Below, in pieces: positions 1-54,760 of a stretch of DNA of 54,760 bases. The stretch's first letter is position 1, and the number at the start of each line of letters is the position of its first letter. The DNA is from Bacteroidota bacterium (GTDB lineage Bacteria; Bacteroidota; Bacteroidia; Bacteroidales; UBA932). The DNA is taken from NCBI GenBank assembly GCA_029567375.1, contig JAKQLB010000166.1, forward strand, positions 1 to 54,760. Reading direction: 5' to 3'. The notes beneath the pieces were generated by a model that saw only the letters and a list, made by a program, of their open reading frames with translations, ran no database searches and was not told where the DNA came from. The translations under genes were made by a program, and so were the position numbers.

Positions 1-285
1 CATTAGGGCTCCGGGACGAGTTTTCAGTGGTATTGTTATTGTTCATTATTTGATATTTGTTATAGTTTAGCATTAAATGAGGCTGCCCTTTTTATGAAAT
101 AACAGACAGTAAATAATGCGCGATTTTCTATACAAATATAATAAATATAACGAACCTATGTGCAATTCTTTGGCACAAAATCGCACATAATTTCACTAAA
201 TTTCATTAAGATAACTTAATCCCTCAAAGGTGGCTCAGATTATCATCCACAAAGGGTAAAAGTAGAAGAGATTATGGTGAATTTC
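1..285. other. Noncoding left edge
   Basis: No open frame with a recognisable product and no RNA gene is seen. The stretch is AT-rich downstream of about base 100. The PhzF-family gene on the minus strand stops at its right border. No hairpin with a T-run was found, so a terminator for that gene is not called. Confidence 0.5.
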
Positions 286-1083
286 TCACAAACGTATCAT
301 ACCTTTGGAGTAGAGTCGGGCGGTGCCGGAAATGAGGACGCGGTCGCCGTAATCTTCGCAATAAAGAGTGCCTCCGCGGGGCGAAATCTGTTTGGCGGTC
401 ATAACTTGTTTGCCGAGACGTGCACTCCAATAGGGGATAAGCGTACAATGAGCCGAACCGGTCACGGGATCCTCCAAAATGGTGCTTTGCGGGGTAAAGA
501 AGCGGGATACGAAGTCAACTTCGGGCTCTGAGGCGGGGGCGGTGATGATCACTCCACCCGGATCCATATTGACCATATCAAAGAGGTTGCGGTCTATCTC
601 TATCTCTTCGATCTGTTGTTGTGATTGATATATAAGCAGGTAGTCGCGCTCTTTTAATACTTCCAGTGGCTTGATACTCAAAGAATCATATGTCTCTCTT
701 GGGAGTGTCGCGGGCATTGCAGGTCGGGAAGGGAAGTTGAGCGTAAAGAGTTCATCATCGACACCAACCCTCAATTCTCCGCCGGCGGAGTTGAAGAGTA
801 TTTCATCTATGGGTTTATCTGATTCTCTGGCGATGATGAAAGCTGTCGCAAGAGTGGCGTGACCGCAAAGATCCATCTCGATATCGGGGGTAAACCAGCG
901 TATGGAATAACCCTCCGTGCAGCTGTTTTTTATGAAAAATGCGGTTTCAGCCACCCCATTTTCAGCTGCTATTTTAAGCATCAAATCATCTTTGAGCCAA
1001 TTCTCAAGCGGTATTACGCAGGCGGGATTGCCTTTGAAAATCTCGTCAGTAAAAGCATCGACGTGATAAGAGTTAAGTATCAT
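286..1083 (-). CDS. PhzF-family isomerase-like protein
   Basis: A 265-residue protein of the PhzF/YddE fold, about the usual family length. Seen directly: the N-terminal VDAFTD...FKGNPACV block (residues 8-23), the AETAFF block with Glu46 in the position of the catalytic glutamate of PhzF, the CGHATLA turn (73-79), and the late DPVTGSAHC block near residue 205. Known family members are cytoplasmic dimers; PhzF isomerises a phenazine precursor, but most homologues have unknown substrates. No phenazine genes are nearby, so that role is not inferred. The gene lies 33 bases downstream of addA on the same strand and is probably co-transcribed with it. Confidence 0.9.
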   Translation of the reverse strand: MILNSYHVDAFTDEIFKGNPACVIPLENWLKDDLMLKIAAENGVAETAFFIKNSCTEGYSIRWFTPDIEMDLCGHATLATAFIIARESDKPIDEILFNSAGGELRVGVDDELFTLNFPSRPAMPATLPRETYDSLSIKPLEVLKERDYLLIYQSQQQIEEIEIDRNLFDMVNMDPGGVIITAPASEPEVDFVSRFFTPQSTILEDPVTGSAHCTLIPYWSARLGKQVMTAKQISPRGGTLYCEDYGDRVLISGTARLYSKGMIRL

Positions 1084-1116
1084 AACCTATGGTTTTGTTG
1101 TTTGTTAAAACAGCGT

Positions 1117-4100
1117 TTATTCTTCATTCAAATTGACCTGTACAATATCGTTGTCTTTGAAGTACCAGATATATCCGGTAACGTCCGGAAGGCCGATTTG
1201 CTCAAGATTCTTCATATAGTCGCGCACCTGCTTGCGGTATTTTGCGTCATCGTGTTTTCCGAACTTATAATCTATCACAATTGTTTCATTTTCTCCTATA
1301 AGAATTCTGTCAGGGCGTTGTGTGTCTCCGTTTTCAATAAGTATCTCTTGTTCGTTAAGTGTATCGTAAGTACCATCAAACCAGTGTCTGTCTGCTACTG
1401 ATTTTATTCTTTTAGCGAGAAAATTCTTCGCCTCCTCTCGTTCAGACACCTTTAGGTCTCCCTGGATGACCGCCCTGTTTACAGCCTTCTGCAGGTCATC
1501 TATTGTGCGAATTTCTGAGAGTATATCGTGGAGTACCAGGCCTTTGATACGGGGACTCTCCAAAGGATCCTTTTCAAATTCAAAAAAGTCGTGCGATCGG
1601 AACGACTGCTCAAGTCTGTCTCCAATATGGATTGAGGGAAATGATTCAATCATATATGTAGTGATGCCATTTTCTAGGACTCCGCTCTTCTTTTGTTTTT
1701 CCTGCTCTGCAGCAATCTCCAGAGCTTTGCTATAACGCCAGTTTCCATTCTCCGCTCGTTCTTCGAAAATATAACCATCGTCACATTCTTTCATCTGTCC
1801 ACCGTCACCCCGTTCCTTAATGAAAGAACTGAGTTTATAGGCCATATTCTCCTTTTCAGATTCATTGAGAGGTGCGTATATTACCATCTCAAAATATGCG
1901 CGTGTCATCGCTACATATGCGATATTCAAAGTATCGATATGTGTCTCCTTTTTCTCTTTCTCAAATTCTTCGTCAAAACCTGTGTTGCCCTTGGTTGTGT
2001 ATTTTACCGGAACAAGGCCTATATTTATGAACCTTTTATCTTTTGGTATGCACCAGAGGTAGGGAGCAAGAAGACCGGTTTTGACAGTGGTCTTCTCTCT
2101 GAAAAATGGGATAATGACCGCTTTGAAACCGAGGCCCTTAGCTTTATGGATTGTCATCACACAGACAGCATTCTGATCGGATGAGGAACTTATTTTGACA
2201 TTTTGACCCGTTTCCTCCCACCACTCCAGAAATGCAGGTAAATCGGATCCTTTACGTGTCATAAACGCATTTACCTCATCTAAAAATGCCTGCATAAACT
2301 CTATCTCATAATCGGGAATTTCATCCAAAATACCTCTGAATATGGCTTCACAGCTTTCATAAAGCGAGAGGCCTGTTAAATCGGGAACTTCAGGAATATT
2401 TATTTCACCGTTTTCATTTTCCGTGAAGAGGTTTTTGAGCATTAATTGGTTTATCCGGTCATCCGGATTGTCAAAATGTTTGAGTAGTGTCACAATTTTG
2501 AGAACGGCTCTGGAATAGCCGAGCATCAGCACATCTTCGGTGACGACGTTAATCCCTTTTGAAATCAGTTTCTCCACCACCATTTTGCCTTCATTGTTTG
2601 TACGCACAAGTATCGTGATATCTTTCAGTTTATATCTATCCTCTTGCATGCGTCCTATCTCGCCAAAGTCATTAACATCGTCGGCTTTTCCGGCAAGAGC
2701 ATCCAGAGCATTTTGTTCCCAGGCTTTTTTGTCTTCTTTATCCACTTCGAACAATCTGACTTTAACCGCACCGGCATTATAGTGGTTGATATTGGATTTG
2801 TTCATCTTTAAATCGGGCATTTTCTGGCGACAGTCGCCATATATCTCTTTTGCGTAAGGGTCATCTTTTGTTATGGCTTCAAAGAAATCGCTATTGAATT
2901 TGACTATCGTCTCAGCACTGCGCCAATTTTCCTCTATCACTCTGGGTTCGACATTCTTGCTCTTTGGTAGATTTATCAGTAGTGAAGAGTCAGAACCTCT
3001 GAATCTATAGATGCTCTGTTTGACATCTCCTACGATAAGGTTGCCATGGCCCTGGGAGATATTGTTGTCGATCAAAGGCTCGAAATTCTTCCATTGCAGT
3101 TTTGAGGTATCCTGGAATTCGTCCAGCAATATATGGTCAATCCTGTTGCCGATCCTTTCATAGATAAAAGGAGTGTCACTCTCGTCGATTATCCTGTTGA
3201 GAATGTCCGCAGTCCTACTCAGAAGGATGAGATTGTTTTCCTTTAGATAAGCATTAATTTCACGGAAAATATCGGCTGTAAGTCCCAGGAGGTAAATATT
3301 CTTGCGAATGATGATTGCGGTGTTGTATGCAATATGATTGTCGGAGAAATGTTTCTTCAATGTGTCGGCTTTATCCTGAAGTTCACGGGCATAATCGGCC
3401 TTGTACTGCTCTACCATTGTTGTTTCTTTTCCGGGTTTAGGGGATTTACACCATACATAAGCATCGTTATATTTTTCGCAATAAAGTTCTCCGGCATTAT
3501 TGAGGTATGTACCTTGGGTGATTTTTACAAATCCATTTCTAGGAGGAATCTTCAATATCGGAAGAGTGTCATTCACTCTGTCATAGCCCCTAATAATCTC
3601 CTCAGCCAAACTTTTTGTTTCGCTTTCAAATGTATTTATAAAACCATTCAGCATTTTGAGGAAATCGTCGACCTTTTCGGAATCTGAAGCGGTAGTGCTC
3701 CCGCTCTCGGAACCGCTCCGATAGAGAGACTCAACTTTGCCTCTTTGGAGGAGAAAATCCTCTTTGAAGAGCAGCTCCGAGAAATTGTAGAGCTCTTTGC
3801 GTACATCCCAGGAACCACCCTCATTGATAACACTTAGTGAATAATTTACAAGCCAATTCAATAAGGGTTTGTTACCTTCATCTCCAAGGGTTTCCATCAT
3901 ACGATCAATTGCCTGTGCAATCACCTCAGTTGTGTCAAGTTCAACATCGTAGGAGCCATATTGCCCCAGTTCCCTGGCAAATGTCTTCATCACTACCTGG
4001 AAAAACCTGTCTATAGTGCTGACATTGAATCCGGAATAGTCGTGAAGAATGCCTTTAAGAAATGTTTCCGATTTTTTATCGCCTTTTGCTGCCTTGAAAA

Positions 4101-4329
4101 AGAGTTTTTCCAGAATACGTTCTTTCATTTCGTCAGTTGCCTTATTGGTAAAGGTTACCGCGAGAATATTTCTGAAAGGACGTGTATTGCCGGAGTGATA
4201 ACTCTCTTCCAGCATTTTAATGTATGTCTCGGTGAGAGTATGGGTTTTGCCTGCACCTGCGGAAGCGACGATTATCTCAGGATTATGTTTCTTATTGGTC
4301 ATATTGGTGGGTTTTACAGGATTTTGCAT
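1117..4329 (-). CDS. addA: AddA-like UvrD helicase/nuclease subunit
   Basis: A 1070-residue superfamily 1 helicase with a C-terminal nuclease, the likely AddA subunit of the AddAB complex that processes double-strand DNA ends for RecA repair. Seen: Walker A ASAGAGKT (residues 22-29), Walker B LLDEFQDTS, VGDVKQSIYRFRGSD, motif V TIHKAKGLGF, and motif VI AYVAMTRA. A PD-(D/E)XK-type ending carries LVLHDIL, then PDRIL and IDYKFGK near residues 1015-1035. The first ATG overlaps the end of addB by 16 bases; a second in-frame ATG at residue 10 is possible. The order addB-addA matches a two-gene AddAB operon. RecB-type assignment is less likely because the partner is AddB-like. Confidence 0.9.
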   Translation of the reverse strand: MQNPVKPTNMTNKKHNPEIIVASAGAGKTHTLTETYIKMLEESYHSGNTRPFRNILAVTFTNKATDEMKERILEKLFFKAAKGDKKSETFLKGILHDYSGFNVSTIDRFFQVVMKTFARELGQYGSYDVELDTTEVIAQAIDRMMETLGDEGNKPLLNWLVNYSLSVINEGGSWDVRKELYNFSELLFKEDFLLQRGKVESLYRSGSESGSTTASDSEKVDDFLKMLNGFINTFESETKSLAEEIIRGYDRVNDTLPILKIPPRNGFVKITQGTYLNNAGELYCEKYNDAYVWCKSPKPGKETTMVEQYKADYARELQDKADTLKKHFSDNHIAYNTAIIIRKNIYLLGLTADIFREINAYLKENNLILLSRTADILNRIIDESDTPFIYERIGNRIDHILLDEFQDTSKLQWKNFEPLIDNNISQGHGNLIVGDVKQSIYRFRGSDSSLLINLPKSKNVEPRVIEENWRSAETIVKFNSDFFEAITKDDPYAKEIYGDCRQKMPDLKMNKSNINHYNAGAVKVRLFEVDKEDKKAWEQNALDALAGKADDVNDFGEIGRMQEDRYKLKDITILVRTNNEGKMVVEKLISKGINVVTEDVLMLGYSRAVLKIVTLLKHFDNPDDRINQLMLKNLFTENENGEINIPEVPDLTGLSLYESCEAIFRGILDEIPDYEIEFMQAFLDEVNAFMTRKGSDLPAFLEWWEETGQNVKISSSSDQNAVCVMTIHKAKGLGFKAVIIPFFREKTTVKTGLLAPYLWCIPKDKRFINIGLVPVKYTTKGNTGFDEEFEKEKKETHIDTLNIAYVAMTRAYFEMVIYAPLNESEKENMAYKLSSFIKERGDGGQMKECDDGYIFEERAENGNWRYSKALEIAAEQEKQKKSGVLENGITTYMIESFPSIHIGDRLEQSFRSHDFFEFEKDPLESPRIKGLVLHDILSEIRTIDDLQKAVNRAVIQGDLKVSEREEAKNFLAKRIKSVADRHWFDGTYDTLNEQEILIENGDTQRPDRILIGENETIVIDYKFGKHDDAKYRKQVRDYMKNLEQIGLPDVTGYIWYFKDNDIVQVNLNEE

Positions 4330-7300
4330 ATATTGCGGAAATTGCAGTACCGGCAGGTGCCGAACTCTCCGTCGTCATAAGTAACCGCTCTGAAATCTAT
4401 TGTGCCATCGAATATCTCTGTAATTTTTTCTCTGACCTTCTCCTCAAATTCTTTCATAATTACAATTGTAAGCCCCTGCTGAGAGCGTATGGGAGTCTCT
4501 TTGTATAGATCCCTGAGTGAATAGACTGCGGGGAGTATATTATCCACGCCATTATTATTGCTCCAATGCATATACATCATTTTGTAGAGCAAAAGTTGGA
4601 AAGAAACGGAGTATATAACACATGATCCGTTTTTCTCTTCTTTGAAAAGTTGTTCGATCGTCCTGTTTTCTACAGCTCCGTTCTCAGCGAGTATTTTTCT
4701 ATTCATACTGCCTGTCTTGTAGTCTATAATTCTGATTTGCTCGCCCTTTTCATCTACCCTGTCAATGGATCCTGTTATGTTGATAATGCCGATATTGTTA
4801 ATCTCCATTGGATAGTTGACACGCATCTCGGAGGCTCTGAATGTGAAAGGAGCATATTCATGGTCAATTTCCAGAGTCTTGTCCACAAATTCAGAGATCA
4901 ATTCGAATACTATCCTTTCCTGGCCGGAGAGGTCGTCATAACTGACGGTATTATTTGCATAACTATACCCTCGTTTTTCCCTTGCCTTGGCAAATCCTTC
5001 AAGTATAAGTGTTTTAATTTGTGACTTATTGCCTCGCAGGGCATCTATTTGACCTTTATCCCATATAACATCGCGATAACTCTTATCCGGCATATATAAT
5101 TTTTCCATTACATGGTGGAAGATAGTGCCGAATTGTGCACCGTCCACTTCATCCACAACTTCGTCTTCTTCGCCTATACCCTCGACATGTTTGAGATAGA
5201 ACATTCTCTGGCATTTGAAATAATCATTCAGTGTAGAGGCCGAGAAACTGCCAACAAAGCTGCCATCCGACTTTTGAAGATACTTTTTGCGCAGTTTATC
5301 CATTACCAATTGGCTCTTTTTAATATTCAAGCTGTGATTCTCTTTCTCCTTCATATTATAAGAAGCCGCGCTCTGGCTAATATCTAACCTTCGTTTTCCA
5401 TTCTCATCCGGTATATTATAGCCATATTTGAGCTGGTGGATGTAGCGGCTCGGTTCTCCGACTTTAGTGCCTTCCGTGCGGGAGTCATATATAAGCCATA
5501 TATGTTCTGCTCTGCAGATGCTACGGTAGAAGTGGTAAGCGGAGATGGAGTCCTGATACTCATAAGTGGGGAGGCCGAACCCAAGCCGGATATTATATGG
5601 TATAAAGGAGTTGCTCACATTTGATGAAGGGAAGATACCCTCATTGCAGGAGAGGATTATCACATTTTTGAAGTCGAGCGCTCTGGTCTCCAAAGGTCCC
5701 ATAATCTGGATGCCTTGCAGAGGTTCGCCCTTGTAGGGGACAGAGAGCACTGAGACGATTTGCTTTAAGAGACGGAAATAGGTCTTAATATCATCTATTG
5801 GAAGATTCAGGTCCGAGATACGTTTGAGCGTCCTCAGGTAGTGGTATGCAGCCTCTCTGTCGATGCCGGTTAGATGCTTCTGAATAAGTAAGAGAATATT
5901 CTCGAGCCAATTACCAATGTTTTTGGTGTCGGGAGTTGTGCTGAATATTGCCTTGAATAATTCATTTTCAATGAATTGTTGCTCGCCGGCCTCAATCTGC
6001 CACTTGTAACTCTCAAGTGCATCCGGATTGATATATACGAGGTTTCTGCCTATAATCTCATTTTTGATGCTCTTAAGTCCCTTTTCAGGGAGTACAGCTG
6101 TAAGGAAGGGATGGCTGAGAAGGACCATTACGCTTTTATGGTGAAATGAGACCCCACCACTCTTATTTGGACGAGTTTTTTTGTGCAGCTCCTCCAGTTG
6201 GGAGACAAATGTGGCAGTGTGTGAGTTGATCAATGGATAGCCCATCGTGACATTGACCTTATCAACGCATTTCGGAATGGAATTGAGCATTGGATGGAGC
6301 AGACTTTCATCGGGTAAAACTATGGCGGTCTCTTCAAGGTCGGGGCGACTTTCATTACTGTCGCTATAAATCTTTTCCAGAATTTCCGTCACATATCTCG
6401 TCTGACCAACAGCTGAGGGGACACTCACAATATTAATTTTTCCAGGTCCTACATCATCATGAAGGGGTTCAAGGGGTGCCCCGTAAGGCTTAATGATGGC
6501 TTTTTGGGAAAATTCCACGACATTACCCTTTTTACCACGACGCATAAATTGCGATGATTTATTGGCTTCGTCAGTGAGAATATCGCCATAATAATCCCAG
6601 ATGAAATCTACATCAATTCCACTCCCGGGTTTATTAAGTTGCCTGAAAAGAGACTTTTCACATTCATTTAGGGCATTGAGACCCACAAAAATTATTTTAT
6701 CGTATTTGCGACATTTGTTTAAAATCTCTTCTTTTCTCTTTTTTTCCTGCGGCTCTGCAATCTCTTCTTTCAGCGATTCCGCAACCTCGCGGTACATCAT
6801 TCCCTCATACATCAAACCTTTATCCTTCAGCGCTTCGCGGAATGAGGTGTAGAGTTTGTACAAATTGTCCCAAATAGTGGAAAATTCCCCCTTGATATCT
6901 ATTTTTTCATTATGTCGTGCCTTGTTTGTCCCGTTACCCCAGCTTCCGCAAAACTCCTTGATTGCATTTTTTTGCTCTTCACTCAAATAATCATTTTCAT
7001 CCGCAGTCAGCTTCCTTAGGTCTCCGATATTTGAAAACAGTTTCTCAGCATTGACCAGATATTTGTCGATATCATCAAAATCATTCAGAAACACATCCCC
7101 CCAATAAACAAACTCGTCAAATGTGCTTTTTGCAATACCATTTTCATTAGAAAAGAGCCCGGCATACTTCTGATATAATATATACAGCGCCTCAATCTTA
7201 TCAATCAATTGTTCACCTGAAAGTTCCAGAAATAAGTCATTAATTGTAATCATCTTCGGTGCAAAAAGAGCCTTGCCCTCCATGCATTGGGTCAGATACT

Positions 7301-7415
7301 TCCTAAAAAAGATAGATGAACGCCTGTTGGGGAATACAAAACAGAGCTTATTGATCTCACTTTTATATTCTTGATAAAAATGGCGTGCAACGCAATAAAG
7401 AAATTTATTTTCCAT
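4314..7415 (-). CDS. addB: AddB-like nuclease subunit with Fe-S cysteines
   Basis: A 1033-residue partner of the downstream AddA-like helicase. The N-terminus has a degenerate nucleotide-binding segment (VFPNRRSSIFFRKYL) instead of a clean Walker A. The C-terminal third carries a PD-(D/E)XK nuclease with IIDYKTGS. Four cysteines fit the AddB iron-sulphur staple: one in FKCQRMFYL (about residue 735) and three in CRYCNFRNIC at the very C-terminus (1021, 1024, 1030). In AddAB the complex unwinds and degrades DNA ends until it meets a recombination hotspot. A TAnnTTTG element lies about 60 bases upstream of the ATG. Assignment to AddB is from motif order and neighbour, not from overall similarity. 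Confidence 0.88.
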   Translation of the reverse strand: MENKFLYCVARHFYQEYKSEINKLCFVFPNRRSSIFFRKYLTQCMEGKALFAPKMITINDLFLELSGEQLIDKIEALYILYQKYAGLFSNENGIAKSTFDEFVYWGDVFLNDFDDIDKYLVNAEKLFSNIGDLRKLTADENDYLSEEQKNAIKEFCGSWGNGTNKARHNEKIDIKGEFSTIWDNLYKLYTSFREALKDKGLMYEGMMYREVAESLKEEIAEPQEKKRKEEILNKCRKYDKIIFVGLNALNECEKSLFRQLNKPGSGIDVDFIWDYYGDILTDEANKSSQFMRRGKKGNVVEFSQKAIIKPYGAPLEPLHDDVGPGKINIVSVPSAVGQTRYVTEILEKIYSDSNESRPDLEETAIVLPDESLLHPMLNSIPKCVDKVNVTMGYPLINSHTATFVSQLEELHKKTRPNKSGGVSFHHKSVMVLLSHPFLTAVLPEKGLKSIKNEIIGRNLVYINPDALESYKWQIEAGEQQFIENELFKAIFSTTPDTKNIGNWLENILLLIQKHLTGIDREAAYHYLRTLKRISDLNLPIDDIKTYFRLLKQIVSVLSVPYKGEPLQGIQIMGPLETRALDFKNVIILSCNEGIFPSSNVSNSFIPYNIRLGFGLPTYEYQDSISAYHFYRSICRAEHIWLIYDSRTEGTKVGEPSRYIHQLKYGYNIPDENGKRRLDISQSAASYNMKEKENHSLNIKKSQLVMDKLRKKYLQKSDGSFVGSFSASTLNDYFKCQRMFYLKHVEGIGEEDEVVDEVDGAQFGTIFHHVMEKLYMPDKSYRDVIWDKGQIDALRGNKSQIKTLILEGFAKAREKRGYSYANNTVSYDDLSGQERIVFELISEFVDKTLEIDHEYAPFTFRASEMRVNYPMEINNIGIINITGSIDRVDEKGEQIRIIDYKTGSMNRKILAENGAVENRTIEQLFKEEKNGSCVIYSVSFQLLLYKMMYMHWSNNNGVDNILPAVYSLRDLYKETPIRSQQGLTIVIMKEFEEKVREKITEIFDGTIDFRAVTYDDGEFGTCRYCNFRNICKIL

Positions 7416-7473
7416 ATTTTTCCTGTTTTACAATATTATATATCGTACGGCGAGAAATATTTCGTGTAATCCA

Positions 7474-7481
7474 CAAATATA
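7474..7481 (-). promoter_or_regulatory. Bacteroidetes -7 element for addB-addA
   Basis: Reads TATATTTG on the minus strand, an exact TAnnTTTG match, about 60 bases before the addB ATG. No clear TTG is seen at the -33 position. It is paired back to back with the aroB element 25 bases away, giving a divergent promoter. Confidence 0.55.
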
Positions 7482-7506
7482 CGATTTTAAGGCGATAAAA
7501 GTTTTG

Positions 7507-7514
7507 TATATTTG
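7507..7514 (+). promoter_or_regulatory. Bacteroidetes -7 element for aroB
   Basis: Reads TATATTTG, an exact TAnnTTTG match, ending 23 bases before the aroB ATG, which implies a leader of roughly 15-20 bases. The -33 region is only T-rich (GATTTT) and not a clear TTG. Confidence 0.6.
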
Positions 7515-7537
7515 CGATAACCTACCAAGGGAATAAA

Positions 7538-8536
7538 ATGAGACTTACGTTCGGTTATAGAGATACGGTTTGCGATATCGTTGAAGGCAGGGGTTCAATT
7601 GCTTCAGTCGGCAATCTCGTTGGTAAGGAGCGCAATGTGCTGGTCGTTACCGATAGCGGAGTGCCCTCACAATATGCCAAATCAGTGCTTGCGCAATTTT
7701 CAAACGCCTCCCTTCTGACAATTCCTCAAGGGGAAGAGAATAAGAACTTCAATACCCTTGAAACGATGATTGCTGCTCTCAGAGAACAAGAGATTGATCG
7801 TTCAGGTGCGCTTATAGCGGTAGGAGGAGGTATGACGGGTGATATCGCCGGTTTTGCAGCTTCCTGTTACAATCGCGGAATCGATTTTTACAACGTTCCT
7901 ACTACGTTGCTAGCTCAAGCAGATGCCTCCATAGGAGGTAAGACTGCTATCAATTTCGGTCATATCAAGAATATGGTTGGTACTTTCCACCATCCCAGAG
8001 GTGTTATCATCGATACGGATACCCTCAGAACCCTCGATGCAAGGCAACTTTACAGCGGGCTGGCTGAGGTCATAAAGATGGCAGCCACTTCCGATGCCGC
8101 TCTCTTTTCCCTGCTTGAGTCGGATCAGCCCCTAAATGATAAACTGGATGAAATTGTGGCTGCTGCCCTACGCATAAAGTGTGAGGTAGTCCTTAAAGAC
8201 CCTCTTGAGCAAGGTCTTCGCAAAGTCCTGAATTTTGGACACACCATAGGTCACGCCATAGAAGTTGCATCTGACGGCAAGCTCTCTCACGGAGAATGCG
8301 TAGCGGCAGGTATGACCTATTTCTGTTCCGATGAGATGCGCAAGAGGCTTGAGAAGATACTGAAGAGATATAATTTGCCGGTCAAATCACCATTTGCCGG
8401 TGCTGCGCTGCTGCCATATATCTCTCAAGACAAAAAGCGCAAGGATGGGTTGATTACTACTGTTTATGTCGAATCTCCCGGTACTTTTGAGTTTCGAAAG
8501 ATGACTCCCGAAGAGATTGCCGGCCTGATTTCCTGA
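7538..8536 (+). CDS. aroB: 3-dehydroquinate synthase
   Basis: A 332-residue AroB, which turns DAHP into 3-dehydroquinate in the shikimate pathway (cytoplasm, NAD and a divalent metal needed). Seen: the glycine-rich GGGMTGDIAGF loop, NVPTTLLAQADASIGGKTA, and the three metal ligands expected for the family: Glu in GLAEVIK, His in NFGHTIGHAIE and His in LSHGE. The length is slightly below the common 345-360 residues but no motif is missing. It starts just behind a TAnnTTTG promoter and is followed after 10 bases by the aroE-aroK fusion, so three shikimate-pathway activities form one operon. Confidence 0.97.
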   Translation: MRLTFGYRDTVCDIVEGRGSIASVGNLVGKERNVLVVTDSGVPSQYAKSVLAQFSNASLLTIPQGEENKNFNTLETMIAALREQEIDRSGALIAVGGGMTGDIAGFAASCYNRGIDFYNVPTTLLAQADASIGGKTAINFGHIKNMVGTFHHPRGVIIDTDTLRTLDARQLYSGLAEVIKMAATSDAALFSLLESDQPLNDKLDEIVAAALRIKCEVVLKDPLEQGLRKVLNFGHTIGHAIEVASDGKLSHGECVAAGMTYFCSDEMRKRLEKILKRYNLPVKSPFAGAALLPYISQDKKRKDGLITTVYVESPGTFEFRKMTPEEIAGLIS

Positions 8537-8546
8537 GTAAAAGTTT

Positions 8547-9830
8547 ATGAAGTACAGTGACCTGGAATATGGACTTATAGGAGAAAAACTGGGGCACAGT
8601 TGGTCTCGTGAAATACATCATAAGCTCTCTTCTTGTCCATACGATTTGTGCGAAGTACCGAAAGGCGAACTTGACCTGTTTTTTCGTCAATCGAGTTTCA
8701 AAGGCATCAATGTCACGATACCTTATAAACAGGCTGTAATGCCTTTTCTGGACGTCATGTCACCTGTTGCTGAGAGCATAGGTTCAATTAATACGATAGT
8801 TAGAAAGAAAGAGGGCCTTCTGTATGGCTATAATACTGATTATCCCGGATTTAATGCCCTTGCGAAGCATGCTCATATAGCCTTTTCCGGCAAAAATATT
8901 CTAATTTTGGGTAACGGAGGTACTGCAAAGACAGTCAGTGCGGTTACATTGGCTGCCGGTGCAAAATCGGTTACATTTGCCGTCAGGCAGGTGAGAGGGG
9001 AGGACCAGGTACTTATATCGGATCTGGAACGTGATCCGCAGTTGTGCAATAAGCAGCAGATCATTGTCAACGCAACTCCGGTGGGCATGAGTCCCGATGA
9101 CGAAGAGAGGCTGCTTGACCTCTCGATTTTTCCCAATATTGAGGGAGTGCTGGACTGTATCTACAATCCGTTGCGTACCAATCTCGTACTTGAGGCACGC
9201 CGACTTGGACTTAAGGCGGAAGGTGGACTTTATATGCTTCTGGTGCAGGCCTGTTTTGCGCAGGGACTCTTTCAGGATAGGGTTAATGAAACTCTCTGTG
9301 ATATTGAGAAAACAGAATCACTTTATAATGAACTTCTGAGGGCCAAGGAGAATATAGTGCTCACCGGAATGCCCTCCAGCGGTAAGAGTGCAATCGGAGC
9401 GATACTTGCCAATAGACTTGGCAGGGTACATTTTGACACCGATAAAATGATAGAGGAGCAGACCGGGACCGACATCACGACCATCTTCCAAGAAAAAGGA
9501 GAAAAGGAGTTCCGCGAATTTGAAAAGAGTGTGATACAAGAGGTGTCGATGCGTCAAGGGGTTGTCATATCTACCGGTGGAGGTTGCGTACTTGAGCCGC
9601 TCAATATTCACCGTCTAAAGCGTAACGGACGAATCTACCTTCTGGATAGAGACATCAATCTGCTTATATCTTCCAAGGATCGTCCCCTTGCATCCGATAG
9701 GGATAAACTTCTTGAGCTGTACTCCGGACGCAGGAATCTCTATCTCGATACGGCCGACGTTGTTATTGACAATAATTCCTATATAGAAGATGTAGTTGAG
9801 AAGCTTATCGAAGCGCATTTTCGGCTTTAG
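8547..9830 (+). CDS. aroE/aroK: Fused shikimate dehydrogenase-shikimate kinase
   Basis: A 427-residue bifunctional protein. Residues 1 to about 255 are AroE: the shikimate-binding S18/S20 pair in LGHSWS, INVTIPYK with catalytic Lys61, Asn82 in SINTIV, Asp98 in YNTD, the NADP loop GNGGTAK (122-128), and GGLYMLLVQA near the end of the domain. From about 268 it is AroK: Walker A GMPSSGKS (274-281), the FDTD pair, GEKEFREFE, STGGG and the RPLA lid. It would reduce dehydroshikimate and then phosphorylate shikimate, the two consecutive steps. No stop or frameshift separates the domains; the linker is about 15 residues. It is 10 bases from aroB, and its stop codon overlaps that of the convergent fimbrial anchor gene. 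Confidence 0.95.
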   Translation: MKYSDLEYGLIGEKLGHSWSREIHHKLSSCPYDLCEVPKGELDLFFRQSSFKGINVTIPYKQAVMPFLDVMSPVAESIGSINTIVRKKEGLLYGYNTDYPGFNALAKHAHIAFSGKNILILGNGGTAKTVSAVTLAAGAKSVTFAVRQVRGEDQVLISDLERDPQLCNKQQIIVNATPVGMSPDDEERLLDLSIFPNIEGVLDCIYNPLRTNLVLEARRLGLKAEGGLYMLLVQACFAQGLFQDRVNETLCDIEKTESLYNELLRAKENIVLTGMPSSGKSAIGAILANRLGRVHFDTDKMIEEQTGTDITTIFQEKGEKEFREFEKSVIQEVSMRQGVVISTGGGCVLEPLNIHRLKRNGRIYLLDRDINLLISSKDRPLASDRDKLLELYSGRRNLYLDTADVVIDNNSYIEDVVEKLIEAHFRL

Positions 9831-10651
9831 AATATCACGAAGGTTTTTTCAAAATTCCAGTTTTCTATTCTGATGAAAGCTTTGCGTGTGGCAATGTTCA
9901 ATCCTATATATACATCGGCAAGGCTTTCAGCTGCGAAATCATATCCCAACTCCTCCATATAGCGTCCAAGGGGAAGGGTGAAAATCCCCTGACAAGCAGT
10001 TGTGTCATCATTTCTTCCATTGAGAGTAAGTTCCATTATTATGGAGGCATCTCCCTGTCTTGGTATGCGAACTGAATATTCTCCGATAGAGGATGCTTCG
10101 GGTACGATGCACTCAAACTTTCCCGGTAGCGGCTCCAGGGTGTGACGGTCGATGCCCTGAAAGTTGCCTTTTACTCGCATCTGCACCTGCTCAAGTCCGT
10201 TCTGTCGGCCCATCGTCGTATTCTCGACTCCGCTATCTTTAATATATACGGTAGTGAATTGTTTGTGTGCATCCATGAGAACATAAGCTTTTTCACCTAT
10301 GGCTTCTATTGTGGTGTTGAATGCATATAGGGAGTCAGCCTGATTGCCCTCGGCAATAATCAGAGCATTTTCCCCTTTTTTAGAAAGAACACCGGATATC
10401 CTGATGCTCCCTTTGGAGACGCTCTCTTTACGGATAGTGTCCATCATATTTACCGGAATGGTTTCGCCGAAATGGAAACCTCCTCCGGAGAGTATAACGT
10501 CATATTCTCCATCCATCATCCGGTGGACGAAATCATATTTGAGCACTCTGGAATAATCCATTGTCAGACGACATGGACAATGGGTCCTGTCTTCAAGAAT
10601 GCTACAGCTGCATAGGAGGAGTGCCAGGAATCCGGTTAAGCTCTTTCTCAT
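9827..10651 (-). CDS. FimB/Mfa2-family fimbrial anchor lipoprotein
   Basis: A 274-residue predicted lipoprotein. The signal ends in LALLLCSCS, with Cys16 or Cys14 the lipidation site, followed by LEDRTHCPCRL, a sequence typical of the FimB/Mfa2 family. In Porphyromonas the family member sits in the outer membrane, anchors the fimbrial shaft and limits its length. The gene is last in the operon after two fimbrillin-like genes, as expected for an anchor. It lies 52 bases beyond the preceding gene. Its TAA shares the tetranucleotide TTAG with the TAG of aroE-aroK on the other strand, so there is no room for an intrinsic terminator between the genes. Confidence 0.85.
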   Translation of the reverse strand: MRKSLTGFLALLLCSCSILEDRTHCPCRLTMDYSRVLKYDFVHRMMDGEYDVILSGGGFHFGETIPVNMMDTIRKESVSKGSIRISGVLSKKGENALIIAEGNQADSLYAFNTTIEAIGEKAYVLMDAHKQFTTVYIKDSGVENTTMGRQNGLEQVQMRVKGNFQGIDRHTLEPLPGKFECIVPEASSIGEYSVRIPRQGDASIIMELTLNGRNDDTTACQGIFTLPLGRYMEELGYDFAAESLADVYIGLNIATRKAFIRIENWNFEKTFVIF

Positions 10652-10703
10652 TTGAACAACACAAATTAATTCATAAATACAATACTGTTTTCATCTGAAA
10701 TGG

Positions 10704-11705
10704 TCAGATTTCTTCGATAACTTCTCCGCCCTCTTCCCATGGAGCAACAGTAATTGTGGCATCTATTGCATCAGTGGTGGGTTTGGTTTCGGGATCATTC
10801 GAGCCCAGGTTTCTGATAGTAAGGGAGATGTCATAAGCGGAGTTGCGCATAAACGAAGGAAGTGTGACAGGGTAGTAGTAGATGTTACCCAGGATTTCGG
10901 CTACAACTACCAAACGTGTCTTTCTGGCAGACCAGGTTGTAATGTCGTTGGTGTCTCCGGCAGTTCCATTGGCGTAGCCATAGAAACGAAAATTGGGGGT
11001 GTCGCTGCTTCCCACTGCGATATTCCTTTCAGTGGAATTGCCGAGAAGTGATTCCGGTGCTTCGGATTTTGTGGTGCCATCAATTATAGCACCCGAATTG
11101 CGCCCCATCTTGTTGCTCCAGGTACTGATGGCAGCATTTCCGGCAACATTTTGGTTGGATACAACATTGTTGAGCATAACATATTTGATCTTAATGTTGC
11201 CGTATCCGGCAGAAAGATTGTTGGTCACTCTAACAAGTCTGGCACGTGCCACAAAACGCGAAATAGTGATTTCAACAGATTCCGTCCCCGATGATTTGAC
11301 TTCAACCTGCTTATCTCCGGACATTACGAACCCACTTGCAGATGCATTTTGTGCAAGTGTCAGTGCCTTTGTCTTGAGGGCGCTTTTGGTGACAGTAGCA
11401 GAGAGTGTTTCGCCCAGATTGGCTACAACCCATATTTCGTATGTGCCTGTCTTCACCTTATCGATGGTTTTGCTAAGGGAGGTGCCGTTGTCAAAATAAT
11501 ACTTGCAGACCTCACCATCGAAAATGAAAATCTGGAGATTGTTGACTGTTGCCTCATTGCCTACTACATCGGTAACGGCTTTTGTCTCTATTGCCCCTTT
11601 AACATTGATTGTGAGTTTGCCTTCGCCCGTGCTGTTATCGGGCTCAACAGGGTTGCAGCCTGTAAAAAGTGCTACAATTGTCAGAATGGATAGAATTTTT
11701 TTCAT
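10704..11705 (-). CDS. Fimbrillin-like (FimA/Mfa1-type) lipoprotein
   Basis: A 333-residue putative structural pilin. I chose the ATG at 11705 because it begins a clean lipoprotein signal, MKKILSILTIVALFTGC with Cys17; the frame stays open for 31 more codons upstream but that extension has no signal character. An early IETKAVTD segment (Lys42-Ala43) lies where type V pilins are cut after a basic residue before polymerising; Lys rather than Arg is noteworthy. NLQIFIFDG and a SARKTRLVV block also occur in the neighbouring pilin-like gene. In known systems these lipoproteins reach the cell surface, lose the N-terminal strand and polymerise by strand exchange. Which of the two pilin-like proteins forms the shaft cannot be told. 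Confidence 0.8.
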   Translation of the reverse strand: MKKILSILTIVALFTGCNPVEPDNSTGEGKLTINVKGAIETKAVTDVVGNEATVNNLQIFIFDGEVCKYYFDNGTSLSKTIDKVKTGTYEIWVVANLGETLSATVTKSALKTKALTLAQNASASGFVMSGDKQVEVKSSGTESVEITISRFVARARLVRVTNNLSAGYGNIKIKYVMLNNVVSNQNVAGNAAISTWSNKMGRNSGAIIDGTTKSEAPESLLGNSTERNIAVGSSDTPNFRFYGYANGTAGDTNDITTWSARKTRLVVVAEILGNIYYYPVTLPSFMRNSAYDISLTIRNLGSNDPETKPTTDAIDATITVAPWEEGGEVIEEI

Positions 11706-11715
11706 TGTTTTAAGT

Positions 11716-11745
11716 GTTTGTAAATGTTTGTAATAGTTTGTAAAT
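11716..11745 (-). repeat. Three 10-base tandem repeats in a fimbrillin leader
   Basis: On the plus strand GTTTGTAAAT, GTTTGTAATA, GTTTGTAAAT; on the coding (minus) strand ATTTACAAAC-like units, starting 10 bases before the fimbrillin ATG. The period is close to one DNA helical turn. The core TTACAAA is the same as in the palindromes near 54.1-54.6 kb. It may be a binding array, or a repeat whose copy number alters spacing to the start codon. Confidence 0.75.
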
Positions 11746-11784
11746 TGTGAATAGTTAGTTGCCCGTTTTGAAAACAGGTTGTGG

Positions 11785-12789
11785 CTACATTTCGTCATCT
11801 ATTTCTCCGCCTTCATTCCACTCGCTGATTTTTACTATGGCTTTAATGGTACCGGGTTCAGTAATGGGTTCTTCGGGATGGGAAACCCCTTCGCGTGTGA
11901 TAGTGATATCATAAAAGTAGTAGGTATTGGCAAAAGTGTTTTCCATTGTTACAGGGTAATACCATAATGTTTCTCCCAATGATGCTTCGATCACAAGTCT
12001 GCTCTTTCTTGCACTCCAGAGTTTGCGATCAAAACAATCCGTGCTCGAATTGGGATAGGGGTAAAGAGTCTCGCCGACAACCAGCGAATCTCTGTCCGCC
12101 ATTGGCCGGTCAATCAAGCTGCCGCAGATGAGATTGTCGCACGAACTCTGTTGATACCCCATTTTGTTGTACCACAGGCCATCATCGCCCTGCATTGCGG
12201 TGAGTGCGTAGTTGTTCTTACCTGCAACATTGGTCAAATATATTCGATGGACTTTAAATGGCATTCCGGCAAGATGAGAATTGCCGAATTCCGTTCTGAT
12301 TATACACTCTACTTTGGCCACCATTCTCTGCACGACAATTTCCACTTCCAAATCGGACTCAATCTCAACGGTGGTAGTGCCTATCATCTGAAATGATCCT
12401 CTGCTGTTGTTCCAGAGGTGGCTTTCGCACATAAGTAATTCTTCTGCCGATGAAGGAGCCACCGGCAGTTCGGGAGCGTTGACGAAACAGCAAAATGTGC
12501 AGCGTCCTCCGGGAATGATTACTTCATAATCGCTGCCGCTGCCGGTTATCTTTTGCACGAAAGTCTCATTGCTGTCGAATATGTAAAGTTGTACGCTGTT
12601 GATCCTTGTCTCCTCTTCAGCGGTAACTCCAATAGCGCGTGTGGCTATGGGTGCTCCAGGTTGCGAGTTCTTTAGATAAATAGTAACTCTATGCATTTTA
12701 CCCTCAGCGAAGTGTAAAGGATTGTGGCACGCCCATAATAATGGGAGTAGCGCGACAACTATTATCAGATATTTGAAAATCCGTTTCAT
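11785..12789 (-). CDS. Fimbrillin-like lipoprotein
   Basis: A 334-residue putative pilin or tip subunit. The signal MKRIFKYLIIVVALLPLLWAC places the lipid on Cys21. PIATRAIG (Arg51-Ala52) is a good candidate for the Arg-specific cleavage that activates FimA/Mfa1-type pilins. It is followed by the INSVQLYIFDSN strand, and further on by KLWSARKSRLVIEA, which parallels the next gene's SARKTRLVV. The C-terminus has acidic and Gly-rich turns (EWNEGGEIDDE), like EEGGEVIEE in the neighbour. The start overlaps the stop of the DUF3868 gene by 4 bases (ATGA), so translation is probably coupled. There is a 79-base gap, holding the 10-base repeats, before the next fimbrillin gene. Confidence 0.8.
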   Translation of the reverse strand: MKRIFKYLIIVVALLPLLWACHNPLHFAEGKMHRVTIYLKNSQPGAPIATRAIGVTAEEETRINSVQLYIFDSNETFVQKITGSGSDYEVIIPGGRCTFCCFVNAPELPVAPSSAEELLMCESHLWNNSRGSFQMIGTTTVEIESDLEVEIVVQRMVAKVECIIRTEFGNSHLAGMPFKVHRIYLTNVAGKNNYALTAMQGDDGLWYNKMGYQQSSCDNLICGSLIDRPMADRDSLVVGETLYPYPNSSTDCFDRKLWSARKSRLVIEASLGETLWYYPVTMENTFANTYYFYDITITREGVSHPEEPITEPGTIKAIVKISEWNEGGEIDDEM

Positions 12790-14750
12790 TCAAAGTATCG
12801 GTTAAGTTCATACATCCTTACTAGTGTATATATTTCAGGGTCGAGATTTCCTCTGTGTATGTAGTTGCTATCTTCTCTGCAGGCCTTCAGATAGTACTCT
12901 GCCGCACTCTTGCTTTTTCCGTTGCGTGCCTCCAGCAACGCCATCAGATAATTTCTCCGCGGGGTAGGAGGGAGTTCCGAGAGGAGATCCAGCGCCGATG
13001 CGTTGTAGTCGGCGGCACAATAGGCTACTGCGGTATTAAAGTCCCTGTAGGGTGCTAGCAGGGTGACTGCAAGTTTATAATCTCTGTCGCGCAGAGCCTG
13101 CACTCCTGCCATATAAGTGCTGTCAATGATAGTGGTGTGGATGGTATCCTGAATCATATCTTTACGATGTAGGTGGAATTCAAATCTCACCGTACGCAAC
13201 CTGGGATAGATCTCGTAGGTGAGGTAAGGGTAGAGGTCTTCCATTGAGAGCATTCTTTCGCGTTTGTCGGGGTTTTGTTCTGCCGAGAGCAGGAAATATC
13301 TCTCCTTTTGCAGCGGAGTCATCACAGTATCTGTCATCACCAGCCGGTCAAGAGCACTCCAGTCTTCTGCTACGCTTCGCGAAATGAATTCGACGTTAGC
13401 TCTAGGAGCCCCTTTGTCGGGCTCCGCCGGAACTTTCTCCAAATTGATGGAAAACCCTATCTCACTCTCTGAAGAATCCCGCCAGCTTCTTATAAATCGC
13501 TCAAAATATCGGCTTACCGATGCACTTCTGCGCTTGCTCAATTTTGAATTATATTCCCAGCTTCCTTCAGGGGAAGAACTTGCAGTAACAACTATTGAAT
13601 CCAGGTCAAAATCCCTGTTCTCGAGCAGCAAACGCAGAGTCCGCCGGATACGGGCTATTTCCTGAGCATTCTCCGAAAGGAGTTCCAACACCTCATCGCA
13701 ATCTTTTTCAAATTCTATATAACAGATATCATCAGCTCTGACCTCTCTTGATATTACTTGTGTCAGATATCTCTCACGCTCCTCGGCAAATGCACTAAGA
13801 GAGGAGATATAAAAAGTGAGAGGGGCGCCGGGTTCAATGGTGTATATGCGGTTTTCTTGCTCATATATCTCCCCTTCGAGAACAATCTCCACTTTCCGAA
13901 GACGGGGTCGCGTTTGTACTCTTTGTACATAATTGTAGATAAAATCGCCGCTTGCATTGCGTATTACAGTGTCCAGTCGGAGATGTTCCGTAATTATGGG
14001 AGCCTTGACATAACGGTCGTACATCCTGCCGATATTGGCTTTCTTCCATTCGTTGTGACGAACACGCAGACCATATGTATAGTGTTGCAGGGCATCCTGA
14101 GCCGTGATGCCGTAGTGAGAAAGAAAGAGTTCATCCGAAACATATGTGGAATCGGTTCGATACTTGTAAAGTTCCGGAATATTTCTTTGGATGAATACCT
14201 CCAGTTGGTGCATATCTATGAATTTGGTGCTGTCCTTAATAATGGAGTTGAGAAACCTGCGGTATTGCTGATATCCGCGCAATTGGCTTTTACGGTAGCT
14301 TTCGCCTGTAATGAGAATGCGCTCGAGATTTACGGTGTCTTCAAGGATATGCATTACCGGCATCATTCTCAACTGCCATTTACTGTCCTGAAGCTCTTTC
14401 GGAACAAGCACCTGAAACTCTATCTCCACTTTTCCGTGCCGTTCGGCAACATTGCGAAATCGGGCCGTCACAACGGCTGCCTGCAATTCTTCAGTGGCCA
14501 CCATTTCACCTGTTCCTTCATCCCTCACCGCCCTCATAAGGTGATATGTGTTGCCCTTATCATCTTCAACCACCGAGGTGTCGCGCATGACCTGCGGTAT
14601 GGACATTTCCCGTAATGTACTTCTCTTTTCCTGAGGCAGGGAGATGGATGCGGAGTAGTTGCCAAGTGACTCTATCCTTCCGGAAAGGCTTCCGCAGGAG
14701 GAGAGCGCTACTGCAGCTGTAGTGGCAATTATTGTGATTATGTTTTTCAT
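12786..14750 (-). CDS. DUF3868 lipoprotein with OmpA-like segment
   Basis: A 654-residue predicted lipoprotein from the ATG at 14750, which gives the signal MKNIITIIATTAAVALSSC (Cys19); an in-frame ATG 8 codons earlier lies inside the preceding gene and lacks signal character. DUF3868 proteins accompany DUF3575 proteins in Bacteroidetes fimbrial operons; their exact role is not known. A segment near residues 385-415 (ASSSPEGSWEYNSKLSKRR, then SVSRYF) resembles the OmpA peptidoglycan-binding motif, suggesting a link between fimbria and cell wall. The C-terminal 150 residues look helical and repeat-like (ALRDRDYKLAVTLL, AVAYCAADYNASALDLL), similar to TPR repeats. It starts 7 bases after the DUF3575 gene. 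Confidence 0.75.
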   Translation of the reverse strand: MKNIITIIATTAAVALSSCGSLSGRIESLGNYSASISLPQEKRSTLREMSIPQVMRDTSVVEDDKGNTYHLMRAVRDEGTGEMVATEELQAAVVTARFRNVAERHGKVEIEFQVLVPKELQDSKWQLRMMPVMHILEDTVNLERILITGESYRKSQLRGYQQYRRFLNSIIKDSTKFIDMHQLEVFIQRNIPELYKYRTDSTYVSDELFLSHYGITAQDALQHYTYGLRVRHNEWKKANIGRMYDRYVKAPIITEHLRLDTVIRNASGDFIYNYVQRVQTRPRLRKVEIVLEGEIYEQENRIYTIEPGAPLTFYISSLSAFAEERERYLTQVISREVRADDICYIEFEKDCDEVLELLSENAQEIARIRRTLRLLLENRDFDLDSIVVTASSSPEGSWEYNSKLSKRRSASVSRYFERFIRSWRDSSESEIGFSINLEKVPAEPDKGAPRANVEFISRSVAEDWSALDRLVMTDTVMTPLQKERYFLLSAEQNPDKRERMLSMEDLYPYLTYEIYPRLRTVRFEFHLHRKDMIQDTIHTTIIDSTYMAGVQALRDRDYKLAVTLLAPYRDFNTAVAYCAADYNASALDLLSELPPTPRRNYLMALLEARNGKSKSAAEYYLKACREDSNYIHRGNLDPEIYTLVRMYELNRYFE

Positions 14751-14757
14751 TGTTTCT

Positions 14758-15327
14758 TCAAAAAATGTACACAAGTGAAACTATCAGTTCACCGGGTATG
14801 ACAAACCATCCGTGAGCATTATCTTCCGAAAGAATAGTACCGCAGCGCGGGCAATCGTAACGTGTGTACCATCTGTGGCCACCCCATATGCCTGCTCCAA
14901 ACTCTATGTTGAACTTACTATGGATCATATATGAGTATCCGAAAGCCGCCTCTGCGCCTATTGCAACTCCTTCTTCGGTAATTTGCCGTCCGAAAACTCC
15001 TCCGCAGTTGTATTCGCGTACTTGCGTTCGCATTCCGAACCACCAGGAGGAGAATATATTCCAAGGCCAGTACCTCACTCCGAGTGAAGCCTCGCGTTTG
15101 CGATTCTGAATAAAACCTTTCTCCTGTGAACCATACTGCCAGGGATTGTATCGTACTCCGGCGTTTACCGAGATATGGCGCGAGGCGGCAAACGACACCT
15201 CACCGCTCAAAGTGCCGAAATTGGCCATGTCCGCCAGATTGGCGGAAACAGCAACGCGCTGCGCGCTTACATTCAAGACGGCAAAGAAAATAATAACTAT
15301 TATCGAAATCAATCTAACCATACCCAT
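14758..15327 (-). CDS. DUF3575 outer-membrane-type protein
   Basis: A 189-residue protein with a cleavable signal ending in NVSAQ and short alternating strands ending in VSLVYIF, a C-terminal aromatic residue typical of outer membrane barrels. GVRYNPWQYGS and GVRYWPWNIFSSWW, then NIEFGAGIWGGHRWYTRYDC, are features I recognise from the DUF3575 family. It is first in the fimbrial operon, behind a good Bacteroidetes promoter. CPRCGTIL contains two cysteines that could pair or bind metal. Family proteins are linked to fimbrial operons, but a biochemical function is not established. A start two codons later is equally possible (MGMVRL). Confidence 0.75.
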   Translation of the reverse strand: MGMVRLISIIVIIFFAVLNVSAQRVAVSANLADMANFGTLSGEVSFAASRHISVNAGVRYNPWQYGSQEKGFIQNRKREASLGVRYWPWNIFSSWWFGMRTQVREYNCGGVFGRQITEEGVAIGAEAAFGYSYMIHSKFNIEFGAGIWGGHRWYTRYDCPRCGTILSEDNAHGWFVIPGELIVSLVYIF

Positions 15328-15348
15328 CGCACATTAGTTATTTTACTG

Positions 15349-15379
15349 CAAAAGTATATAATATTTATAAAACAACAAA
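15349..15379 (-). promoter_or_regulatory. Promoter of the fimbrial operon
   Basis: Minus strand: TTTG at 15379-15376, then 19 bases, then TACTTTTG at 15356-15349 (exact TAnnTTTG). It ends 21 bases before the DUF3575 ATG. It lies back to back with a plus-strand promoter 50 bases away. Confidence 0.65.
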
Positions 15380-15406
15380 AATAAATCACAATAAATATAG
15401 TTTAAA

Positions 15407-15434
15407 TTGACAAAATTTAAAAGCACTATATTTG
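15407..15434 (+). promoter_or_regulatory. Plus-strand promoter without an obvious full gene
   Basis: TTG at 15407-15409, 17 bases, then TATATTTG at 15427-15434 (exact TAnnTTTG). It points into a region holding only a 29-codon frame before the end of the convergent hydrolase gene. Confidence 0.6.
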
Positions 15435-15462
15435 TAGTGATAATATTAAACACATAAATACT

Positions 15463-15552
15463 ATGATACCTATAATAAAAAGAAATTATCCCGCAATAAT
15501 GGTTCTTATTGCGAGAGCATCACCGGGCTGCACTAAAAAGGAAGGTTTTTAA
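15463..15552 (+). CDS. 29-residue lipoprotein-signal-like peptide, possible relic
   Basis: ATG at 15463 opens 29 codons to TAA at 15550-15552, placed about 28 bases after a good TAnnTTTG promoter. The peptide reads like a lipoprotein signal: basic IKRN, a hydrophobic PAIMVLIA, then RASPGCTKKEG, where Cys follows a lipobox-like region and CTKKE resembles the start of many Bacteroidetes lipoproteins. It then stops, with only 25 bases left before the convergent hydrolase gene. It may be the remaining head of a deleted lipoprotein gene, a true tiny lipopeptide, or chance. I favour a relic; the Arg and Pro before Cys make the lipobox poor. Confidence 0.35.
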   Translation: MIPIIKRNYPAIMVLIARASPGCTKKEGF

Positions 15553-15577
15553 CCTGAAAAGGTGGAGATTGGGCTAT

Positions 15578-16831
15578 TTACGGATACATTGGTTGATTTG
15601 GATAGAGATACTTGTAAAAATCCATAATCATTCTTACAATCATCTTCTCATGCGCTATATCCTCATGAATATATTCTACATCGGCATTTATCTCCTTTAG
15701 ATAAGCGTATAGCTTATCCCCACAAATGGAGGGAACATACAGGTCTTTATGACAGTTGTATAAACGAACTTTGACGTCAGGTCGCCAATCATTCGGTATG
15801 GAGTGCTTTTTCAATGCCTCCATAACCAGTTGACGGTATTGATTTTCTTTATTTCCTAAAAAATCCTCATCGAAATAGTCGTTAAGATCGGTTCCGATAT
15901 AAGATGTAACATCCGGGACCGCTCTGGACCCGTCGCACAATTCGGGAAACTCTTCCAATAGTTTCCCCTTAAAAATCTTGGTAAAATCCAGATTTAAATT
16001 ATCATAGTAGTTTAAAGACCAGAGTATAAAGGGTCCTGAGGCATATTCGGAATAACGGGTTTCAAATAAATCCTCCATACAGAGGTCCGGGTAATAAGGG
16101 CCTCCTCCGACAAAGATATCTTTCACACTGATATCCGACTCCTTATGGATGGAGAGATATCGGGCCAGAGACCAGATAGCGGAACCACCAAGAGAATAGC
16201 CAAACAGAATGATCCTTCTGGGCAGCTTGTAGTGATAGCGATTATAAATAAACTCTCTAGCCGCCAGATAAAAGTCTACACCTGTTTCAGCTAAATTTTC
16301 ATGTTGGATTATGGACATAGGTTGATCTGAATTGAGGCCCATACCAATCCCATCCGGTATCATGCAGACATAATCACCCGCCACGGCTAATAGGGATTCC
16401 ACACTATATCGATTATCGGTACCGCTTTCTCCTTTGCTCTTGAAAAATGGATAGACGAAGATTACGCCTTTAGGCAACCTGTTTTGCGGACAATATAGAA
16501 GCCCGGATGCTACGACGGACTCACCAAGTGGATCTTTAGTATTATATGCAACCCCATGTACGGTATAATCCTTTGAAAGCGCAACATACAGGTTGAGTCT
16601 TTCCAGCAATTGTTGTGCTTGTGCTTCGTTATAACCCGCTTTCAACAACATTTCTTTAGGAGTGGCTCCAAATTCCCTTGAAGCTTTCTGGATAAGCTCT
16701 CCCATCTTCGTATTCTCTTCGAAGAGTTGATGACTGTATTTAACATATTCAATTTCCTCAAAGACCGGCTCTCTTTCACAGCTTAAAAGAGAGAAGGCTA
16801 AAATGAATATGGCTAAAAATGAGTATCTCAT
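15578..16831 (-). CDS. Lipoprotein alpha/beta-hydrolase
   Basis: A 417-residue predicted lipoprotein: the signal FLAIFILAFSLLSC puts the lipid on Cys18. The nucleophile elbow is GYSLGGS with Ser213. A C-terminal KDLYVP segment supplies a likely acid Asp, and EDIAHEKM a likely His, completing a triad. GVIFVYPFFKSKGESGTD and MIPDGIGMGLN resemble secreted lipase or prolyl-oligopeptidase-like hydrolases. The substrate is unknown. It is the last gene of the cassette beginning at 21918, 28 bases after the beta-barrel gene, so it may act on the lipid or lipoprotein handled by that transporter. That link is inference from position only. Confidence 0.75.
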   Translation of the reverse strand: MRYSFLAIFILAFSLLSCEREPVFEEIEYVKYSHQLFEENTKMGELIQKASREFGATPKEMLLKAGYNEAQAQQLLERLNLYVALSKDYTVHGVAYNTKDPLGESVVASGLLYCPQNRLPKGVIFVYPFFKSKGESGTDNRYSVESLLAVAGDYVCMIPDGIGMGLNSDQPMSIIQHENLAETGVDFYLAAREFIYNRYHYKLPRRIILFGYSLGGSAIWSLARYLSIHKESDISVKDIFVGGGPYYPDLCMEDLFETRYSEYASGPFILWSLNYYDNLNLDFTKIFKGKLLEEFPELCDGSRAVPDVTSYIGTDLNDYFDEDFLGNKENQYRQLVMEALKKHSIPNDWRPDVKVRLYNCHKDLYVPSICGDKLYAYLKEINADVEYIHEDIAHEKMIVRMIMDFYKYLYPNQPMYP

Positions 16832-16859
16832 CCCAGTATAAACTATTTATTTTCACACT

Positions 16860-18017
16860 TCAAAAATAATATTTTAAATGTAGTGTGCCTACTATCCCAT
16901 CCATTGAATAAGATTGACCTAAGGTATAATCAAATAGATTAATCATCAAAGATAGGTCAAAATTTTTAAAAACATGGTAGCTCATTTCTGCTCCGACATA
17001 AATTGCTTCCTGATCGTGGAAGTATGCTATTAAGGAGTTTATCGAGCACAATTTGGAAAAAGGATAATAAATTTGTCCTGCAAAGCTCCATCGAGATGTA
17101 GTCAACTCTCTCACAGAGCGACTCGCAGGTAGATATGAAAAGACAATATCCGATATGTCATATGGTTTATTTGTATATAAGACTTCAGTTTGTAAGATAA
17201 GGTTGTTTGAAAATATTTTATCAATACCTAAAGAAAGCTGAACGACGTCAGGCTTATCACTTAACTTTCGGTAGTCATGAAAATATGACCCTTCGAATCT
17301 GATATTCATATTCATCAGCTCAGTAGTAAAGCCTCCTCCTGCAAAGAGATAGTGGCCTTTATATACTCCTCCCAACAATTGATAATCGAATTTTCGGAAA
17401 TTATTCCGGTGTAATAAAGCTGCAGTAGGCGAACCATCTCTGTCGGCAGACAGAGCAATTTCACTGGTAGCAACCTCAGTGTGATAAAATCTGGCTCGCA
17501 CGGCATCACACCCCATTTTCTCAGGGTAAGTGAAATTAATGACAGGTGATGAGTCAAAGATATCATTTGGGTTCCACAATATAGTATTCCCCCAGTTAAT
17601 CCTCTGACGGCCCAGAGTAATTTCAAAATCATCGGTGGCCCACCGAAACGCAAGCCGGTCCAAAGCAATCCCTAACCATTTATCATCCTTGTCTATTAGC
17701 GAATAGGATAGTTTCATCAGATTGTCATCGTCAGTTGAAGTCTCTTTGATGATTTTTAGAATCGTGTTATTTCCAATGGAGAAATTAGTTCGGCTACTGA
17801 TAAATATGTCAAAATTATTATTGATACTCCAATTGAAATTAAATCGTTGAGAGGTCATATTCTGCCATAAAGTCTCATCAAAAGGATCAGGCCTCGTCTC
17901 TCCAAGAAGGGAGTAGTTGTTTATGTGTCCCGTCAGGTTGACTTGAGCATATGCACAGCAAAAACAGAGCTGAAACAAGGAAAATGCTATGATGAGCCTA
18001 CCGAACATATGTTTCAT
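16860..18017 (-). CDS. Beta-barrel outer membrane protein of the Lol-like cassette
   Basis: A 385-residue protein with a signal peptide ending in CCAYAQ (cleavage after about residue 24) and alternating polar/hydrophobic strands up to a terminal LHLKYYF, a typical barrel end. LGRQRINWGNTILWNPNDIFD is a distinctive conserved-looking stretch that recalls the DUF1302/porin-like barrels found near other envelope lipid transporters, but I cannot assign a family firmly. Its ATG overlaps the end of the ATPase gene by 20 bases, strongly suggesting co-translation and a joint function. A second start three codons later (MFGRLII) is possible. Confidence 0.65.
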   Translation of the reverse strand: MKHMFGRLIIAFSLFQLCFCCAYAQVNLTGHINNYSLLGETRPDPFDETLWQNMTSQRFNFNWSINNNFDIFISSRTNFSIGNNTILKIIKETSTDDDNLMKLSYSLIDKDDKWLGIALDRLAFRWATDDFEITLGRQRINWGNTILWNPNDIFDSSPVINFTYPEKMGCDAVRARFYHTEVATSEIALSADRDGSPTAALLHRNNFRKFDYQLLGGVYKGHYLFAGGGFTTELMNMNIRFEGSYFHDYRKLSDKPDVVQLSLGIDKIFSNNLILQTEVLYTNKPYDISDIVFSYLPASRSVRELTTSRWSFAGQIYYPFSKLCSINSLIAYFHDQEAIYVGAEMSYHVFKNFDLSLMINLFDYTLGQSYSMDGIVGTLHLKYYF

Positions 18018-18714
18018 CCTTTGTTATCCTGCCATCTTCAAGGGTTATAAGTCGTCTGGCTTTGTTCATCACACGTGGATCGTGAGTTGAAAAGAGGAAA
18101 GTGATCTTCTCCTTTTCGTTAAGAAGAAGCATGGTGTTAAGCAATGTCTCGGCAGCCTCCGTGTCGAGGTTTGCCGTGGGTTCATCTGCAATAATGAAGA
18201 GAGGTTTGGAGGCTAAAGCACGGGCTACGGCAACCCTTTGTTTTTGACCACCGGAAAGAGTGGATGGACGGGAGCGGGCACGATCTTTCAAGCCAATCAC
18301 TTCCAGCAGTTCGGCTGTTCGCGCAATTCGTTGCTCTTTGTCTGCCCCCTGTAACTCCATTACAAATCCTATATTTTCTTCCACCGTCAAAACCGGAATC
18401 AGATTGAGTAATTGGAAAACAAATCCAATGTTATGCAAACGAAATTTCACAAGCTCTTTATCTTTTAGCAGATTTATATCCATTCCCTTTACAAAAACTT
18501 TTCCGGAAGAGGGAGTGGTAAGTCCTCCGATAAGGTTAAGAAGTGTAGTCTTTCCTGAGCCTGAAGGGCCCACTACTGCAGTAAACTCTCCGCTTGAAAT
18601 AGTCAGGTTGACACGATCAGTTGCTTTAATAACAGACTTGCCGTCAAGAAACGTCTTGGAAAGGTTCTCCGTTCTTACGATAATGGATTCATTATTTTCT
18701 ATTAACTCACTCAT
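17998..18714 (-). CDS. LolD-like ABC transporter ATPase
   Basis: A 238-residue ABC ATPase of the LolD/MacB/FtsE type. Seen: Walker A GPSGSGKTT (49-57), the Q-loop in GFVFQLLNLIPVLTVEEN, the signature LSGGQKQRVAVARAL, Walker B FIIADEPTANLD and the H-loop FSTHD. Family members power FtsX-like permeases that extract lipoproteins, move drugs or regulate wall hydrolases rather than pump through a channel. It lies 14 bases after the second permease and overlaps the barrel gene. The presence of two permeases and a LolA-like carrier favours a Lol-type job over MacB. Confidence 0.92.
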   Translation of the reverse strand: MSELIENNESIIVRTENLSKTFLDGKSVIKATDRVNLTISSGEFTAVVGPSGSGKTTLLNLIGGLTTPSSGKVFVKGMDINLLKDKELVKFRLHNIGFVFQLLNLIPVLTVEENIGFVMELQGADKEQRIARTAELLEVIGLKDRARSRPSTLSGGQKQRVAVARALASKPLFIIADEPTANLDTEAAETLLNTMLLLNEKEKITFLFSTHDPRVMNKARRLITLEDGRITKDETYVR

Positions 18715-18728
18715 GACTATTCTTACAT

Positions 18729-19931
18729 TTACTTCAGAACCTTTTTAATAGGTGAAATGGTTGTAAATATGCCGATAGCCGACACCAGTACAAAGATATG
18801 AACAAAATCTATTTTATCTATCATGGGATAAACAACCGTACCAAAACCATATCCCGAATTGTTATCGAATAAGAAATTGATATTTATACCCGATTTAGAA
18901 GAGAGCGAAACGGCCAGCACACACAATAACAGCCCTATCGAAGTAGCAATAAGTGTGGTAAATAGTGTTTCTATTATAATCATGAGCCCTATGCGGTTGT
19001 CACTCATTCCTACTTTGTTCAGCATTCTGAACTCACCTTTTCTTTCTAAAACCGACATCATCATGAAATTAGCTGTGCTAAGCCCCAAAGCGATGAAGAA
19101 AAGTAGTAGAAAGAGAAAACTTGCTATCCCGTGCCAGGCATCCACCAACTGCATAAGGGGATATACTTCATCCCATTTCTTGATCTCGTATTCAGGTAAT
19201 AGTTGAGATAACTTCTGCTTAACTTTGTCACATTCCCGCAAATCGTTCACGACGATGGCAACTTCATGGACCGCTTCTTCAGGAAGATTCAAATAAGGAA
19301 TCAGGTCGGACTTTCGTACAAAAGCAGTTGTGTTGTCAAATCTTTTGCCATTGGTTTGAAACAATCCTCCTAACCTGAACATTACTCTTTGAATCTCTCC
19401 CGAGGAATCTTGTAAAGAGACAATGATTCTGGACTTTATACCTACATTCAGCCTTTCGGCAGAACGTTTACTTATAATTATGGGTCTTACGATCTCACTT
19501 TCGAAAAAGCTTCCATCTCCACTCTCAATAGTGCTGTAAACGGAAGAGACCTTCATCTCTTCCTCTCTATCGACTCCAATCAAGGTGAGTCCCACGCTTG
19601 TGTTGGCTGTCGATAAAAGAGCATTGGTTTTCAACCGATAAGAAGCATGCTCTACTTCACTTACACCCCCCAAGGCCTGCTGAACCACGCTCTTATCCAT
19701 AAACTCGGTAACTTCATTTGCATCCGAAAATTTATTCGCATGAATCTGCAAATACGAGGTCTGCATATCAATATGTTCCTTATAAACACCGTCCGACCAA
19801 CCATGGGCAATGGAAACCGCAAATGAAGCAGCAAAAACACCAATGGCAATAACAGTTATCAATAAGCTGCTACGGCCTTTCTGCCTGAAAATATTTCTAA
19901 AAGCCATTTTATGGATTATCTTCATTTGCAT
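18729..19931 (-). CDS. FtsX/LolCE-like ABC permease (second)
   Basis: A 400-residue permease: one N-terminal transmembrane segment after a MAFRNIFRQKGRSS basic patch (SLLITVIAIGVFAASFAV), a large periplasmic MacB-type domain, and three C-terminal membrane segments (around LFLLLFFIALGL, IIIETLFTTLIATSIGLLL and the final FVHIFVLVSAIGIFT). This is the LolC/LolE/MacB topology. It overlaps the preceding permease by 23 bases; a start two codons later (MKIIHK) is also possible. The two permeases differ enough in sequence to suggest a LolC-LolE type heterodimer. Confidence 0.85.
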   Translation of the reverse strand: MQMKIIHKMAFRNIFRQKGRSSLLITVIAIGVFAASFAVSIAHGWSDGVYKEHIDMQTSYLQIHANKFSDANEVTEFMDKSVVQQALGGVSEVEHASYRLKTNALLSTANTSVGLTLIGVDREEEMKVSSVYSTIESGDGSFFESEIVRPIIISKRSAERLNVGIKSRIIVSLQDSSGEIQRVMFRLGGLFQTNGKRFDNTTAFVRKSDLIPYLNLPEEAVHEVAIVVNDLRECDKVKQKLSQLLPEYEIKKWDEVYPLMQLVDAWHGIASFLFLLLFFIALGLSTANFMMMSVLERKGEFRMLNKVGMSDNRIGLMIIIETLFTTLIATSIGLLLCVLAVSLSSKSGININFLFDNNSGYGFGTVVYPMIDKIDFVHIFVLVSAIGIFTTISPIKKVLK

Positions 19932-21159
19932 CTCTTTTACTTAATCCCTCATCTACTTTTAAATGTTGAATGAAAGCAACCGGATATGCGGTGAATACCA
20001 GACATATACCTATGACTATCAAAAATTGTTTTATAAACAGAGTGAAATCCAAGGACATATAAAGTCCTGAATATATGGAGAATTGTTTCAATGTTGCAAC
20101 CGCCTCGCCATATAGCGGTATGGGATGAATATTGAAATAGAATACAATAGGCAGAGTTATTATGACGGCGAGAACCACACCCAGGAGAGAAACTATCATA
20201 AGCTCAGAAAATAGACTTTTACTCAGCTTGTTGCGTGACATTCCAATAGCAATCAAGACCGAAAATTCAAGCTTTCTCTCTTTCGTCATCAAGATGATAG
20301 TGCCTAAAATATTTGAACCTACAAGTATGTAGAGAAAAAGCATGATGATGAATCCTATGGCATCGGAAAATCGAAAATAAAATAAATACTCCTCTATAAT
20401 CGACTTCCAATCCCTTATCTCATATTCGTCAGAAGGAAAAATGTTCTGAAGTTGGGATTTTATCAACTCCACTTTATCCAATCTTTCCGACATTATATAG
20501 ATTTCGCTATAGCAATCCTCGGCCTGAAACAGCTCCTGTGCAGCAGATAGTGTTATGAATATGGTGCTTTTGTCAACCGTAGCTACCGGTAACCTGGCAA
20601 TACCTTGAATAGGAATCAATCCAACGGCACTCGTACCATGATACCCCATACCCATTACTGCCAAAGTATCACCAATTCCCAGATCCAACTGTTCTTTCAT
20701 ATTTTCACCTAGGATTACTCCTTTATCATATTTTGAAAACCAGTTTCCTTCGACCATTTCCGAGACCGTCAGGATACGATCCTTTTCAGATTCAGGGTCT
20801 ATGCCAATAATAGCGACCGCTTTGGTTGAGGGCGATGATGAATGAGATATGAGCAGATAGGATTGAAGAACGGGCAAAACGCTCTTCACATAGGGAAGCA
20901 TTGAAATAGAATCCAAAGTTGACGAATCAAAATGCATGATGTCGTCAATGGAACGGGTTTTTGAATAACTATTAGATCTTATCTCAATATGTCCTCCGGA
21001 TAGTTTCAGAATACTATCTGTAGAAGAGTTGAGAATTCCATTTTTTATGGAACCGAAAAGGATGGAAAAAAATGCAGCTAAAAATACGGAAAATATAGTT
21101 AACAGAGCACGAGAGGGATTCCTATGCAAATTCAACCAGGCCAATTTCATCATAGACAA
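19909..21159 (-). CDS. FtsX/LolCE-like ABC permease (first)
   Basis: A 416-residue permease with the same layout as its neighbour: AWLNLHRNPSRALLT and a first membrane segment near residues 17-38, a periplasmic domain of about 230 residues, then three membrane segments (FIIMLFLYILVGSNILGTI; SELMIVSLLGVVLAVIITLPIVF; a last one before AYPVAFIQHLK). RKLEFSVLIAIGMSRNKL is the conserved cytoplasmic coupling region found in FtsX/LolC proteins before the second membrane segment. It starts 3 bases after the LolA-like gene. Expected to work in the inner membrane with the LolD-like ATPase. Confidence 0.87.
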   Translation of the reverse strand: MSMMKLAWLNLHRNPSRALLTIFSVFLAAFFSILFGSIKNGILNSSTDSILKLSGGHIEIRSNSYSKTRSIDDIMHFDSSTLDSISMLPYVKSVLPVLQSYLLISHSSSPSTKAVAIIGIDPESEKDRILTVSEMVEGNWFSKYDKGVILGENMKEQLDLGIGDTLAVMGMGYHGTSAVGLIPIQGIARLPVATVDKSTIFITLSAAQELFQAEDCYSEIYIMSERLDKVELIKSQLQNIFPSDEYEIRDWKSIIEEYLFYFRFSDAIGFIIMLFLYILVGSNILGTIILMTKERKLEFSVLIAIGMSRNKLSKSLFSELMIVSLLGVVLAVIITLPIVFYFNIHPIPLYGEAVATLKQFSIYSGLYMSLDFTLFIKQFLIVIGICLVFTAYPVAFIQHLKVDEGLSKRDANEDNP

Positions 21160-21162
21160 CTA

Positions 21163-21918
21163 TCAGTTAAGGCGTCTCATATTTTGCAGAGAGAAAAAGC
21201 TCTCTTTGAAAGAGGTGTTATAGTCCCAATCCAATATCGTAACGACAGTCTTATGTCCCTCTTTGTCTGCGGGAATAACCTCCAGATGAAGGGGGACATA
21301 GTGTTCTTTGATCTTTTTTATATTGTCGGAAAAATATGTTCTGATCAAAACGTCATCTTCATCATAGTACTCGATCTTGCGTTCCACAAAACTTGTCTTG
21401 CTAATCCAAACAATTACCTTACTCCAGAGTATGATACTTTCCGGATGTGGTGTCAGTAACAATTTGTAACAGAGATCTCCGTTAACTTCCTCTTCTCCCG
21501 ACAACTCGTGGCTAAAATCCGATAAAAAAGAGGAACTGTTCAACATATCATCGACTGTGAAATCGCTTCCCTGCCAGGAAGTGCCGGCAGCGGACGCTGC
21601 TATTTTTACCGTTCTTTCTATCACAGGCTGCCAACTCCACATATTATCACCCCTTTTGAGAAATGCCTGTCCTTTCTCTTTTGTCGGGGAGACTATGAGT
21701 ATTAAGCACATTTCCCTTGTTTTCAGCCAAGTTTTAAGCCCGATGGAACGTTGCCAGGTAGGTCTGTAAATCGTCATGTCGGCCTCTGCTTGGAAATTGC
21801 TGAGGAACCGGTTGTTATAGGCTTTCTCTACAATCTTATATGCGCCGGTCGACTGAGCTGCAACCGGCGGTATCCACAACAGAATCAGAGTTATTATTTG
21901 AATTATTCTCAAAATCAT
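21163..21918 (-). CDS. LolA-like outer membrane lipoprotein-sorting protein
   Basis: A 251-residue secreted protein from the ATG at 21918, giving a signal MILRIIQIITLILLWIPPVAAQ cleaved near residue 21; an earlier in-frame ATG adds 10 residues without signal character. The mature part has the LolA_like layout: FQAEADMTIYRPTW, a KGQAFLKRGDNMWSWQP strand pair, GSDFTVDDML, and a final DWDYNTSFKESFFSLQNMRRL. Such proteins form an open barrel that carries acyl chains across the periplasm. As first gene of the cassette it probably serves the downstream ABC complex, as a private carrier rather than the cell's housekeeping LolA. Substrate unknown. Confidence 0.85.
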   Translation of the reverse strand: MILRIIQIITLILLWIPPVAAQSTGAYKIVEKAYNNRFLSNFQAEADMTIYRPTWQRSIGLKTWLKTREMCLILIVSPTKEKGQAFLKRGDNMWSWQPVIERTVKIAASAAGTSWQGSDFTVDDMLNSSSFLSDFSHELSGEEEVNGDLCYKLLLTPHPESIILWSKVIVWISKTSFVERKIEYYDEDDVLIRTYFSDNIKKIKEHYVPLHLEVIPADKEGHKTVVTILDWDYNTSFKESFFSLQNMRRLN

Positions 21919-22010
21919 ATCATAGCCGTGTGCTTGGGCTTTTAGCAAAAAACCTCATTTGGTGCCGTAACAGAACAATGTAGAATCAGTTAATTAGGAA
22001 CATTGCCGAA

Positions 22011-22050
22011 ACACCGACTTTTCCTATCGATTAATAGGGAAAGTCAGTGT
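22011..22050 (-). terminator. Hairpin terminator after the small barrel gene
   Basis: Left arm 22011-22027, loop CGATTA at 22028-22033, right arm 22034-22050. Twelve inner pairs (one G-T type) plus four outer pairs around a single mismatch. It sits 32-71 bases beyond the minus-strand stop at 22082. No strong T-run follows, so termination or mRNA 3'-end protection is likely but not certain. Confidence 0.6.
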
Positions 22051-22081
22051 TATTCTTTAAATACTATATTGCTTCCGGAAA

Positions 22082-22777
22082 TTAGAAATAGAAGGCAGCT
22101 CCCAGCATCAGATTACTTCCATCAATATCCACACCCAATCGGGTAAGTTTGATGTCACCATCCGTATTTCTGAAATGTTGGAATCCCGCAGAACCCAGCT
22201 TTGCCAAAAGTTTTACACTATCGCTGATGGCAAAAGAAACACCCGGTCTCAGACAGAGTTCCATAGATAGATAATTTGTTTCGGATGATCTATCCATAAT
22301 GAAATTAATACCTGCAACTGCGTCGGCAAAAATTTCAAATCCGCCCTTTCTTACCACGGTATAGCGAAGATAGGGTGCTACACGTATTGCATGGTAACCA
22401 CCATTCTTAGACTGGGTATCCGCAGCTGTACTTATAAGCGTACTTAACAAAGCCTTGTAATCTTGTATATCAAATGAACCGAGTGCAGCATATCCTTTGA
22501 TATAACCGAAACTGGCTCCAACAGCCGTGCTGAGGGACAAATGATAACCGATTTCAGGAAGTAGTTTAAATGAAAAACCTGTCTCAGCAGGAGAACTATA
22601 GTCGTCATCGTCATAACCATTCCCATCACCTGTTCCATAAAAATCATCGAAACCGCCCAGACCGCCGGCTCCTTTCAGGTTACTGTAAGAAAAACCAAAA
22701 GTACCACCTACATAAAATTGTGCATATCCCTGAGTACAAAAGAATACGAGCACTAAAGCAATAAGTAATTTTTTCAT
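22082..22777 (-). CDS. OmpX/porin-family small beta-barrel protein
   Basis: A 231-residue outer membrane protein: signal MKKLLIALVLVFFCTQGYAQ, then alternating strands (FYVGGTFGFSYSNLKG, YLRYTVVRKGGFEIFADAVAGINF) ending in NLMLGAAFYF. A Gly/Asp-rich loop (GDGNGYDDDDYSS) after about residue 45 is probably exposed and could bind calcium; that is inference. It has its own promoter and a 3' hairpin, so it is probably monocistronic. The family is common in Bacteroidetes and has no general function. Confidence 0.75.
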   Translation of the reverse strand: MKKLLIALVLVFFCTQGYAQFYVGGTFGFSYSNLKGAGGLGGFDDFYGTGDGNGYDDDDYSSPAETGFSFKLLPEIGYHLSLSTAVGASFGYIKGYAALGSFDIQDYKALLSTLISTAADTQSKNGGYHAIRVAPYLRYTVVRKGGFEIFADAVAGINFIMDRSSETNYLSMELCLRPGVSFAISDSVKLLAKLGSAGFQHFRNTDGDIKLTRLGVDIDGSNLMLGAAFYF

Positions 22778-22816
22778 AATAGATAAGTTTTAATAAAGTT
22801 CAATTTTATTAATACG

Positions 22817-22847
22817 CAAATCTACAAAAAGTTGCTTTATTTTGCAA
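22817..22847 (-). promoter_or_regulatory. Promoter of the small barrel gene
   Basis: Minus strand: TTG at 22847-22845, 20 bases, then TAGATTTG at 22824-22817 (exact TAnnTTTG), 39 bases before the ATG. A small inverted repeat GTTGC...GCAAC (22831-22848) spans the -33 region and could bind a regulator. Confidence 0.65.
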
Positions 22848-22936
22848 CATGTTAAAAGGATCATCGTTTAATAAGTGTAATAAATGATTAAACGTAACAG
22901 ATTTTTAACAAACAATTTTTTAAACAATTAAAAGAA

Positions 22937-23527
22937 ATGAAAATGAAAAACACTCTAATATTTAAAATGGGTTTGGCAATGATGCTGGTAATCACTGCTT
23001 TTACCGGATGTGCCCAAAATTTGAATTTATCTGCACTTACAAGAGCTGAAAAGGAAGGACTTCTCTTGATGCGGGAAGAAGAGAAATTAGCACATGATGT
23101 ATATGCTTTCTTTGCAAATAAATATAACATTCCAATTTTTAGGAATATTGCAAAAAGTGAAGTGGTGCATCAAAATATGGTGATCGATCTGATGAATCGA
23201 TATGAGATCGAGGACCCTTCCTTTGAAGAAGAGGGTAAATTTCATAATAAGGAGTTGCAGGAACTTTATGATCAGTTGACGGCACAGGGGACTACACTGA
23301 TTGAAGCATTAAAAATAGGTGCTTATATTGAAGAACTGGATATTCGCGATCTGAAACAATTGATGCAAGAGACCGAAAATGAAGATATTTTGGAAACTTA
23401 CGAGCCTCTGTTGCGGGGATCGGAAAATCATTTGCGCGCTTTTGTCCGTAATCTTACAGGAAGAGGCGTGGAATATCAACCGGTCTTTCTATCCGTCGAA
23501 GAAATTAACGCCATTTTAAACAAATAG
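22937..23527 (+). CDS. DUF2202 ferritin-like lipoprotein
   Basis: A 196-residue predicted lipoprotein: the signal ends LVITAFTGC with Cys25 (start at 22937, or two codons later). The mature part is a DUF2202 domain, a helical ferritin-like fold: LTRAEKEGLLLMREEEKLAHDVYAF, then SEVVHQNMVIDLMNRYEI, IEELDIRDLKQLM and ENHLRAFVRNL. The Glu and His residues in the helices could hold a metal pair, as in ferritin-like folds; no enzyme activity is established for the family. It is divergent from the small barrel gene and ends 2 bases from the stop of the large Ig-like lipoprotein on the other strand. Confidence 0.85.
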   Translation: MKMKNTLIFKMGLAMMLVITAFTGCAQNLNLSALTRAEKEGLLLMREEEKLAHDVYAFFANKYNIPIFRNIAKSEVVHQNMVIDLMNRYEIEDPSFEEEGKFHNKELQELYDQLTAQGTTLIEALKIGAYIEELDIRDLKQLMQETENEDILETYEPLLRGSENHLRAFVRNLTGRGVEYQPVFLSVEEINAILNK

Positions 23528-23529
23528 TT

Positions 23530-26500
23530 TTATTGCAATGTGATCAATCCGGAGAGCGTACCGGTCACGGTAGTGCTCTGCAGACCGTCGTCAGTAGTAT
23601 ATGAAGCTGTCACGGTCACATCGGTGATGGTATATTCTTGTTCATCATAGAGCTGGCTATAGGAGACGGTATGGCCACTTATTACCCTTGTGCCACCATC
23701 GGAGTGTCTTATGGTGATTGTCCAGACGGAAGATGAGGTGCACTTTGCAGTGCTCTCGTCGCTATATATGGCCGTAGCTGTAAATGAGATGGATTGTCCC
23801 AAAGCAAGAGTCACTCCCGACGGGGAAGTAAAATTGTTGTCTGATGGCGTGATTTGTACTTCAACCGGATATTTTGGTCTGACATTTAAAATCTTCGTAT
23901 CAGTAACGGTGACTCCGCCGAAGGTATAGGAAACTTTGACAATGACAGGCTTATAAGAATCACTATTGTTGGCTGCTTCTATTGTGTTGCCAATGAGATT
24001 TGCATAGGAGACATTTTCTCCTTCAAGTGAGTAGGTGACTCCGGTTGAGCCAAATGTTTCGGTACTTCCATCACTGTATGTTACCATAGCCGAAAGGACA
24101 CATGGGCTATCACCCTGAGCGATGGTATATCTATTCATAAACAAGACAATCGCCGATGCTGCAACTCCCTTTTTCCCCTGGATTGTAACAACGACATCAT
24201 CCGTCAAAACGGTTCCACCGTATGAGAATGTACCCCTGATTATGACATTTCTGTCAGTGGATTCGCTGTTGTTTCCTCTGAGAGCACCCTCTTCTACCTG
24301 ATAGTTAAATACATATTCCTCTCCCGAGGTAATAGTGTAGCTGATATCGGTTTCATTCGTTACCGAGCCATCGCTCCATGTAACATTGGCAGAGAGCAGA
24401 CTTGTCCCGTTCCACTCTATGGTTGAAGGGGATGCCGAGATTAAAAGTGACGTAGGACTCTTCGTCACTCCTTCGACTGTGAGATTTGCCGTAGCACTCA
24501 TTCCGGAAAATGTGGCTGTGATTGTGGTTGTCTTTATGAAAGAAGTGGTGTTGCATCCTGTCGCCGTACCGTTGTTTACAGTAGCTGCATCGGTATCGGA
24601 ACTGCTCCAGGCACAGAGTGATGTGACCTCCGTTGTGGTTCCGTCCGAGTATGTTGCAGTTGCGATAAATGATTTGCTGCCATTTGCCGTGATGGTGGCA
24701 GAGGCGGGGGAGAGTGTAAGGGATGTAATAGTGGGAGCGCTTTGAGGTGTTACGTCCACATATGTATAATCCCTCTCCCCGCTGTGTGTAGCCTTAATCA
24801 TCGCAACGCCCGTAGCCAGGGTAGTGACCTCCCCTGCGGAAACTGTTGCTATATTGGGCGTGAGGCTGACCCATTGGGCAGCATGAGTTACGTCAGAAGT
24901 GGAGGAATCCATTTCATCTCCGTCGATAAAGGTTTTAGTGGTCAGTGTTGCTGTAATTTGAAAAGATGTGCCGACAGTCACTGACGCATAGGTGGGGTCA
25001 AGGTTGAGTTCATAAGAGTGACTCGTATAACCATTACGATAACATACTATATTGGCAGAACGGCTTTTCCCGAGGTAATGAGCAGTTATCGTTACATCGA
25101 CAAAATCCTCGCTTCCGGAATAGATGTTTCTCACGATGGCAGAGGAGGAGAGGAGGGCCGCATCCGGTCTGTTATTATTCCAGTCACATACATTTGTAAT
25201 GTCACTTGTTGAGCCATCAGACCATACTGCTGTTACTTTCAGCTGCACCCTTTTTCTATAGAATAGTGATGTATCGCTTGGTCTCACGATAATATCTGTT
25301 ACGCTCACCGAAGGCACTACATTGATTTGCAGGATACTGCTCTTTTTCATATCAAGCGTGCCGGCAGTCAGGGTAGCACTTATCGGCGATATGACATTTG
25401 AGATGCTGCTGATGATGACCCTCTCTCCCTCACGGGAATAACTCAGATACCCGTTTTCAAAGAACTCACTGCCCTTCAGTATTACAGGTAGTCCGGCAGG
25501 GGAGAGCACAAGGCAGACTGTGTCTTGTGCCATTGAGACAAGATTCAGAACAAGCGGGTCCCAGCCGATACTTCTGTTATCCACCACAATTCCGGGGTCC
25601 ACTTTCCAGGATTCTGTGGAAATGGAATTGTCCGAGGGAAGGAAAGAGAGTGTTTGAATTGTATTTCGCACAATGTCAAATGAAGAGGTGTTGTCTGCCC
25701 CAAGATAGAACCTGAAGGTCATCTTGTCAGAATTAAGTCCCGCTGAAACGCCCCCTCCAATATATCTGCCCTCGATTTCGATGAATGTGCAGAGATTTTT
25801 GGCAGAAGGAATGTTATCTGGAATTTTGGCCCACGGGTCTCTGTTGTCCGGCAGAAGATTTCCCTGAAGATTTTCATACATATAAAATGAGACAGCGGAT
25901 CCTGCATTGAGGCGTTGTAGATCCGATATTGTGGATATATCACCATCGAGAGTTGCAGTTGCAGGCCTTGTGGAAAATGGAAATACGTCGGCAGCGGAGT
26001 TGCGAAGCCTGACTCCGGTTACCTCGAAACTTCCTTCCAGATTGCTGCGGTCTATCACAAGGTCATATCTTGCAACAAGGCGCACAAACTCCATAGTGTA
26101 ACTATTATTCCCTTGTGCAACTGTAAGAGTTCCGGTGTGAGCCAAAGGGAAGCCCCCTGAAGTTATTCCTGCCAGGCCGGGCCACCCGATTGAAACTTCT
26201 CTCATCTCGCTTTCCAATGGAGGTGGAGTGAATTCTCCTACATTGGCTAGAGCATATACCATATAATTCTCTCCCACAGGTAAATCAATAGATATCTCTT
26301 GTCCGCCGGAAAAGTTGTACGGCCCGACGAGTCTTCCCATATTGTCGTAAAGATAGATACCTATAGTTATTATGGCGGAGTCGGCTACATCTATACTACT
26401 CTTTGTGGCTATTTCATCCTTCACGACAGAGAGGAATCTCACATTTCCGGTGATCTTATTGCTCTCTGAATCTTCCCGACATCCGGCCGCAATAAGGGCT

Positions 26501-26538
26501 GCCGTCAGTACGAATAACATTATCTTCAGTGTTTTCAT
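23530..26538 (-). CDS. Large Ig-like (Big_2-type) surface lipoprotein, DUF4906-like
   Basis: A 1002-residue predicted lipoprotein from the ATG at 26538, signal MKTLKIMLFVLTAALIAAGC with Cys20; the frame extends 16 codons further but without signal character. The first ~300 residues resemble fimbrillin/DUF4906-type N-domains (ATKSSIDVADSA, then ITIGIYLYDNMGRLV). The rest is a string of bacterial Ig-like repeats, each with a LxLSPASATIT-type strand, TATYSDGTTTEVT and SSSDTDAATV blocks; at least six can be seen. Such lipoproteins are usually surface adhesins or fimbria-associated subunits. No fimbrial operon adjoins it. The stop is 2 bases from the convergent DUF2202 gene. Confidence 0.7.
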   Translation of the reverse strand: MKTLKIMLFVLTAALIAAGCREDSESNKITGNVRFLSVVKDEIATKSSIDVADSAIITIGIYLYDNMGRLVGPYNFSGGQEISIDLPVGENYMVYALANVGEFTPPPLESEMREVSIGWPGLAGITSGGFPLAHTGTLTVAQGNNSYTMEFVRLVARYDLVIDRSNLEGSFEVTGVRLRNSAADVFPFSTRPATATLDGDISTISDLQRLNAGSAVSFYMYENLQGNLLPDNRDPWAKIPDNIPSAKNLCTFIEIEGRYIGGGVSAGLNSDKMTFRFYLGADNTSSFDIVRNTIQTLSFLPSDNSISTESWKVDPGIVVDNRSIGWDPLVLNLVSMAQDTVCLVLSPAGLPVILKGSEFFENGYLSYSREGERVIISSISNVISPISATLTAGTLDMKKSSILQINVVPSVSVTDIIVRPSDTSLFYRKRVQLKVTAVWSDGSTSDITNVCDWNNNRPDAALLSSSAIVRNIYSGSEDFVDVTITAHYLGKSRSANIVCYRNGYTSHSYELNLDPTYASVTVGTSFQITATLTTKTFIDGDEMDSSTSDVTHAAQWVSLTPNIATVSAGEVTTLATGVAMIKATHSGERDYTYVDVTPQSAPTITSLTLSPASATITANGSKSFIATATYSDGTTTEVTSLCAWSSSDTDAATVNNGTATGCNTTSFIKTTTITATFSGMSATANLTVEGVTKSPTSLLISASPSTIEWNGTSLLSANVTWSDGSVTNETDISYTITSGEEYVFNYQVEEGALRGNNSESTDRNVIIRGTFSYGGTVLTDDVVVTIQGKKGVAASAIVLFMNRYTIAQGDSPCVLSAMVTYSDGSTETFGSTGVTYSLEGENVSYANLIGNTIEAANNSDSYKPVIVKVSYTFGGVTVTDTKILNVRPKYPVEVQITPSDNNFTSPSGVTLALGQSISFTATAIYSDESTAKCTSSSVWTITIRHSDGGTRVISGHTVSYSQLYDEQEYTITDVTVTASYTTDDGLQSTTVTGTLSGLITLQ

Positions 26539-26877
26539 TGCAAATGTTTTTATTCGTTTATTTGTGAGCGTAAATATGGAAAACATTTACCAAATAATAA
26601 AATACACTGACAAATCTTGCTCTATCAATTCACCCTTAGAGGCTATTGTGAAGGGTTGCCGGAAAACCGAGAAATTATTTCTCCATTTTCAAAATAAGCT
26701 ATTTTTACCTCTAAAATCTCTCAATAACTTCAAGGGCATTACATTGCTTTTTTCAGAAAATGATACGGAAACCGACAATCGCAAAAAATTCCCCAAAAAG
26801 CCTTTCGGGAGGTTGTTATATCTGTTCAATGCTTTTCTTTGTACAAAAACCCATTGGGATTAACAAACAGACCACAT
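26539..26877. other. Noncoding stretch between divergent genes
   Basis: About 340 bases with no supported gene. Presumed to hold the promoters of the large lipoprotein (minus) and of the small unknown protein (plus), but no exact TAnnTTTG element was found in the right place. No convincing hairpin or RNA gene was recognised. Confidence 0.5.
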
Positions 26878-27159
26878 ATGACAAAACTGCTAACTATTTC
26901 ATTTGACAGTGCAAACAGAGAGTTCTGCGTGGAAATCAACAGGGATGAACTTTATGCCAAAGAACTTATTGCCCTTGGATTGAATTCACTCTACAAGGAG
27001 TTGCCTGACATTCTGCCATCATCACTTGCGCTTGCCCTCTATATCTCTGAAGATCCTGACTACCTGGCAAGCATTCTTACTTACCGTGTTCATAGGATTT
27101 TATTTACACTAGAAGGTTTTCCCTATAATAAATCTAAAAAGAGATTACAAAATCAATAA
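26878..27159 (+). CDS. Unknown 93-residue protein
   Basis: Start at 26878 (MTKLLTISFDS) chosen over an ATG 13 codons earlier, whose extra residues (MYKNPLGLTNRPH) look non-coding. I do not recognise the family. No signal peptide or membrane segment; rather acidic, with predicted helices (DELYAKELIALGLNSLYKEL). Rich in Leu/Ile, likely a small cytoplasmic helical protein. The next gene, an HTH protein, starts 98 bases downstream behind its own promoter. Coding status rests on length and amino-acid composition only. Confidence 0.5.
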   Translation: MTKLLTISFDSANREFCVEINRDELYAKELIALGLNSLYKELPDILPSSLALALYISEDPDYLASILTYRVHRILFTLEGFPYNKSKKRLQNQ

Positions 27160-27206
27160 AAACAGGGAAAAAGTTAAAATTAATTATGAAATAATGCTTT
27201 TTTTTT

Positions 27207-27225
27207 GTTATATTTGTAGTATAAC
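27207..27225 (+). promoter_or_regulatory. Promoter with overlapping inverted repeat for the HTH gene
   Basis: TATATTTG at 27209-27216 is an exact -7 element. It lies inside GTTATA (27207-27212), 7 bases, TATAAC (27220-27225), an inverted repeat that a regulator could use to cover the promoter. The ATG is at 27258. No clear TTG is found at -33; a run of nine T (27198-27206) precedes it. Confidence 0.5.
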
Positions 27226-27257
27226 AATGACAATAAACAAAAACATTTAAAAGCATT

Positions 27258-27788
27258 ATGGCAGGAAAACGTCCAAGTAAAATTTCAACTCTCGTTAATC
27301 TGGATTTTATCGCGCACTTTCTAAAGATGTCGGGTGAAAATGTCTCTTCATTCTCCCGTAAGGCGGGCATATCTAAACAATCTATGCAGCAATGGTTTGA
27401 ATATGATGATATGACTATCGCCAAGATTAAGGAAATCTTTGGCAACTATGGTTATGATTGGGACTATCGTTTGGTATCAAGACGTGCGGCTAAGGAAGTG
27501 GAGATGCCTGAGCATCTTGAGATTGAAGTTGCTGAACGTGCATATCCTCGCCTTGATTCCTCTAAGCGTCTTTTCGAACTACGCCGTGCTATTCTTGATG
27601 CCGGTTATACCAATAAGGATTTTATAGAGCAGTTGCGTAAAAAAGGCCTTGCCCACAGCGGTATGCCTTGGTGGACCAATTGTGTCAAAGTTGATTCCAT
27701 ATATCTGAGCGATCTTCGTAATATGGCAGAAGAGCTTGACTGTGACCTTAAGATCAGTATCAAGCCAAAGCTCAAGTCGGATGATTAG
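27258..27788 (+). CDS. HTH (XRE-like) DNA-binding protein
   Basis: A 176-residue protein with no signal. Residues ~20-60 read as an XRE-type helix-turn-helix (VSSFSRKAGISKQSMQQWFEYDDMTIAKIKEIF). Residues ~105-170 look like a second related helical unit (FELRRAILDAGYTNKDFIEQL, then DSIYLSDLRNMAEELDCDLKISI). The middle is acidic and basic by turns. Probably a transcription regulator; the inverted repeat over its own promoter suggests autoregulation, which is inference. Its TAG overlaps the TAA of the convergent DUF1846 gene (TTAG). Confidence 0.7.
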   Translation: MAGKRPSKISTLVNLDFIAHFLKMSGENVSSFSRKAGISKQSMQQWFEYDDMTIAKIKEIFGNYGYDWDYRLVSRRAAKEVEMPEHLEIEVAERAYPRLDSSKRLFELRRAILDAGYTNKDFIEQLRKKGLAHSGMPWWTNCVKVDSIYLSDLRNMAEELDCDLKISIKPKLKSDD

Positions 27789-29248
27789 TCTTTTATAATA
27801 GGATCGCAAGTGAGATCAACACCGAGTTTTCTGAATATCTTGCGGTCAACCTCACTTAACATTACCGTAGAGTGTACTTGACAGCCGTCGAGTTCCGGAA
27901 GTTTTTCCAATGCCCGGCGGCAATTTTCATCTGTAGTGCTGAGCATTGATAATGCTACAAGCACTTCATCTGTATGCAGACGCGGGTTGCTGCCGTGAAG
28001 GTAGGACACTTTGGTTTTCTGAATAGGTTCGATCATACTTTGAGGTATCAGTTTGACGCTGTGGTCAATACCTGCAAGATGTTTAGTTGCATTGAGAATC
28101 AGTGCGGCACTTGGGCCTAGAAGATCACTTGTCTTTGCGGTAATGATAGTGCCGTCAGCCAGTTCTATAGCTGATGAGTGAACATTTGACTGCTCTTTTC
28201 GCTCTTTGGCTGCCACTGTAGTCTTGCGGAAGGCGGTAGTTATTTTAGCCTGTTTCATCACCAGAGCTATCTTTTTGACTTCGGCATCATTGAGTGCTCC
28301 CTCAGCTAGTTTGCCCAGTGCAGTATAATATCTACGTATAATCTCGTCGCGTGAGGCATTGCTGCAAACTTCCTCGTCGCTTATGCAGAATCCTATCATA
28401 TTTACCCCCATATCGGTGGGTGATTTGTAATAGTTTTCACCATAAATACCCTCGAAAAGGGTGTTAAGCACGGGGAAAATCTCTATATCACGGTTGTAGT
28501 TGATTGCAACTGTACCATATGCCTCCAAGTGGAAGGGGTCAACCATATTGATATCATTGAGGTCTGCCGTAGCTGCTTCATAAGCGAGATGAATTGGGTG
28601 TTTTAGAGGCAGGTTCCATACGGGGAATGTTTCAAATTTGGCATAACCAGCCTTAGTGCCTCTCTGGTGGTGCTGATATAGTTGACTCAGACATACTGCA
28701 CATTTTCCGCTGCCCGATCCGGGGGAAGTAACGATCACCAGAGGACGAGAGGTTTCTACATGGTCATTTTTGCCGAATCCTTCATCCGACTCGATTAGGG
28801 CAACATCATTGGGATACCCTTCTATAGTATAGTGGTAGAAAGTACGGATACCCATACGCTCCAGTCTTTGACGGTAATGGTCTGCACTGGCCTGGCCGTT
28901 GTAGTGTGTAATGACTACCGAACTTACAAGAAACCCCCTGCTTTCAAACTCGTGGCGGAGACGGAGCACATCCTCATCATAAGTTATACCCAGGTCGCTG
29001 CGCATCTTGTTTTTTTCAATATCGACAGCGCTGATGACAATAATGATCTCTGCATCATCACTCATCTGCATGAGCATACGAAGCTTGCTGTCAGGCATGA
29101 AACCTGGCAGAACTCGGCTGGCATGATAGTCATCGAAGAGTTTACCTCCGAACTCGAGGTAAAGTTTGTCGCCGAACTGGGCGATACGCTCCCGTATGCG
29201 TTCGGACTGAATTTTCAGATACTTTTTGTTGTCAAATCCTATAGTCAT
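27785..29248 (-). CDS. DUF1846 family protein
   Basis: A 487-residue DUF1846 protein, near the family's usual ~500. Seen: MTIGFDNKKYLKIQSERI at the start, EFGGKLFDDYHASRVLPGF, VTSPGSGSGKCAVCLSQLYHH-type P-loop-like block (SPGSGSGK), and FHLEAYGTVAINYNRDIE. I chose the ATG at 29248 because a promoter -7 element lies immediately upstream at 29258-29265; the in-frame ATG at 29287 would lie upstream of that -7 element. The family has solved structures but no firmly known reaction; the glycine-rich loop suggests nucleotide or phosphate binding. Confidence 0.9.
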   Translation of the reverse strand: MTIGFDNKKYLKIQSERIRERIAQFGDKLYLEFGGKLFDDYHASRVLPGFMPDSKLRMLMQMSDDAEIIIVISAVDIEKNKMRSDLGITYDEDVLRLRHEFESRGFLVSSVVITHYNGQASADHYRQRLERMGIRTFYHYTIEGYPNDVALIESDEGFGKNDHVETSRPLVIVTSPGSGSGKCAVCLSQLYQHHQRGTKAGYAKFETFPVWNLPLKHPIHLAYEAATADLNDINMVDPFHLEAYGTVAINYNRDIEIFPVLNTLFEGIYGENYYKSPTDMGVNMIGFCISDEEVCSNASRDEIIRRYYTALGKLAEGALNDAEVKKIALVMKQAKITTAFRKTTVAAKERKEQSNVHSSAIELADGTIITAKTSDLLGPSAALILNATKHLAGIDHSVKLIPQSMIEPIQKTKVSYLHGSNPRLHTDEVLVALSMLSTTDENCRRALEKLPELDGCQVHSTVMLSEVDRKIFRKLGVDLTCDPIIKD

Positions 29249-29257
29249 AACGGGATA

Positions 29258-29287
29258 CAAATTTAAATATTTTTTAAAATAAGACAA
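29258..29287 (-). promoter_or_regulatory. Promoter of the DUF1846 gene, very short leader
   Basis: Minus strand: TTG at 29287-29285, 19 bases, TAAATTTG at 29265-29258 (exact). Transcription would start only about 3-6 bases before the ATG at 29248, so the mRNA is nearly leaderless. This decides the start codon. Confidence 0.65.
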
Positions 29288-29387
29288 AAGAATTGTTTAA
29301 GAAAACAAATTATTCCTCCTAAAGGTGACATCCCTTTTTAAACAGTGGGGAATTTTCGCTAAATTGGCACATCTAAATTCCGAAATC

Positions 29388-30263
29388 ATGAAAAAAATCA
29401 TCTTAATCCTAATTACATTATTCTGCCTGTATATCGCAGGATATTCACAAGATCTCTCCGTACAGTGGGAATATCTTTTTGAACCGCAGTTCGAAGAGGC
29501 CATCGAACAGTCGGGCGGTGTCTGCATCATTGCCATGGGCGTTCTCGAAAAGCACGGGCCCCATATGGCGGTCGGCACGGATGCCCTCGTGGTGCACAAT
29601 CTCTGTGTTCAGGCTGCACAGAAAGAGTATGCCGTGGTTTTTCCATTCTATTATGTGGGGCAGATCTTTGAGGCAAAACACCAACCTGGAACCATTGCCT
29701 ATTCGCCCGAACTGATTTACAAAATGTTGGATGAGACCTGCAGGGAGATAGCCAGAAACGGATTCAAAAAAATCATACTTTTCAATGGTCATGGTGGCAG
29801 CACTGCATTCATACAATTCTTCTGTCAGACTCAGCTGGAGTCTCTTCGCGATTATGTAGTATACGAGGCACGTCCGTCCACTCCGGAACACATACTTCGG
29901 CTCATAAAAGAAAAGCAGGTTTCTACACATGGAGGTCATGCAGATGAACTGGAAGCCTCCTCATTGATGGCAATGTATCCCGAACTGGTGAAACCCGAAC
30001 TTGCATCTGTTGAGAGCGGTGAGCCCAAAGGACGCCTCTCCCTTTTCCAGATGCGTCCCGGTATTTTCTGGTATGCCGATTACCCCAACCACTATGCAGG
30101 TGAAGCTTCTAATGCCAATCCCGAACTTGGAAAGATTGATAATGATGCTACAGTTGAACTCATTGTGCAGATGATACGAAGTGCAAAGACTGATAATGTC
30201 TCAATTCCACTTCAGAATGATTTTTACCGCCGTGCCGCAAATCCCAAAGTAGAAGTTCATTAA
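29388..30263 (+). CDS. Secreted creatininase-family amidohydrolase
   Basis: A 291-residue protein from the ATG at 29388, signal MKKIILILITLFCLYIAGYSQ; an in-frame ATG 21 codons earlier adds residues with no signal character. Creatininase-family metal ligands are visible: Glu54 and His56 in LEKHGPH, Asp65 in GTDA, the NGHGGS loop, and HGGHADELEAS. Members open cyclic amides (creatinine) or remove formyl groups in cofactor synthesis. The signal peptide points to a periplasmic enzyme, which is unusual among the characterised members, all cytoplasmic. Substrate unknown. A strong bidirectional terminator follows. Confidence 0.85.
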   Translation: MKKIILILITLFCLYIAGYSQDLSVQWEYLFEPQFEEAIEQSGGVCIIAMGVLEKHGPHMAVGTDALVVHNLCVQAAQKEYAVVFPFYYVGQIFEAKHQPGTIAYSPELIYKMLDETCREIARNGFKKIILFNGHGGSTAFIQFFCQTQLESLRDYVVYEARPSTPEHILRLIKEKQVSTHGGHADELEASSLMAMYPELVKPELASVESGEPKGRLSLFQMRPGIFWYADYPNHYAGEASNANPELGKIDNDATVELIVQMIRSAKTDNVSIPLQNDFYRRAANPKVEVH

Positions 30264-30293
30264 TGAAAGAAATAGGAGTTTAAATGATTGCAT

Positions 30294-30332
30294 AAAAAAA
30301 ACGGGTATGACTGCTGTGTCATACCCGTTTTT
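30294..30332. terminator. Bidirectional intrinsic terminator
   Basis: An A-run (30294-30300), then an 11-base perfect stem ACGGGTATGAC (30301-30311), loop TGCTGT, GTCATACCCGT (30318-30328), then a T-run to 30332. It serves the creatininase gene on the plus strand and the TonB receptor on the minus strand. Confidence 0.92.
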
Positions 30333-30362
30333 GTCATGTTATGTTGTTTCCTGGTTAAAAAC

Positions 30363-33300
30363 TTAGTTGAAGAGGTAGCGTATTCCGATCTGGAATTTCC
30401 AGCACTGGCCATAGTGGTAGTTGTAGTCGTAGGACTGGGTAAGATAGTTACCGTCCTTCTGGTACATTGAGAATACTGGCTGCTTTTTAGCGTTCTGACC
30501 CTCATACTTGAGGATAGCGCTGTTGTTGGAGATGGCGTTTGTCTGGTATACACCCCATTTTGAATTGAGGAGATTACCGATATTCATAAAGTCAAACACG
30601 AGCTGGAAGTTGTGTCTGGTGTTGCCGATATTGAATGCAAAGTCCTCTGCAATGCGAAGATCGAAACGGTGAACCCAGGGAGAACGTGCGGCGTAAGCCT
30701 CAGCATACTCGCCTTTGTGGGTATTCAGATATTTGTCTTGTTCCACAAATTTCCAGAATGCAGCGCGGTCAGCATCAGTCTTGAAGTTGATTTCGCTGTC
30801 ATTCTTGGGAATGTACATGAGATCGCGGTTGATGCCGTCACCATTCATATCGTTGGAGTAAACGTAGCTATATCCGCTGCCTGATGACCCTGAGTAGAAG
30901 AGATTGAGGTGGAGACCCTTGCCGCCAAATATCTTGAAAGGGAGGAAATAGTTCACACTGGCTATCAATCTATGGGGAACCACATATTGTGAGCGCTGTA
31001 CGGTGCCGAAGTTAGGGCCGTCAATAGTGATAAGGCCCTGCCAGGTGGATACGGGGTCGCTGCCGGGCAATCCTGATACCTCTTTGGACTCGGTCATAGT
31101 GTAGGCAACCATTATGTCGAGGTTCCTTACCGGCTGAGCATTGAGGGTGATATTGGCGGTGTAGCCGTAACCCTTATTGGTATTGGTCAAAACAACGGCG
31201 TTCTTACCCTTGTTGAGAGCAAAGTTGGAGGGATAAATGAGACGGTTGTCAGCTCCGCGGAAATGTTTCCAGCTCATAGTGTTGTCAATATTGATATTGT
31301 CAATGGTAACTCCACTCACAACTTTATTGAACATGAATTCTCCGGTAAGAGTCAAAGGGAATGAAACGGGGAGCTGCCAGTCGAGAGCTATGGATGATTT
31401 CCAAATCTGGGGCATCTTGAAATTGGGGTCAACGCCTGAAATCTTGGAACCTGCAACGTGATTGCTCTCATTGAGTTCTGCCTGGAGCCCCAGTGCCTTG
31501 ATAGCGTCCTGAACATTAGTCATCATACCGCCGTTGAAGGTATCAAGGCGCTTGTCATATCCGGTGGGAACACCATTCTTGTAAGAGGTCCTGAACTGTA
31601 CCGAATTCTGAACAAGACCGGCATTGGTAGGCATATTGGTGAAGAATACCAGCGGGAGACGTCCGGCAAAGAGACCTGTACCTCCACGAACCTTGAGTGA
31701 CTTGTCACCCTTAACATCCCAAATGAAGCCTATTCTAGGGGATATCTGGAGGTTAGCCTTGGGCCAAAGTCCTGTGTCAATCTTTTCTCCATCCCTGAAA
31801 GTGAGGTCGTAGATGGCTTTGTTGGTAGCAATGTCGCTGTTGTCAAAAAGGAGCTCGTCGAAACGTACACCGTAAGTGAGTTTGAACTTATTGCTTATGC
31901 TCCACTCGTCCTGTACATATAGACCGATCTGGTTAAACGTAACGCGGGCATTGGGGTTGGGTTCTCCGTTCCAGCCATAGGTGATGGCAAACGACTCAGG
32001 AGTCCTGCTATTGAGGAAATCGTCGAGACTATTGTAGCGATAGTACATAGTACCGTTACGCATATATGCATTGTCGGCGAATTGATACTCATAGCTTACA
32101 CCTGCAAGTACCTTATGCTTTCCTTTGAGCCAGGTAATGTCATCCTTGATTGTGAGGATGTTGTTGTGTACACCGTTATTCCAGGTAAAGAGCTCATAAC
32201 CGAGGGACATATAGGGCTCCATGATCTGTTTGCCTGAGCCATCCTTACCGGCCATAATGTCAATGTGGGGGAAAGGAGCGGACTTGGAACCTCTGACGTC
32301 ATCGATTTTGGAGAAAGTCACGAGAAGTTGATTGGAGAGGTTGTCCGTAAATCTGCTGTTGAGGTCGGCGGATATTGACTGTACCTTGTTGTCCATAGAA
32401 TACATATTATTGGCAAAAGCCATGGACTGGTTGCCCACGCGGTATGTGCCGTTGAGACGGTATCCGGTATCGGAAGAGTTGCCGTTGGGGGCATTCCATG
32501 CAGTATTCTTGGTGTAGTTGTAGCGGAGGTTGAGTCTGTGATTGTCACTGATATTCCAGTCGATGCGCGCCAGGAGCTTCATATTTGACTGGTCACCTGG
32601 GAAATCGGTATAAGAACCTGTGTCGTAACCATATTTCTGCATCATGAAATCCTGAACTTTCTGCATGTCTGATGCAAGTGTACGGGATACATTGCCCTCA
32701 GCTGTTTCTCCACCTTTGTTGGCGCGGTAGTTAATCACCTGTCCGGGAGTTTTCTCCATTTCGAAGTTGGTGAAGAAGAAGAGCTTGTTTTTAATGATAG
32801 GGCCGCCAAAAGTAAAACCGTAAACTGTGTTGGATTCTTTGGCGCGCTCATCAAGCTCCTTACCGTTAATTTTATTACCCCTCATATCCTGATTGCGGTA
32901 ATAGGTGTATGCCGTACCCTTGAAGGTATTGGTACCTGATTTGGTGATGGCGTTGATACCACCGCCTATGAAATTGGTCTGGCGTACGTCAAAGGGAGCG
33001 ATAACAACTTGTATCTCATCGATGGCATCCATTGATATGGGGTTACCGCCTCCGGGAAGATTTGGGCTCAGACCGAAGTTGTTGTTAAAGTTGGCTCCGT
33101 CAACAGTGAAGTTGGTGGAGCGTCCGTCACCACCCGCAAAGCTCATTCCATTAGCGTAAGGCGATATACGCGCAATATCTGAGATGCTACGGTTGATAGT
33201 AGGCATGCGGCTTATTTGTGATGAACTGATATTGGTGGCTGCGCCTGTCTTTTCATTTGAAAATATTGAGCCGGGTGAAGCTACTACCACTACTTCCTCA

Positions 33301-33650
33301 AGTTCTTCCGTGGAAATGGTAAGGACTGCATCTTGTGTAAATGTTACACCGAGCTGCAGTACTATATCCTGAAAGAGGGAGGTCTGATAGCCAAGAAGGT
33401 GTACTCTGATCTCATATGGTCCACCCGGACGCATACCTTGAATGGCATAGCGGCCGTCGATGTTGGCTACTGCATAATAATTTGTACCTGAAGGTACGTG
33501 GACTGCAATAACGGTGGCTCCGACGAGCTTTTCACCGGAATCACTGAGGATTTGACCGTTTATGCTTGAAGTAGTAATCTGCGCACTTGCACTGAAAGAG
33601 AATAATAGCAATGCTACAAGCGGCAAAAGTTTCTTAATTAATTGATTCAT
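30363..33650 (-). CDS. Oar-like TonB-dependent outer membrane receptor
   Basis: A 1095-residue receptor. Signal MNQLIKKLLPLVALLLFSFSASAQ, then a carboxypeptidase-regulatory-like domain (about 27-110, NGQILSDSGEKLVGATVIAVH), a TonB plug (TNISSSQISRMPTINRSISDIARISP; GGDGRSTNFTVDGANFNN; ITKSGTNTFKGTAYTYYRNQD) and a long 22-strand-type barrel ending WKFQIGIRYLFN. The layout is that of Oar-like receptors, not SusC: there is no SusD gene next to it and the plug lacks SusC features. Ligand unknown; could be a peptide, metal complex or exported protein partner. It stands alone as a transcription unit with a terminator at its 3' side. Confidence 0.9.
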   Translation of the reverse strand: MNQLIKKLLPLVALLLFSFSASAQITTSSINGQILSDSGEKLVGATVIAVHVPSGTNYYAVANIDGRYAIQGMRPGGPYEIRVHLLGYQTSLFQDIVLQLGVTFTQDAVLTISTEELEEVVVVASPGSIFSNEKTGAATNISSSQISRMPTINRSISDIARISPYANGMSFAGGDGRSTNFTVDGANFNNNFGLSPNLPGGGNPISMDAIDEIQVVIAPFDVRQTNFIGGGINAITKSGTNTFKGTAYTYYRNQDMRGNKINGKELDERAKESNTVYGFTFGGPIIKNKLFFFTNFEMEKTPGQVINYRANKGGETAEGNVSRTLASDMQKVQDFMMQKYGYDTGSYTDFPGDQSNMKLLARIDWNISDNHRLNLRYNYTKNTAWNAPNGNSSDTGYRLNGTYRVGNQSMAFANNMYSMDNKVQSISADLNSRFTDNLSNQLLVTFSKIDDVRGSKSAPFPHIDIMAGKDGSGKQIMEPYMSLGYELFTWNNGVHNNILTIKDDITWLKGKHKVLAGVSYEYQFADNAYMRNGTMYYRYNSLDDFLNSRTPESFAITYGWNGEPNPNARVTFNQIGLYVQDEWSISNKFKLTYGVRFDELLFDNSDIATNKAIYDLTFRDGEKIDTGLWPKANLQISPRIGFIWDVKGDKSLKVRGGTGLFAGRLPLVFFTNMPTNAGLVQNSVQFRTSYKNGVPTGYDKRLDTFNGGMMTNVQDAIKALGLQAELNESNHVAGSKISGVDPNFKMPQIWKSSIALDWQLPVSFPLTLTGEFMFNKVVSGVTIDNINIDNTMSWKHFRGADNRLIYPSNFALNKGKNAVVLTNTNKGYGYTANITLNAQPVRNLDIMVAYTMTESKEVSGLPGSDPVSTWQGLITIDGPNFGTVQRSQYVVPHRLIASVNYFLPFKIFGGKGLHLNLFYSGSSGSGYSYVYSNDMNGDGINRDLMYIPKNDSEINFKTDADRAAFWKFVEQDKYLNTHKGEYAEAYAARSPWVHRFDLRIAEDFAFNIGNTRHNFQLVFDFMNIGNLLNSKWGVYQTNAISNNSAILKYEGQNAKKQPVFSMYQKDGNYLTQSYDYNYHYGQCWKFQIGIRYLFN

Positions 33651-33789
33651 AGTTGATTATTAAAAATTATTGTTGTTTTTAATTTCGCTAAAATACGAAA
33701 GTATTCCATTCCCTTGAGAGATTCCGTATTACAATTATGTTAATTTTGATGATTGCTTATATATAATATATGGTGGAGATTCCTATCCA

Positions 33790-33816
33790 AAAAAAGAGGA
33801 CCACCGCGGTGATCCT
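33790..33816 (-). terminator. Intrinsic terminator downstream of pckA
   Basis: On the minus strand AGGATCACC-GC-GGTGGTCCT (33816-33797), a nine-pair GC-rich stem with one G-T pair, followed by CTCTTTTTTT. It lies about 200 bases beyond the pckA stop and before the TonB receptor promoter region. Confidence 0.75.
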
Positions 33817-33836
33817 TATACTATACTCAATTAACG

Positions 33837-33878
33837 TAGCATGAGCTTCGAAAATGCCATTTTTCTTTGCTCATGCTA
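33837..33878. repeat. Inverted repeat TAGCATGAGC...GCTCATGCTA
   Basis: Ten-base perfect arms (33837-33846 and 33869-33878) around a 22-base loop that itself contains GAAAATG...CATTTTTC-like pairing. Between the pckA terminator and the heptamer repeats. Could be a second terminator, an RNA hairpin or a protein site. Confidence 0.5.
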
Positions 33879-33942
33879 TAAATTTATTTAGATGAAATTA
33901 AAAGTTCAATATCAGAACTCAGAACTTTCCAATACTCCCCTC

Positions 33943-34019
33943 CACACTACACACTACCCACTCCACACTACACACTACATACTACATACTACATACTACA
34001 TACTACATACTACATACTA
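33943..34019 (-). repeat. Heptanucleotide tandem repeat at the pckA 3' end
   Basis: Eleven 7-base units on the plus strand: CACACTA x2, CCCACTC, CACACTA x2, CATACTA x6 (33978-34019). On the coding strand the unit is TAGTATG or TAGTGTG, and the first TAG is the pckA stop codon (34017-34019). Upstream of it, 33910-33930 holds related 7-base units TATCAGA, ACTCAGA, ACTTTCC. Confidence 0.9.
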
Positions 34020-35624
34020 CACCTTCGGTCCTGCCGATACGAGTGCAGCACCTGCGGGGTTGCCGGTAAACTTGGCGAAGTTCTTTACGAATTTTTCTGC
34101 AAGATCACGTGCTTTTCTATCCCATTCGCAGGAGCAGGGATAAGTATTGCGTGGATCGAGAATATTGGTGTCAACATTGGGGAGTGCTTTTGGTATCTCC
34201 AGGTTGAACACGGGGATAAACGAAGTCTCTGCCCTGTCGATAGAGCCATCAAGTATGGCGTCAATGATGCCGCGGGTGTCCTTGATGGAGATACGTTTGC
34301 CTGTACCATTCCATCCTGTATTTACAAGGTAAGCAGTAGCTCCGCTGGCTTTCATTCTCTTTACCAGTTCTTCTCCATATTTTGTGGGGTGGAGTGAGAG
34401 GAATGCCGCTCCGAAGCAGGCTGAGAAGGTAGGTGTGGGCTCTGTGATTCCGCGTTCGGTTCCCGCCAGTTTTGCGGTGAAGCCGCTGAGGAAGTAGTAT
34501 TGTGTCTGCTCGGGTGTGAGCTTGGATACGGGAGGGAAGACTCCAAATGCGTCGGCAGTAAGGAAAATCACCTTTTTGGCGTGACCTGCCTTGGAAATAG
34601 GTTTTACAATATTTTCAATGTGGTAGATGGGATAGGATACACGCGTATTCTCGGTTACACTCTTATCGGTAAAATCGATTTTTCCATTTTCGTCAACGGT
34701 TACGTTCTCTAGTAGAGCGTCGCGCCTGATGGCGTTGTAAATATCAGGCTCGGCCTCTTTGCTGAGGTTGATTACCTTTGCGTAGCAGCCGCCTTCAAAA
34801 TTGAAGATGCCGTCATCGTCCCAGCCATGCTCGTCATCACCGATGAGCTGACGCTTGGGGTCGGTAGAGAGGGTAGTCTTGCCCGTGCCGGAGAGACCGA
34901 AGAAGATAGCGGTTTCGCCATCTTTGCCCACATTAGCCGAGCAATGCATCGATGCGATACCCTGGAGGGGTAGGAGATAGTTCATATAAGTAAACATGCC
35001 CTTTTTCATTTCGCCGCCATACCAGGTATTGATGATTACCTGCATATTTTCCGTAAGGTTGAATACAACTGCAGTTTCAGAGTTGAGACCGAGTTCTTCA
35101 TAATTGTCAACCTTTGCCTTGGATGCAGTAAGTACCACGAAATCGGGCTCACCGAAGTTGGCAAGTTCCTCTTCGGTGGGGCGTATGAACATATTTTTTA
35201 CAAAGTGTGCCTGCCAGGCAACTTCCACTATGAAACGGATTTTAATACGTGAGTTTTCATTTGCGCCGCAAAATGCATCCATCACATAGAGGGTCTTCTC
35301 TGAAAGTTGCTTTGTTGCAATCTTTTTGAGCTCTTTCCATGCTTCAGGGGTAACCGGCTTATTGTCATTCAAGTACTCATCTGAAGTCCACCAGACCGTA
35401 TCTCTGGTAACATCATCCATTACCCAAAATTTGTCTTTGGGTGAACGTCCGGTGTAGATACCGGTCATCACATTGACAGCACCAAGTTCGGTTAATTGTC
35501 CGGCCTCAAATCCCGTAAGGGCAGGGTCCAGTTCAGCTTTGTACAACTCGTCGTAACTGGGATTGTGGATTACTTTTTTGACATTGAGGATGCCGTACTT
35601 TGATAAATCGATATTTGTCATCAT
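34017..35624 (-). CDS. pckA: Phosphoenolpyruvate carboxykinase (ATP)
   Basis: A 535-residue ATP-type PEPCK, full length for the family. It interconverts oxaloacetate plus ATP with PEP, ADP and CO2; in Bacteroidales it often runs toward oxaloacetate as a CO2-fixing step in fermentation to succinate. Seen: [11 protein letters not shown] (P-loop), the metal and phosphate loop [25 protein letters not shown] and [17 protein letters not shown]. The first two codons are both ATG. The stop codon is provided by the first unit of a heptamer repeat. Divergent from recQ. Confidence 0.97.
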
Positions 35625-35656
35625 TGTTACATTAATTTCTTTTGTTATTTATCACG

Positions 35657-35664
35657 CAAAGGTA
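35657..35664 (-). promoter_or_regulatory. -7 element for pckA
   Basis: Minus strand TACCTTTG, exact TAnnTTTG, 32 bases before the ATG. No TTG at the expected -33 position. Confidence 0.55.
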
Positions 35665-35717
35665 GTAATTATTTTATATGCCCCTATTTTTGTACAAAAA
35701 GTTTGCCATATAATTGC

Positions 35718-35725
35718 TATTTTTG
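35718..35725 (+). promoter_or_regulatory. -7 element for recQ, probably leaderless transcript
   Basis: TATTTTTG, exact TAnnTTTG, ends only 4 bases before the recQ ATG at 35730, so transcription would start at or next to the start codon. This favours the 35730 start over the in-frame ATG at 35703, which would lie upstream of the promoter. No -33 TTG at correct spacing. Confidence 0.5.
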
Positions 35726-35729
35726 CGGC

Positions 35730-37442
35730 ATGAGAGAAACGTTGAAAAAGTACTGGGGATATGACTCCTTCCGTCCGATGCAGGAGAACATTATCACTTC
35801 TGTGCTGGAGGGGAGGGATACTCTTGCTGTTCTGCCTACGGGTGGCGGCAAGTCAATCTGTTTTCAGGTGTCTTCTATGATGACACCGGGAATATGTATA
35901 GTGGTGTCGCCTCTGATTGCGCTGATGAAAGATCAGGTAGAGAGTCTTAATGAGCGCGGAATTCCATCTTTGCTGGTCTCTTCCGGTATGACCTACCGTG
36001 AGATAGACATCACTTTTGACAATGCTATTTATGGTGACTATAAGTTTCTCTATCTTTCTCCTGAGCGTCTGAGAACGGAACTATTCCGTGTGAGGGTATC
36101 CAGGATGAATGTCAATTATCTGGTCGTGGATGAGGCACACTGCATCAGCCAATGGGGTCACGATTTCCGGCCGGATTATCTCCAAATAGCGGAAATACGG
36201 CAGATTATCAGCACACACAGGCGTGTGCCTGTCATTGCCCTTACTGCCACGGCCACTTCTAAAGTGGCGGAGGACATTATGGCAAATCTGGAATTTGAGG
36301 CTCCCAACAAGATCACTTCATCTTTTGAAAGGCCAAATCTTTCCTATGTTTTCAGGAAATGTGAAGACAAGATGGGGCAGTTGCTTTCTATCTGCCAAAA
36401 TGTCCCCGGAACCGGCATTGTCTATGTCGGCAAAAGGCGTACTGCTGCACAGCTTGCCTCTTTCCTTCGCAGCCAAAAATTAGATGCTGAGGCCTATCAC
36501 GCCGGTATGGAGAGTGAGATCCGATCACGCATCCAGGATCGATGGAAGAGCGGTCAGACTCGTATCATAGTCTCAACCAATGCTTTTGGAATGGGCATAG
36601 ATAAGCCTGATGTGAGATTTGTTTGCCATTTTGATATGCCGGATACTGTTGAAGGCTATTTCCAGGAGGCCGGAAGGGCCGGTAGGGATGGAGCACAATC
36701 TTATACAGTTTTACTCTGGAATGAAAGCGACATCAGACGTTTGAAACAAATTGTACGTGTGACCTTTCCGCCTTTGGATTATATCCGTGATATTTACCAG
36801 AAGATTTTCATCTTTCTCGGAATACCCTATGAAGAGGGTGGGGGACGCAGCGTGAAGTTTGATCTGGATGCATTTGTGAAGCATTTCAAACTTCATTCCG
36901 CTACTGCATATTATGCAATCAGATACATCGAGCAGGCCGGGTACTGGACACTTTCCGAAGAGTTGGAAATCGCCTCCAGGGTGCGTTTTGACGTTTCGAG
37001 AGATGAACTATACAAGGTTCAGTTGGGTTCAAAGGAGATGGATACCTTTGTGAAAGTTCTTTTGAGAATGTACACCGGTATTTTTTCTGATTATGTTACT
37101 ATTGATGAAGAGAAAATCGCGCGGGCCGGCCGTTATGCCGTTGATGCGGTTAAGGCAAAACTCATCTCTCTTTCAAACAGGCATGTGATGACTTATGTAC
37201 CAAAATTCCGTTCTCCGATTCTTACATTCTATAATGAGCGGCTATATGAGAAAAACCTTCGTTTATCCGAATCGGAGTATGATGAAAGAGTGGAACGCCG
37301 AACCACCGGGATCAATGCCATGATATCCCTCGTTACCGACAATTCCACCTGTCGCAGCGTATCGCTGCTGCGCTATTTCGGTCAGGAGCAATCGGAGCCA
37401 TGTGGTAAGTGTGATGTTTGTATTGCAGCAAAAAAGAGATGA
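35730..37442 (+). CDS. recQ: RecQ-family DNA helicase
   Basis: A 570-residue superfamily 2 helicase. Seen: motif 0 FRPMQ, Walker A PTGGGKS, DEAHCISQWGHDFRPDY, ALTATAT, and the C-lobe STNAFGMGIDKPDVRFV...QEAGRAGRDG. Between the helicase core (ending near 345) and the end is a ~180-residue helical/winged region. The zinc cysteines come last: one in STCRS and three in PCGKCDVC at about residue 560. In E. coli RecQ the zinc site directly follows the core and an HRDC domain ends the protein; here there is no HRDC. Likely role: repair and fork restart. Followed by TGTGTAG repeats. Confidence 0.92.
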   Translation: MRETLKKYWGYDSFRPMQENIITSVLEGRDTLAVLPTGGGKSICFQVSSMMTPGICIVVSPLIALMKDQVESLNERGIPSLLVSSGMTYREIDITFDNAIYGDYKFLYLSPERLRTELFRVRVSRMNVNYLVVDEAHCISQWGHDFRPDYLQIAEIRQIISTHRRVPVIALTATATSKVAEDIMANLEFEAPNKITSSFERPNLSYVFRKCEDKMGQLLSICQNVPGTGIVYVGKRRTAAQLASFLRSQKLDAEAYHAGMESEIRSRIQDRWKSGQTRIIVSTNAFGMGIDKPDVRFVCHFDMPDTVEGYFQEAGRAGRDGAQSYTVLLWNESDIRRLKQIVRVTFPPLDYIRDIYQKIFIFLGIPYEEGGGRSVKFDLDAFVKHFKLHSATAYYAIRYIEQAGYWTLSEELEIASRVRFDVSRDELYKVQLGSKEMDTFVKVLLRMYTGIFSDYVTIDEEKIARAGRYAVDAVKAKLISLSNRHVMTYVPKFRSPILTFYNERLYEKNLRLSESEYDERVERRTTGINAMISLVTDNSTCRSVSLLRYFGQEQSEPCGKCDVCIAAKKR

Positions 37443-37443
37443 G

Positions 37444-37482
37444 TGTGTAGTGTGTAGTGTGTAGTGTGTAGTGTGTAGTGTG
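37444..37482 (+). repeat. Heptanucleotide tandem repeat after recQ
   Basis: Five units of TGTGTAG plus a partial one, beginning 1 base after the recQ TGA. TAG lies on the recQ coding strand. The following ~100 bases up to kdsC (AGTGAGA, GAATTAG, GTGTGAT and similar) look like decayed 7-base units. Confidence 0.9.
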
Positions 37483-37586
37483 AAAGTGAGAGAATTAGGT
37501 TTTTAGTGTGATTTGGAATAATGAGAATTAAATGTTTAGAAGTGAGTATTAGAATAAAGCATACCAAGAATAAAGAATAATAATAA

Positions 37587-38168
37587 ATGAAGACTGAAAT
37601 TATGTTTAAAAATATCAAAGCATTTGTATTTGATGTTGATGGAGTATTTACTGATGGATCTGTGCTGGCGTTGCCGGATGGAGATTTACTTCGTACATTT
37701 AACGCAAAAGATTGTTTTGCAGTCAGAATGGCGGTTGACAATGGTTATCCGGTAGCAATAGTTACAGGAGGCTGTTCTCAGAGCATTATGCACAGAGCTG
37801 CTTCACTTGGTGTGAAAGCGAGGGATCTCTATCAGTTGTCTAGAGATAAACGTCCCGATTTTTTGAGATTTTGCTCCGATTACAACCTGCAACCCTCAGA
37901 AGTGGTATTTGTAGGAGACGATATCCCGGATATACCGGCTCTTCGAGAGGCGGGCCTCGCAGTCTGTCCTTCCGATGCAGTAACTGAAGTAAAAGAGGCC
38001 TGCAACTATATTTCTCCCTTTCCGGGAGGCCGCGGTTGTATTCGTGACATTGTTGAAAAGGTGCTTAAAATGCAGGGGAAATGGCATTTTGATCCTACAG
38101 CGCCTGTGAGTGCCAATTATCCCGATCACATAACACAGTTATCGAAGAAAACCGGAAGAAATGTTTGA
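37587..38168 (+). CDS. kdsC: KdsC-like HAD phosphatase
   Basis: A 193-residue HAD-superfamily phosphatase of the KdsC type (removes phosphate from KDO 8-phosphate for lipopolysaccharide). Seen: the nucleophile motif FDVDGVFTDG, VTGG (motif II), and GDDIPDIPAL (motif IV), ending FPGGRGCIRDIVEKVL as in KdsC. Typical HAD loop-less short form without a cap domain. It begins at 37587 or five codons later. Its last 8 bases overlap maf, so the two are translationally linked. A nonspecific phosphatase of the same fold cannot be excluded. Confidence 0.85.
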   Translation: MKTEIMFKNIKAFVFDVDGVFTDGSVLALPDGDLLRTFNAKDCFAVRMAVDNGYPVAIVTGGCSQSIMHRAASLGVKARDLYQLSRDKRPDFLRFCSDYNLQPSEVVFVGDDIPDIPALREAGLAVCPSDAVTEVKEACNYISPFPGGRGCIRDIVEKVLKMQGKWHFDPTAPVSANYPDHITQLSKKTGRNV

Positions 38169-38793
38169 AGAATATAGATTTATACTTGCTTCAAAGTCTC
38201 CCCGCAGACACGAACTTCTCGCCGGATTGGATATCAAATTCAAGGTGGAAACAGGTCCTGAGGCACCGGAGGCATTTAACGGAGATATTCCACATTCACA
38301 AGTTCCCGAGTATCTTGCTAAACACAAGTCTATCACTTTCCACAGGCCTCTCGAGGCCGACGAAGTGCTCATAACTGCCGATACGCTGGTTTTTGGTCAA
38401 CAGGAAAAATTGGCTCCGGGAATGTTTTCGGAGGAGACACTCCAAAAATGCGTAATCCTTGGAAAACCGACTGATCGGGAGGATGCGGTCAGGATACTCT
38501 CACTCTTGTCGGACAATACACACTATGTGTTGACAGGCGTGGCTATCCGTACTCCCGATGAGACACGCTCTTTTACCACTGCCACCGAAGTTACCTTTAA
38601 GAAATTATCTCCGAAAGAAATTTCCTATTACATAGATAATTACGCTCCCTACGACAAGGCGGGTGCGTATGGTGTACAAGAGTGGATAGGTCATATAGGC
38701 ATCACTTCCATTAGCGGTTCCTACTACAATGTGATGGGACTCCCCGTGCAGTCTCTTTATACTGAACTGTGTAAGCTGTTGCTACACAATTAG
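38161..38793 (+). CDS. maf: Maf family nucleotide pyrophosphatase
   Basis: A 210-residue Maf/YhdE-type protein that hydrolyses noncanonical or excess nucleoside triphosphates (dTTP/UTP type) to monophosphates. Seen: ILASKSPRRHELL at the N-terminus, ITADTLV, LGKPTDREDAVRIL, and YDKAGAYGVQEWIG with SGSYYNVMGLPV at the end, all expected for the family. Overlaps kdsC by 8 bases (ATGTTTGA). 71 bases separate it from valS, which has its own -7 element. Confidence 0.93.
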   Translation: MFEEYRFILASKSPRRHELLAGLDIKFKVETGPEAPEAFNGDIPHSQVPEYLAKHKSITFHRPLEADEVLITADTLVFGQQEKLAPGMFSEETLQKCVILGKPTDREDAVRILSLLSDNTHYVLTGVAIRTPDETRSFTTATEVTFKKLSPKEISYYIDNYAPYDKAGAYGVQEWIGHIGITSISGSYYNVMGLPVQSLYTELCKLLLHN

Positions 38794-38814
38794 GGATAAT
38801 TTGCCGAAATTGTT

Positions 38815-38822
38815 TATTTTTG
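38815..38822 (+). promoter_or_regulatory. -7 element for the valS-tat operon
   Basis: TATTTTTG, exact TAnnTTTG, 42 bases before the valS ATG. A TTG at 38801-38803 is too near to be a standard -33 box. Confidence 0.5.
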
Positions 38823-38864
38823 CAGTTTAAACAATTGACAACACAAAGCAAGATACTTAGATAG

Positions 38865-41528
38865 ATGGAACTCCCCAACAAATACGACCCTTCCCTGACG
38901 GAAGACAAGTGGTATTCCTACTGGCTTGAGAATGGATTTTTCCATTCGGAGCCCGATGAACGTGAACCATATACTATAGTGATCCCGCCGCCTAACGTAA
39001 CCGGTGTGCTTCATATGGGACATATGCTCAATAATACACTTCAGGATGTACTGGTGCGCCGTGCCAGAATGACCGGCTACAATGCCTGCTGGGTTCCCGG
39101 AACTGACCACGCCTCCATTGCTACAGAAGCAAAGGTGGTGGAGAAACTCAAATCTGAGGGAATTGAGAAGTCGGATATTACACGTGAGGAATTTCTAAAA
39201 CATGCCTGGGAATGGAGAGATAAACATGGCGGCATCATCCTCGAGCAGCTCAAAAAGCTCGGTGCATCCTGTGACTGGAAACGTACCAGATTTACAATGG
39301 ACCCCGACTTGAGTGCTGCTGTACTCAATACCTTTGTTTATTTTTACAAAAAAGGACTCATTTATCGTGGAGTGCGTATGGTCAATTGGGATCCCGAGGG
39401 ACTTACTGCTGTGAGTGATGAAGAGGTAATTCACAAGGAGACTGACTCTAAGTTCTACTACTTGAAATATAAGATCGCCGGCGATGTTGTTGAAGGAGAA
39501 TGTGACCATGTCACTATCGCTACGACCCGTCCGGAAACCATTATGGCCGACGTAGCTGTCTGCGTCAATCCTGCCGACGAAAGGTATTTTCATCTGCGTG
39601 GCAGAAATGTCATCATTCCTCTCATCGACAAAGAGATTCCCATAATAGAGGATGATTATGTGACAATGGACCTGGGTACCGGATGTCTCAAAATCACTCC
39701 CGCCCATGACATCAATGACTATGAAATAGGGTTGCGCCATAAACTTCCGGTAATCGACATTATCAACGATGACGGAACACTCAACGAAAAGGCTCGGATT
39801 CTTATTGGAGAAGATAGATTTGTTGCCCGCAAAAAGATAGTGAAAATGCTCTCAGAGGCCGGACTTCTCGAAAAGGTTGAAGATTACAAGTCGCAAGTCG
39901 GCCATTCTGAGCGTACGGATGCGGTTATCGAACCTAAACTCTCCATGCAATGGTTCCTCAAGATGGAAGATCTTGCAAAAGATGCATTGCAAGTTGTGGA
40001 AGATGATTCGGTAAGGCTCATACCCGATAAGTTCAAGAACACATACCGTCACTGGATGGAGAATGTCCGTGACTGGTGCATTTCTCGCCAGTTGTGGTGG
40101 GGACAGCAGATACCTGCTTATTACCTTCCCAATGGGGAATGTGTAGTAGAATCCACATTCGAAAAGGCTTTCGACGCTGCCCGTCGGATTGATCCTTCCT
40201 TAAAGGCGGAAGATCTGGTTCAGGACGAAGATGTACTCGACACCTGGTTCTCCTCCTGGCTCTGGCCGATATCGGTATTTGACCCTGCAAAACCCGGTTT
40301 TCCTGACAAAGCGCCCAATGCAGATCTCGCATATTACTATCCTACGAATGATCTTGTAACAGCCCCCGAAATTCTCTTTTTCTGGGTGGCCAGGATGATT
40401 ATGGCAGGGGAGGAGTTCTGCCAGGATATACCTTTCCGCAATGTATATCTGACCGGTATAGTACGTGACAAACAGGGTCGCAAGATGTCAAAACAGCTTG
40501 GCAACTCTCCCGATCCCATCAAATTGATGAAAGAGTATGGAGCGGACGGCGTGCGCCTGGGAATGCTACTCTGCACATCTGCCGGCAATGACATTCTGTT
40601 TGACGAAAGTCAAGTGGAACAGGGCCGTAATTTCAGCAATAAGATCTGGAATGCCTATCGTCTGGTCAAAGGCTGGAAGGTAAGTGATACAATGGCTCAA
40701 AGTGATGTCAATCAACTTGCCGTTTCCTGGTTTGCATCAAAACTTGACAAGGCCATTGAAAGTATAGATGAAGATTTTGCAAAATTCCGCATTTCAGATG
40801 CAGTTATGACTATCTACAAACTCTTCTGGGATGATTTCTGCTCCTGGTACCTGGAGATTATCAAGCCTTCATTCATAGATGGTGTGCAGGAGAGTATGGA
40901 CAAGGCTACTTTTGATGCTACCATCTCCTATTTCGACGCACTTCTCAAGATACTGCATCCTGTCATGCCTTTCATTACAGAGGAACTTTGGCAGAATATT
41001 GAGGAACGTAAAAAAGGTGAGACCATCATGCTCCAGCAGATGCCTCTTTCCACCGGTCATGATGCAACCCTCATTGCAGCTTTTGATAAAGCAATCGAGA
41101 CTGTTGTCTCTATCAGGGCGCTCAGACAGTTAAAAAATATCTCTCCTAAAGAACCCCTTGCAGTGCAGGTCAAGAGTACTTACTATCCGGCGATAATCAC
41201 TTCTGTAATTTCCAAGATGGCCAATGTGCCTAATTTACAGATTGTGGAGCAGTTTGACACTACATTGGCAGGACAATCCTTTATGGTGGGCACTATCGAG
41301 TATTTTGTGCCCCTGGAAGGTATGATCGATATGGATGAAGAGATTGAAAAGATCGAAGCCGAAATCAAACGTTATGAAGGCTTTATAAAAGGAGTGAATG
41401 CCAAACTTGGTAATGCTGCATTTGTGGCAAATGCTCCTGCAAAGGTTGTAGCGCTTGAGCGTAAAAAACTCTCCGATGCGACTACCAAAATAGAGACACT
41501 CCGGGCACGCCTGGCAACACTGAAATAG
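38865..41528 (+). CDS. valS: Valine-tRNA ligase
   Basis: An 887-residue class I aminoacyl-tRNA synthetase. Seen: [14 protein letters not shown] (HIGH box), [13 protein letters not shown] of the editing domain, [12 protein letters not shown]-type block ([10 protein letters not shown]), the KMSK loop as [14 protein letters not shown], an anticodon-binding domain, and a C-terminal coiled coil ([17 protein letters not shown]) typical of ValRS. Full length for the family. First gene of a run valS-tatA-tatC-ABC-F-rlmB with gaps of 29 bases or fewer. Confidence 0.98.
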
Positions 41529-41557
41529 TAATATAGATTAATATAATACCACACAAA

Positions 41558-41773
41558 ATGAGAAATTTGTTATTATTCGGATCATTCGGCTGGCAGGAAA
41601 TTCTGATTATCGCCTTTATCGTACTGCTTATTTGGGGCGGTAAGAAGATTCCCGAGCTTATGAAGGGCCTTGGAAAGGGCGTCCGTAGTTTCAAGGAGGG
41701 CATGAAGGAAGTGGAAAATGAGGTGAAGGGAATGGACGATGAACCCAAAAATGGCGATAAGGAGAAGAAATAA
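41558..41773 (+). CDS. tatA: Twin-arginine translocase TatA/TatE subunit
   Basis: A 71-residue Tat[25 protein letters not shown] forms the short membrane helix (residues 7-30) with the conserved FG hinge after it, followed by the amphipathic [19 protein letters not shown] and a charged tail rich in Lys, Glu and Asp. It forms the pore for folded Tat substrates with TatC. Lies 21 bases before tatC. Confidence 0.96.
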
Positions 41774-41794
41774 CCCTTACATACTGCTCTTCTG

Positions 41795-42616
41795 ATGGGA
41801 AACAGCAATATGTCCTTTTGGGAGCATCTCGATGAGTTGCGGAAAGTACTTTTTCGTTCAGTCGCAGTGCTTGTGGTGCTGATGATCGTCGCCTTCTTTT
41901 TCAAGGAGACGATTTTCGGTAACATCATATTTGCGCCCCTGACATCTGATTTCTGTCTCTATCGATGGTTGGATGCCCTGCTTGTCCTTATGGGTTCGGA
42001 ACCGATAGGGGAGTTTTCGATTGAACTGATAAACATTGAGATGGCGGCTCAGTTCTTTACTCATGTCAGGATATCTCTTTATGTGGCATTGATTGTAGCG
42101 ATGCCCTTTATCTTTTACCAAATATGGACATTTGTGCGCCCGGCGCTCTATGAGAATGAAAAAAGGGTTATAAGGCGTGCATTTGGATTTGCGGGGATTC
42201 TGTTTTATGTTGGGATTGCGGTAGGCTATCTTATGGTGTTTCCGCTTACTGTGAGGTTTCTGGGTACATATCAAGTATCGCCTGATGTTCCCAATCAGAT
42301 ATCCCTCAATTCCTATATCGGGATGTTTGTCTCGTTGATCCTGATTATGGGAATCGTTTTCGAAATGCCGGCACTTGCGGCAGTACTCTCCAAACTTGGA
42401 ATCATAACCAAAGAGTTTCTTAAGAAATATCGTAAACATGCCCTGGTGATACTTCTCATTCTTGCGGCACTAATAACTCCTTCCGGAGATGCAGTGACGA
42501 TGTTATTTGTGGCAATTCCACTCTATTTTCTTTATGAGGTGAGTATTCTGGTCTGCAGGTCGGGCAAAACTGAAGAAGATGAGGTTGCGGCTGATGCCAC
42601 GGGAGGTGAGGAGTGA
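41795..42616 (+). CDS. tatC: Twin-arginine translocase TatC
   Basis: A 273-residue inner membrane protein with six predicted helices. Seen: MSFWEHLDELRKVLFR at the N-terminus, an extended loop after the first helix with EFSIELINIEMAAQFFTH (Glu-rich, TatC-like), RRAFGFAGILFYVGIAVGYLMVFP, and TPSGDAVTMLFVAIPLYFLYE near the end. TatC receives the twin-Arg signal. Acidic C-terminal tail. Its stop overlaps the next gene's GTG start by 4 bases. Confidence 0.95.
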   Translation: MGNSNMSFWEHLDELRKVLFRSVAVLVVLMIVAFFFKETIFGNIIFAPLTSDFCLYRWLDALLVLMGSEPIGEFSIELINIEMAAQFFTHVRISLYVALIVAMPFIFYQIWTFVRPALYENEKRVIRRAFGFAGILFYVGIAVGYLMVFPLTVRFLGTYQVSPDVPNQISLNSYIGMFVSLILIMGIVFEMPALAAVLSKLGIITKEFLKKYRKHALVILLILAALITPSGDAVTMLFVAIPLYFLYEVSILVCRSGKTEEDEVAADATGGEE

Positions 42617-44538
42617 TATCGATCAGTGATCTCACTGTCTCATTCGGAGGATTTACCCTCCTGGACAGTATCAATTTTCACATAAGTGAGAAAGAGAAAG
42701 TGGGTCTTGTCGGCAAAAACGGAGCAGGTAAATCCACCATTCTCAAACTAATAATGGGCCTCCAGTCGCCCACTTCGGGCAAGGTCATGATGCCCTCTGA
42801 TAGGAAGATAGGTTATCTTCCCCAGATAATGAAACATTCCCGCGGCAAAAGCGTCATCGAGGAGGCGATGACGGCATTTGCCGAGCACAATGAGCTCAAC
42901 ATACGGATGGACCGGATATCGCACGAGCTGGCAAATCGTACCGATTACGAATCGGATGGGTACCACAAACTTATAGTAGAACTAAACGAAATCGGCGATC
43001 GACTCAGGATTTATCCCCTCGAATCCCCCCGTGTTCAGGCAGAGAAAACCCTGCTGGGACTGGGCTTTCGCAAAGGCGAACTTGACAGAATGACAAGTAC
43101 CTTCAGCCACGGCTGGAATATGCGAATTGAACTGGCAAAAATCCTCCTTCGCAATCCCGATATATTGTTGCTTGATGAGCCAACCAACCATCTCGACATC
43201 GAATCAATTCAGTGGCTCGAAGAGTATCTCAAGAGCTTTCCGGGTGCATTGATACTGATATCTCACGATCGCAGGTTTCTCGACAATTGCACCAACCGTA
43301 CAGTTGAGGTTATGCTGGGCAAAATCCACGATTATAAAGTACCCTATTCTCAATTTGTGGAGTTGCGGAAGGAGAGAATAGCTCAGCAGCGTGCTGCTTA
43401 CGACAATCAGCAGCGTATGATCGAGAAAACTGAAGAGTTTATTGAAAAATTTCGGTATAAGCCCACCAAAAGCAATCAGGTGCAGTCCAGGATTAAGCAA
43501 CTGGAAAAGCTCGAACGTATAGAGATAGATGAGGAGGATTTGAGTGCAATTACCGTCCGGTTTCCCTCTGCACCGCGTTCCGGAGATGTAGTGTTTTTCG
43601 TCAAGGATGCAACGATAGGCTATTCAAAACCCAGGAAGAAGATAGTCTTGAGCGGAGCCAATATCACCATCAGAAGAGGGGAGAAGGTAGCTTTCGTGGG
43701 GCGGAATGGCGAGGGTAAGACCACAGTCATGCGTCTGCTCACCGGCGAACTTACTCCATTCGAAGGTGAGGCGGTGGTCGGATACAATGTTAAGACCGGC
43801 TATTTTGCACAGAACCAGGAGGATTTATTGGACAAAAAAGATACGGTGTATGAAACTCTGGACAAGATCGCAGTGGGAGATGTAAGAACCAGACTCAGGG
43901 ATATACTTGGCGCTTTCCTCTTCAGAGGTGAAGATATAGATAAGAAAGTAGCGGTACTCAGCGGCGGCGAGCGTTCACGATTAGCCATGGCAAAGCTGAT
44001 CTTGCACCCCTACAATCTGCTAGCGCTTGACGAGCCGACCAACCATATGGACCTTCGTTCAAAAGATGTGCTGAAACAGGCGTTGCAAAAATATGACGGC
44101 ACGCTGATTATAGTTTCGCACGACAGAGATTTCCTGGATGGACTGGTAGAGAAAATATATGAGTTTGCCGATGGGCAGGTGAAGGAGCACCTAGGCGGAG
44201 TTGATGATTTCCTTTACCGTAAGAAAATAAGTTCGCTAAGGGAGATAGAGATAAAACAACAGCCAACTTCTCAGGCCGCTTCCGCGCCCGTGAAGGAAAA
44301 ATCCTCTACCTATGAGGAACAGAAATACCTCTCGAGAGAGGAACGTAGAATAAAAAACCGCCGGCAACGGCTGGAAAATGAAATATCATCTCTGGAAGAG
44401 GAGATCTCTGCATTAGAGGGAATTTTGGCATCGCCCTCTCCGGAAGATGATATAGTGGAAATCACACACAAATATCAGGATCTTCAATTAAATCTTGAAA
44501 CCAAAATGGATGAATGGGCATCCCTCACAATAGACTGA
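42613..44538 (+). CDS. ABC-F family ATPase
   Basis: A 641-residue soluble protein with two ABC domains. It starts with GTG at 42613, overlapping the tatC TGA (GTGA); this is the only start that gives a normal N-terminus (ISISDLTVSFGGFTLL). Walker A 1 GKNGAGKST and Walker A 2 GRNGEGKTT; Walker B blocks LLLDEPTNHLD and LALDEPTNHMD. The second signature is normal (LSGGERSRLAMA), but the first reads FSHGWNMRIELA, with His in place of the first Gly. A linker with many Lys/Gln/Arg follows domain 1, and a C-terminal coiled coil (ENEISSLEEEISALEG) is present. ABC-F proteins act on ribosomes; this one resembles the Uup/YdiF type. Confidence 0.93.
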   Translation: MISISDLTVSFGGFTLLDSINFHISEKEKVGLVGKNGAGKSTILKLIMGLQSPTSGKVMMPSDRKIGYLPQIMKHSRGKSVIEEAMTAFAEHNELNIRMDRISHELANRTDYESDGYHKLIVELNEIGDRLRIYPLESPRVQAEKTLLGLGFRKGELDRMTSTFSHGWNMRIELAKILLRNPDILLLDEPTNHLDIESIQWLEEYLKSFPGALILISHDRRFLDNCTNRTVEVMLGKIHDYKVPYSQFVELRKERIAQQRAAYDNQQRMIEKTEEFIEKFRYKPTKSNQVQSRIKQLEKLERIEIDEEDLSAITVRFPSAPRSGDVVFFVKDATIGYSKPRKKIVLSGANITIRRGEKVAFVGRNGEGKTTVMRLLTGELTPFEGEAVVGYNVKTGYFAQNQEDLLDKKDTVYETLDKIAVGDVRTRLRDILGAFLFRGEDIDKKVAVLSGGERSRLAMAKLILHPYNLLALDEPTNHMDLRSKDVLKQALQKYDGTLIIVSHDRDFLDGLVEKIYEFADGQVKEHLGGVDDFLYRKKISSLREIEIKQQPTSQAASAPVKEKSSTYEEQKYLSREERRIKNRRQRLENEISSLEEEISALEGILASPSPEDDIVEITHKYQDLQLNLETKMDEWASLTID

Positions 44539-44542
44539 CATA

Positions 44543-45292
44543 ATGGAAGAAAAGAAACAACACTATCTCTTCGGTATGCACCCCGTGCACGAAGCAATCA
44601 AGACAGGCAGAAAGTTTGAAAAAATTCTATTCAAGCAGGGGCTTGAAGGGGATAATTTCAGGGCACTCTTTGATCTGGTTAAACAGAAAGAGATTCCTTT
44701 CCAGTTTGTGCCCGGAGAAAAGTTGAATAAAATATATCGCGGTTCACATCAGGGCGTTATCGGCTATATGTCTCAGATAGACTATCTGCCATTCGAAGCT
44801 GTTGTCGAAAAGGCACTTGCTGAGTCTCCAAACCCTATTTTTCTCATGCTCGACGGTGTGAGTGACGTACGAAATTTCGGTGCTATAGTTAGAAGTTCGG
44901 AGTGTGCCGGAGTAAGCGGAGTTATACTTCCCGCCAAAGGAGGGGCTGCCATTAATGCCGATGCGATAAAAACATCAGCAGGAGCACTTTTCAGAGTACC
45001 TGTCAGCAGGGTTCCCAATCTGCGTATTCCGTTGTATTATATGATTGATGCCGGTTTTCAGGTTGTAGGAGCAACAGAAAAGGTCGGCGGTTCAATCTAC
45101 GAAGTAGATTTCACTCAGCCGACCGTAATCGTCATGGGTTCGGAAGGTAAGGGTATTTCCGATTCGGTGCTTTCGCTTTGTAATGTTAAGGCAGCGATTC
45201 CTATGTCAGGTCAGATCGGTTCCCTTAATGTATCCGTGGCTACTGCCATAGTGCTTTTTGAAGCAGTTAGGCAGCGGATGCCTAAAATCTAG
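44543..45292 (+). CDS. rlmB: RlmB-type 23S rRNA 2'-O-methyltransferase
   Basis: A 249-residue SpoU/TrmH-family enzyme that methylates a guanosine in the 23S rRNA (Gm2251 in E. coli). Seen: an N-terminal substrate-binding domain (YLFGMHPVHEAIKTGR), then motif 1 DGVSDVRNFGAIVRS, motif 2 MGSEGKGIS and motif 3 IPMSGQIGSLNVSVA of the knotted SPOUT fold. Four bases after the ABC-F gene. Its TAG lies in a CTAG shared with the convergent GIN-repeat gene's stop. Confidence 0.93.
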   Translation: MEEKKQHYLFGMHPVHEAIKTGRKFEKILFKQGLEGDNFRALFDLVKQKEIPFQFVPGEKLNKIYRGSHQGVIGYMSQIDYLPFEAVVEKALAESPNPIFLMLDGVSDVRNFGAIVRSSECAGVSGVILPAKGGAAINADAIKTSAGALFRVPVSRVPNLRIPLYYMIDAGFQVVGATEKVGGSIYEVDFTQPTVIVMGSEGKGISDSVLSLCNVKAAIPMSGQIGSLNVSVATAIVLFEAVRQRMPKI

Positions 45293-46173
45293 TCAATACG
45301 ACGGAGACTGGAGCCGCGGCTTATCTCGGATGTGATGCTTATAGACTTGTCTGTCTTGTAGGTGCAGGAAGAGGCTCCGGAACACTCTACATCAAGACGT
45401 CTTGTCACATATATGCTTGCTTTGGCCGTACCTGAAAGGTCGATTTCTGCATCTTTGGTCTTCATATCTTCAGCCACGATAGAGCTGACACCGCTACCTT
45501 CGAGAGAAACTTCGTCAGCGGTACCGGAGAGGAGTGCCTTTGAGGCTCCGCTACACTCGAGATCCACCTTTTCGAATTCTCCATTCACTTCAGCTTTTGA
45601 TGCGCCGGAAATCTCAATCTCAAGTTCGTCTGCCGTAATATTGCCATATAATTTGCTTGCGCCGGATACCTTGATGTCGGCTTCTAGGAAGTCACCTTTT
45701 AGATCTCTTACAGTGGATGCCCCGCTAATTGAAACCTGAATCTCTTTTGCCACCATATTCAATCCATAGACTAGACTGGCACCGCTGAGTTTCATCACAA
45801 ATCTGCCCTTTCCACAGTCAAATTGATCATTAGTGTGGAATTTGGATGCTCCTGAAAGTGTGAGCCTGGTGAGTACCGGCATTGTTATTGTCGCTCTGGC
45901 AATTTTGTTTTCGTTCCTTAAAACTCTTCTGCTTGGATTGTCCAGACCTATGGTAAGAGTTCCCTTGGCATTCTGAACTAAAAGATATTTATCAAGATCA
46001 TCACTGATAGTAACAACAATAGAGTAGGTGTTGCCACGTATGACCTCCACGTCAAACCAATGGGAGATGTCCAGATTCTCAAAACCTTGATAGTCAAAAG
46101 TTTTTACTGTTTGTGCGTTGCTTGTGAGCATAAAGCCCAGAATTGCTGCAAATGTTAGGATAATACGTTTCAT
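45289..46173 (-). CDS. GIN-domain (DUF2807) repeat protein
   Basis: A 294-residue exported protein, signal MKRIILTFAAILGFMLTSNAQ. Nine repeats of an SGASK-like step (SGASK, SGASL, SGAST, SGVSS, SGTAK) recur every 18-23 residues, giving a right-handed beta-helix like other GIN (auto-transporter adhesin head) domains. The family is wide in Bacteroidetes and usually sits with ECF sigma/anti-sigma genes, as here; role unknown (surface or periplasmic). Two 12-base direct repeats lie just upstream. Confidence 0.85.
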   Translation of the reverse strand: MKRIILTFAAILGFMLTSNAQTVKTFDYQGFENLDISHWFDVEVIRGNTYSIVVTISDDLDKYLLVQNAKGTLTIGLDNPSRRVLRNENKIARATITMPVLTRLTLSGASKFHTNDQFDCGKGRFVMKLSGASLVYGLNMVAKEIQVSISGASTVRDLKGDFLEADIKVSGASKLYGNITADELEIEISGASKAEVNGEFEKVDLECSGASKALLSGTADEVSLEGSGVSSIVAEDMKTKDAEIDLSGTAKASIYVTRRLDVECSGASSCTYKTDKSISITSEISRGSSLRRID

Positions 46174-46181
46174 TTCAGTTG

Positions 46182-46211
46182 TTTTTATTGTTCTAATTAT
46201 TTTTATTGTTC
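46182..46211 (-). repeat. 12-base direct repeats before the GIN gene
   Basis: TTTTTATTGTTC occurs at 46182-46193 and 46200-46211 (plus strand), i.e. GAACAATAAAAA twice on the coding strand, in the 45-base gap between the anti-sigma stop and the GIN gene start. Perhaps a recent duplication; function unknown. Confidence 0.6.
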
Positions 46212-46218
46212 CTATTAA

Positions 46219-46764
46219 TTATAAGTGACGGATACGTCGGTGCGTAAGCGATGCCAGATATTTCCTGAGTTCGATTACGCTTTCTACCCTTCGGTTGTAG
46301 TATTCCTTGAGCACTTCGGCTTTTTCTTGCTTACTCATCTCTTCGGGAAGTACTTCCATAAGGGGAATGTACTCGGAGGTGATGCTTTCCAGAGTGTTAA
46401 AATGTTCACTTACTCCGTTATCGGGAGCATAAGCTGTCAGTGACGACAGATGCTCATAACTCTCTCTTACCACATCCATATAGGCATTATAGATATCCTG
46501 CGGATCTTCCATAACTGCCACGGTTTTAGAGAAGCTCACACTCTTTACGCTCATAGTCTTGATCAGCAGATTGGCTCCAAAAATCATCATTATAGATGCA
46601 GCAACAGGGAAGAGTACTGCCTTCCAGAATACTCGTTTGCGTCGTGTATTCCTGCGGAATTCAATCCTTTTAGCAGGATTGGCTTTCTCTAAAAACCTCT
46701 CGAAATGGCCCTCTGCAGGCTCCATATCGTCAAGCATTTTCCTTATGTTCTCCAATTCTTTCAT
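46219..46764 (-). CDS. Putative anti-sigma factor (membrane)
   Basis: A 181-residue protein with a ~50-residue N-terminal cytoplasmic part (ENIRKMLDDMEPAEGHFERFLEKA), one hydrophobic segment (AVLFPVAASIMMIFGANLLI, about 49-68) and a periplasmic, helical C-terminus. No zinc ZAS motif (HXXXCXXC) is seen, so it is not a standard ZAS anti-sigma. The assignment rests on the 4-base overlap (ATGA) with the ECF sigma gene and the single-span topology. A small membrane regulator of another type is possible. Confidence 0.6.
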   Translation of the reverse strand: MKELENIRKMLDDMEPAEGHFERFLEKANPAKRIEFRRNTRRKRVFWKAVLFPVAASIMMIFGANLLIKTMSVKSVSFSKTVAVMEDPQDIYNAYMDVVRESYEHLSSLTAYAPDNGVSEHFNTLESITSEYIPLMEVLPEEMSKQEKAEVLKEYYNRRVESVIELRKYLASLTHRRIRHL

Positions 46765-47261
46765 TTTTCCAATATTTTTAAAAGCATTGCCTTTCCTCTA
46801 CTAACCTGGGAGCGAATCGTTACCTCTTTCTGTTCCGTTATTTGGGATATCTCCTGATAATCCATTCCCTCAAAAAGAGAGAGGGTCAAAACCAACCGAT
46901 AGGGATCTTTCATTGTTTCAAGTGCCTCTTTAACCCGTTTTACCTCTTCCTTTGTGGAAATTACCATTTCAGCACTCTCTTCTGCGGAAAGACTTTCAGG
47001 TTGTTCATAACTCTCTTTGAAAATCTGTTCCCTTTTGATGACCCTCAATCTGTCAATAGACCTTCTGATACAGGTGCGAATGAGCCAGGCAGAGATCTGA
47101 GCGGGTTCTGCGGGCGGGGTTTCCATCTGCAAAAAGCGCAGAAGCGTATCATGCATTATCTCTTCAGCGTCGGCACCATTGCCTACTATCCTGTAACTCG
47201 CGTTGAAAAGCCGCCTGTAGTGAGTGTCGTAAAACTTTTTGATCTCTTTCTGTGTCATCAC
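46761..47261 (-). CDS. ECF-type RNA polymerase sigma factor
   Basis: A 166-residue sigma-70-family protein. Region 2: FYDTHYRRLFNASYRIVGNGADAEEIMHDTLLRFL (8-45); region 4: the HTH ETMKDPYRLVLTLSLFEGMDYQEISQI, TEQKEVTIRSQVSRGKAMLLKIL at the end. Typical ECF length. First gene of a three-gene unit with a putative anti-sigma and a GIN protein. An AGGAG-like ribosome site lies just before the ATG (GAAAGGAGAGTG). Divergent from the dipeptidase; the intergenic palindrome may control both. Confidence 0.88.
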   Translation of the reverse strand: MMTQKEIKKFYDTHYRRLFNASYRIVGNGADAEEIMHDTLLRFLQMETPPAEPAQISAWLIRTCIRRSIDRLRVIKREQIFKESYEQPESLSAEESAEMVISTKEEVKRVKEALETMKDPYRLVLTLSLFEGMDYQEISQITEQKEVTIRSQVSRGKAMLLKILEK

Positions 47262-47295
47262 TCTCCTTTCTATCTATAAGACGGAGCTTTACTCC

Positions 47296-47319
47296 AATTG
47301 TTGCAACTGTTGCACAATT
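47296..47319. promoter_or_regulatory. 23-24 base palindrome in the sigma/dipeptidase divergent region
   Basis: AATTG-t-TGCAAC-T-GTTGCA-CAATT: a perfect TGCAAC/GTTGCA core around one base, extended by AATTG/CAATT with one bulged base on the left. It overlaps the -33 box of the dipeptidase promoter, as a repressor site would. Binding protein not identifiable from the sequence. Confidence 0.55.
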
Positions 47320-47340
47320 TCTTGATAATTCGTAAATTTG
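47310..47340 (+). promoter_or_regulatory. Promoter of the dipeptidase gene
   Basis: TTG at 47310-47312, 20 bases, then TAAATTTG at 47333-47340 (exact), 39 bases before the ATG at 47380. An in-frame ATG at 47338 lies inside the -7 box and so is ruled out as start. Confidence 0.7.
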
Positions 47341-47379
47341 AGAATTATTTATGTAACCTTAAAAAATTGTTTATTTTTT

Positions 47380-48498
47380 ATGATATTCTTATTGGATTCC
47401 CACTGTGACTCTCCGCTGATGCTGGTCAAGGGCGCAGATTTCGGGCAGACAGTCCAGCAAGGCTATACTCCGGGTAAGTTTCCTGTTACGCATGTGGATT
47501 TTGCAAAAATGAAAAAGGGAGGGGTCAACGGCTCTTTTTTCGCTATTTATACCTCAAACTCCCTCTCTCCGGATGAGTCTACCCGAAGGGCTTTCGAGCT
47601 TATCTCCGGGGTTTATGATGCTGTAGAGCAGAATCCGGACAAGGTGGCCTTTGCCACTACTCCCGCACAGGCTAAACGCAATAAAAAGAACGGACTGATC
47701 TCCATTTTCCTGGGTATGGAAAATGGAGATCCGATACAGAAGGATCTCTCCATGCTCAGGATGTTTTATCGTCTGGGTGTAAGGTATCTTACATTGACAC
47801 ACGCCGGCAATAATGAGATTTGTGACTCCTGTGCCCCAAAGGAGAAACGTTGGGGTGGCGTAAGTCCCTTCGGAAAAGAGGTAATTGAAGAGTGCAACCG
47901 TCTTGGAATGCTTATCGACGTATCACATATCTCCGATGACTCATTTTGGGATGTTCTCAAATATTCCAAGGCACCTGTAGTGGCTACACACTCCTGCTGT
48001 CGTGCACTTGCCTCACATTCACGTAATATGAGCGACGAAATGATCGTAGCTTTGGCAGATAAAGGAGGTGTGATTCAGATCAATTTTTATCCCGCTTTTC
48101 TCGATAATGAGTATGCAGCATCTGAGATATGGGATCTGGAGGATATTTTTGAGTTAGCTGACAAGGCCTGGCAGAAAGATAAATCAAATGTAGAACTTCA
48201 GCAACAACTTGAAAAGTCCGTCATCGATATGAATGCTATTAAGAAACCCTCCTACAAAAGAGTTGTGGACCATATCGACCATGTGGTCAGTCTTGTAGGC
48301 GTTAAACATGTAGGACTCGGCAGCGATTTCGACGGTATAAACACCACTCCGAAAGGTCTCGAGGATATCAGCAAAATACAGCGAATAATCATCGAGCTAC
48401 GCAGACGCGGCTATAAGGAGCATGAAATCAAGGCGATTGCCGGAGGCAATTTCTTCCGTGTGATGGATGCAGTCCAGAGGTTTGCTGACGAAGAATAA
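47380..48498 (+). CDS. Membrane-dipeptidase-family peptidase (M19)
   Basis: A 372-residue zinc peptidase of the renal dipeptidase family, starting at 47380 (MIFLLDSHCDSP) by its promoter. Metal ligands fit the family: His8 and Asp10 in SHCD, Glu in FLGMENG, His in DVSHIS and the His in ATHSCCRALASHSRN; Asp in GLGSDFDG completes the site. No signal peptide: MIFLLDSHCDSP is core sequence. Probably cytoplasmic or export-independent; cleaves dipeptides. Followed by the aldolase gene after 32 bases. Confidence 0.92.
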   Translation: MIFLLDSHCDSPLMLVKGADFGQTVQQGYTPGKFPVTHVDFAKMKKGGVNGSFFAIYTSNSLSPDESTRRAFELISGVYDAVEQNPDKVAFATTPAQAKRNKKNGLISIFLGMENGDPIQKDLSMLRMFYRLGVRYLTLTHAGNNEICDSCAPKEKRWGGVSPFGKEVIEECNRLGMLIDVSHISDDSFWDVLKYSKAPVVATHSCCRALASHSRNMSDEMIVALADKGGVIQINFYPAFLDNEYAASEIWDLEDIFELADKAWQKDKSNVELQQQLEKSVIDMNAIKKPSYKRVVDHIDHVVSLVGVKHVGLGSDFDGINTTPKGLEDISKIQRIIIELRRRGYKEHEIKAIAGGNFFRVMDAVQRFADEE

Positions 48499-48530
48499 TC
48501 CTTTTTTGCAACAAATTATTTTGATAAGAT

Positions 48531-49187
48531 ATGAAATTTTTTATCGATACTGCCAATCTGGAGCAGATTAAAGAGGCTCAGGCACTCGGAGTCCTGGACG
48601 GAGTTACTACCAACCCTTCACTTATGGCCAAGGAGGGTATCAAGGGCGATGTCGCCATCAAGGCACACTATCAGGAAATATGTAAAATTGTTGACGGTGA
48701 CGTAAGCGCGGAAGTTTTCGGAACTGAATATGACGATATGATCCGTCAAGGTGAAGAACTTGCGGCTCTTCATCCGCAGATAACTATCAAACTTCCCTGT
48801 ACGAAAGATGGCATTCGTGCAGTAAAGTATTTCTCCGAAAAAGGAGTTAAGACCAATTGTACCCTTGTTTTTACTATGGGACAGGCACTGCTCGCAGCCA
48901 AAGCGGGAGCCACCTATGTTTCTCCCTTTGTAGGACGTCTGGATGACATTTCGAGCGACGGAGTAGCTCTAATTAAGGAAATCGTAGATGTTTTCAACTA
49001 CTACGGTTATCAGACTCAAGTTCTCGCAGCCTCAATCCGCCATACGCAGCATATCATTGACTGTATGAAAGCGGGTGCCGACGTAGCCACTTGTCCACTA
49101 AAAGCCATTCTGGGTCTTCTCAACCATCCTCTGACAGATAAAGGTGTGGAAATCTTCGTGGCGGATGCCAGGAAAATGGAAGGCTGA
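48531..49187 (+). CDS. fsa: Transaldolase/fructose-6-phosphate aldolase family
   Basis: A 218-residue TIM-barrel of the short transaldolase (TalC/FSA) type: MKFFIDTANLEQI at the start, DGVTTNPSLMAKEG, ITIKLPCT with the Schiff-base Lys, CTLVFTMGQALLAAKAGATYVSPFVGRLDD near the end of the core. Whether it is a true transaldolase or an FSA cannot be decided from motifs, since both share this fold. Its TGA overlaps the next ATG by one base (TGATG). Confidence 0.9.
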   Translation: MKFFIDTANLEQIKEAQALGVLDGVTTNPSLMAKEGIKGDVAIKAHYQEICKIVDGDVSAEVFGTEYDDMIRQGEELAALHPQITIKLPCTKDGIRAVKYFSEKGVKTNCTLVFTMGQALLAAKAGATYVSPFVGRLDDISSDGVALIKEIVDVFNYYGYQTQVLAASIRHTQHIIDCMKAGADVATCPLKAILGLLNHPLTDKGVEIFVADARKMEG

Positions 49188-49660
49188 TGAGAAGCTATAA
49201 GGAAAAATTCATGCGCCTTGCGATTGACCTCGCTGCTGAAAATATTAAAAACGGGGGAGGCCCTTTCGGTGCTGTAATAGTAAAAGATGGTGACGTGGTG
49301 GCCACCGGATGCAACCGCGTAACAGCTTCCAATGACCCTACAGCCCATGCAGAGGTAAGTGCAATTCGTGCAGCCTGTAAGGCACTTGATACATTTGTTC
49401 TCGAAGGATGCGAAATCTACTCCTCCTGTGAACCCTGTCCGATGTGCCTCGGAGCCATCTATTGGGCTCATCTCGATAAACTCTATTATGCCGCCAACAA
49501 ACACGATGCTGCTAATGCCGGCTTCGACGACTCCTTCATATATAAGGAACTTGAACTAAAGCCGGAAGATCGCCGCCTTAAAACCGAGATGCTGCTACAA
49601 AAAGAAGCCCTCCGGGTTTTCGAATCCTGGAAGACTCAAGAAGACAAAGTGGAGTATTGA
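49187..49660 (+). CDS. Guanine deaminase-like nucleoside deaminase
   Basis: A 157-residue zinc deaminase: HAE with His54 and Glu56, PCPMC with Cys84 and Cys87, and GGPFGAVIVKDG at 24-35. AGFDDSFIYKELEL near 125 is typical of bacterial GuaD (guanine to xanthine) rather than TadA, which acts on tRNA, but a TadA-type role cannot be fully excluded. It is coupled to the aldolase gene by a one-base overlap, an association with no obvious pathway logic. Its 3' end is followed by decayed heptamer repeats. Confidence 0.85.
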   Translation: MRSYKEKFMRLAIDLAAENIKNGGGPFGAVIVKDGDVVATGCNRVTASNDPTAHAEVSAIRAACKALDTFVLEGCEIYSSCEPCPMCLGAIYWAHLDKLYYAANKHDAANAGFDDSFIYKELELKPEDRRLKTEMLLQKEALRVFESWKTQEDKVEY

Positions 49661-49748
49661 GTGTGTTGTCTGTAGTCAGTAGTGGCAGGCTACTCGGAAC
49701 TCAGAACATGCAACTCGCATCACTTACAACTCCACATACCCCGTAATA
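49661..49748. repeat. Decayed heptamer repeats between convergent 3' ends
   Basis: From 49662: TGTGTTG, TCTGTAG, TCAGTAG, TGGCAGG (TAG on the guaD-like coding strand); then at 49692-49719 ACTCGGA, ACTCAGA, ACATGCA, ACTCGCA, four 7-base units. GAACTCAGAAC (49697-49707) also occurs at 33915-33925 next to the pckA repeat. Confidence 0.6.
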
Positions 49749-50912
49749 CTAAAGCCCTAATGCCTCTTCTATCTGCTGCATTACAGCATAACGGTTCAAG
49801 TCGGCACGGTTGGCAAAGACCAGAACGAGAGTTTCGCTCTCGGGATAACGTGCAGCCAGTATTTTAAATCCGCCGTTATCGCCGGTATGATAAATTTTCA
49901 GAGGTGAGGTCTCCGTTGCCGGCTCAATAAACCAGCCATATCCATACCAGGTATTGGGACGGTTTTGATAGCTGCTGAATTTGCTGCCGCTTACTTTTAT
50001 TTGGGGTGTATGTGCAGCATTCAGCATTTCTTTTCCAAGTACCGTATGGTTGCGAAGAGCTTTTTCCCATAATATAAATTCGTGGGTTGAAGTGTACATA
50101 CCGCCGTCCGCTTTGGTTGCGAAAAAGTTGACCTCACCATAATCATACTCGTACCACTCCTTCTTAGTTTCTTTATCTATCTCGCTTGCTGTACGCTCCT
50201 CAGGCATATTTGAGACATCTTCATATTCATATCCATGAGCCATATTCGGTATAAGGTCCTCTTTATCTGCCTCGAAAAAGAGAGTTTGCTCCATTCCTGC
50301 CGGAATAAAAATATTCTCCTTCACATATTCTACGAAGGGCATTCCTGAAACTTTCTCCACAATTGACGCAACAACCAGGAATGTAGGATTGATATATTCA
50401 TATTCTGTTCCCGGCTCAAAATGAAGGAAATCGAGGTCAGGCAGATATTGCATTACAATCTCTTCCGTAGCGATCAGATTGCGCTCTTTATCGCTCCTAT
50501 CACGCGCATCGGGAATACCTGACGAGTGGGAGAGAAGATGTTTTATCTGAATTTTTTCATAAAAATCAGCCTTATACTCAGGGAAATAGCTCTTCACGTT
50601 ATCCTCCAGCGAAAGTTTTCCTTGCTCAGCGAGTTGTAGTACTGCTACTGCCGTAAATTGTTTTGACACTGAGGCAATGTTGAAAAATGTGTTGCCGTCA
50701 ATAGCGGCTCCGCTCTCGAGGTCGGCTATGCCGTAACCTTTGTCTAAAATTATCTCATCACCTTGTAGGACAAGTACTGCTGCACCAGGTTCATCTGACG
50801 GAAATAGTTCAGAAAAGATGGAATCGATTTTCGAGGCTGCCACATCCTTTGGAGTTGGGGAACAGGCTGCGATAAACGTTGCTGCCATAATTAATAGAAT
50901 TGTTCTTTTCAT
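49749..50912 (-). CDS. Beta-lactamase-fold serine hydrolase lipoprotein
   Basis: A 387-residue predicted lipoprotein from the ATG at 50912 (signal MKRTILLIMAATFIAAC, Cys17); an earlier in-frame ATG adds 8 residues with no signal character. Active-site motifs: Ser81-x-x-Lys84 (SVSK), a Tyr-x-Asn element in EYEYINPTF, and HTGDNGG in place of KTG. This is the class C beta-lactamase/penicillin-binding-like fold (EstB, D-peptidase or esterase type); the His-for-Lys in the last motif fits peptidase/esterase relatives better than a beta-lactamase. Located in the cell envelope. Substrate unknown. Confidence 0.85.
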   Translation of the reverse strand: MKRTILLIMAATFIAACSPTPKDVAASKIDSIFSELFPSDEPGAAVLVLQGDEIILDKGYGIADLESGAAIDGNTFFNIASVSKQFTAVAVLQLAEQGKLSLEDNVKSYFPEYKADFYEKIQIKHLLSHSSGIPDARDRSDKERNLIATEEIVMQYLPDLDFLHFEPGTEYEYINPTFLVVASIVEKVSGMPFVEYVKENIFIPAGMEQTLFFEADKEDLIPNMAHGYEYEDVSNMPEERTASEIDKETKKEWYEYDYGEVNFFATKADGGMYTSTHEFILWEKALRNHTVLGKEMLNAAHTPQIKVSGSKFSSYQNRPNTWYGYGWFIEPATETSPLKIYHTGDNGGFKILAARYPESETLVLVFANRADLNRYAVMQQIEEALGL

Positions 50913-50924
50913 AATACTAAAATT

Positions 50925-51006
50925 GCTATTGGCCATTGGCTGTTAGCTTTTGGCTTGGCTAATTGCTGTTAGCCGTCAACCCTTGGCTTTAAATTGTTAA
51001 TTGCTA
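50925..51006. repeat. Second heptamer family, GCTNTTR units
   Basis: Seven-base units in register from 50925: GCTATTG, GCCATTG, GCTGTTA, GCTTTTG, then GCTTG plus GCTAATT, GCTGTTA, GCCGTCA, ACCCTTG, GCTTTAA, ATTGTTA, ATTGCTA. Imperfect but the 7-base period is clear. It sits upstream of the hydrolase ATG and beyond the cinA repeat, in the place where a promoter would be. Confidence 0.75.
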
Positions 51007-51045
51007 ATTATCTCGCACCCCGAAACCCCGCAACACCCTCAACTA

Positions 51046-51101
51046 CCCACTACATACTACACACTACCCACTACCCACTACCCACTACCCACTACCCACT
51101 C
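51046..51101 (-). repeat. Heptanucleotide tandem repeat at the cinA 3' end
   Basis: Eight 7-base units on the plus strand: CCCACTA, CATACTA, CACACTA, CCCACTA x4, CCCACTC. On the cinA coding strand the unit is TAGTGGG; the TAG at 51092-51094 is the cinA stop. Confidence 0.9.
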
Positions 51102-52345
51102 TCCTTTTCAATTTCCAGACGGAGCAGATTTAGAGCATTTGATGCAAATCTCTCTATATTGGTCACTCTGTTCGAGGAAAATTTCACCATTCGGGTGACT
51201 ACACGCTCTTTTGTGGCAACTGCAAGCCAGGCTGTGCCCACCGGCATGGTGGGAGTGCCGCCCCCAGGTCCGGCTATGCCGGTCGTAGCTATGGCATAAT
51301 CGGTGTCGAGCAGTCTGATCAATCCGGTAGACATTGCTATTGCGGTCTCCTCGCTTACTGCACCATGGGTTTCAATTGTCTCCGCAGGTACCCTGAGGAG
51401 GTTGGTCTTCACTTCATTAGCGTAGGAAATGACAGAGCCTTTGTAATAGTCGGAACAGCCCGCTACCTGTGTAATAAGCTCGGAGATTCGGCCACCCGTA
51501 CAGGATTCGGCCACTGCGAGCGTTCTGCCCAGACTCCTTAGTTTACGCCCTATGACAGTCTGCAGGTTATCCTCGCCTTCGCCATATATTGCATCACCGA
51601 TAATCTCTTTCAAGGAGGATATATAAGGGGAAAAATCCGGAGTACCCTCTCCAAAGTGGGAGAGTCTTAGTCTCACTCCTATGGTAGGGTTGGGCAAATA
51701 TGCGAGTTTTATGTTCTCCGGAAGGGCGTCCTCCCAACTCTCTATCTGTTTGGCAAGTGTGGATTCAGGAATTCCGAATGTAACAATCGTGTGATGCGTA
51801 ATATGCTCCAGATCAAAGTGATCACGGATATCATCCATCACCTTTGGCAGCAAACCCATCGTTTCAAAGGGAACTCCGGGGAGCGAATAGAGTGTGGAGG
51901 CGCCTTTAGGGCCGAGTTTGCGGAAAACCATGCAGGGAGCTGTACCCAGTTCGTTGGGAATTACCTCACAGGTGTCCGGTACGGTGGCCTGCTCTATGTT
52001 TGACTCAATCATAGGAATACCTCTGGCACTCATAAGTCTCTCTATTATCCGATATTGTTCCTCCGAGCGGACAAACGATGAAGCTCCCGATAACTCTTTT
52101 AGAGCGAGTTTGGTAATATCGTCCCTGGTGGGGCCCAGGCCCCCTGTTACTATCACTATATCAGTGTTATCCAGACATAACTGCAATCTTGAGACAATCT
52201 CCTCGTGGAGATCACCTACAGAGAAGTGATAGCGTACTCTTATGCCGATGCGGTTGAGAGCCCTCGATATCTCGGCAGAATTGGTATTGACTATCTGACC
52301 GATGAGTATTTCATCACCGATGGTACATATTGATGCTGTTGTCAT
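51092..52345 (-). CDS. cinA: CinA-like competence/damage-inducible protein
   Basis: A 417-residue CinA with two domains. N-terminal molybdopterin-binding-like domain (1 to ~170: SICTIGDEILIGQ, VIVTGGLGPTRDD) with ADP-ribose pyrophosphatase activity in studied members; C-terminal NMN deamidase domain (~260 to end: LAVAESCTGGRISE, VISYANEVK, GIAGPGGGTP). It recycles pyridine nucleotides. Start overlaps pyrD by 4 bases, so they are cotranscribed. The stop codon is provided by the first repeat unit. Confidence 0.95.
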   Translation of the reverse strand: MTTASICTIGDEILIGQIVNTNSAEISRALNRIGIRVRYHFSVGDLHEEIVSRLQLCLDNTDIVIVTGGLGPTRDDITKLALKELSGASSFVRSEEQYRIIERLMSARGIPMIESNIEQATVPDTCEVIPNELGTAPCMVFRKLGPKGASTLYSLPGVPFETMGLLPKVMDDIRDHFDLEHITHHTIVTFGIPESTLAKQIESWEDALPENIKLAYLPNPTIGVRLRLSHFGEGTPDFSPYISSLKEIIGDAIYGEGEDNLQTVIGRKLRSLGRTLAVAESCTGGRISELITQVAGCSDYYKGSVISYANEVKTNLLRVPAETIETHGAVSEETAIAMSTGLIRLLDTDYAIATTGIAGPGGGTPTMPVGTAWLAVATKERVVTRMVKFSSNRVTNIERFASNALNLLRLEIEKESG

Positions 52346-53430
52346 TTTACGCCTGAAGGGGTATTATCGGTAGTGTCCGCCAAAGACCTCTCTTTCTCCA
52401 CGTTACGCAGATGCTTGAGGATTTTCTTCACATATCCGGGGCCGTTGTATATGAATCCGGTATATACTTCAATCAGAGAAGCACCGGCATCCAGCATCTC
52501 CTGGGCTTGTTCGGGAGTCATTATGCCGCCTACACCTATAATGGGTATGGAGCCTCGGGTTTTGTCGTGGATGTACCGCACCATTTTAAGTGACTTTTCA
52601 AAGAGGGGAGCACCGCTGAGTCCGCCATCACCGATATTCTTCACATTATCTGGGGGAGTAACGAGTCCCTCACGGCTGCGTGTAGTATTAGTGGCCACAA
52701 TGCCATCTATACCTGTTATCTGTACAAGGTCGATGATCTCATCAATCTGCTCAAAGGGGATGTCGGGGGAGAGTTTTAAGAGGATTGGATGGTATTCATC
52801 ATTGAATTTGCGAATAGTGATTAGTCTGTCCAAAATATTGGAAAGCATCTCTATGTCCTGAAGTTCGGTGAGGTCCTTGACATTTGGACAGGAGATGTTG
52901 AGGACGGTCATATCTGCGAAGTCGTACATCAATGTGAAGGCCTTTTCGTAATCTTCTGCCGCTTCTTCATTGGAGGTAGCGGAGTTTTTGCTGATATTGG
53001 CTGCAATTATAATATCGCGGGGAGGAGTGCTCCGAAGATTGTCGATAGCGTTTCTCACTCCTAGGTTGTTGATGCCCATCCGGTTGATGATTGCGTCGTC
53101 TTTGACGAGACGGAAGCAGCGTGGTTTGGGATTTCCGATCTGGGGTTTGGGAGTGAGGGATCCTATTTCTATAAAACTGAATCCAAAGCAGGCAAGGTCA
53201 TTATAGCATTCGGCATTTTTATCCAGGCCTCCTGCAATGCCCACCGGATTTTTAAAGTGTAGGCCAAAGAGGTTACGCTCCAGAGCAGGAGTCTTGACTC
53301 GGTACATTAGTCTAAGCAAAGGCTGGAGTCCGGGAATATGTCTTGTAAATCTAAGTAAGGAGAATATTAGTTTATGTGCCCTTTCTGGATTGAAAAGAAA
53401 GAGAATAGGCCTTATTAGAAATTTGTACAT
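52342..53430 (-). CDS. pyrD: Dihydroorotate dehydrogenase (quinone)
   Basis: A 362-residue class 2 DHODH, FMN-dependent, oxidising dihydroorotate to orotate in pyrimidine synthesis with quinone as acceptor. Seen: an N-terminal membrane-contact helix (PILFLFNPERAHKLIF), NPVGIAGGLDKNAE, GSLTPKPQIGNPKPR, INRMGINN, NISCPNV with the catalytic Ser of class 2, and IGVGGIMTP. Upstream is only a 30-base gap to the HTH regulator gene, holding a -7 element and an inverted repeat. Confidence 0.96.
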   Translation of the reverse strand: MYKFLIRPILFLFNPERAHKLIFSLLRFTRHIPGLQPLLRLMYRVKTPALERNLFGLHFKNPVGIAGGLDKNAECYNDLACFGFSFIEIGSLTPKPQIGNPKPRCFRLVKDDAIINRMGINNLGVRNAIDNLRSTPPRDIIIAANISKNSATSNEEAAEDYEKAFTLMYDFADMTVLNISCPNVKDLTELQDIEMLSNILDRLITIRKFNDEYHPILLKLSPDIPFEQIDEIIDLVQITGIDGIVATNTTRSREGLVTPPDNVKNIGDGGLSGAPLFEKSLKMVRYIHDKTRGSIPIIGVGGIMTPEQAQEMLDAGASLIEVYTGFIYNGPGYVKKILKHLRNVEKERSLADTTDNTPSGVK

Positions 53431-53435
53431 GATAT

Positions 53436-53459
53436 GTAATGGTTTTCATTACAAAAGTA
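53436..53459 (-). promoter_or_regulatory. pyrD-cinA promoter with inverted repeat
   Basis: Minus strand TACTTTTG at 53459-53452 (exact -7). Just downstream, spanning the expected transcription start, lies GTAATG-GTTTT-CATTAC (53436-53452), a six-base inverted repeat ending 5 bases before the ATG. It could be an operator or a 5' hairpin over the ribosome site. Confidence 0.55.
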
Positions 53460-53460
53460 G

Positions 53461-54090
53461 TCATTTTTCTTCAAATGTGCCATCGCTGTAAAAAACGGTG
53501 ATACGGACTATGTGTTTATCTCTTTTTGCGGCAGGAATATCCGGGTTAGAGGTAGCGATGGGGTCTAAAATGCGATTCTCAGAGGGTTGAGAGGGTTCGG
53601 AAACTCTTGTAACATGTTGAGATACAGGAGGAGTTACCGGTGGTTCTTCCTGTACGTCATTGGGCATACTTGGCGTGGGTATTTGCTCGGTTGGCCTTTC
53701 AAATGCGGTTTCAGGAACAAATTGAGGCATATCGAAGAGCGATGCTCTAGTCCTATCGGCAGGTATGTCAAAGAGAGTGGCAGGGGATGATGGGGTAGTA
53801 GTCGTCTGTGTCGTGTCAGGAGCAGGTGAGGTTGTCGGTGCAATCGTTGGTATAGGAGAAGGCGGGGGAGCAGAGATTTGACTTTTATAAGGTTTGCCTT
53901 TGCCGAGGATCAGCCATTCAGGATTTATCTGTGGAAAATTTATGAGTATCCCCTGGATAAAATCAAAACTGGGTTTATTACGTCCTGAGAGAAGGTGGGA
54001 GATTCCCGAACGCTGGATCTGCAATATGTCTGCAAGTTTTGAGGGAGTAAGATCTTCGAGCTCCAAAAATTGTTGTAAACGCTTATCCAT
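53461..54090 (-). CDS. XRE-type HTH regulator with Pro/Thr-rich linker
   Basis: A 209-residue protein. Residues 1-60 are an HTH domain (LTPSKLADILQIQRSGISHLLSGRNKPSFDFIQGIL, then NPEWLILGKG), of the type found widely in Bacteroidetes. Residues ~70-185 are Pro/Thr/Ser-rich and disordered-looking. The end is VRITVFYSDGTFEEK, a short beta-strand block also typical of this family. Probably a DNA-binding regulator; an array of palindromes fills the region upstream, which suggests autoregulation or a local control hub. No ligand domain is recognisable. Confidence 0.8.
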   Translation of the reverse strand: MDKRLQQFLELEDLTPSKLADILQIQRSGISHLLSGRNKPSFDFIQGILINFPQINPEWLILGKGKPYKSQISAPPPSPIPTIAPTTSPAPDTTQTTTTPSSPATLFDIPADRTRASLFDMPQFVPETAFERPTEQIPTPSMPNDVQEEPPVTPPVSQHVTRVSEPSQPSENRILDPIATSNPDIPAAKRDKHIVRITVFYSDGTFEEK

Positions 54091-54110
54091 AATCTTGTAA
54101 ACTTAATTTG

Positions 54111-54579
54111 CTACAAATGTAATACTTATTTTGATTACAAATGTAACCAAATGGAAATATTTAATAAGTTACAAATGTAAATTACAGAAATAAACAGCAT
54201 GAATGTGGTATAAATAAGGGTTTTAGATAAAGCATTATTAGAGATAAACTGAATAAAGTACTGGGTTTCTTTACGTTATATAATAAATAACCTTCTTTTA
54301 TGTCCGGATTGCGCCTTATAGAGTCGTTTTTTAACGTTGTATACACTAATTTACTTTAGATAATAATATATAAAGCTCTGGGTTTTAGGTAAATGTATTA
54401 TTAAAATTATTTAAATAACTTTTAGTTATTAACCTGTGTTGATAATTATTAGGCTTAATGCATTATACAAATGTAAATATCAATTTTTTCTCAATTCCCG
54501 TAATTTTAGATTACATATGTAAATAAAGAAGCTTTACTTTGTAAACATTTGTAAACAATAGCTGAGTTCACAATTGTAA
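54111..54579. promoter_or_regulatory. Array of TTACAAATGTAA-type palindromes
   Basis: Sites: 54111-54122 (one mismatch), 54135-54146 and 54169-54180 (exact TTACAAATGTAA), 54465-54476 (one mismatch), 54511-54522 (TTACATATGTAA, perfect), 54543-54554 (reverse, half-site altered), 54568-54579 (TCACAATTGTAA). Read on the minus strand the motif contains TACATTTG, so it can serve at once as a -7 element and as a dyad operator. The most proximal, 54114-54121, is placed for the HTH gene's promoter. Confidence 0.65.
54538..54557 (+). repeat. Perfect 10-base tandem duplication TTTGTAAACA
   Basis: TTTGTAAACA twice in a row. Contains the TTTGTAA half-site of the neighbouring palindromes, and has the same 10-base period as the GTTTGTAAAT repeat in the fimbrillin leader at 11716-11745. 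Confidence 0.85.
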
Positions 54580-54687
54580 TCAAGTTGCTCTAAAACGACT
54601 TTATCTGACAGGTTATAGTTCTACTATGTTCAGATTAGTAAAGCGCTTAAATCGCTTAAAAATGGCCTTTATTCAAATCTAATGATT

Positions 54688-54695
54688 TACCTTTG
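54688..54695 (+). promoter_or_regulatory. -7 element for the gene at the right edge
   Basis: TACCTTTG, exact TAnnTTTG, 17 bases before the ATG at 54713. No clear TTG at -33. Confidence 0.5.
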
Positions 54696-54712
54696 TATAC
54701 TTTATCAATGGT

Positions 54713-54760
54713 ATGATTACAGATAAGATTCGAATGGAAGAATATGAGTATCCCCTGCCG
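54713..54760 (+). CDS. Start of a gene cut by the window edge
   Basis: ATG at 54713 opens a frame of 16 codons to the end (MITDKIRMEEYEYPLP), with another ATG at 54734. EYEYPLP is reminiscent of the first residues of QueA-like tRNA ribosyltransferase-isomerases in Bacteroidetes, whose N-terminus reads like F-Y-LPEERIA, but seven residues are far too few to assign it. Confidence 0.4.
   Translation, partial: MITDKIRMEEYEYPLP

Follow-up and report, generated by a model that had tools for sequence, protein, structure and literature searches.

The AmeABCD system of Castellaniella defragrans consists of a DUF1302 barrel, a DUF1329 carrier of the LolA superfamily, an HAE3/RND pump and a COG4447 protein; according to the available portion of its report, deletion lowers monoterpene tolerance and raises Nile Red accumulation (PMC6394551). 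From likewise partial texts, a DUF1302/DUF1329 pair is needed by P. putida for growth on Tween20 (PMC10866462), Thalassolituus possesses an alkane-induced MMPL plus LolA-like protein with an adjacent predicted porin (PMC6304351), and an MMPL plus carrier operon is strongly upregulated in Porphyromonas under iron or haem limitation and, for iron, in Prevotella (PMC10434189, PMC10470040). In the first two articles, the studied carrier and barrel counterparts are associated with small hydrophobic molecules and not with lipoproteins (PMC6394551, PMC10866462).

The locus described here, from a bacterium of the order Bacteroidales, lies in a window of 54,760 nucleotides (the whole stretch of DNA analysed) and comprises six tightly packed genes, all on the minus strand (Table 1). 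It shares with AmeABCD, the cargo of which is hydrophobic, a LolA-superfamily carrier, an outer-membrane protein related to DUF1302 and one inner-membrane engine per cluster, but differs in the engine (RND there, ABC with FtsX permeases and ATPase here), in the carrier family (DUF1329 versus PF17131), in the lack of a fourth periplasmic protein and in the presence of a hydrolase, none being mentioned in the available part of the AmeABCD report. Bacteroidota operons of the type TetR-MMPL-LolA_like-barrel likewise join a PF17131 carrier to a homologous barrel, often with TetR upstream, but are powered by an MMPL pump where the cassette has its two FtsX permeases and ATPase; the published, iron/haem-regulated MMPL operon PG1178-PG1181 of P. 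gingivalis is likened here by description. LolABCDE also combines two FtsX-type permeases, a LolD-like ATPase and a LolA-type carrier, whereas the cassette scores below the lolCE and LolD cut-offs, has permeases forming a separate group, carries PF17131 rather than PF03548 and ends in a barrel rather than LolB. Judged by description, Borrelia BBJ23-29 unites a private LolA-like carrier, a type VII ABC transporter and a barrel in one cluster, but has a single homodimeric permease, an Omp85 barrel and TPR proteins. LolA2/LolB2 of flexirubin loci represents a second LolA-type carrier for a special pathway, with pigment or lipoprotein cargo suspected, but belongs to a biosynthetic locus with LolB2 as partner and, in the available part of the source, without mention of a barrel. 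Unlike in MacAB-TolC, the ATPase is separate and not fused, and neither a membrane fusion protein nor a TolC family was detected among nine genes scanned. The five-gene core is read here, with moderate confidence, as an ABC-powered trans-envelope exporter, i.e., the ABC counterpart of exporters composed of RND/MMPL pump, LolA-fold carrier and DUF1302 barrel, rather than as a lipoprotein sorting system.

Table 1. Genes and hairpins of the locus (window coordinates)
Feature	Position	Strand	Remarks
LolA_like periplasmic carrier (PF17131)	21163..21918	-	ATG start 21918; TTG 21948 possible
FtsX/MacB-type permease subunit 1 (LolC/E-like)	19909..21153	-	TTG start 21159 possible
FtsX/MacB-type permease subunit 2	18729..19931	-	PF02687 match
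ABC ATPase	17998..18714	-	PF00005 match
Predicted outer-membrane barrel	16860..18017	-	family homology; by eye, signal peptide and F at the C-terminus
Alpha/beta-hydrolase lipoprotein	15578..16831	-	4ezi homology; lipobox LLSC by eye
Terminator-like hairpin, behind hydrolase stop	15489..15516	-	11 pairs, T-rich tail; pattern match only
12-pair hairpin, between upstream OMP gene and carrier gene	22016..22045		T tail on + strand; pattern match only

The six-gene cassette of the first-pass annotation is confirmed, the coordinates reproducing its positions, common direction, gaps and overlaps. Intergenic gaps amount to 3 bases between carrier and permease 1 (9 with the ATG start of permease 1), 14 bases between permease 2 and ATPase and 28 bases between barrel and hydrolase; the two permease genes overlap by 23 bases and the ATPase and barrel genes by 20 bases. 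Both hairpins derive from a pattern scan yielding 10 terminator-like sites in the region versus 5.1 expected by chance.

The carrier passes the gathering cut-off of PF17131 (LolA_like; E 1.4e-49, 168.7 bits, cut-off 30), the sole family found, and did not match PF03548 (LolA) at E<=1; a weak PF03548 match is located elsewhere in the genome (C65; 20.3 bits, cut-off 23.6). Its signal peptide was read by eye, its solved relatives are 9tp6, 3buu, 4z48 and 3bk5, and its AlphaFold2 model is of low confidence (pLDDT 40.2). At E<=0.1, NCBIfam models matched neither the carrier nor the barrel nor the hydrolase.

Permease 1 matches PF02687 (FtsX; 1.4e-12) and PF12704 (MacB_PCD; 1.9e-12), permease 2 PF02687 (1e-13). 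Among solved permeases, LolF and LolE come closest (permease 2 versus LolE 7arh, phmmer 6.7e-9). Both cassette permeases score below the cut-off of the lolCE model TIGR02212 (102.7 and 81.1 bits, respectively; cut-off 362.45), which is strict for this phylum because two further permeases of the genome, C11 beside an RbfA-like gene (190.3 bits) and C180 (128.7 bits), also fall short. The presence of these other LolCE-like permeases rules out the cassette as the only such pair of the genome, in line with the separate system initially envisaged. In a permease tree with flagged long branches for C11, C180, C353, LolC and MacB, one split (99/96) separates the 38 cassette permeases, which include a clade of 19 subunit-1 rows, from 8 others, LolC and LolE of E. 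coli form one group with C11 and C180 (100/99), and E. coli MacB is likewise separate from the cassette. The phylogeny recommended at first pass thus places the cassette permeases in a group of their own, apart from LolC/LolE and the other LolCE-like permeases of the genome; the cassette can therefore not simply be equated with the housekeeping Lol system. The ATPase (PF00005, 2.2e-35) displays by eye Walker A GPSGSGKT, the signature LSGGQ and the H-loop His; its best NCBIfam model is LolD (5e-63, 212.6 bits), below the cut-off of 307.75. The original label "Lol-like" over-describes the cassette, which misses the lolCE and LolD cut-offs and the studied carrier and barrel counterparts of which are, in the available parts of the sources, linked to hydrophobes and not to lipoproteins (PMC6394551, PMC10866462).

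Neither barrel nor hydrolase reached a curated Pfam/NCBIfam cut-off. Against DUF1302 (PF06980), the barrel obtained 15.3 bits and missed the gathering cut-off of 23.2; 4 of 18 members of its family match at E<=1 (best 5.5e-4). The family alignment (A1), with the conserved motif GRQRINWG..WNPND, matched an alignment of MMPL-type barrels (A5) in hhalign at 99.9% (E 4e-33), versus 3.9% for one OMP alignment as control. Two of three MMPL-type barrels tested (L053, L080) pass the DUF1302 cut-off, and the third (L141) gave no DUF1302 match; L141 and the missed cut-off of the window barrel are points against the exporter reading. By profile homology, the barrel is a predicted member of the DUF1302 superfamily in the wider sense, and it belongs to a broad family rather than being private to the locus as had been supposed. 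The term "barrel" rests on homology, because the AlphaFold2 model (window protein and four close relatives) is not usable (pLDDT 29.8). A PDB search with the barrel sequence retrieved nothing, and the barrel profile yielded two Cas12i matches (E 0.41) taken as chance.

Carrier, two permeases, ATPase and barrel constitute a widely conserved five-gene operon in Bacteroidota. Among 395 Bacteroidota genomes drawn, with one barrel match counted per genome, 87 contain a strong barrel match, and in 80 of these a listed LolA_like gene is located upstream on the same strand, 76 times with 3.1-4.6 kb between. No listed carrier row accompanies the other seven barrels, two of them (in G389 and G196) with no contig end seen to explain this. 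All five core genes were present in each of 20 order-level loci, hand-chosen mostly from the best barrel matches, with one order variant (L112, ATPase preceding the permeases). The first five genes recur throughout the phylum in unchanged sequence, which places their grouping beyond chance, and the dedicated route from inner to outer membrane proposed in the first-pass annotation, with a LolA-type carrier and its own barrel at the end, is likely; that first reading as a whole is partly supported. Just upstream of the core, the 20 loci contain by eye 12 TetR-looking and 2 MarR-like genes, Pfam-confirmed for L108 and L112 only; the neighbours of the window operon include no TetR/MarR gene. Regulators of these families often sense small hydrophobic ligands. 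Of the listed LolA_like rows, 70 had no strong barrel nearby: 23 of them adjoin MMPL only (19 with a barrel; seven of the 23 loci had served in model building), 20 adjoin only an FtsX permease (13 with a barrel), one both engines and 26 neither, and LolA_like alone therefore does not imply the exporter system. The conserved gene order, the TetR/MarR genes upstream in relatives, carrier and barrel kin beside MMPL and the AmeABCD phenotype speak for the exporter; the 26 carriers without engine, the seven barrels without listed carrier and the lack of a TetR/MarR neighbour in the window speak against it. No literature on the five-gene ABC cassette was found within CC-licensed PMC text.

The hydrolase is a lineage-specific addition to this operon. 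It is related to 4ezi (phmmer 6.6e-17; esterase 3h2g only at 0.13), and S213, D363 and H394, invariant in five of five aligned copies, form by their position a candidate catalytic triad. It adjoins the cassette in three close relatives (L040, L041 with two copies, L042), but its profile found no match beside the cassette in any of 20 wider loci, ruling it out as a standing member of the system and contradicting its initial inclusion therein. Ten genomes of the order draw contain a relative of the hydrolase together with a listed barrel (E 1.5e-93 or lower), and none of them had both on one contig, as read by eye from fragmented drafts. Both counts would suit an esterase that merely shares the transcript and is functionally unconnected with the exporter, a serious possibility short of probable, and compatible with the exporter reading of the core. 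Retention behind the barrel in all three relatives whose contig reaches that far, twice in one, the intact candidate triad in all five copies and the terminator-like hairpin after the gene argue against mere neighbourhood.

In the favoured exporter reading, the two FtsX-type permeases and the ATPase would form a MacB/Lol-type (type VII) transporter drawing its cargo, hydrophobic or lipid-like, out of the inner membrane or periplasm; across the periplasm this cargo would be shielded by the LolA_like protein, and the DUF1302-related barrel would let it exit to the outer membrane surface or outside. The hydrolase, a predicted outer-membrane lipoprotein, has joined the operon in this genus and probably acts, close to or at the exit, on an ester that is the cargo itself or its source.

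A private lipoprotein route, with the ABC transporter extracting one or few lipoproteins, the carrier ferrying them and the barrel flipping them to the surface, is unlikely. MacB/Lol permeases also transport lipoproteins, which together with LolF and LolE as nearest solved permeases counts against the exporter, LolD is the best ATPase model, and the hydrolase lipoprotein, encoded behind the barrel and present twice in L041, could in this genus itself be cargo. However, this lipoprotein (the only one profiled) is no conserved member of the operon, the cassette permeases fall outside the LolC/LolE group, and the carrier family and barrel kin also adjoin MMPL pumps, the cargoes of which are mostly lipids and hydrophobes. 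The residues behind the lipid Cys of the hydrolase (C-EREPVFEE, by eye) are mildly acidic, with no clear fit to the acid-rich surface-export motifs of Bacteroidota lipoproteins.

Uptake or retrograde transport, in which the barrel would admit a hydrophobe or remove surplus lipid and the carrier pass it inward after the hydrolase has freed an acyl part, could accommodate the above Tween20 requirement in P. putida (to that extent an observation against the exporter), the alkane induction in Thalassolituus and the iron or haem responses, all from partial texts, but is quite improbable given the export shown for AmeABCD, the TetR/MarR-like upstream regulators as in efflux pumps and the outward operation of known MacB/Lol-type ABC transporters.

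If the exporter reading is right, the cassette represents a widespread way out across the envelope of Bacteroidota. Pairs of LolA-fold carrier and DUF1302-type barrel may then be a general means of releasing greasy molecules, driven by either RND or ABC engines, and neither PF17131 genes nor these permeases should be annotated as lipoprotein sorting. More tentatively, and with some doubt, PF17131 carrier and DUF1302-kin barrel could be an exchangeable exit module on two unrelated engines, proton-driven MMPL and ATP-driven MacB/Lol-type ABC. The version with the ABC engine, which in this genus shows no adjacent TetR/MarR regulator, might here have diverged fast and recruited an outer-membrane lipase; acyl products would then be removed or delivered at the cell surface by an exporter coupled to a lipase. 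The hydrolase variant of this lineage opens the cargo question to direct test.

In the order draw, 97 of 247 genomes match the barrel at or below E 9.3e-74 (121 at E<=1e-3), counts that rule out a cassette rare within its order.

The six cassette genes are oriented in one direction on the minus strand, and the coordinates, gaps and overlaps in the first-pass annotation were reproduced with the same values on recheck. Pfam matches were obtained for LolA_like (PF17131), FtsX/MacB_PCD (twice) and ABC_tran, no model scored above cut-off for barrel and hydrolase, and the nearest NCBIfam models, lolCE (permeases) and LolD (ATPase), both stayed below cut-off. The carrier is the single PF17131 match in the own draft genome (3.38 Mb, 400 contigs, 89 % complete). 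A terminator-like hairpin 3' of the hydrolase gene and a second hairpin 5' of the carrier gene, both recognized by pattern match only, would be compatible with a single six-gene transcript. Structure prediction of carrier and barrel yielded no usable model for either.

Cassette and flanking features in the window
Feature	Position	Strand	Content
Cassette	15578-21918	-	LolA_like carrier, permease 1 (P1), permease 2 (P2), ATPase, predicted barrel, hydrolase
Fimbrial-type locus of the Bacteroidales kind, behind cassette	10704-15327		DUF3575 protein; protein with weak OmpA-like match; Mfa2-type anchor protein (8.5e-6); FimA-type protein (2.4e-6)
Lipoprotein-like protein (1018 aa), upstream of cassette	23530-26586		Repeated Ig-like stretches (by eye); sole Pfam match DUF4906 (2.5e-9); gene of similar length at this position in close relatives L040-L043

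Genome searches within Bacteroidota detected PF17131 in 215 of 395 genomes (156 above cut-off) and the profile of ABC-type cassette barrels (A1) in 110. Among the best 150 carrier matches, one was located within 12 kb of 80 of the 87 strong barrel matches (E 1.2e-67 or lower, one per genome in 87 genomes), always upstream and on the same strand, and in 76 of the 80 at a spacing of 3.1–4.6 kb, which provides room for two permeases and an ATPase. For seven of the 87, no nearby carrier was among these best 150: the carrier contig breaks within the ATPase gene (L073) and the barrel begins another contig in genome G104, the carrier contig ends 0.4 kb past the carrier gene in G275, the carrier resides on a contig of ~4 kb in G123 and G305, the barrel is divided between two contigs in G200, and in G389 and G196 carrier and permeases are on a different contig from the barrel, with no explanatory contig end seen beside the carrier. 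Of 247 Bacteroidales genomes, 121 contain a barrel match (E≤1e-3), 97 of these, by own count, at 9.3e-74 or lower. All 20 Bacteroidales loci examined gene by gene, picked mostly from the best barrel matches, possess carrier, both permease types, ATPase and barrel, in agreement with the proposed co-occurrence of these five genes. The region is kept in four close relatives (L040-L043; the L043 contig stops within the barrel gene), and the four loci with a named source genome all originate from 'Bacteroidales bacterium' MAGs.

The conserved core is five genes, with the hydrolase outside. While the first-pass annotation had described a six-gene cassette, the hydrolase profile found no match in 20 examined Bacteroidales loci and, in a set of 42 loci, matched only L040-L042, where the gene follows the barrel (two copies in L041); this confinement among the loci searched marks it as a lineage-specific recruit. 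Hydrolase matches were present in 24 of 247 Bacteroidales genomes, own genome included. Ten of the others also have, among the barrel matches listed, one of E 1.5e-93 or lower, and in none of the ten do the two share a contig (by eye; fragmented drafts). The protein is by eye a lipoprotein (...LLSC-EREP...), is related to 4ezi (E 6.6e-17), and S213 (in GYSxG), D363 and H394 are invariant across five copies.

Variation within the core includes an ATPase gene ahead of the permeases (L112), an additional ORF ahead of the barrel (L109), an additional permease (L118; P1-P1-P2) and, in L121, two further permease genes that follow the barrel as another pair. The permease order of L081 is P1-P2-P1-P2. 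The extra permeases of L118, L081 and L121 hint that two or more ABC systems may feed one carrier and barrel. P1 comprises ~470–480 aa, versus the usual ~405, in L107, L113, L116, L125 and L126, and P2 is likewise longer in L113, L116 and L126, apparently by a ~70-residue insertion in some lineages. Just upstream, 12 of the 20 Bacteroidales loci carry a gene whose beginning resembles TetR, and two carry one resembling MarR (by eye; one of each confirmed by Pfam, in L108 and L112); neither family was found by Pfam among the scanned window neighbours of the cassette.

The cassette pair is not the only set of LolCE-like permeases in its genome, others being encoded on contigs C11 and C180 (lolCE model, 190.3 and 128.7 bits; cassette pair, 102.1 and 80.4 bits); the former adjoins an RbfA-like gene (recognized by eye). 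In a maximum likelihood tree of 46 sequences, the 38 cassette permeases separate together (support 99/96), the 19 subunit-1 sequences forming one clade (100/99) and those of subunit 2 no single clade. E. coli LolC and LolE group with C11 and C180 (100/99), and MacB with permeases of contigs C65, C17 and C353 in a third group (100/99); the exact placement of C11, C180, C353, LolC and MacB is unsure because of long branches, flagged by the tree program. Judged by these relationships, the cassette is not simply a housekeeping Lol system, and C11 and C180 would serve the lipoproteins. Near another FtsX permease of the draft genome (L068, contig C206), the genes look by eye out of keeping with the other contigs, some encoding phage-tail-like proteins, and C206 is possibly foreign.

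Carriers of the same family and homologous barrels also occur beside MMPL pumps. Among the best 150 carrier matches, the 70 without a strong barrel within 12 kb were classed by neighbourhood (same strand, 6.5 kb; several truncated by contig ends) into 23 with MMPL only (19 with barrel), 20 with FtsX permease only (13 with barrel), one with both and 26 with neither (25 without barrel). Seven of the classed loci match by construction, having supplied the sequences for the MMPL model and for one of the two barrel models. Four MMPL proteins were confirmed by Pfam (E 7.9e-39 or lower). The barrels of the seven MMPL loci (alignment A5) aligned with A1 over 316 columns (99.9 %, E 4e-33); the single control, an unrelated small OMP alignment, reached 3.9 %, by the signal peptide only. 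Two of three MMPL-type barrels scanned passed the DUF1302 cut-off of 23.2 bits (41.0 and 45.7 bits), the third had no DUF1302 match, and the window's own barrel, taken alone, scored 15.3 bits, under the cut-off. The 40 non-strong barrel matches, including some pairs of pieces from one gene, were within 12 kb of one of the best 150 carrier matches in 22 cases and not in 18. Neighbourhoods and A1–A5 homology together indicate that carriers of a single family, with barrels of a single superfamily, are combined with two unrelated engines. For L135-L140, solitary PF17131 genes that look like a distinct subfamily, a same-strand search over 6.5 kb found neither an engine of the ABC permease or MMPL type nor a barrel.

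AmeABCD comprises a DUF1302 protein, a LolA-superfamily DUF1329 protein and an HAE3 pump, and its deletion decreased monoterpene tolerance and increased Nile Red accumulation, interpreted as export (PMC6394551). The LolA-superfamily structures 4Z48, 3BK5 and 3BUU, of mostly unknown function (PMC6394551), are also among the solved relatives of the window carrier. A DUF1302/DUF1329 pair with a predicted complex is required for growth of P. putida on Tween20 (PMC10866462), an MMPL/LolA-like protein and an adjoining predicted porin of Thalassolituus are upregulated on long alkanes (PMC6304351), and TetR-MMPL-'outer membrane lipoprotein-sorting protein' operons of Porphyromonas and Prevotella are strongly upregulated under iron limitation, that of Porphyromonas also under haem limitation (PMC10434189, PMC10470040). 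An analogous private LolA/ABC/barrel cluster with unknown cargo is described in Borrelia (PMC13078400), and pigment or lipoprotein transport is suspected for LolA2/LolB2 of flexirubin loci (PMC11885536).

Parts, gene order, conservation and homologies of the cassette are directly established; carrier-permease-barrel contacts, direction and cargo are what we infer. Most likely, the system spends ATP to export a cargo that is hydrophobic or lipidic: permeases and ATPase would load the carrier, which would pass the cargo on to the barrel; the hydrolase would act on acyl esters at the surface. A literal Lol reading with lipoprotein cargo is possible; an unsystematic look at the cassette loci noticed no conserved lipoprotein partner.

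Compared across 25 cassettes, close relatives left out, the window cassette is by sequence identity unusually divergent: its carrier, P1 and P2 rank last in mean identity to their counterparts (36.8, 29.2 and 28.1 %), versus averages of 45.7, 38.6 and 37.4 % of the other cassettes among themselves; for ATPase and barrel, two other cassettes are lower. Genome G615 of the same family harbours the cassette without hydrolase, and in the maximum likelihood tree its permeases are paired with L113 sequences (100/100) instead of the window's, so that the divergence may reflect transfer or fast evolution.
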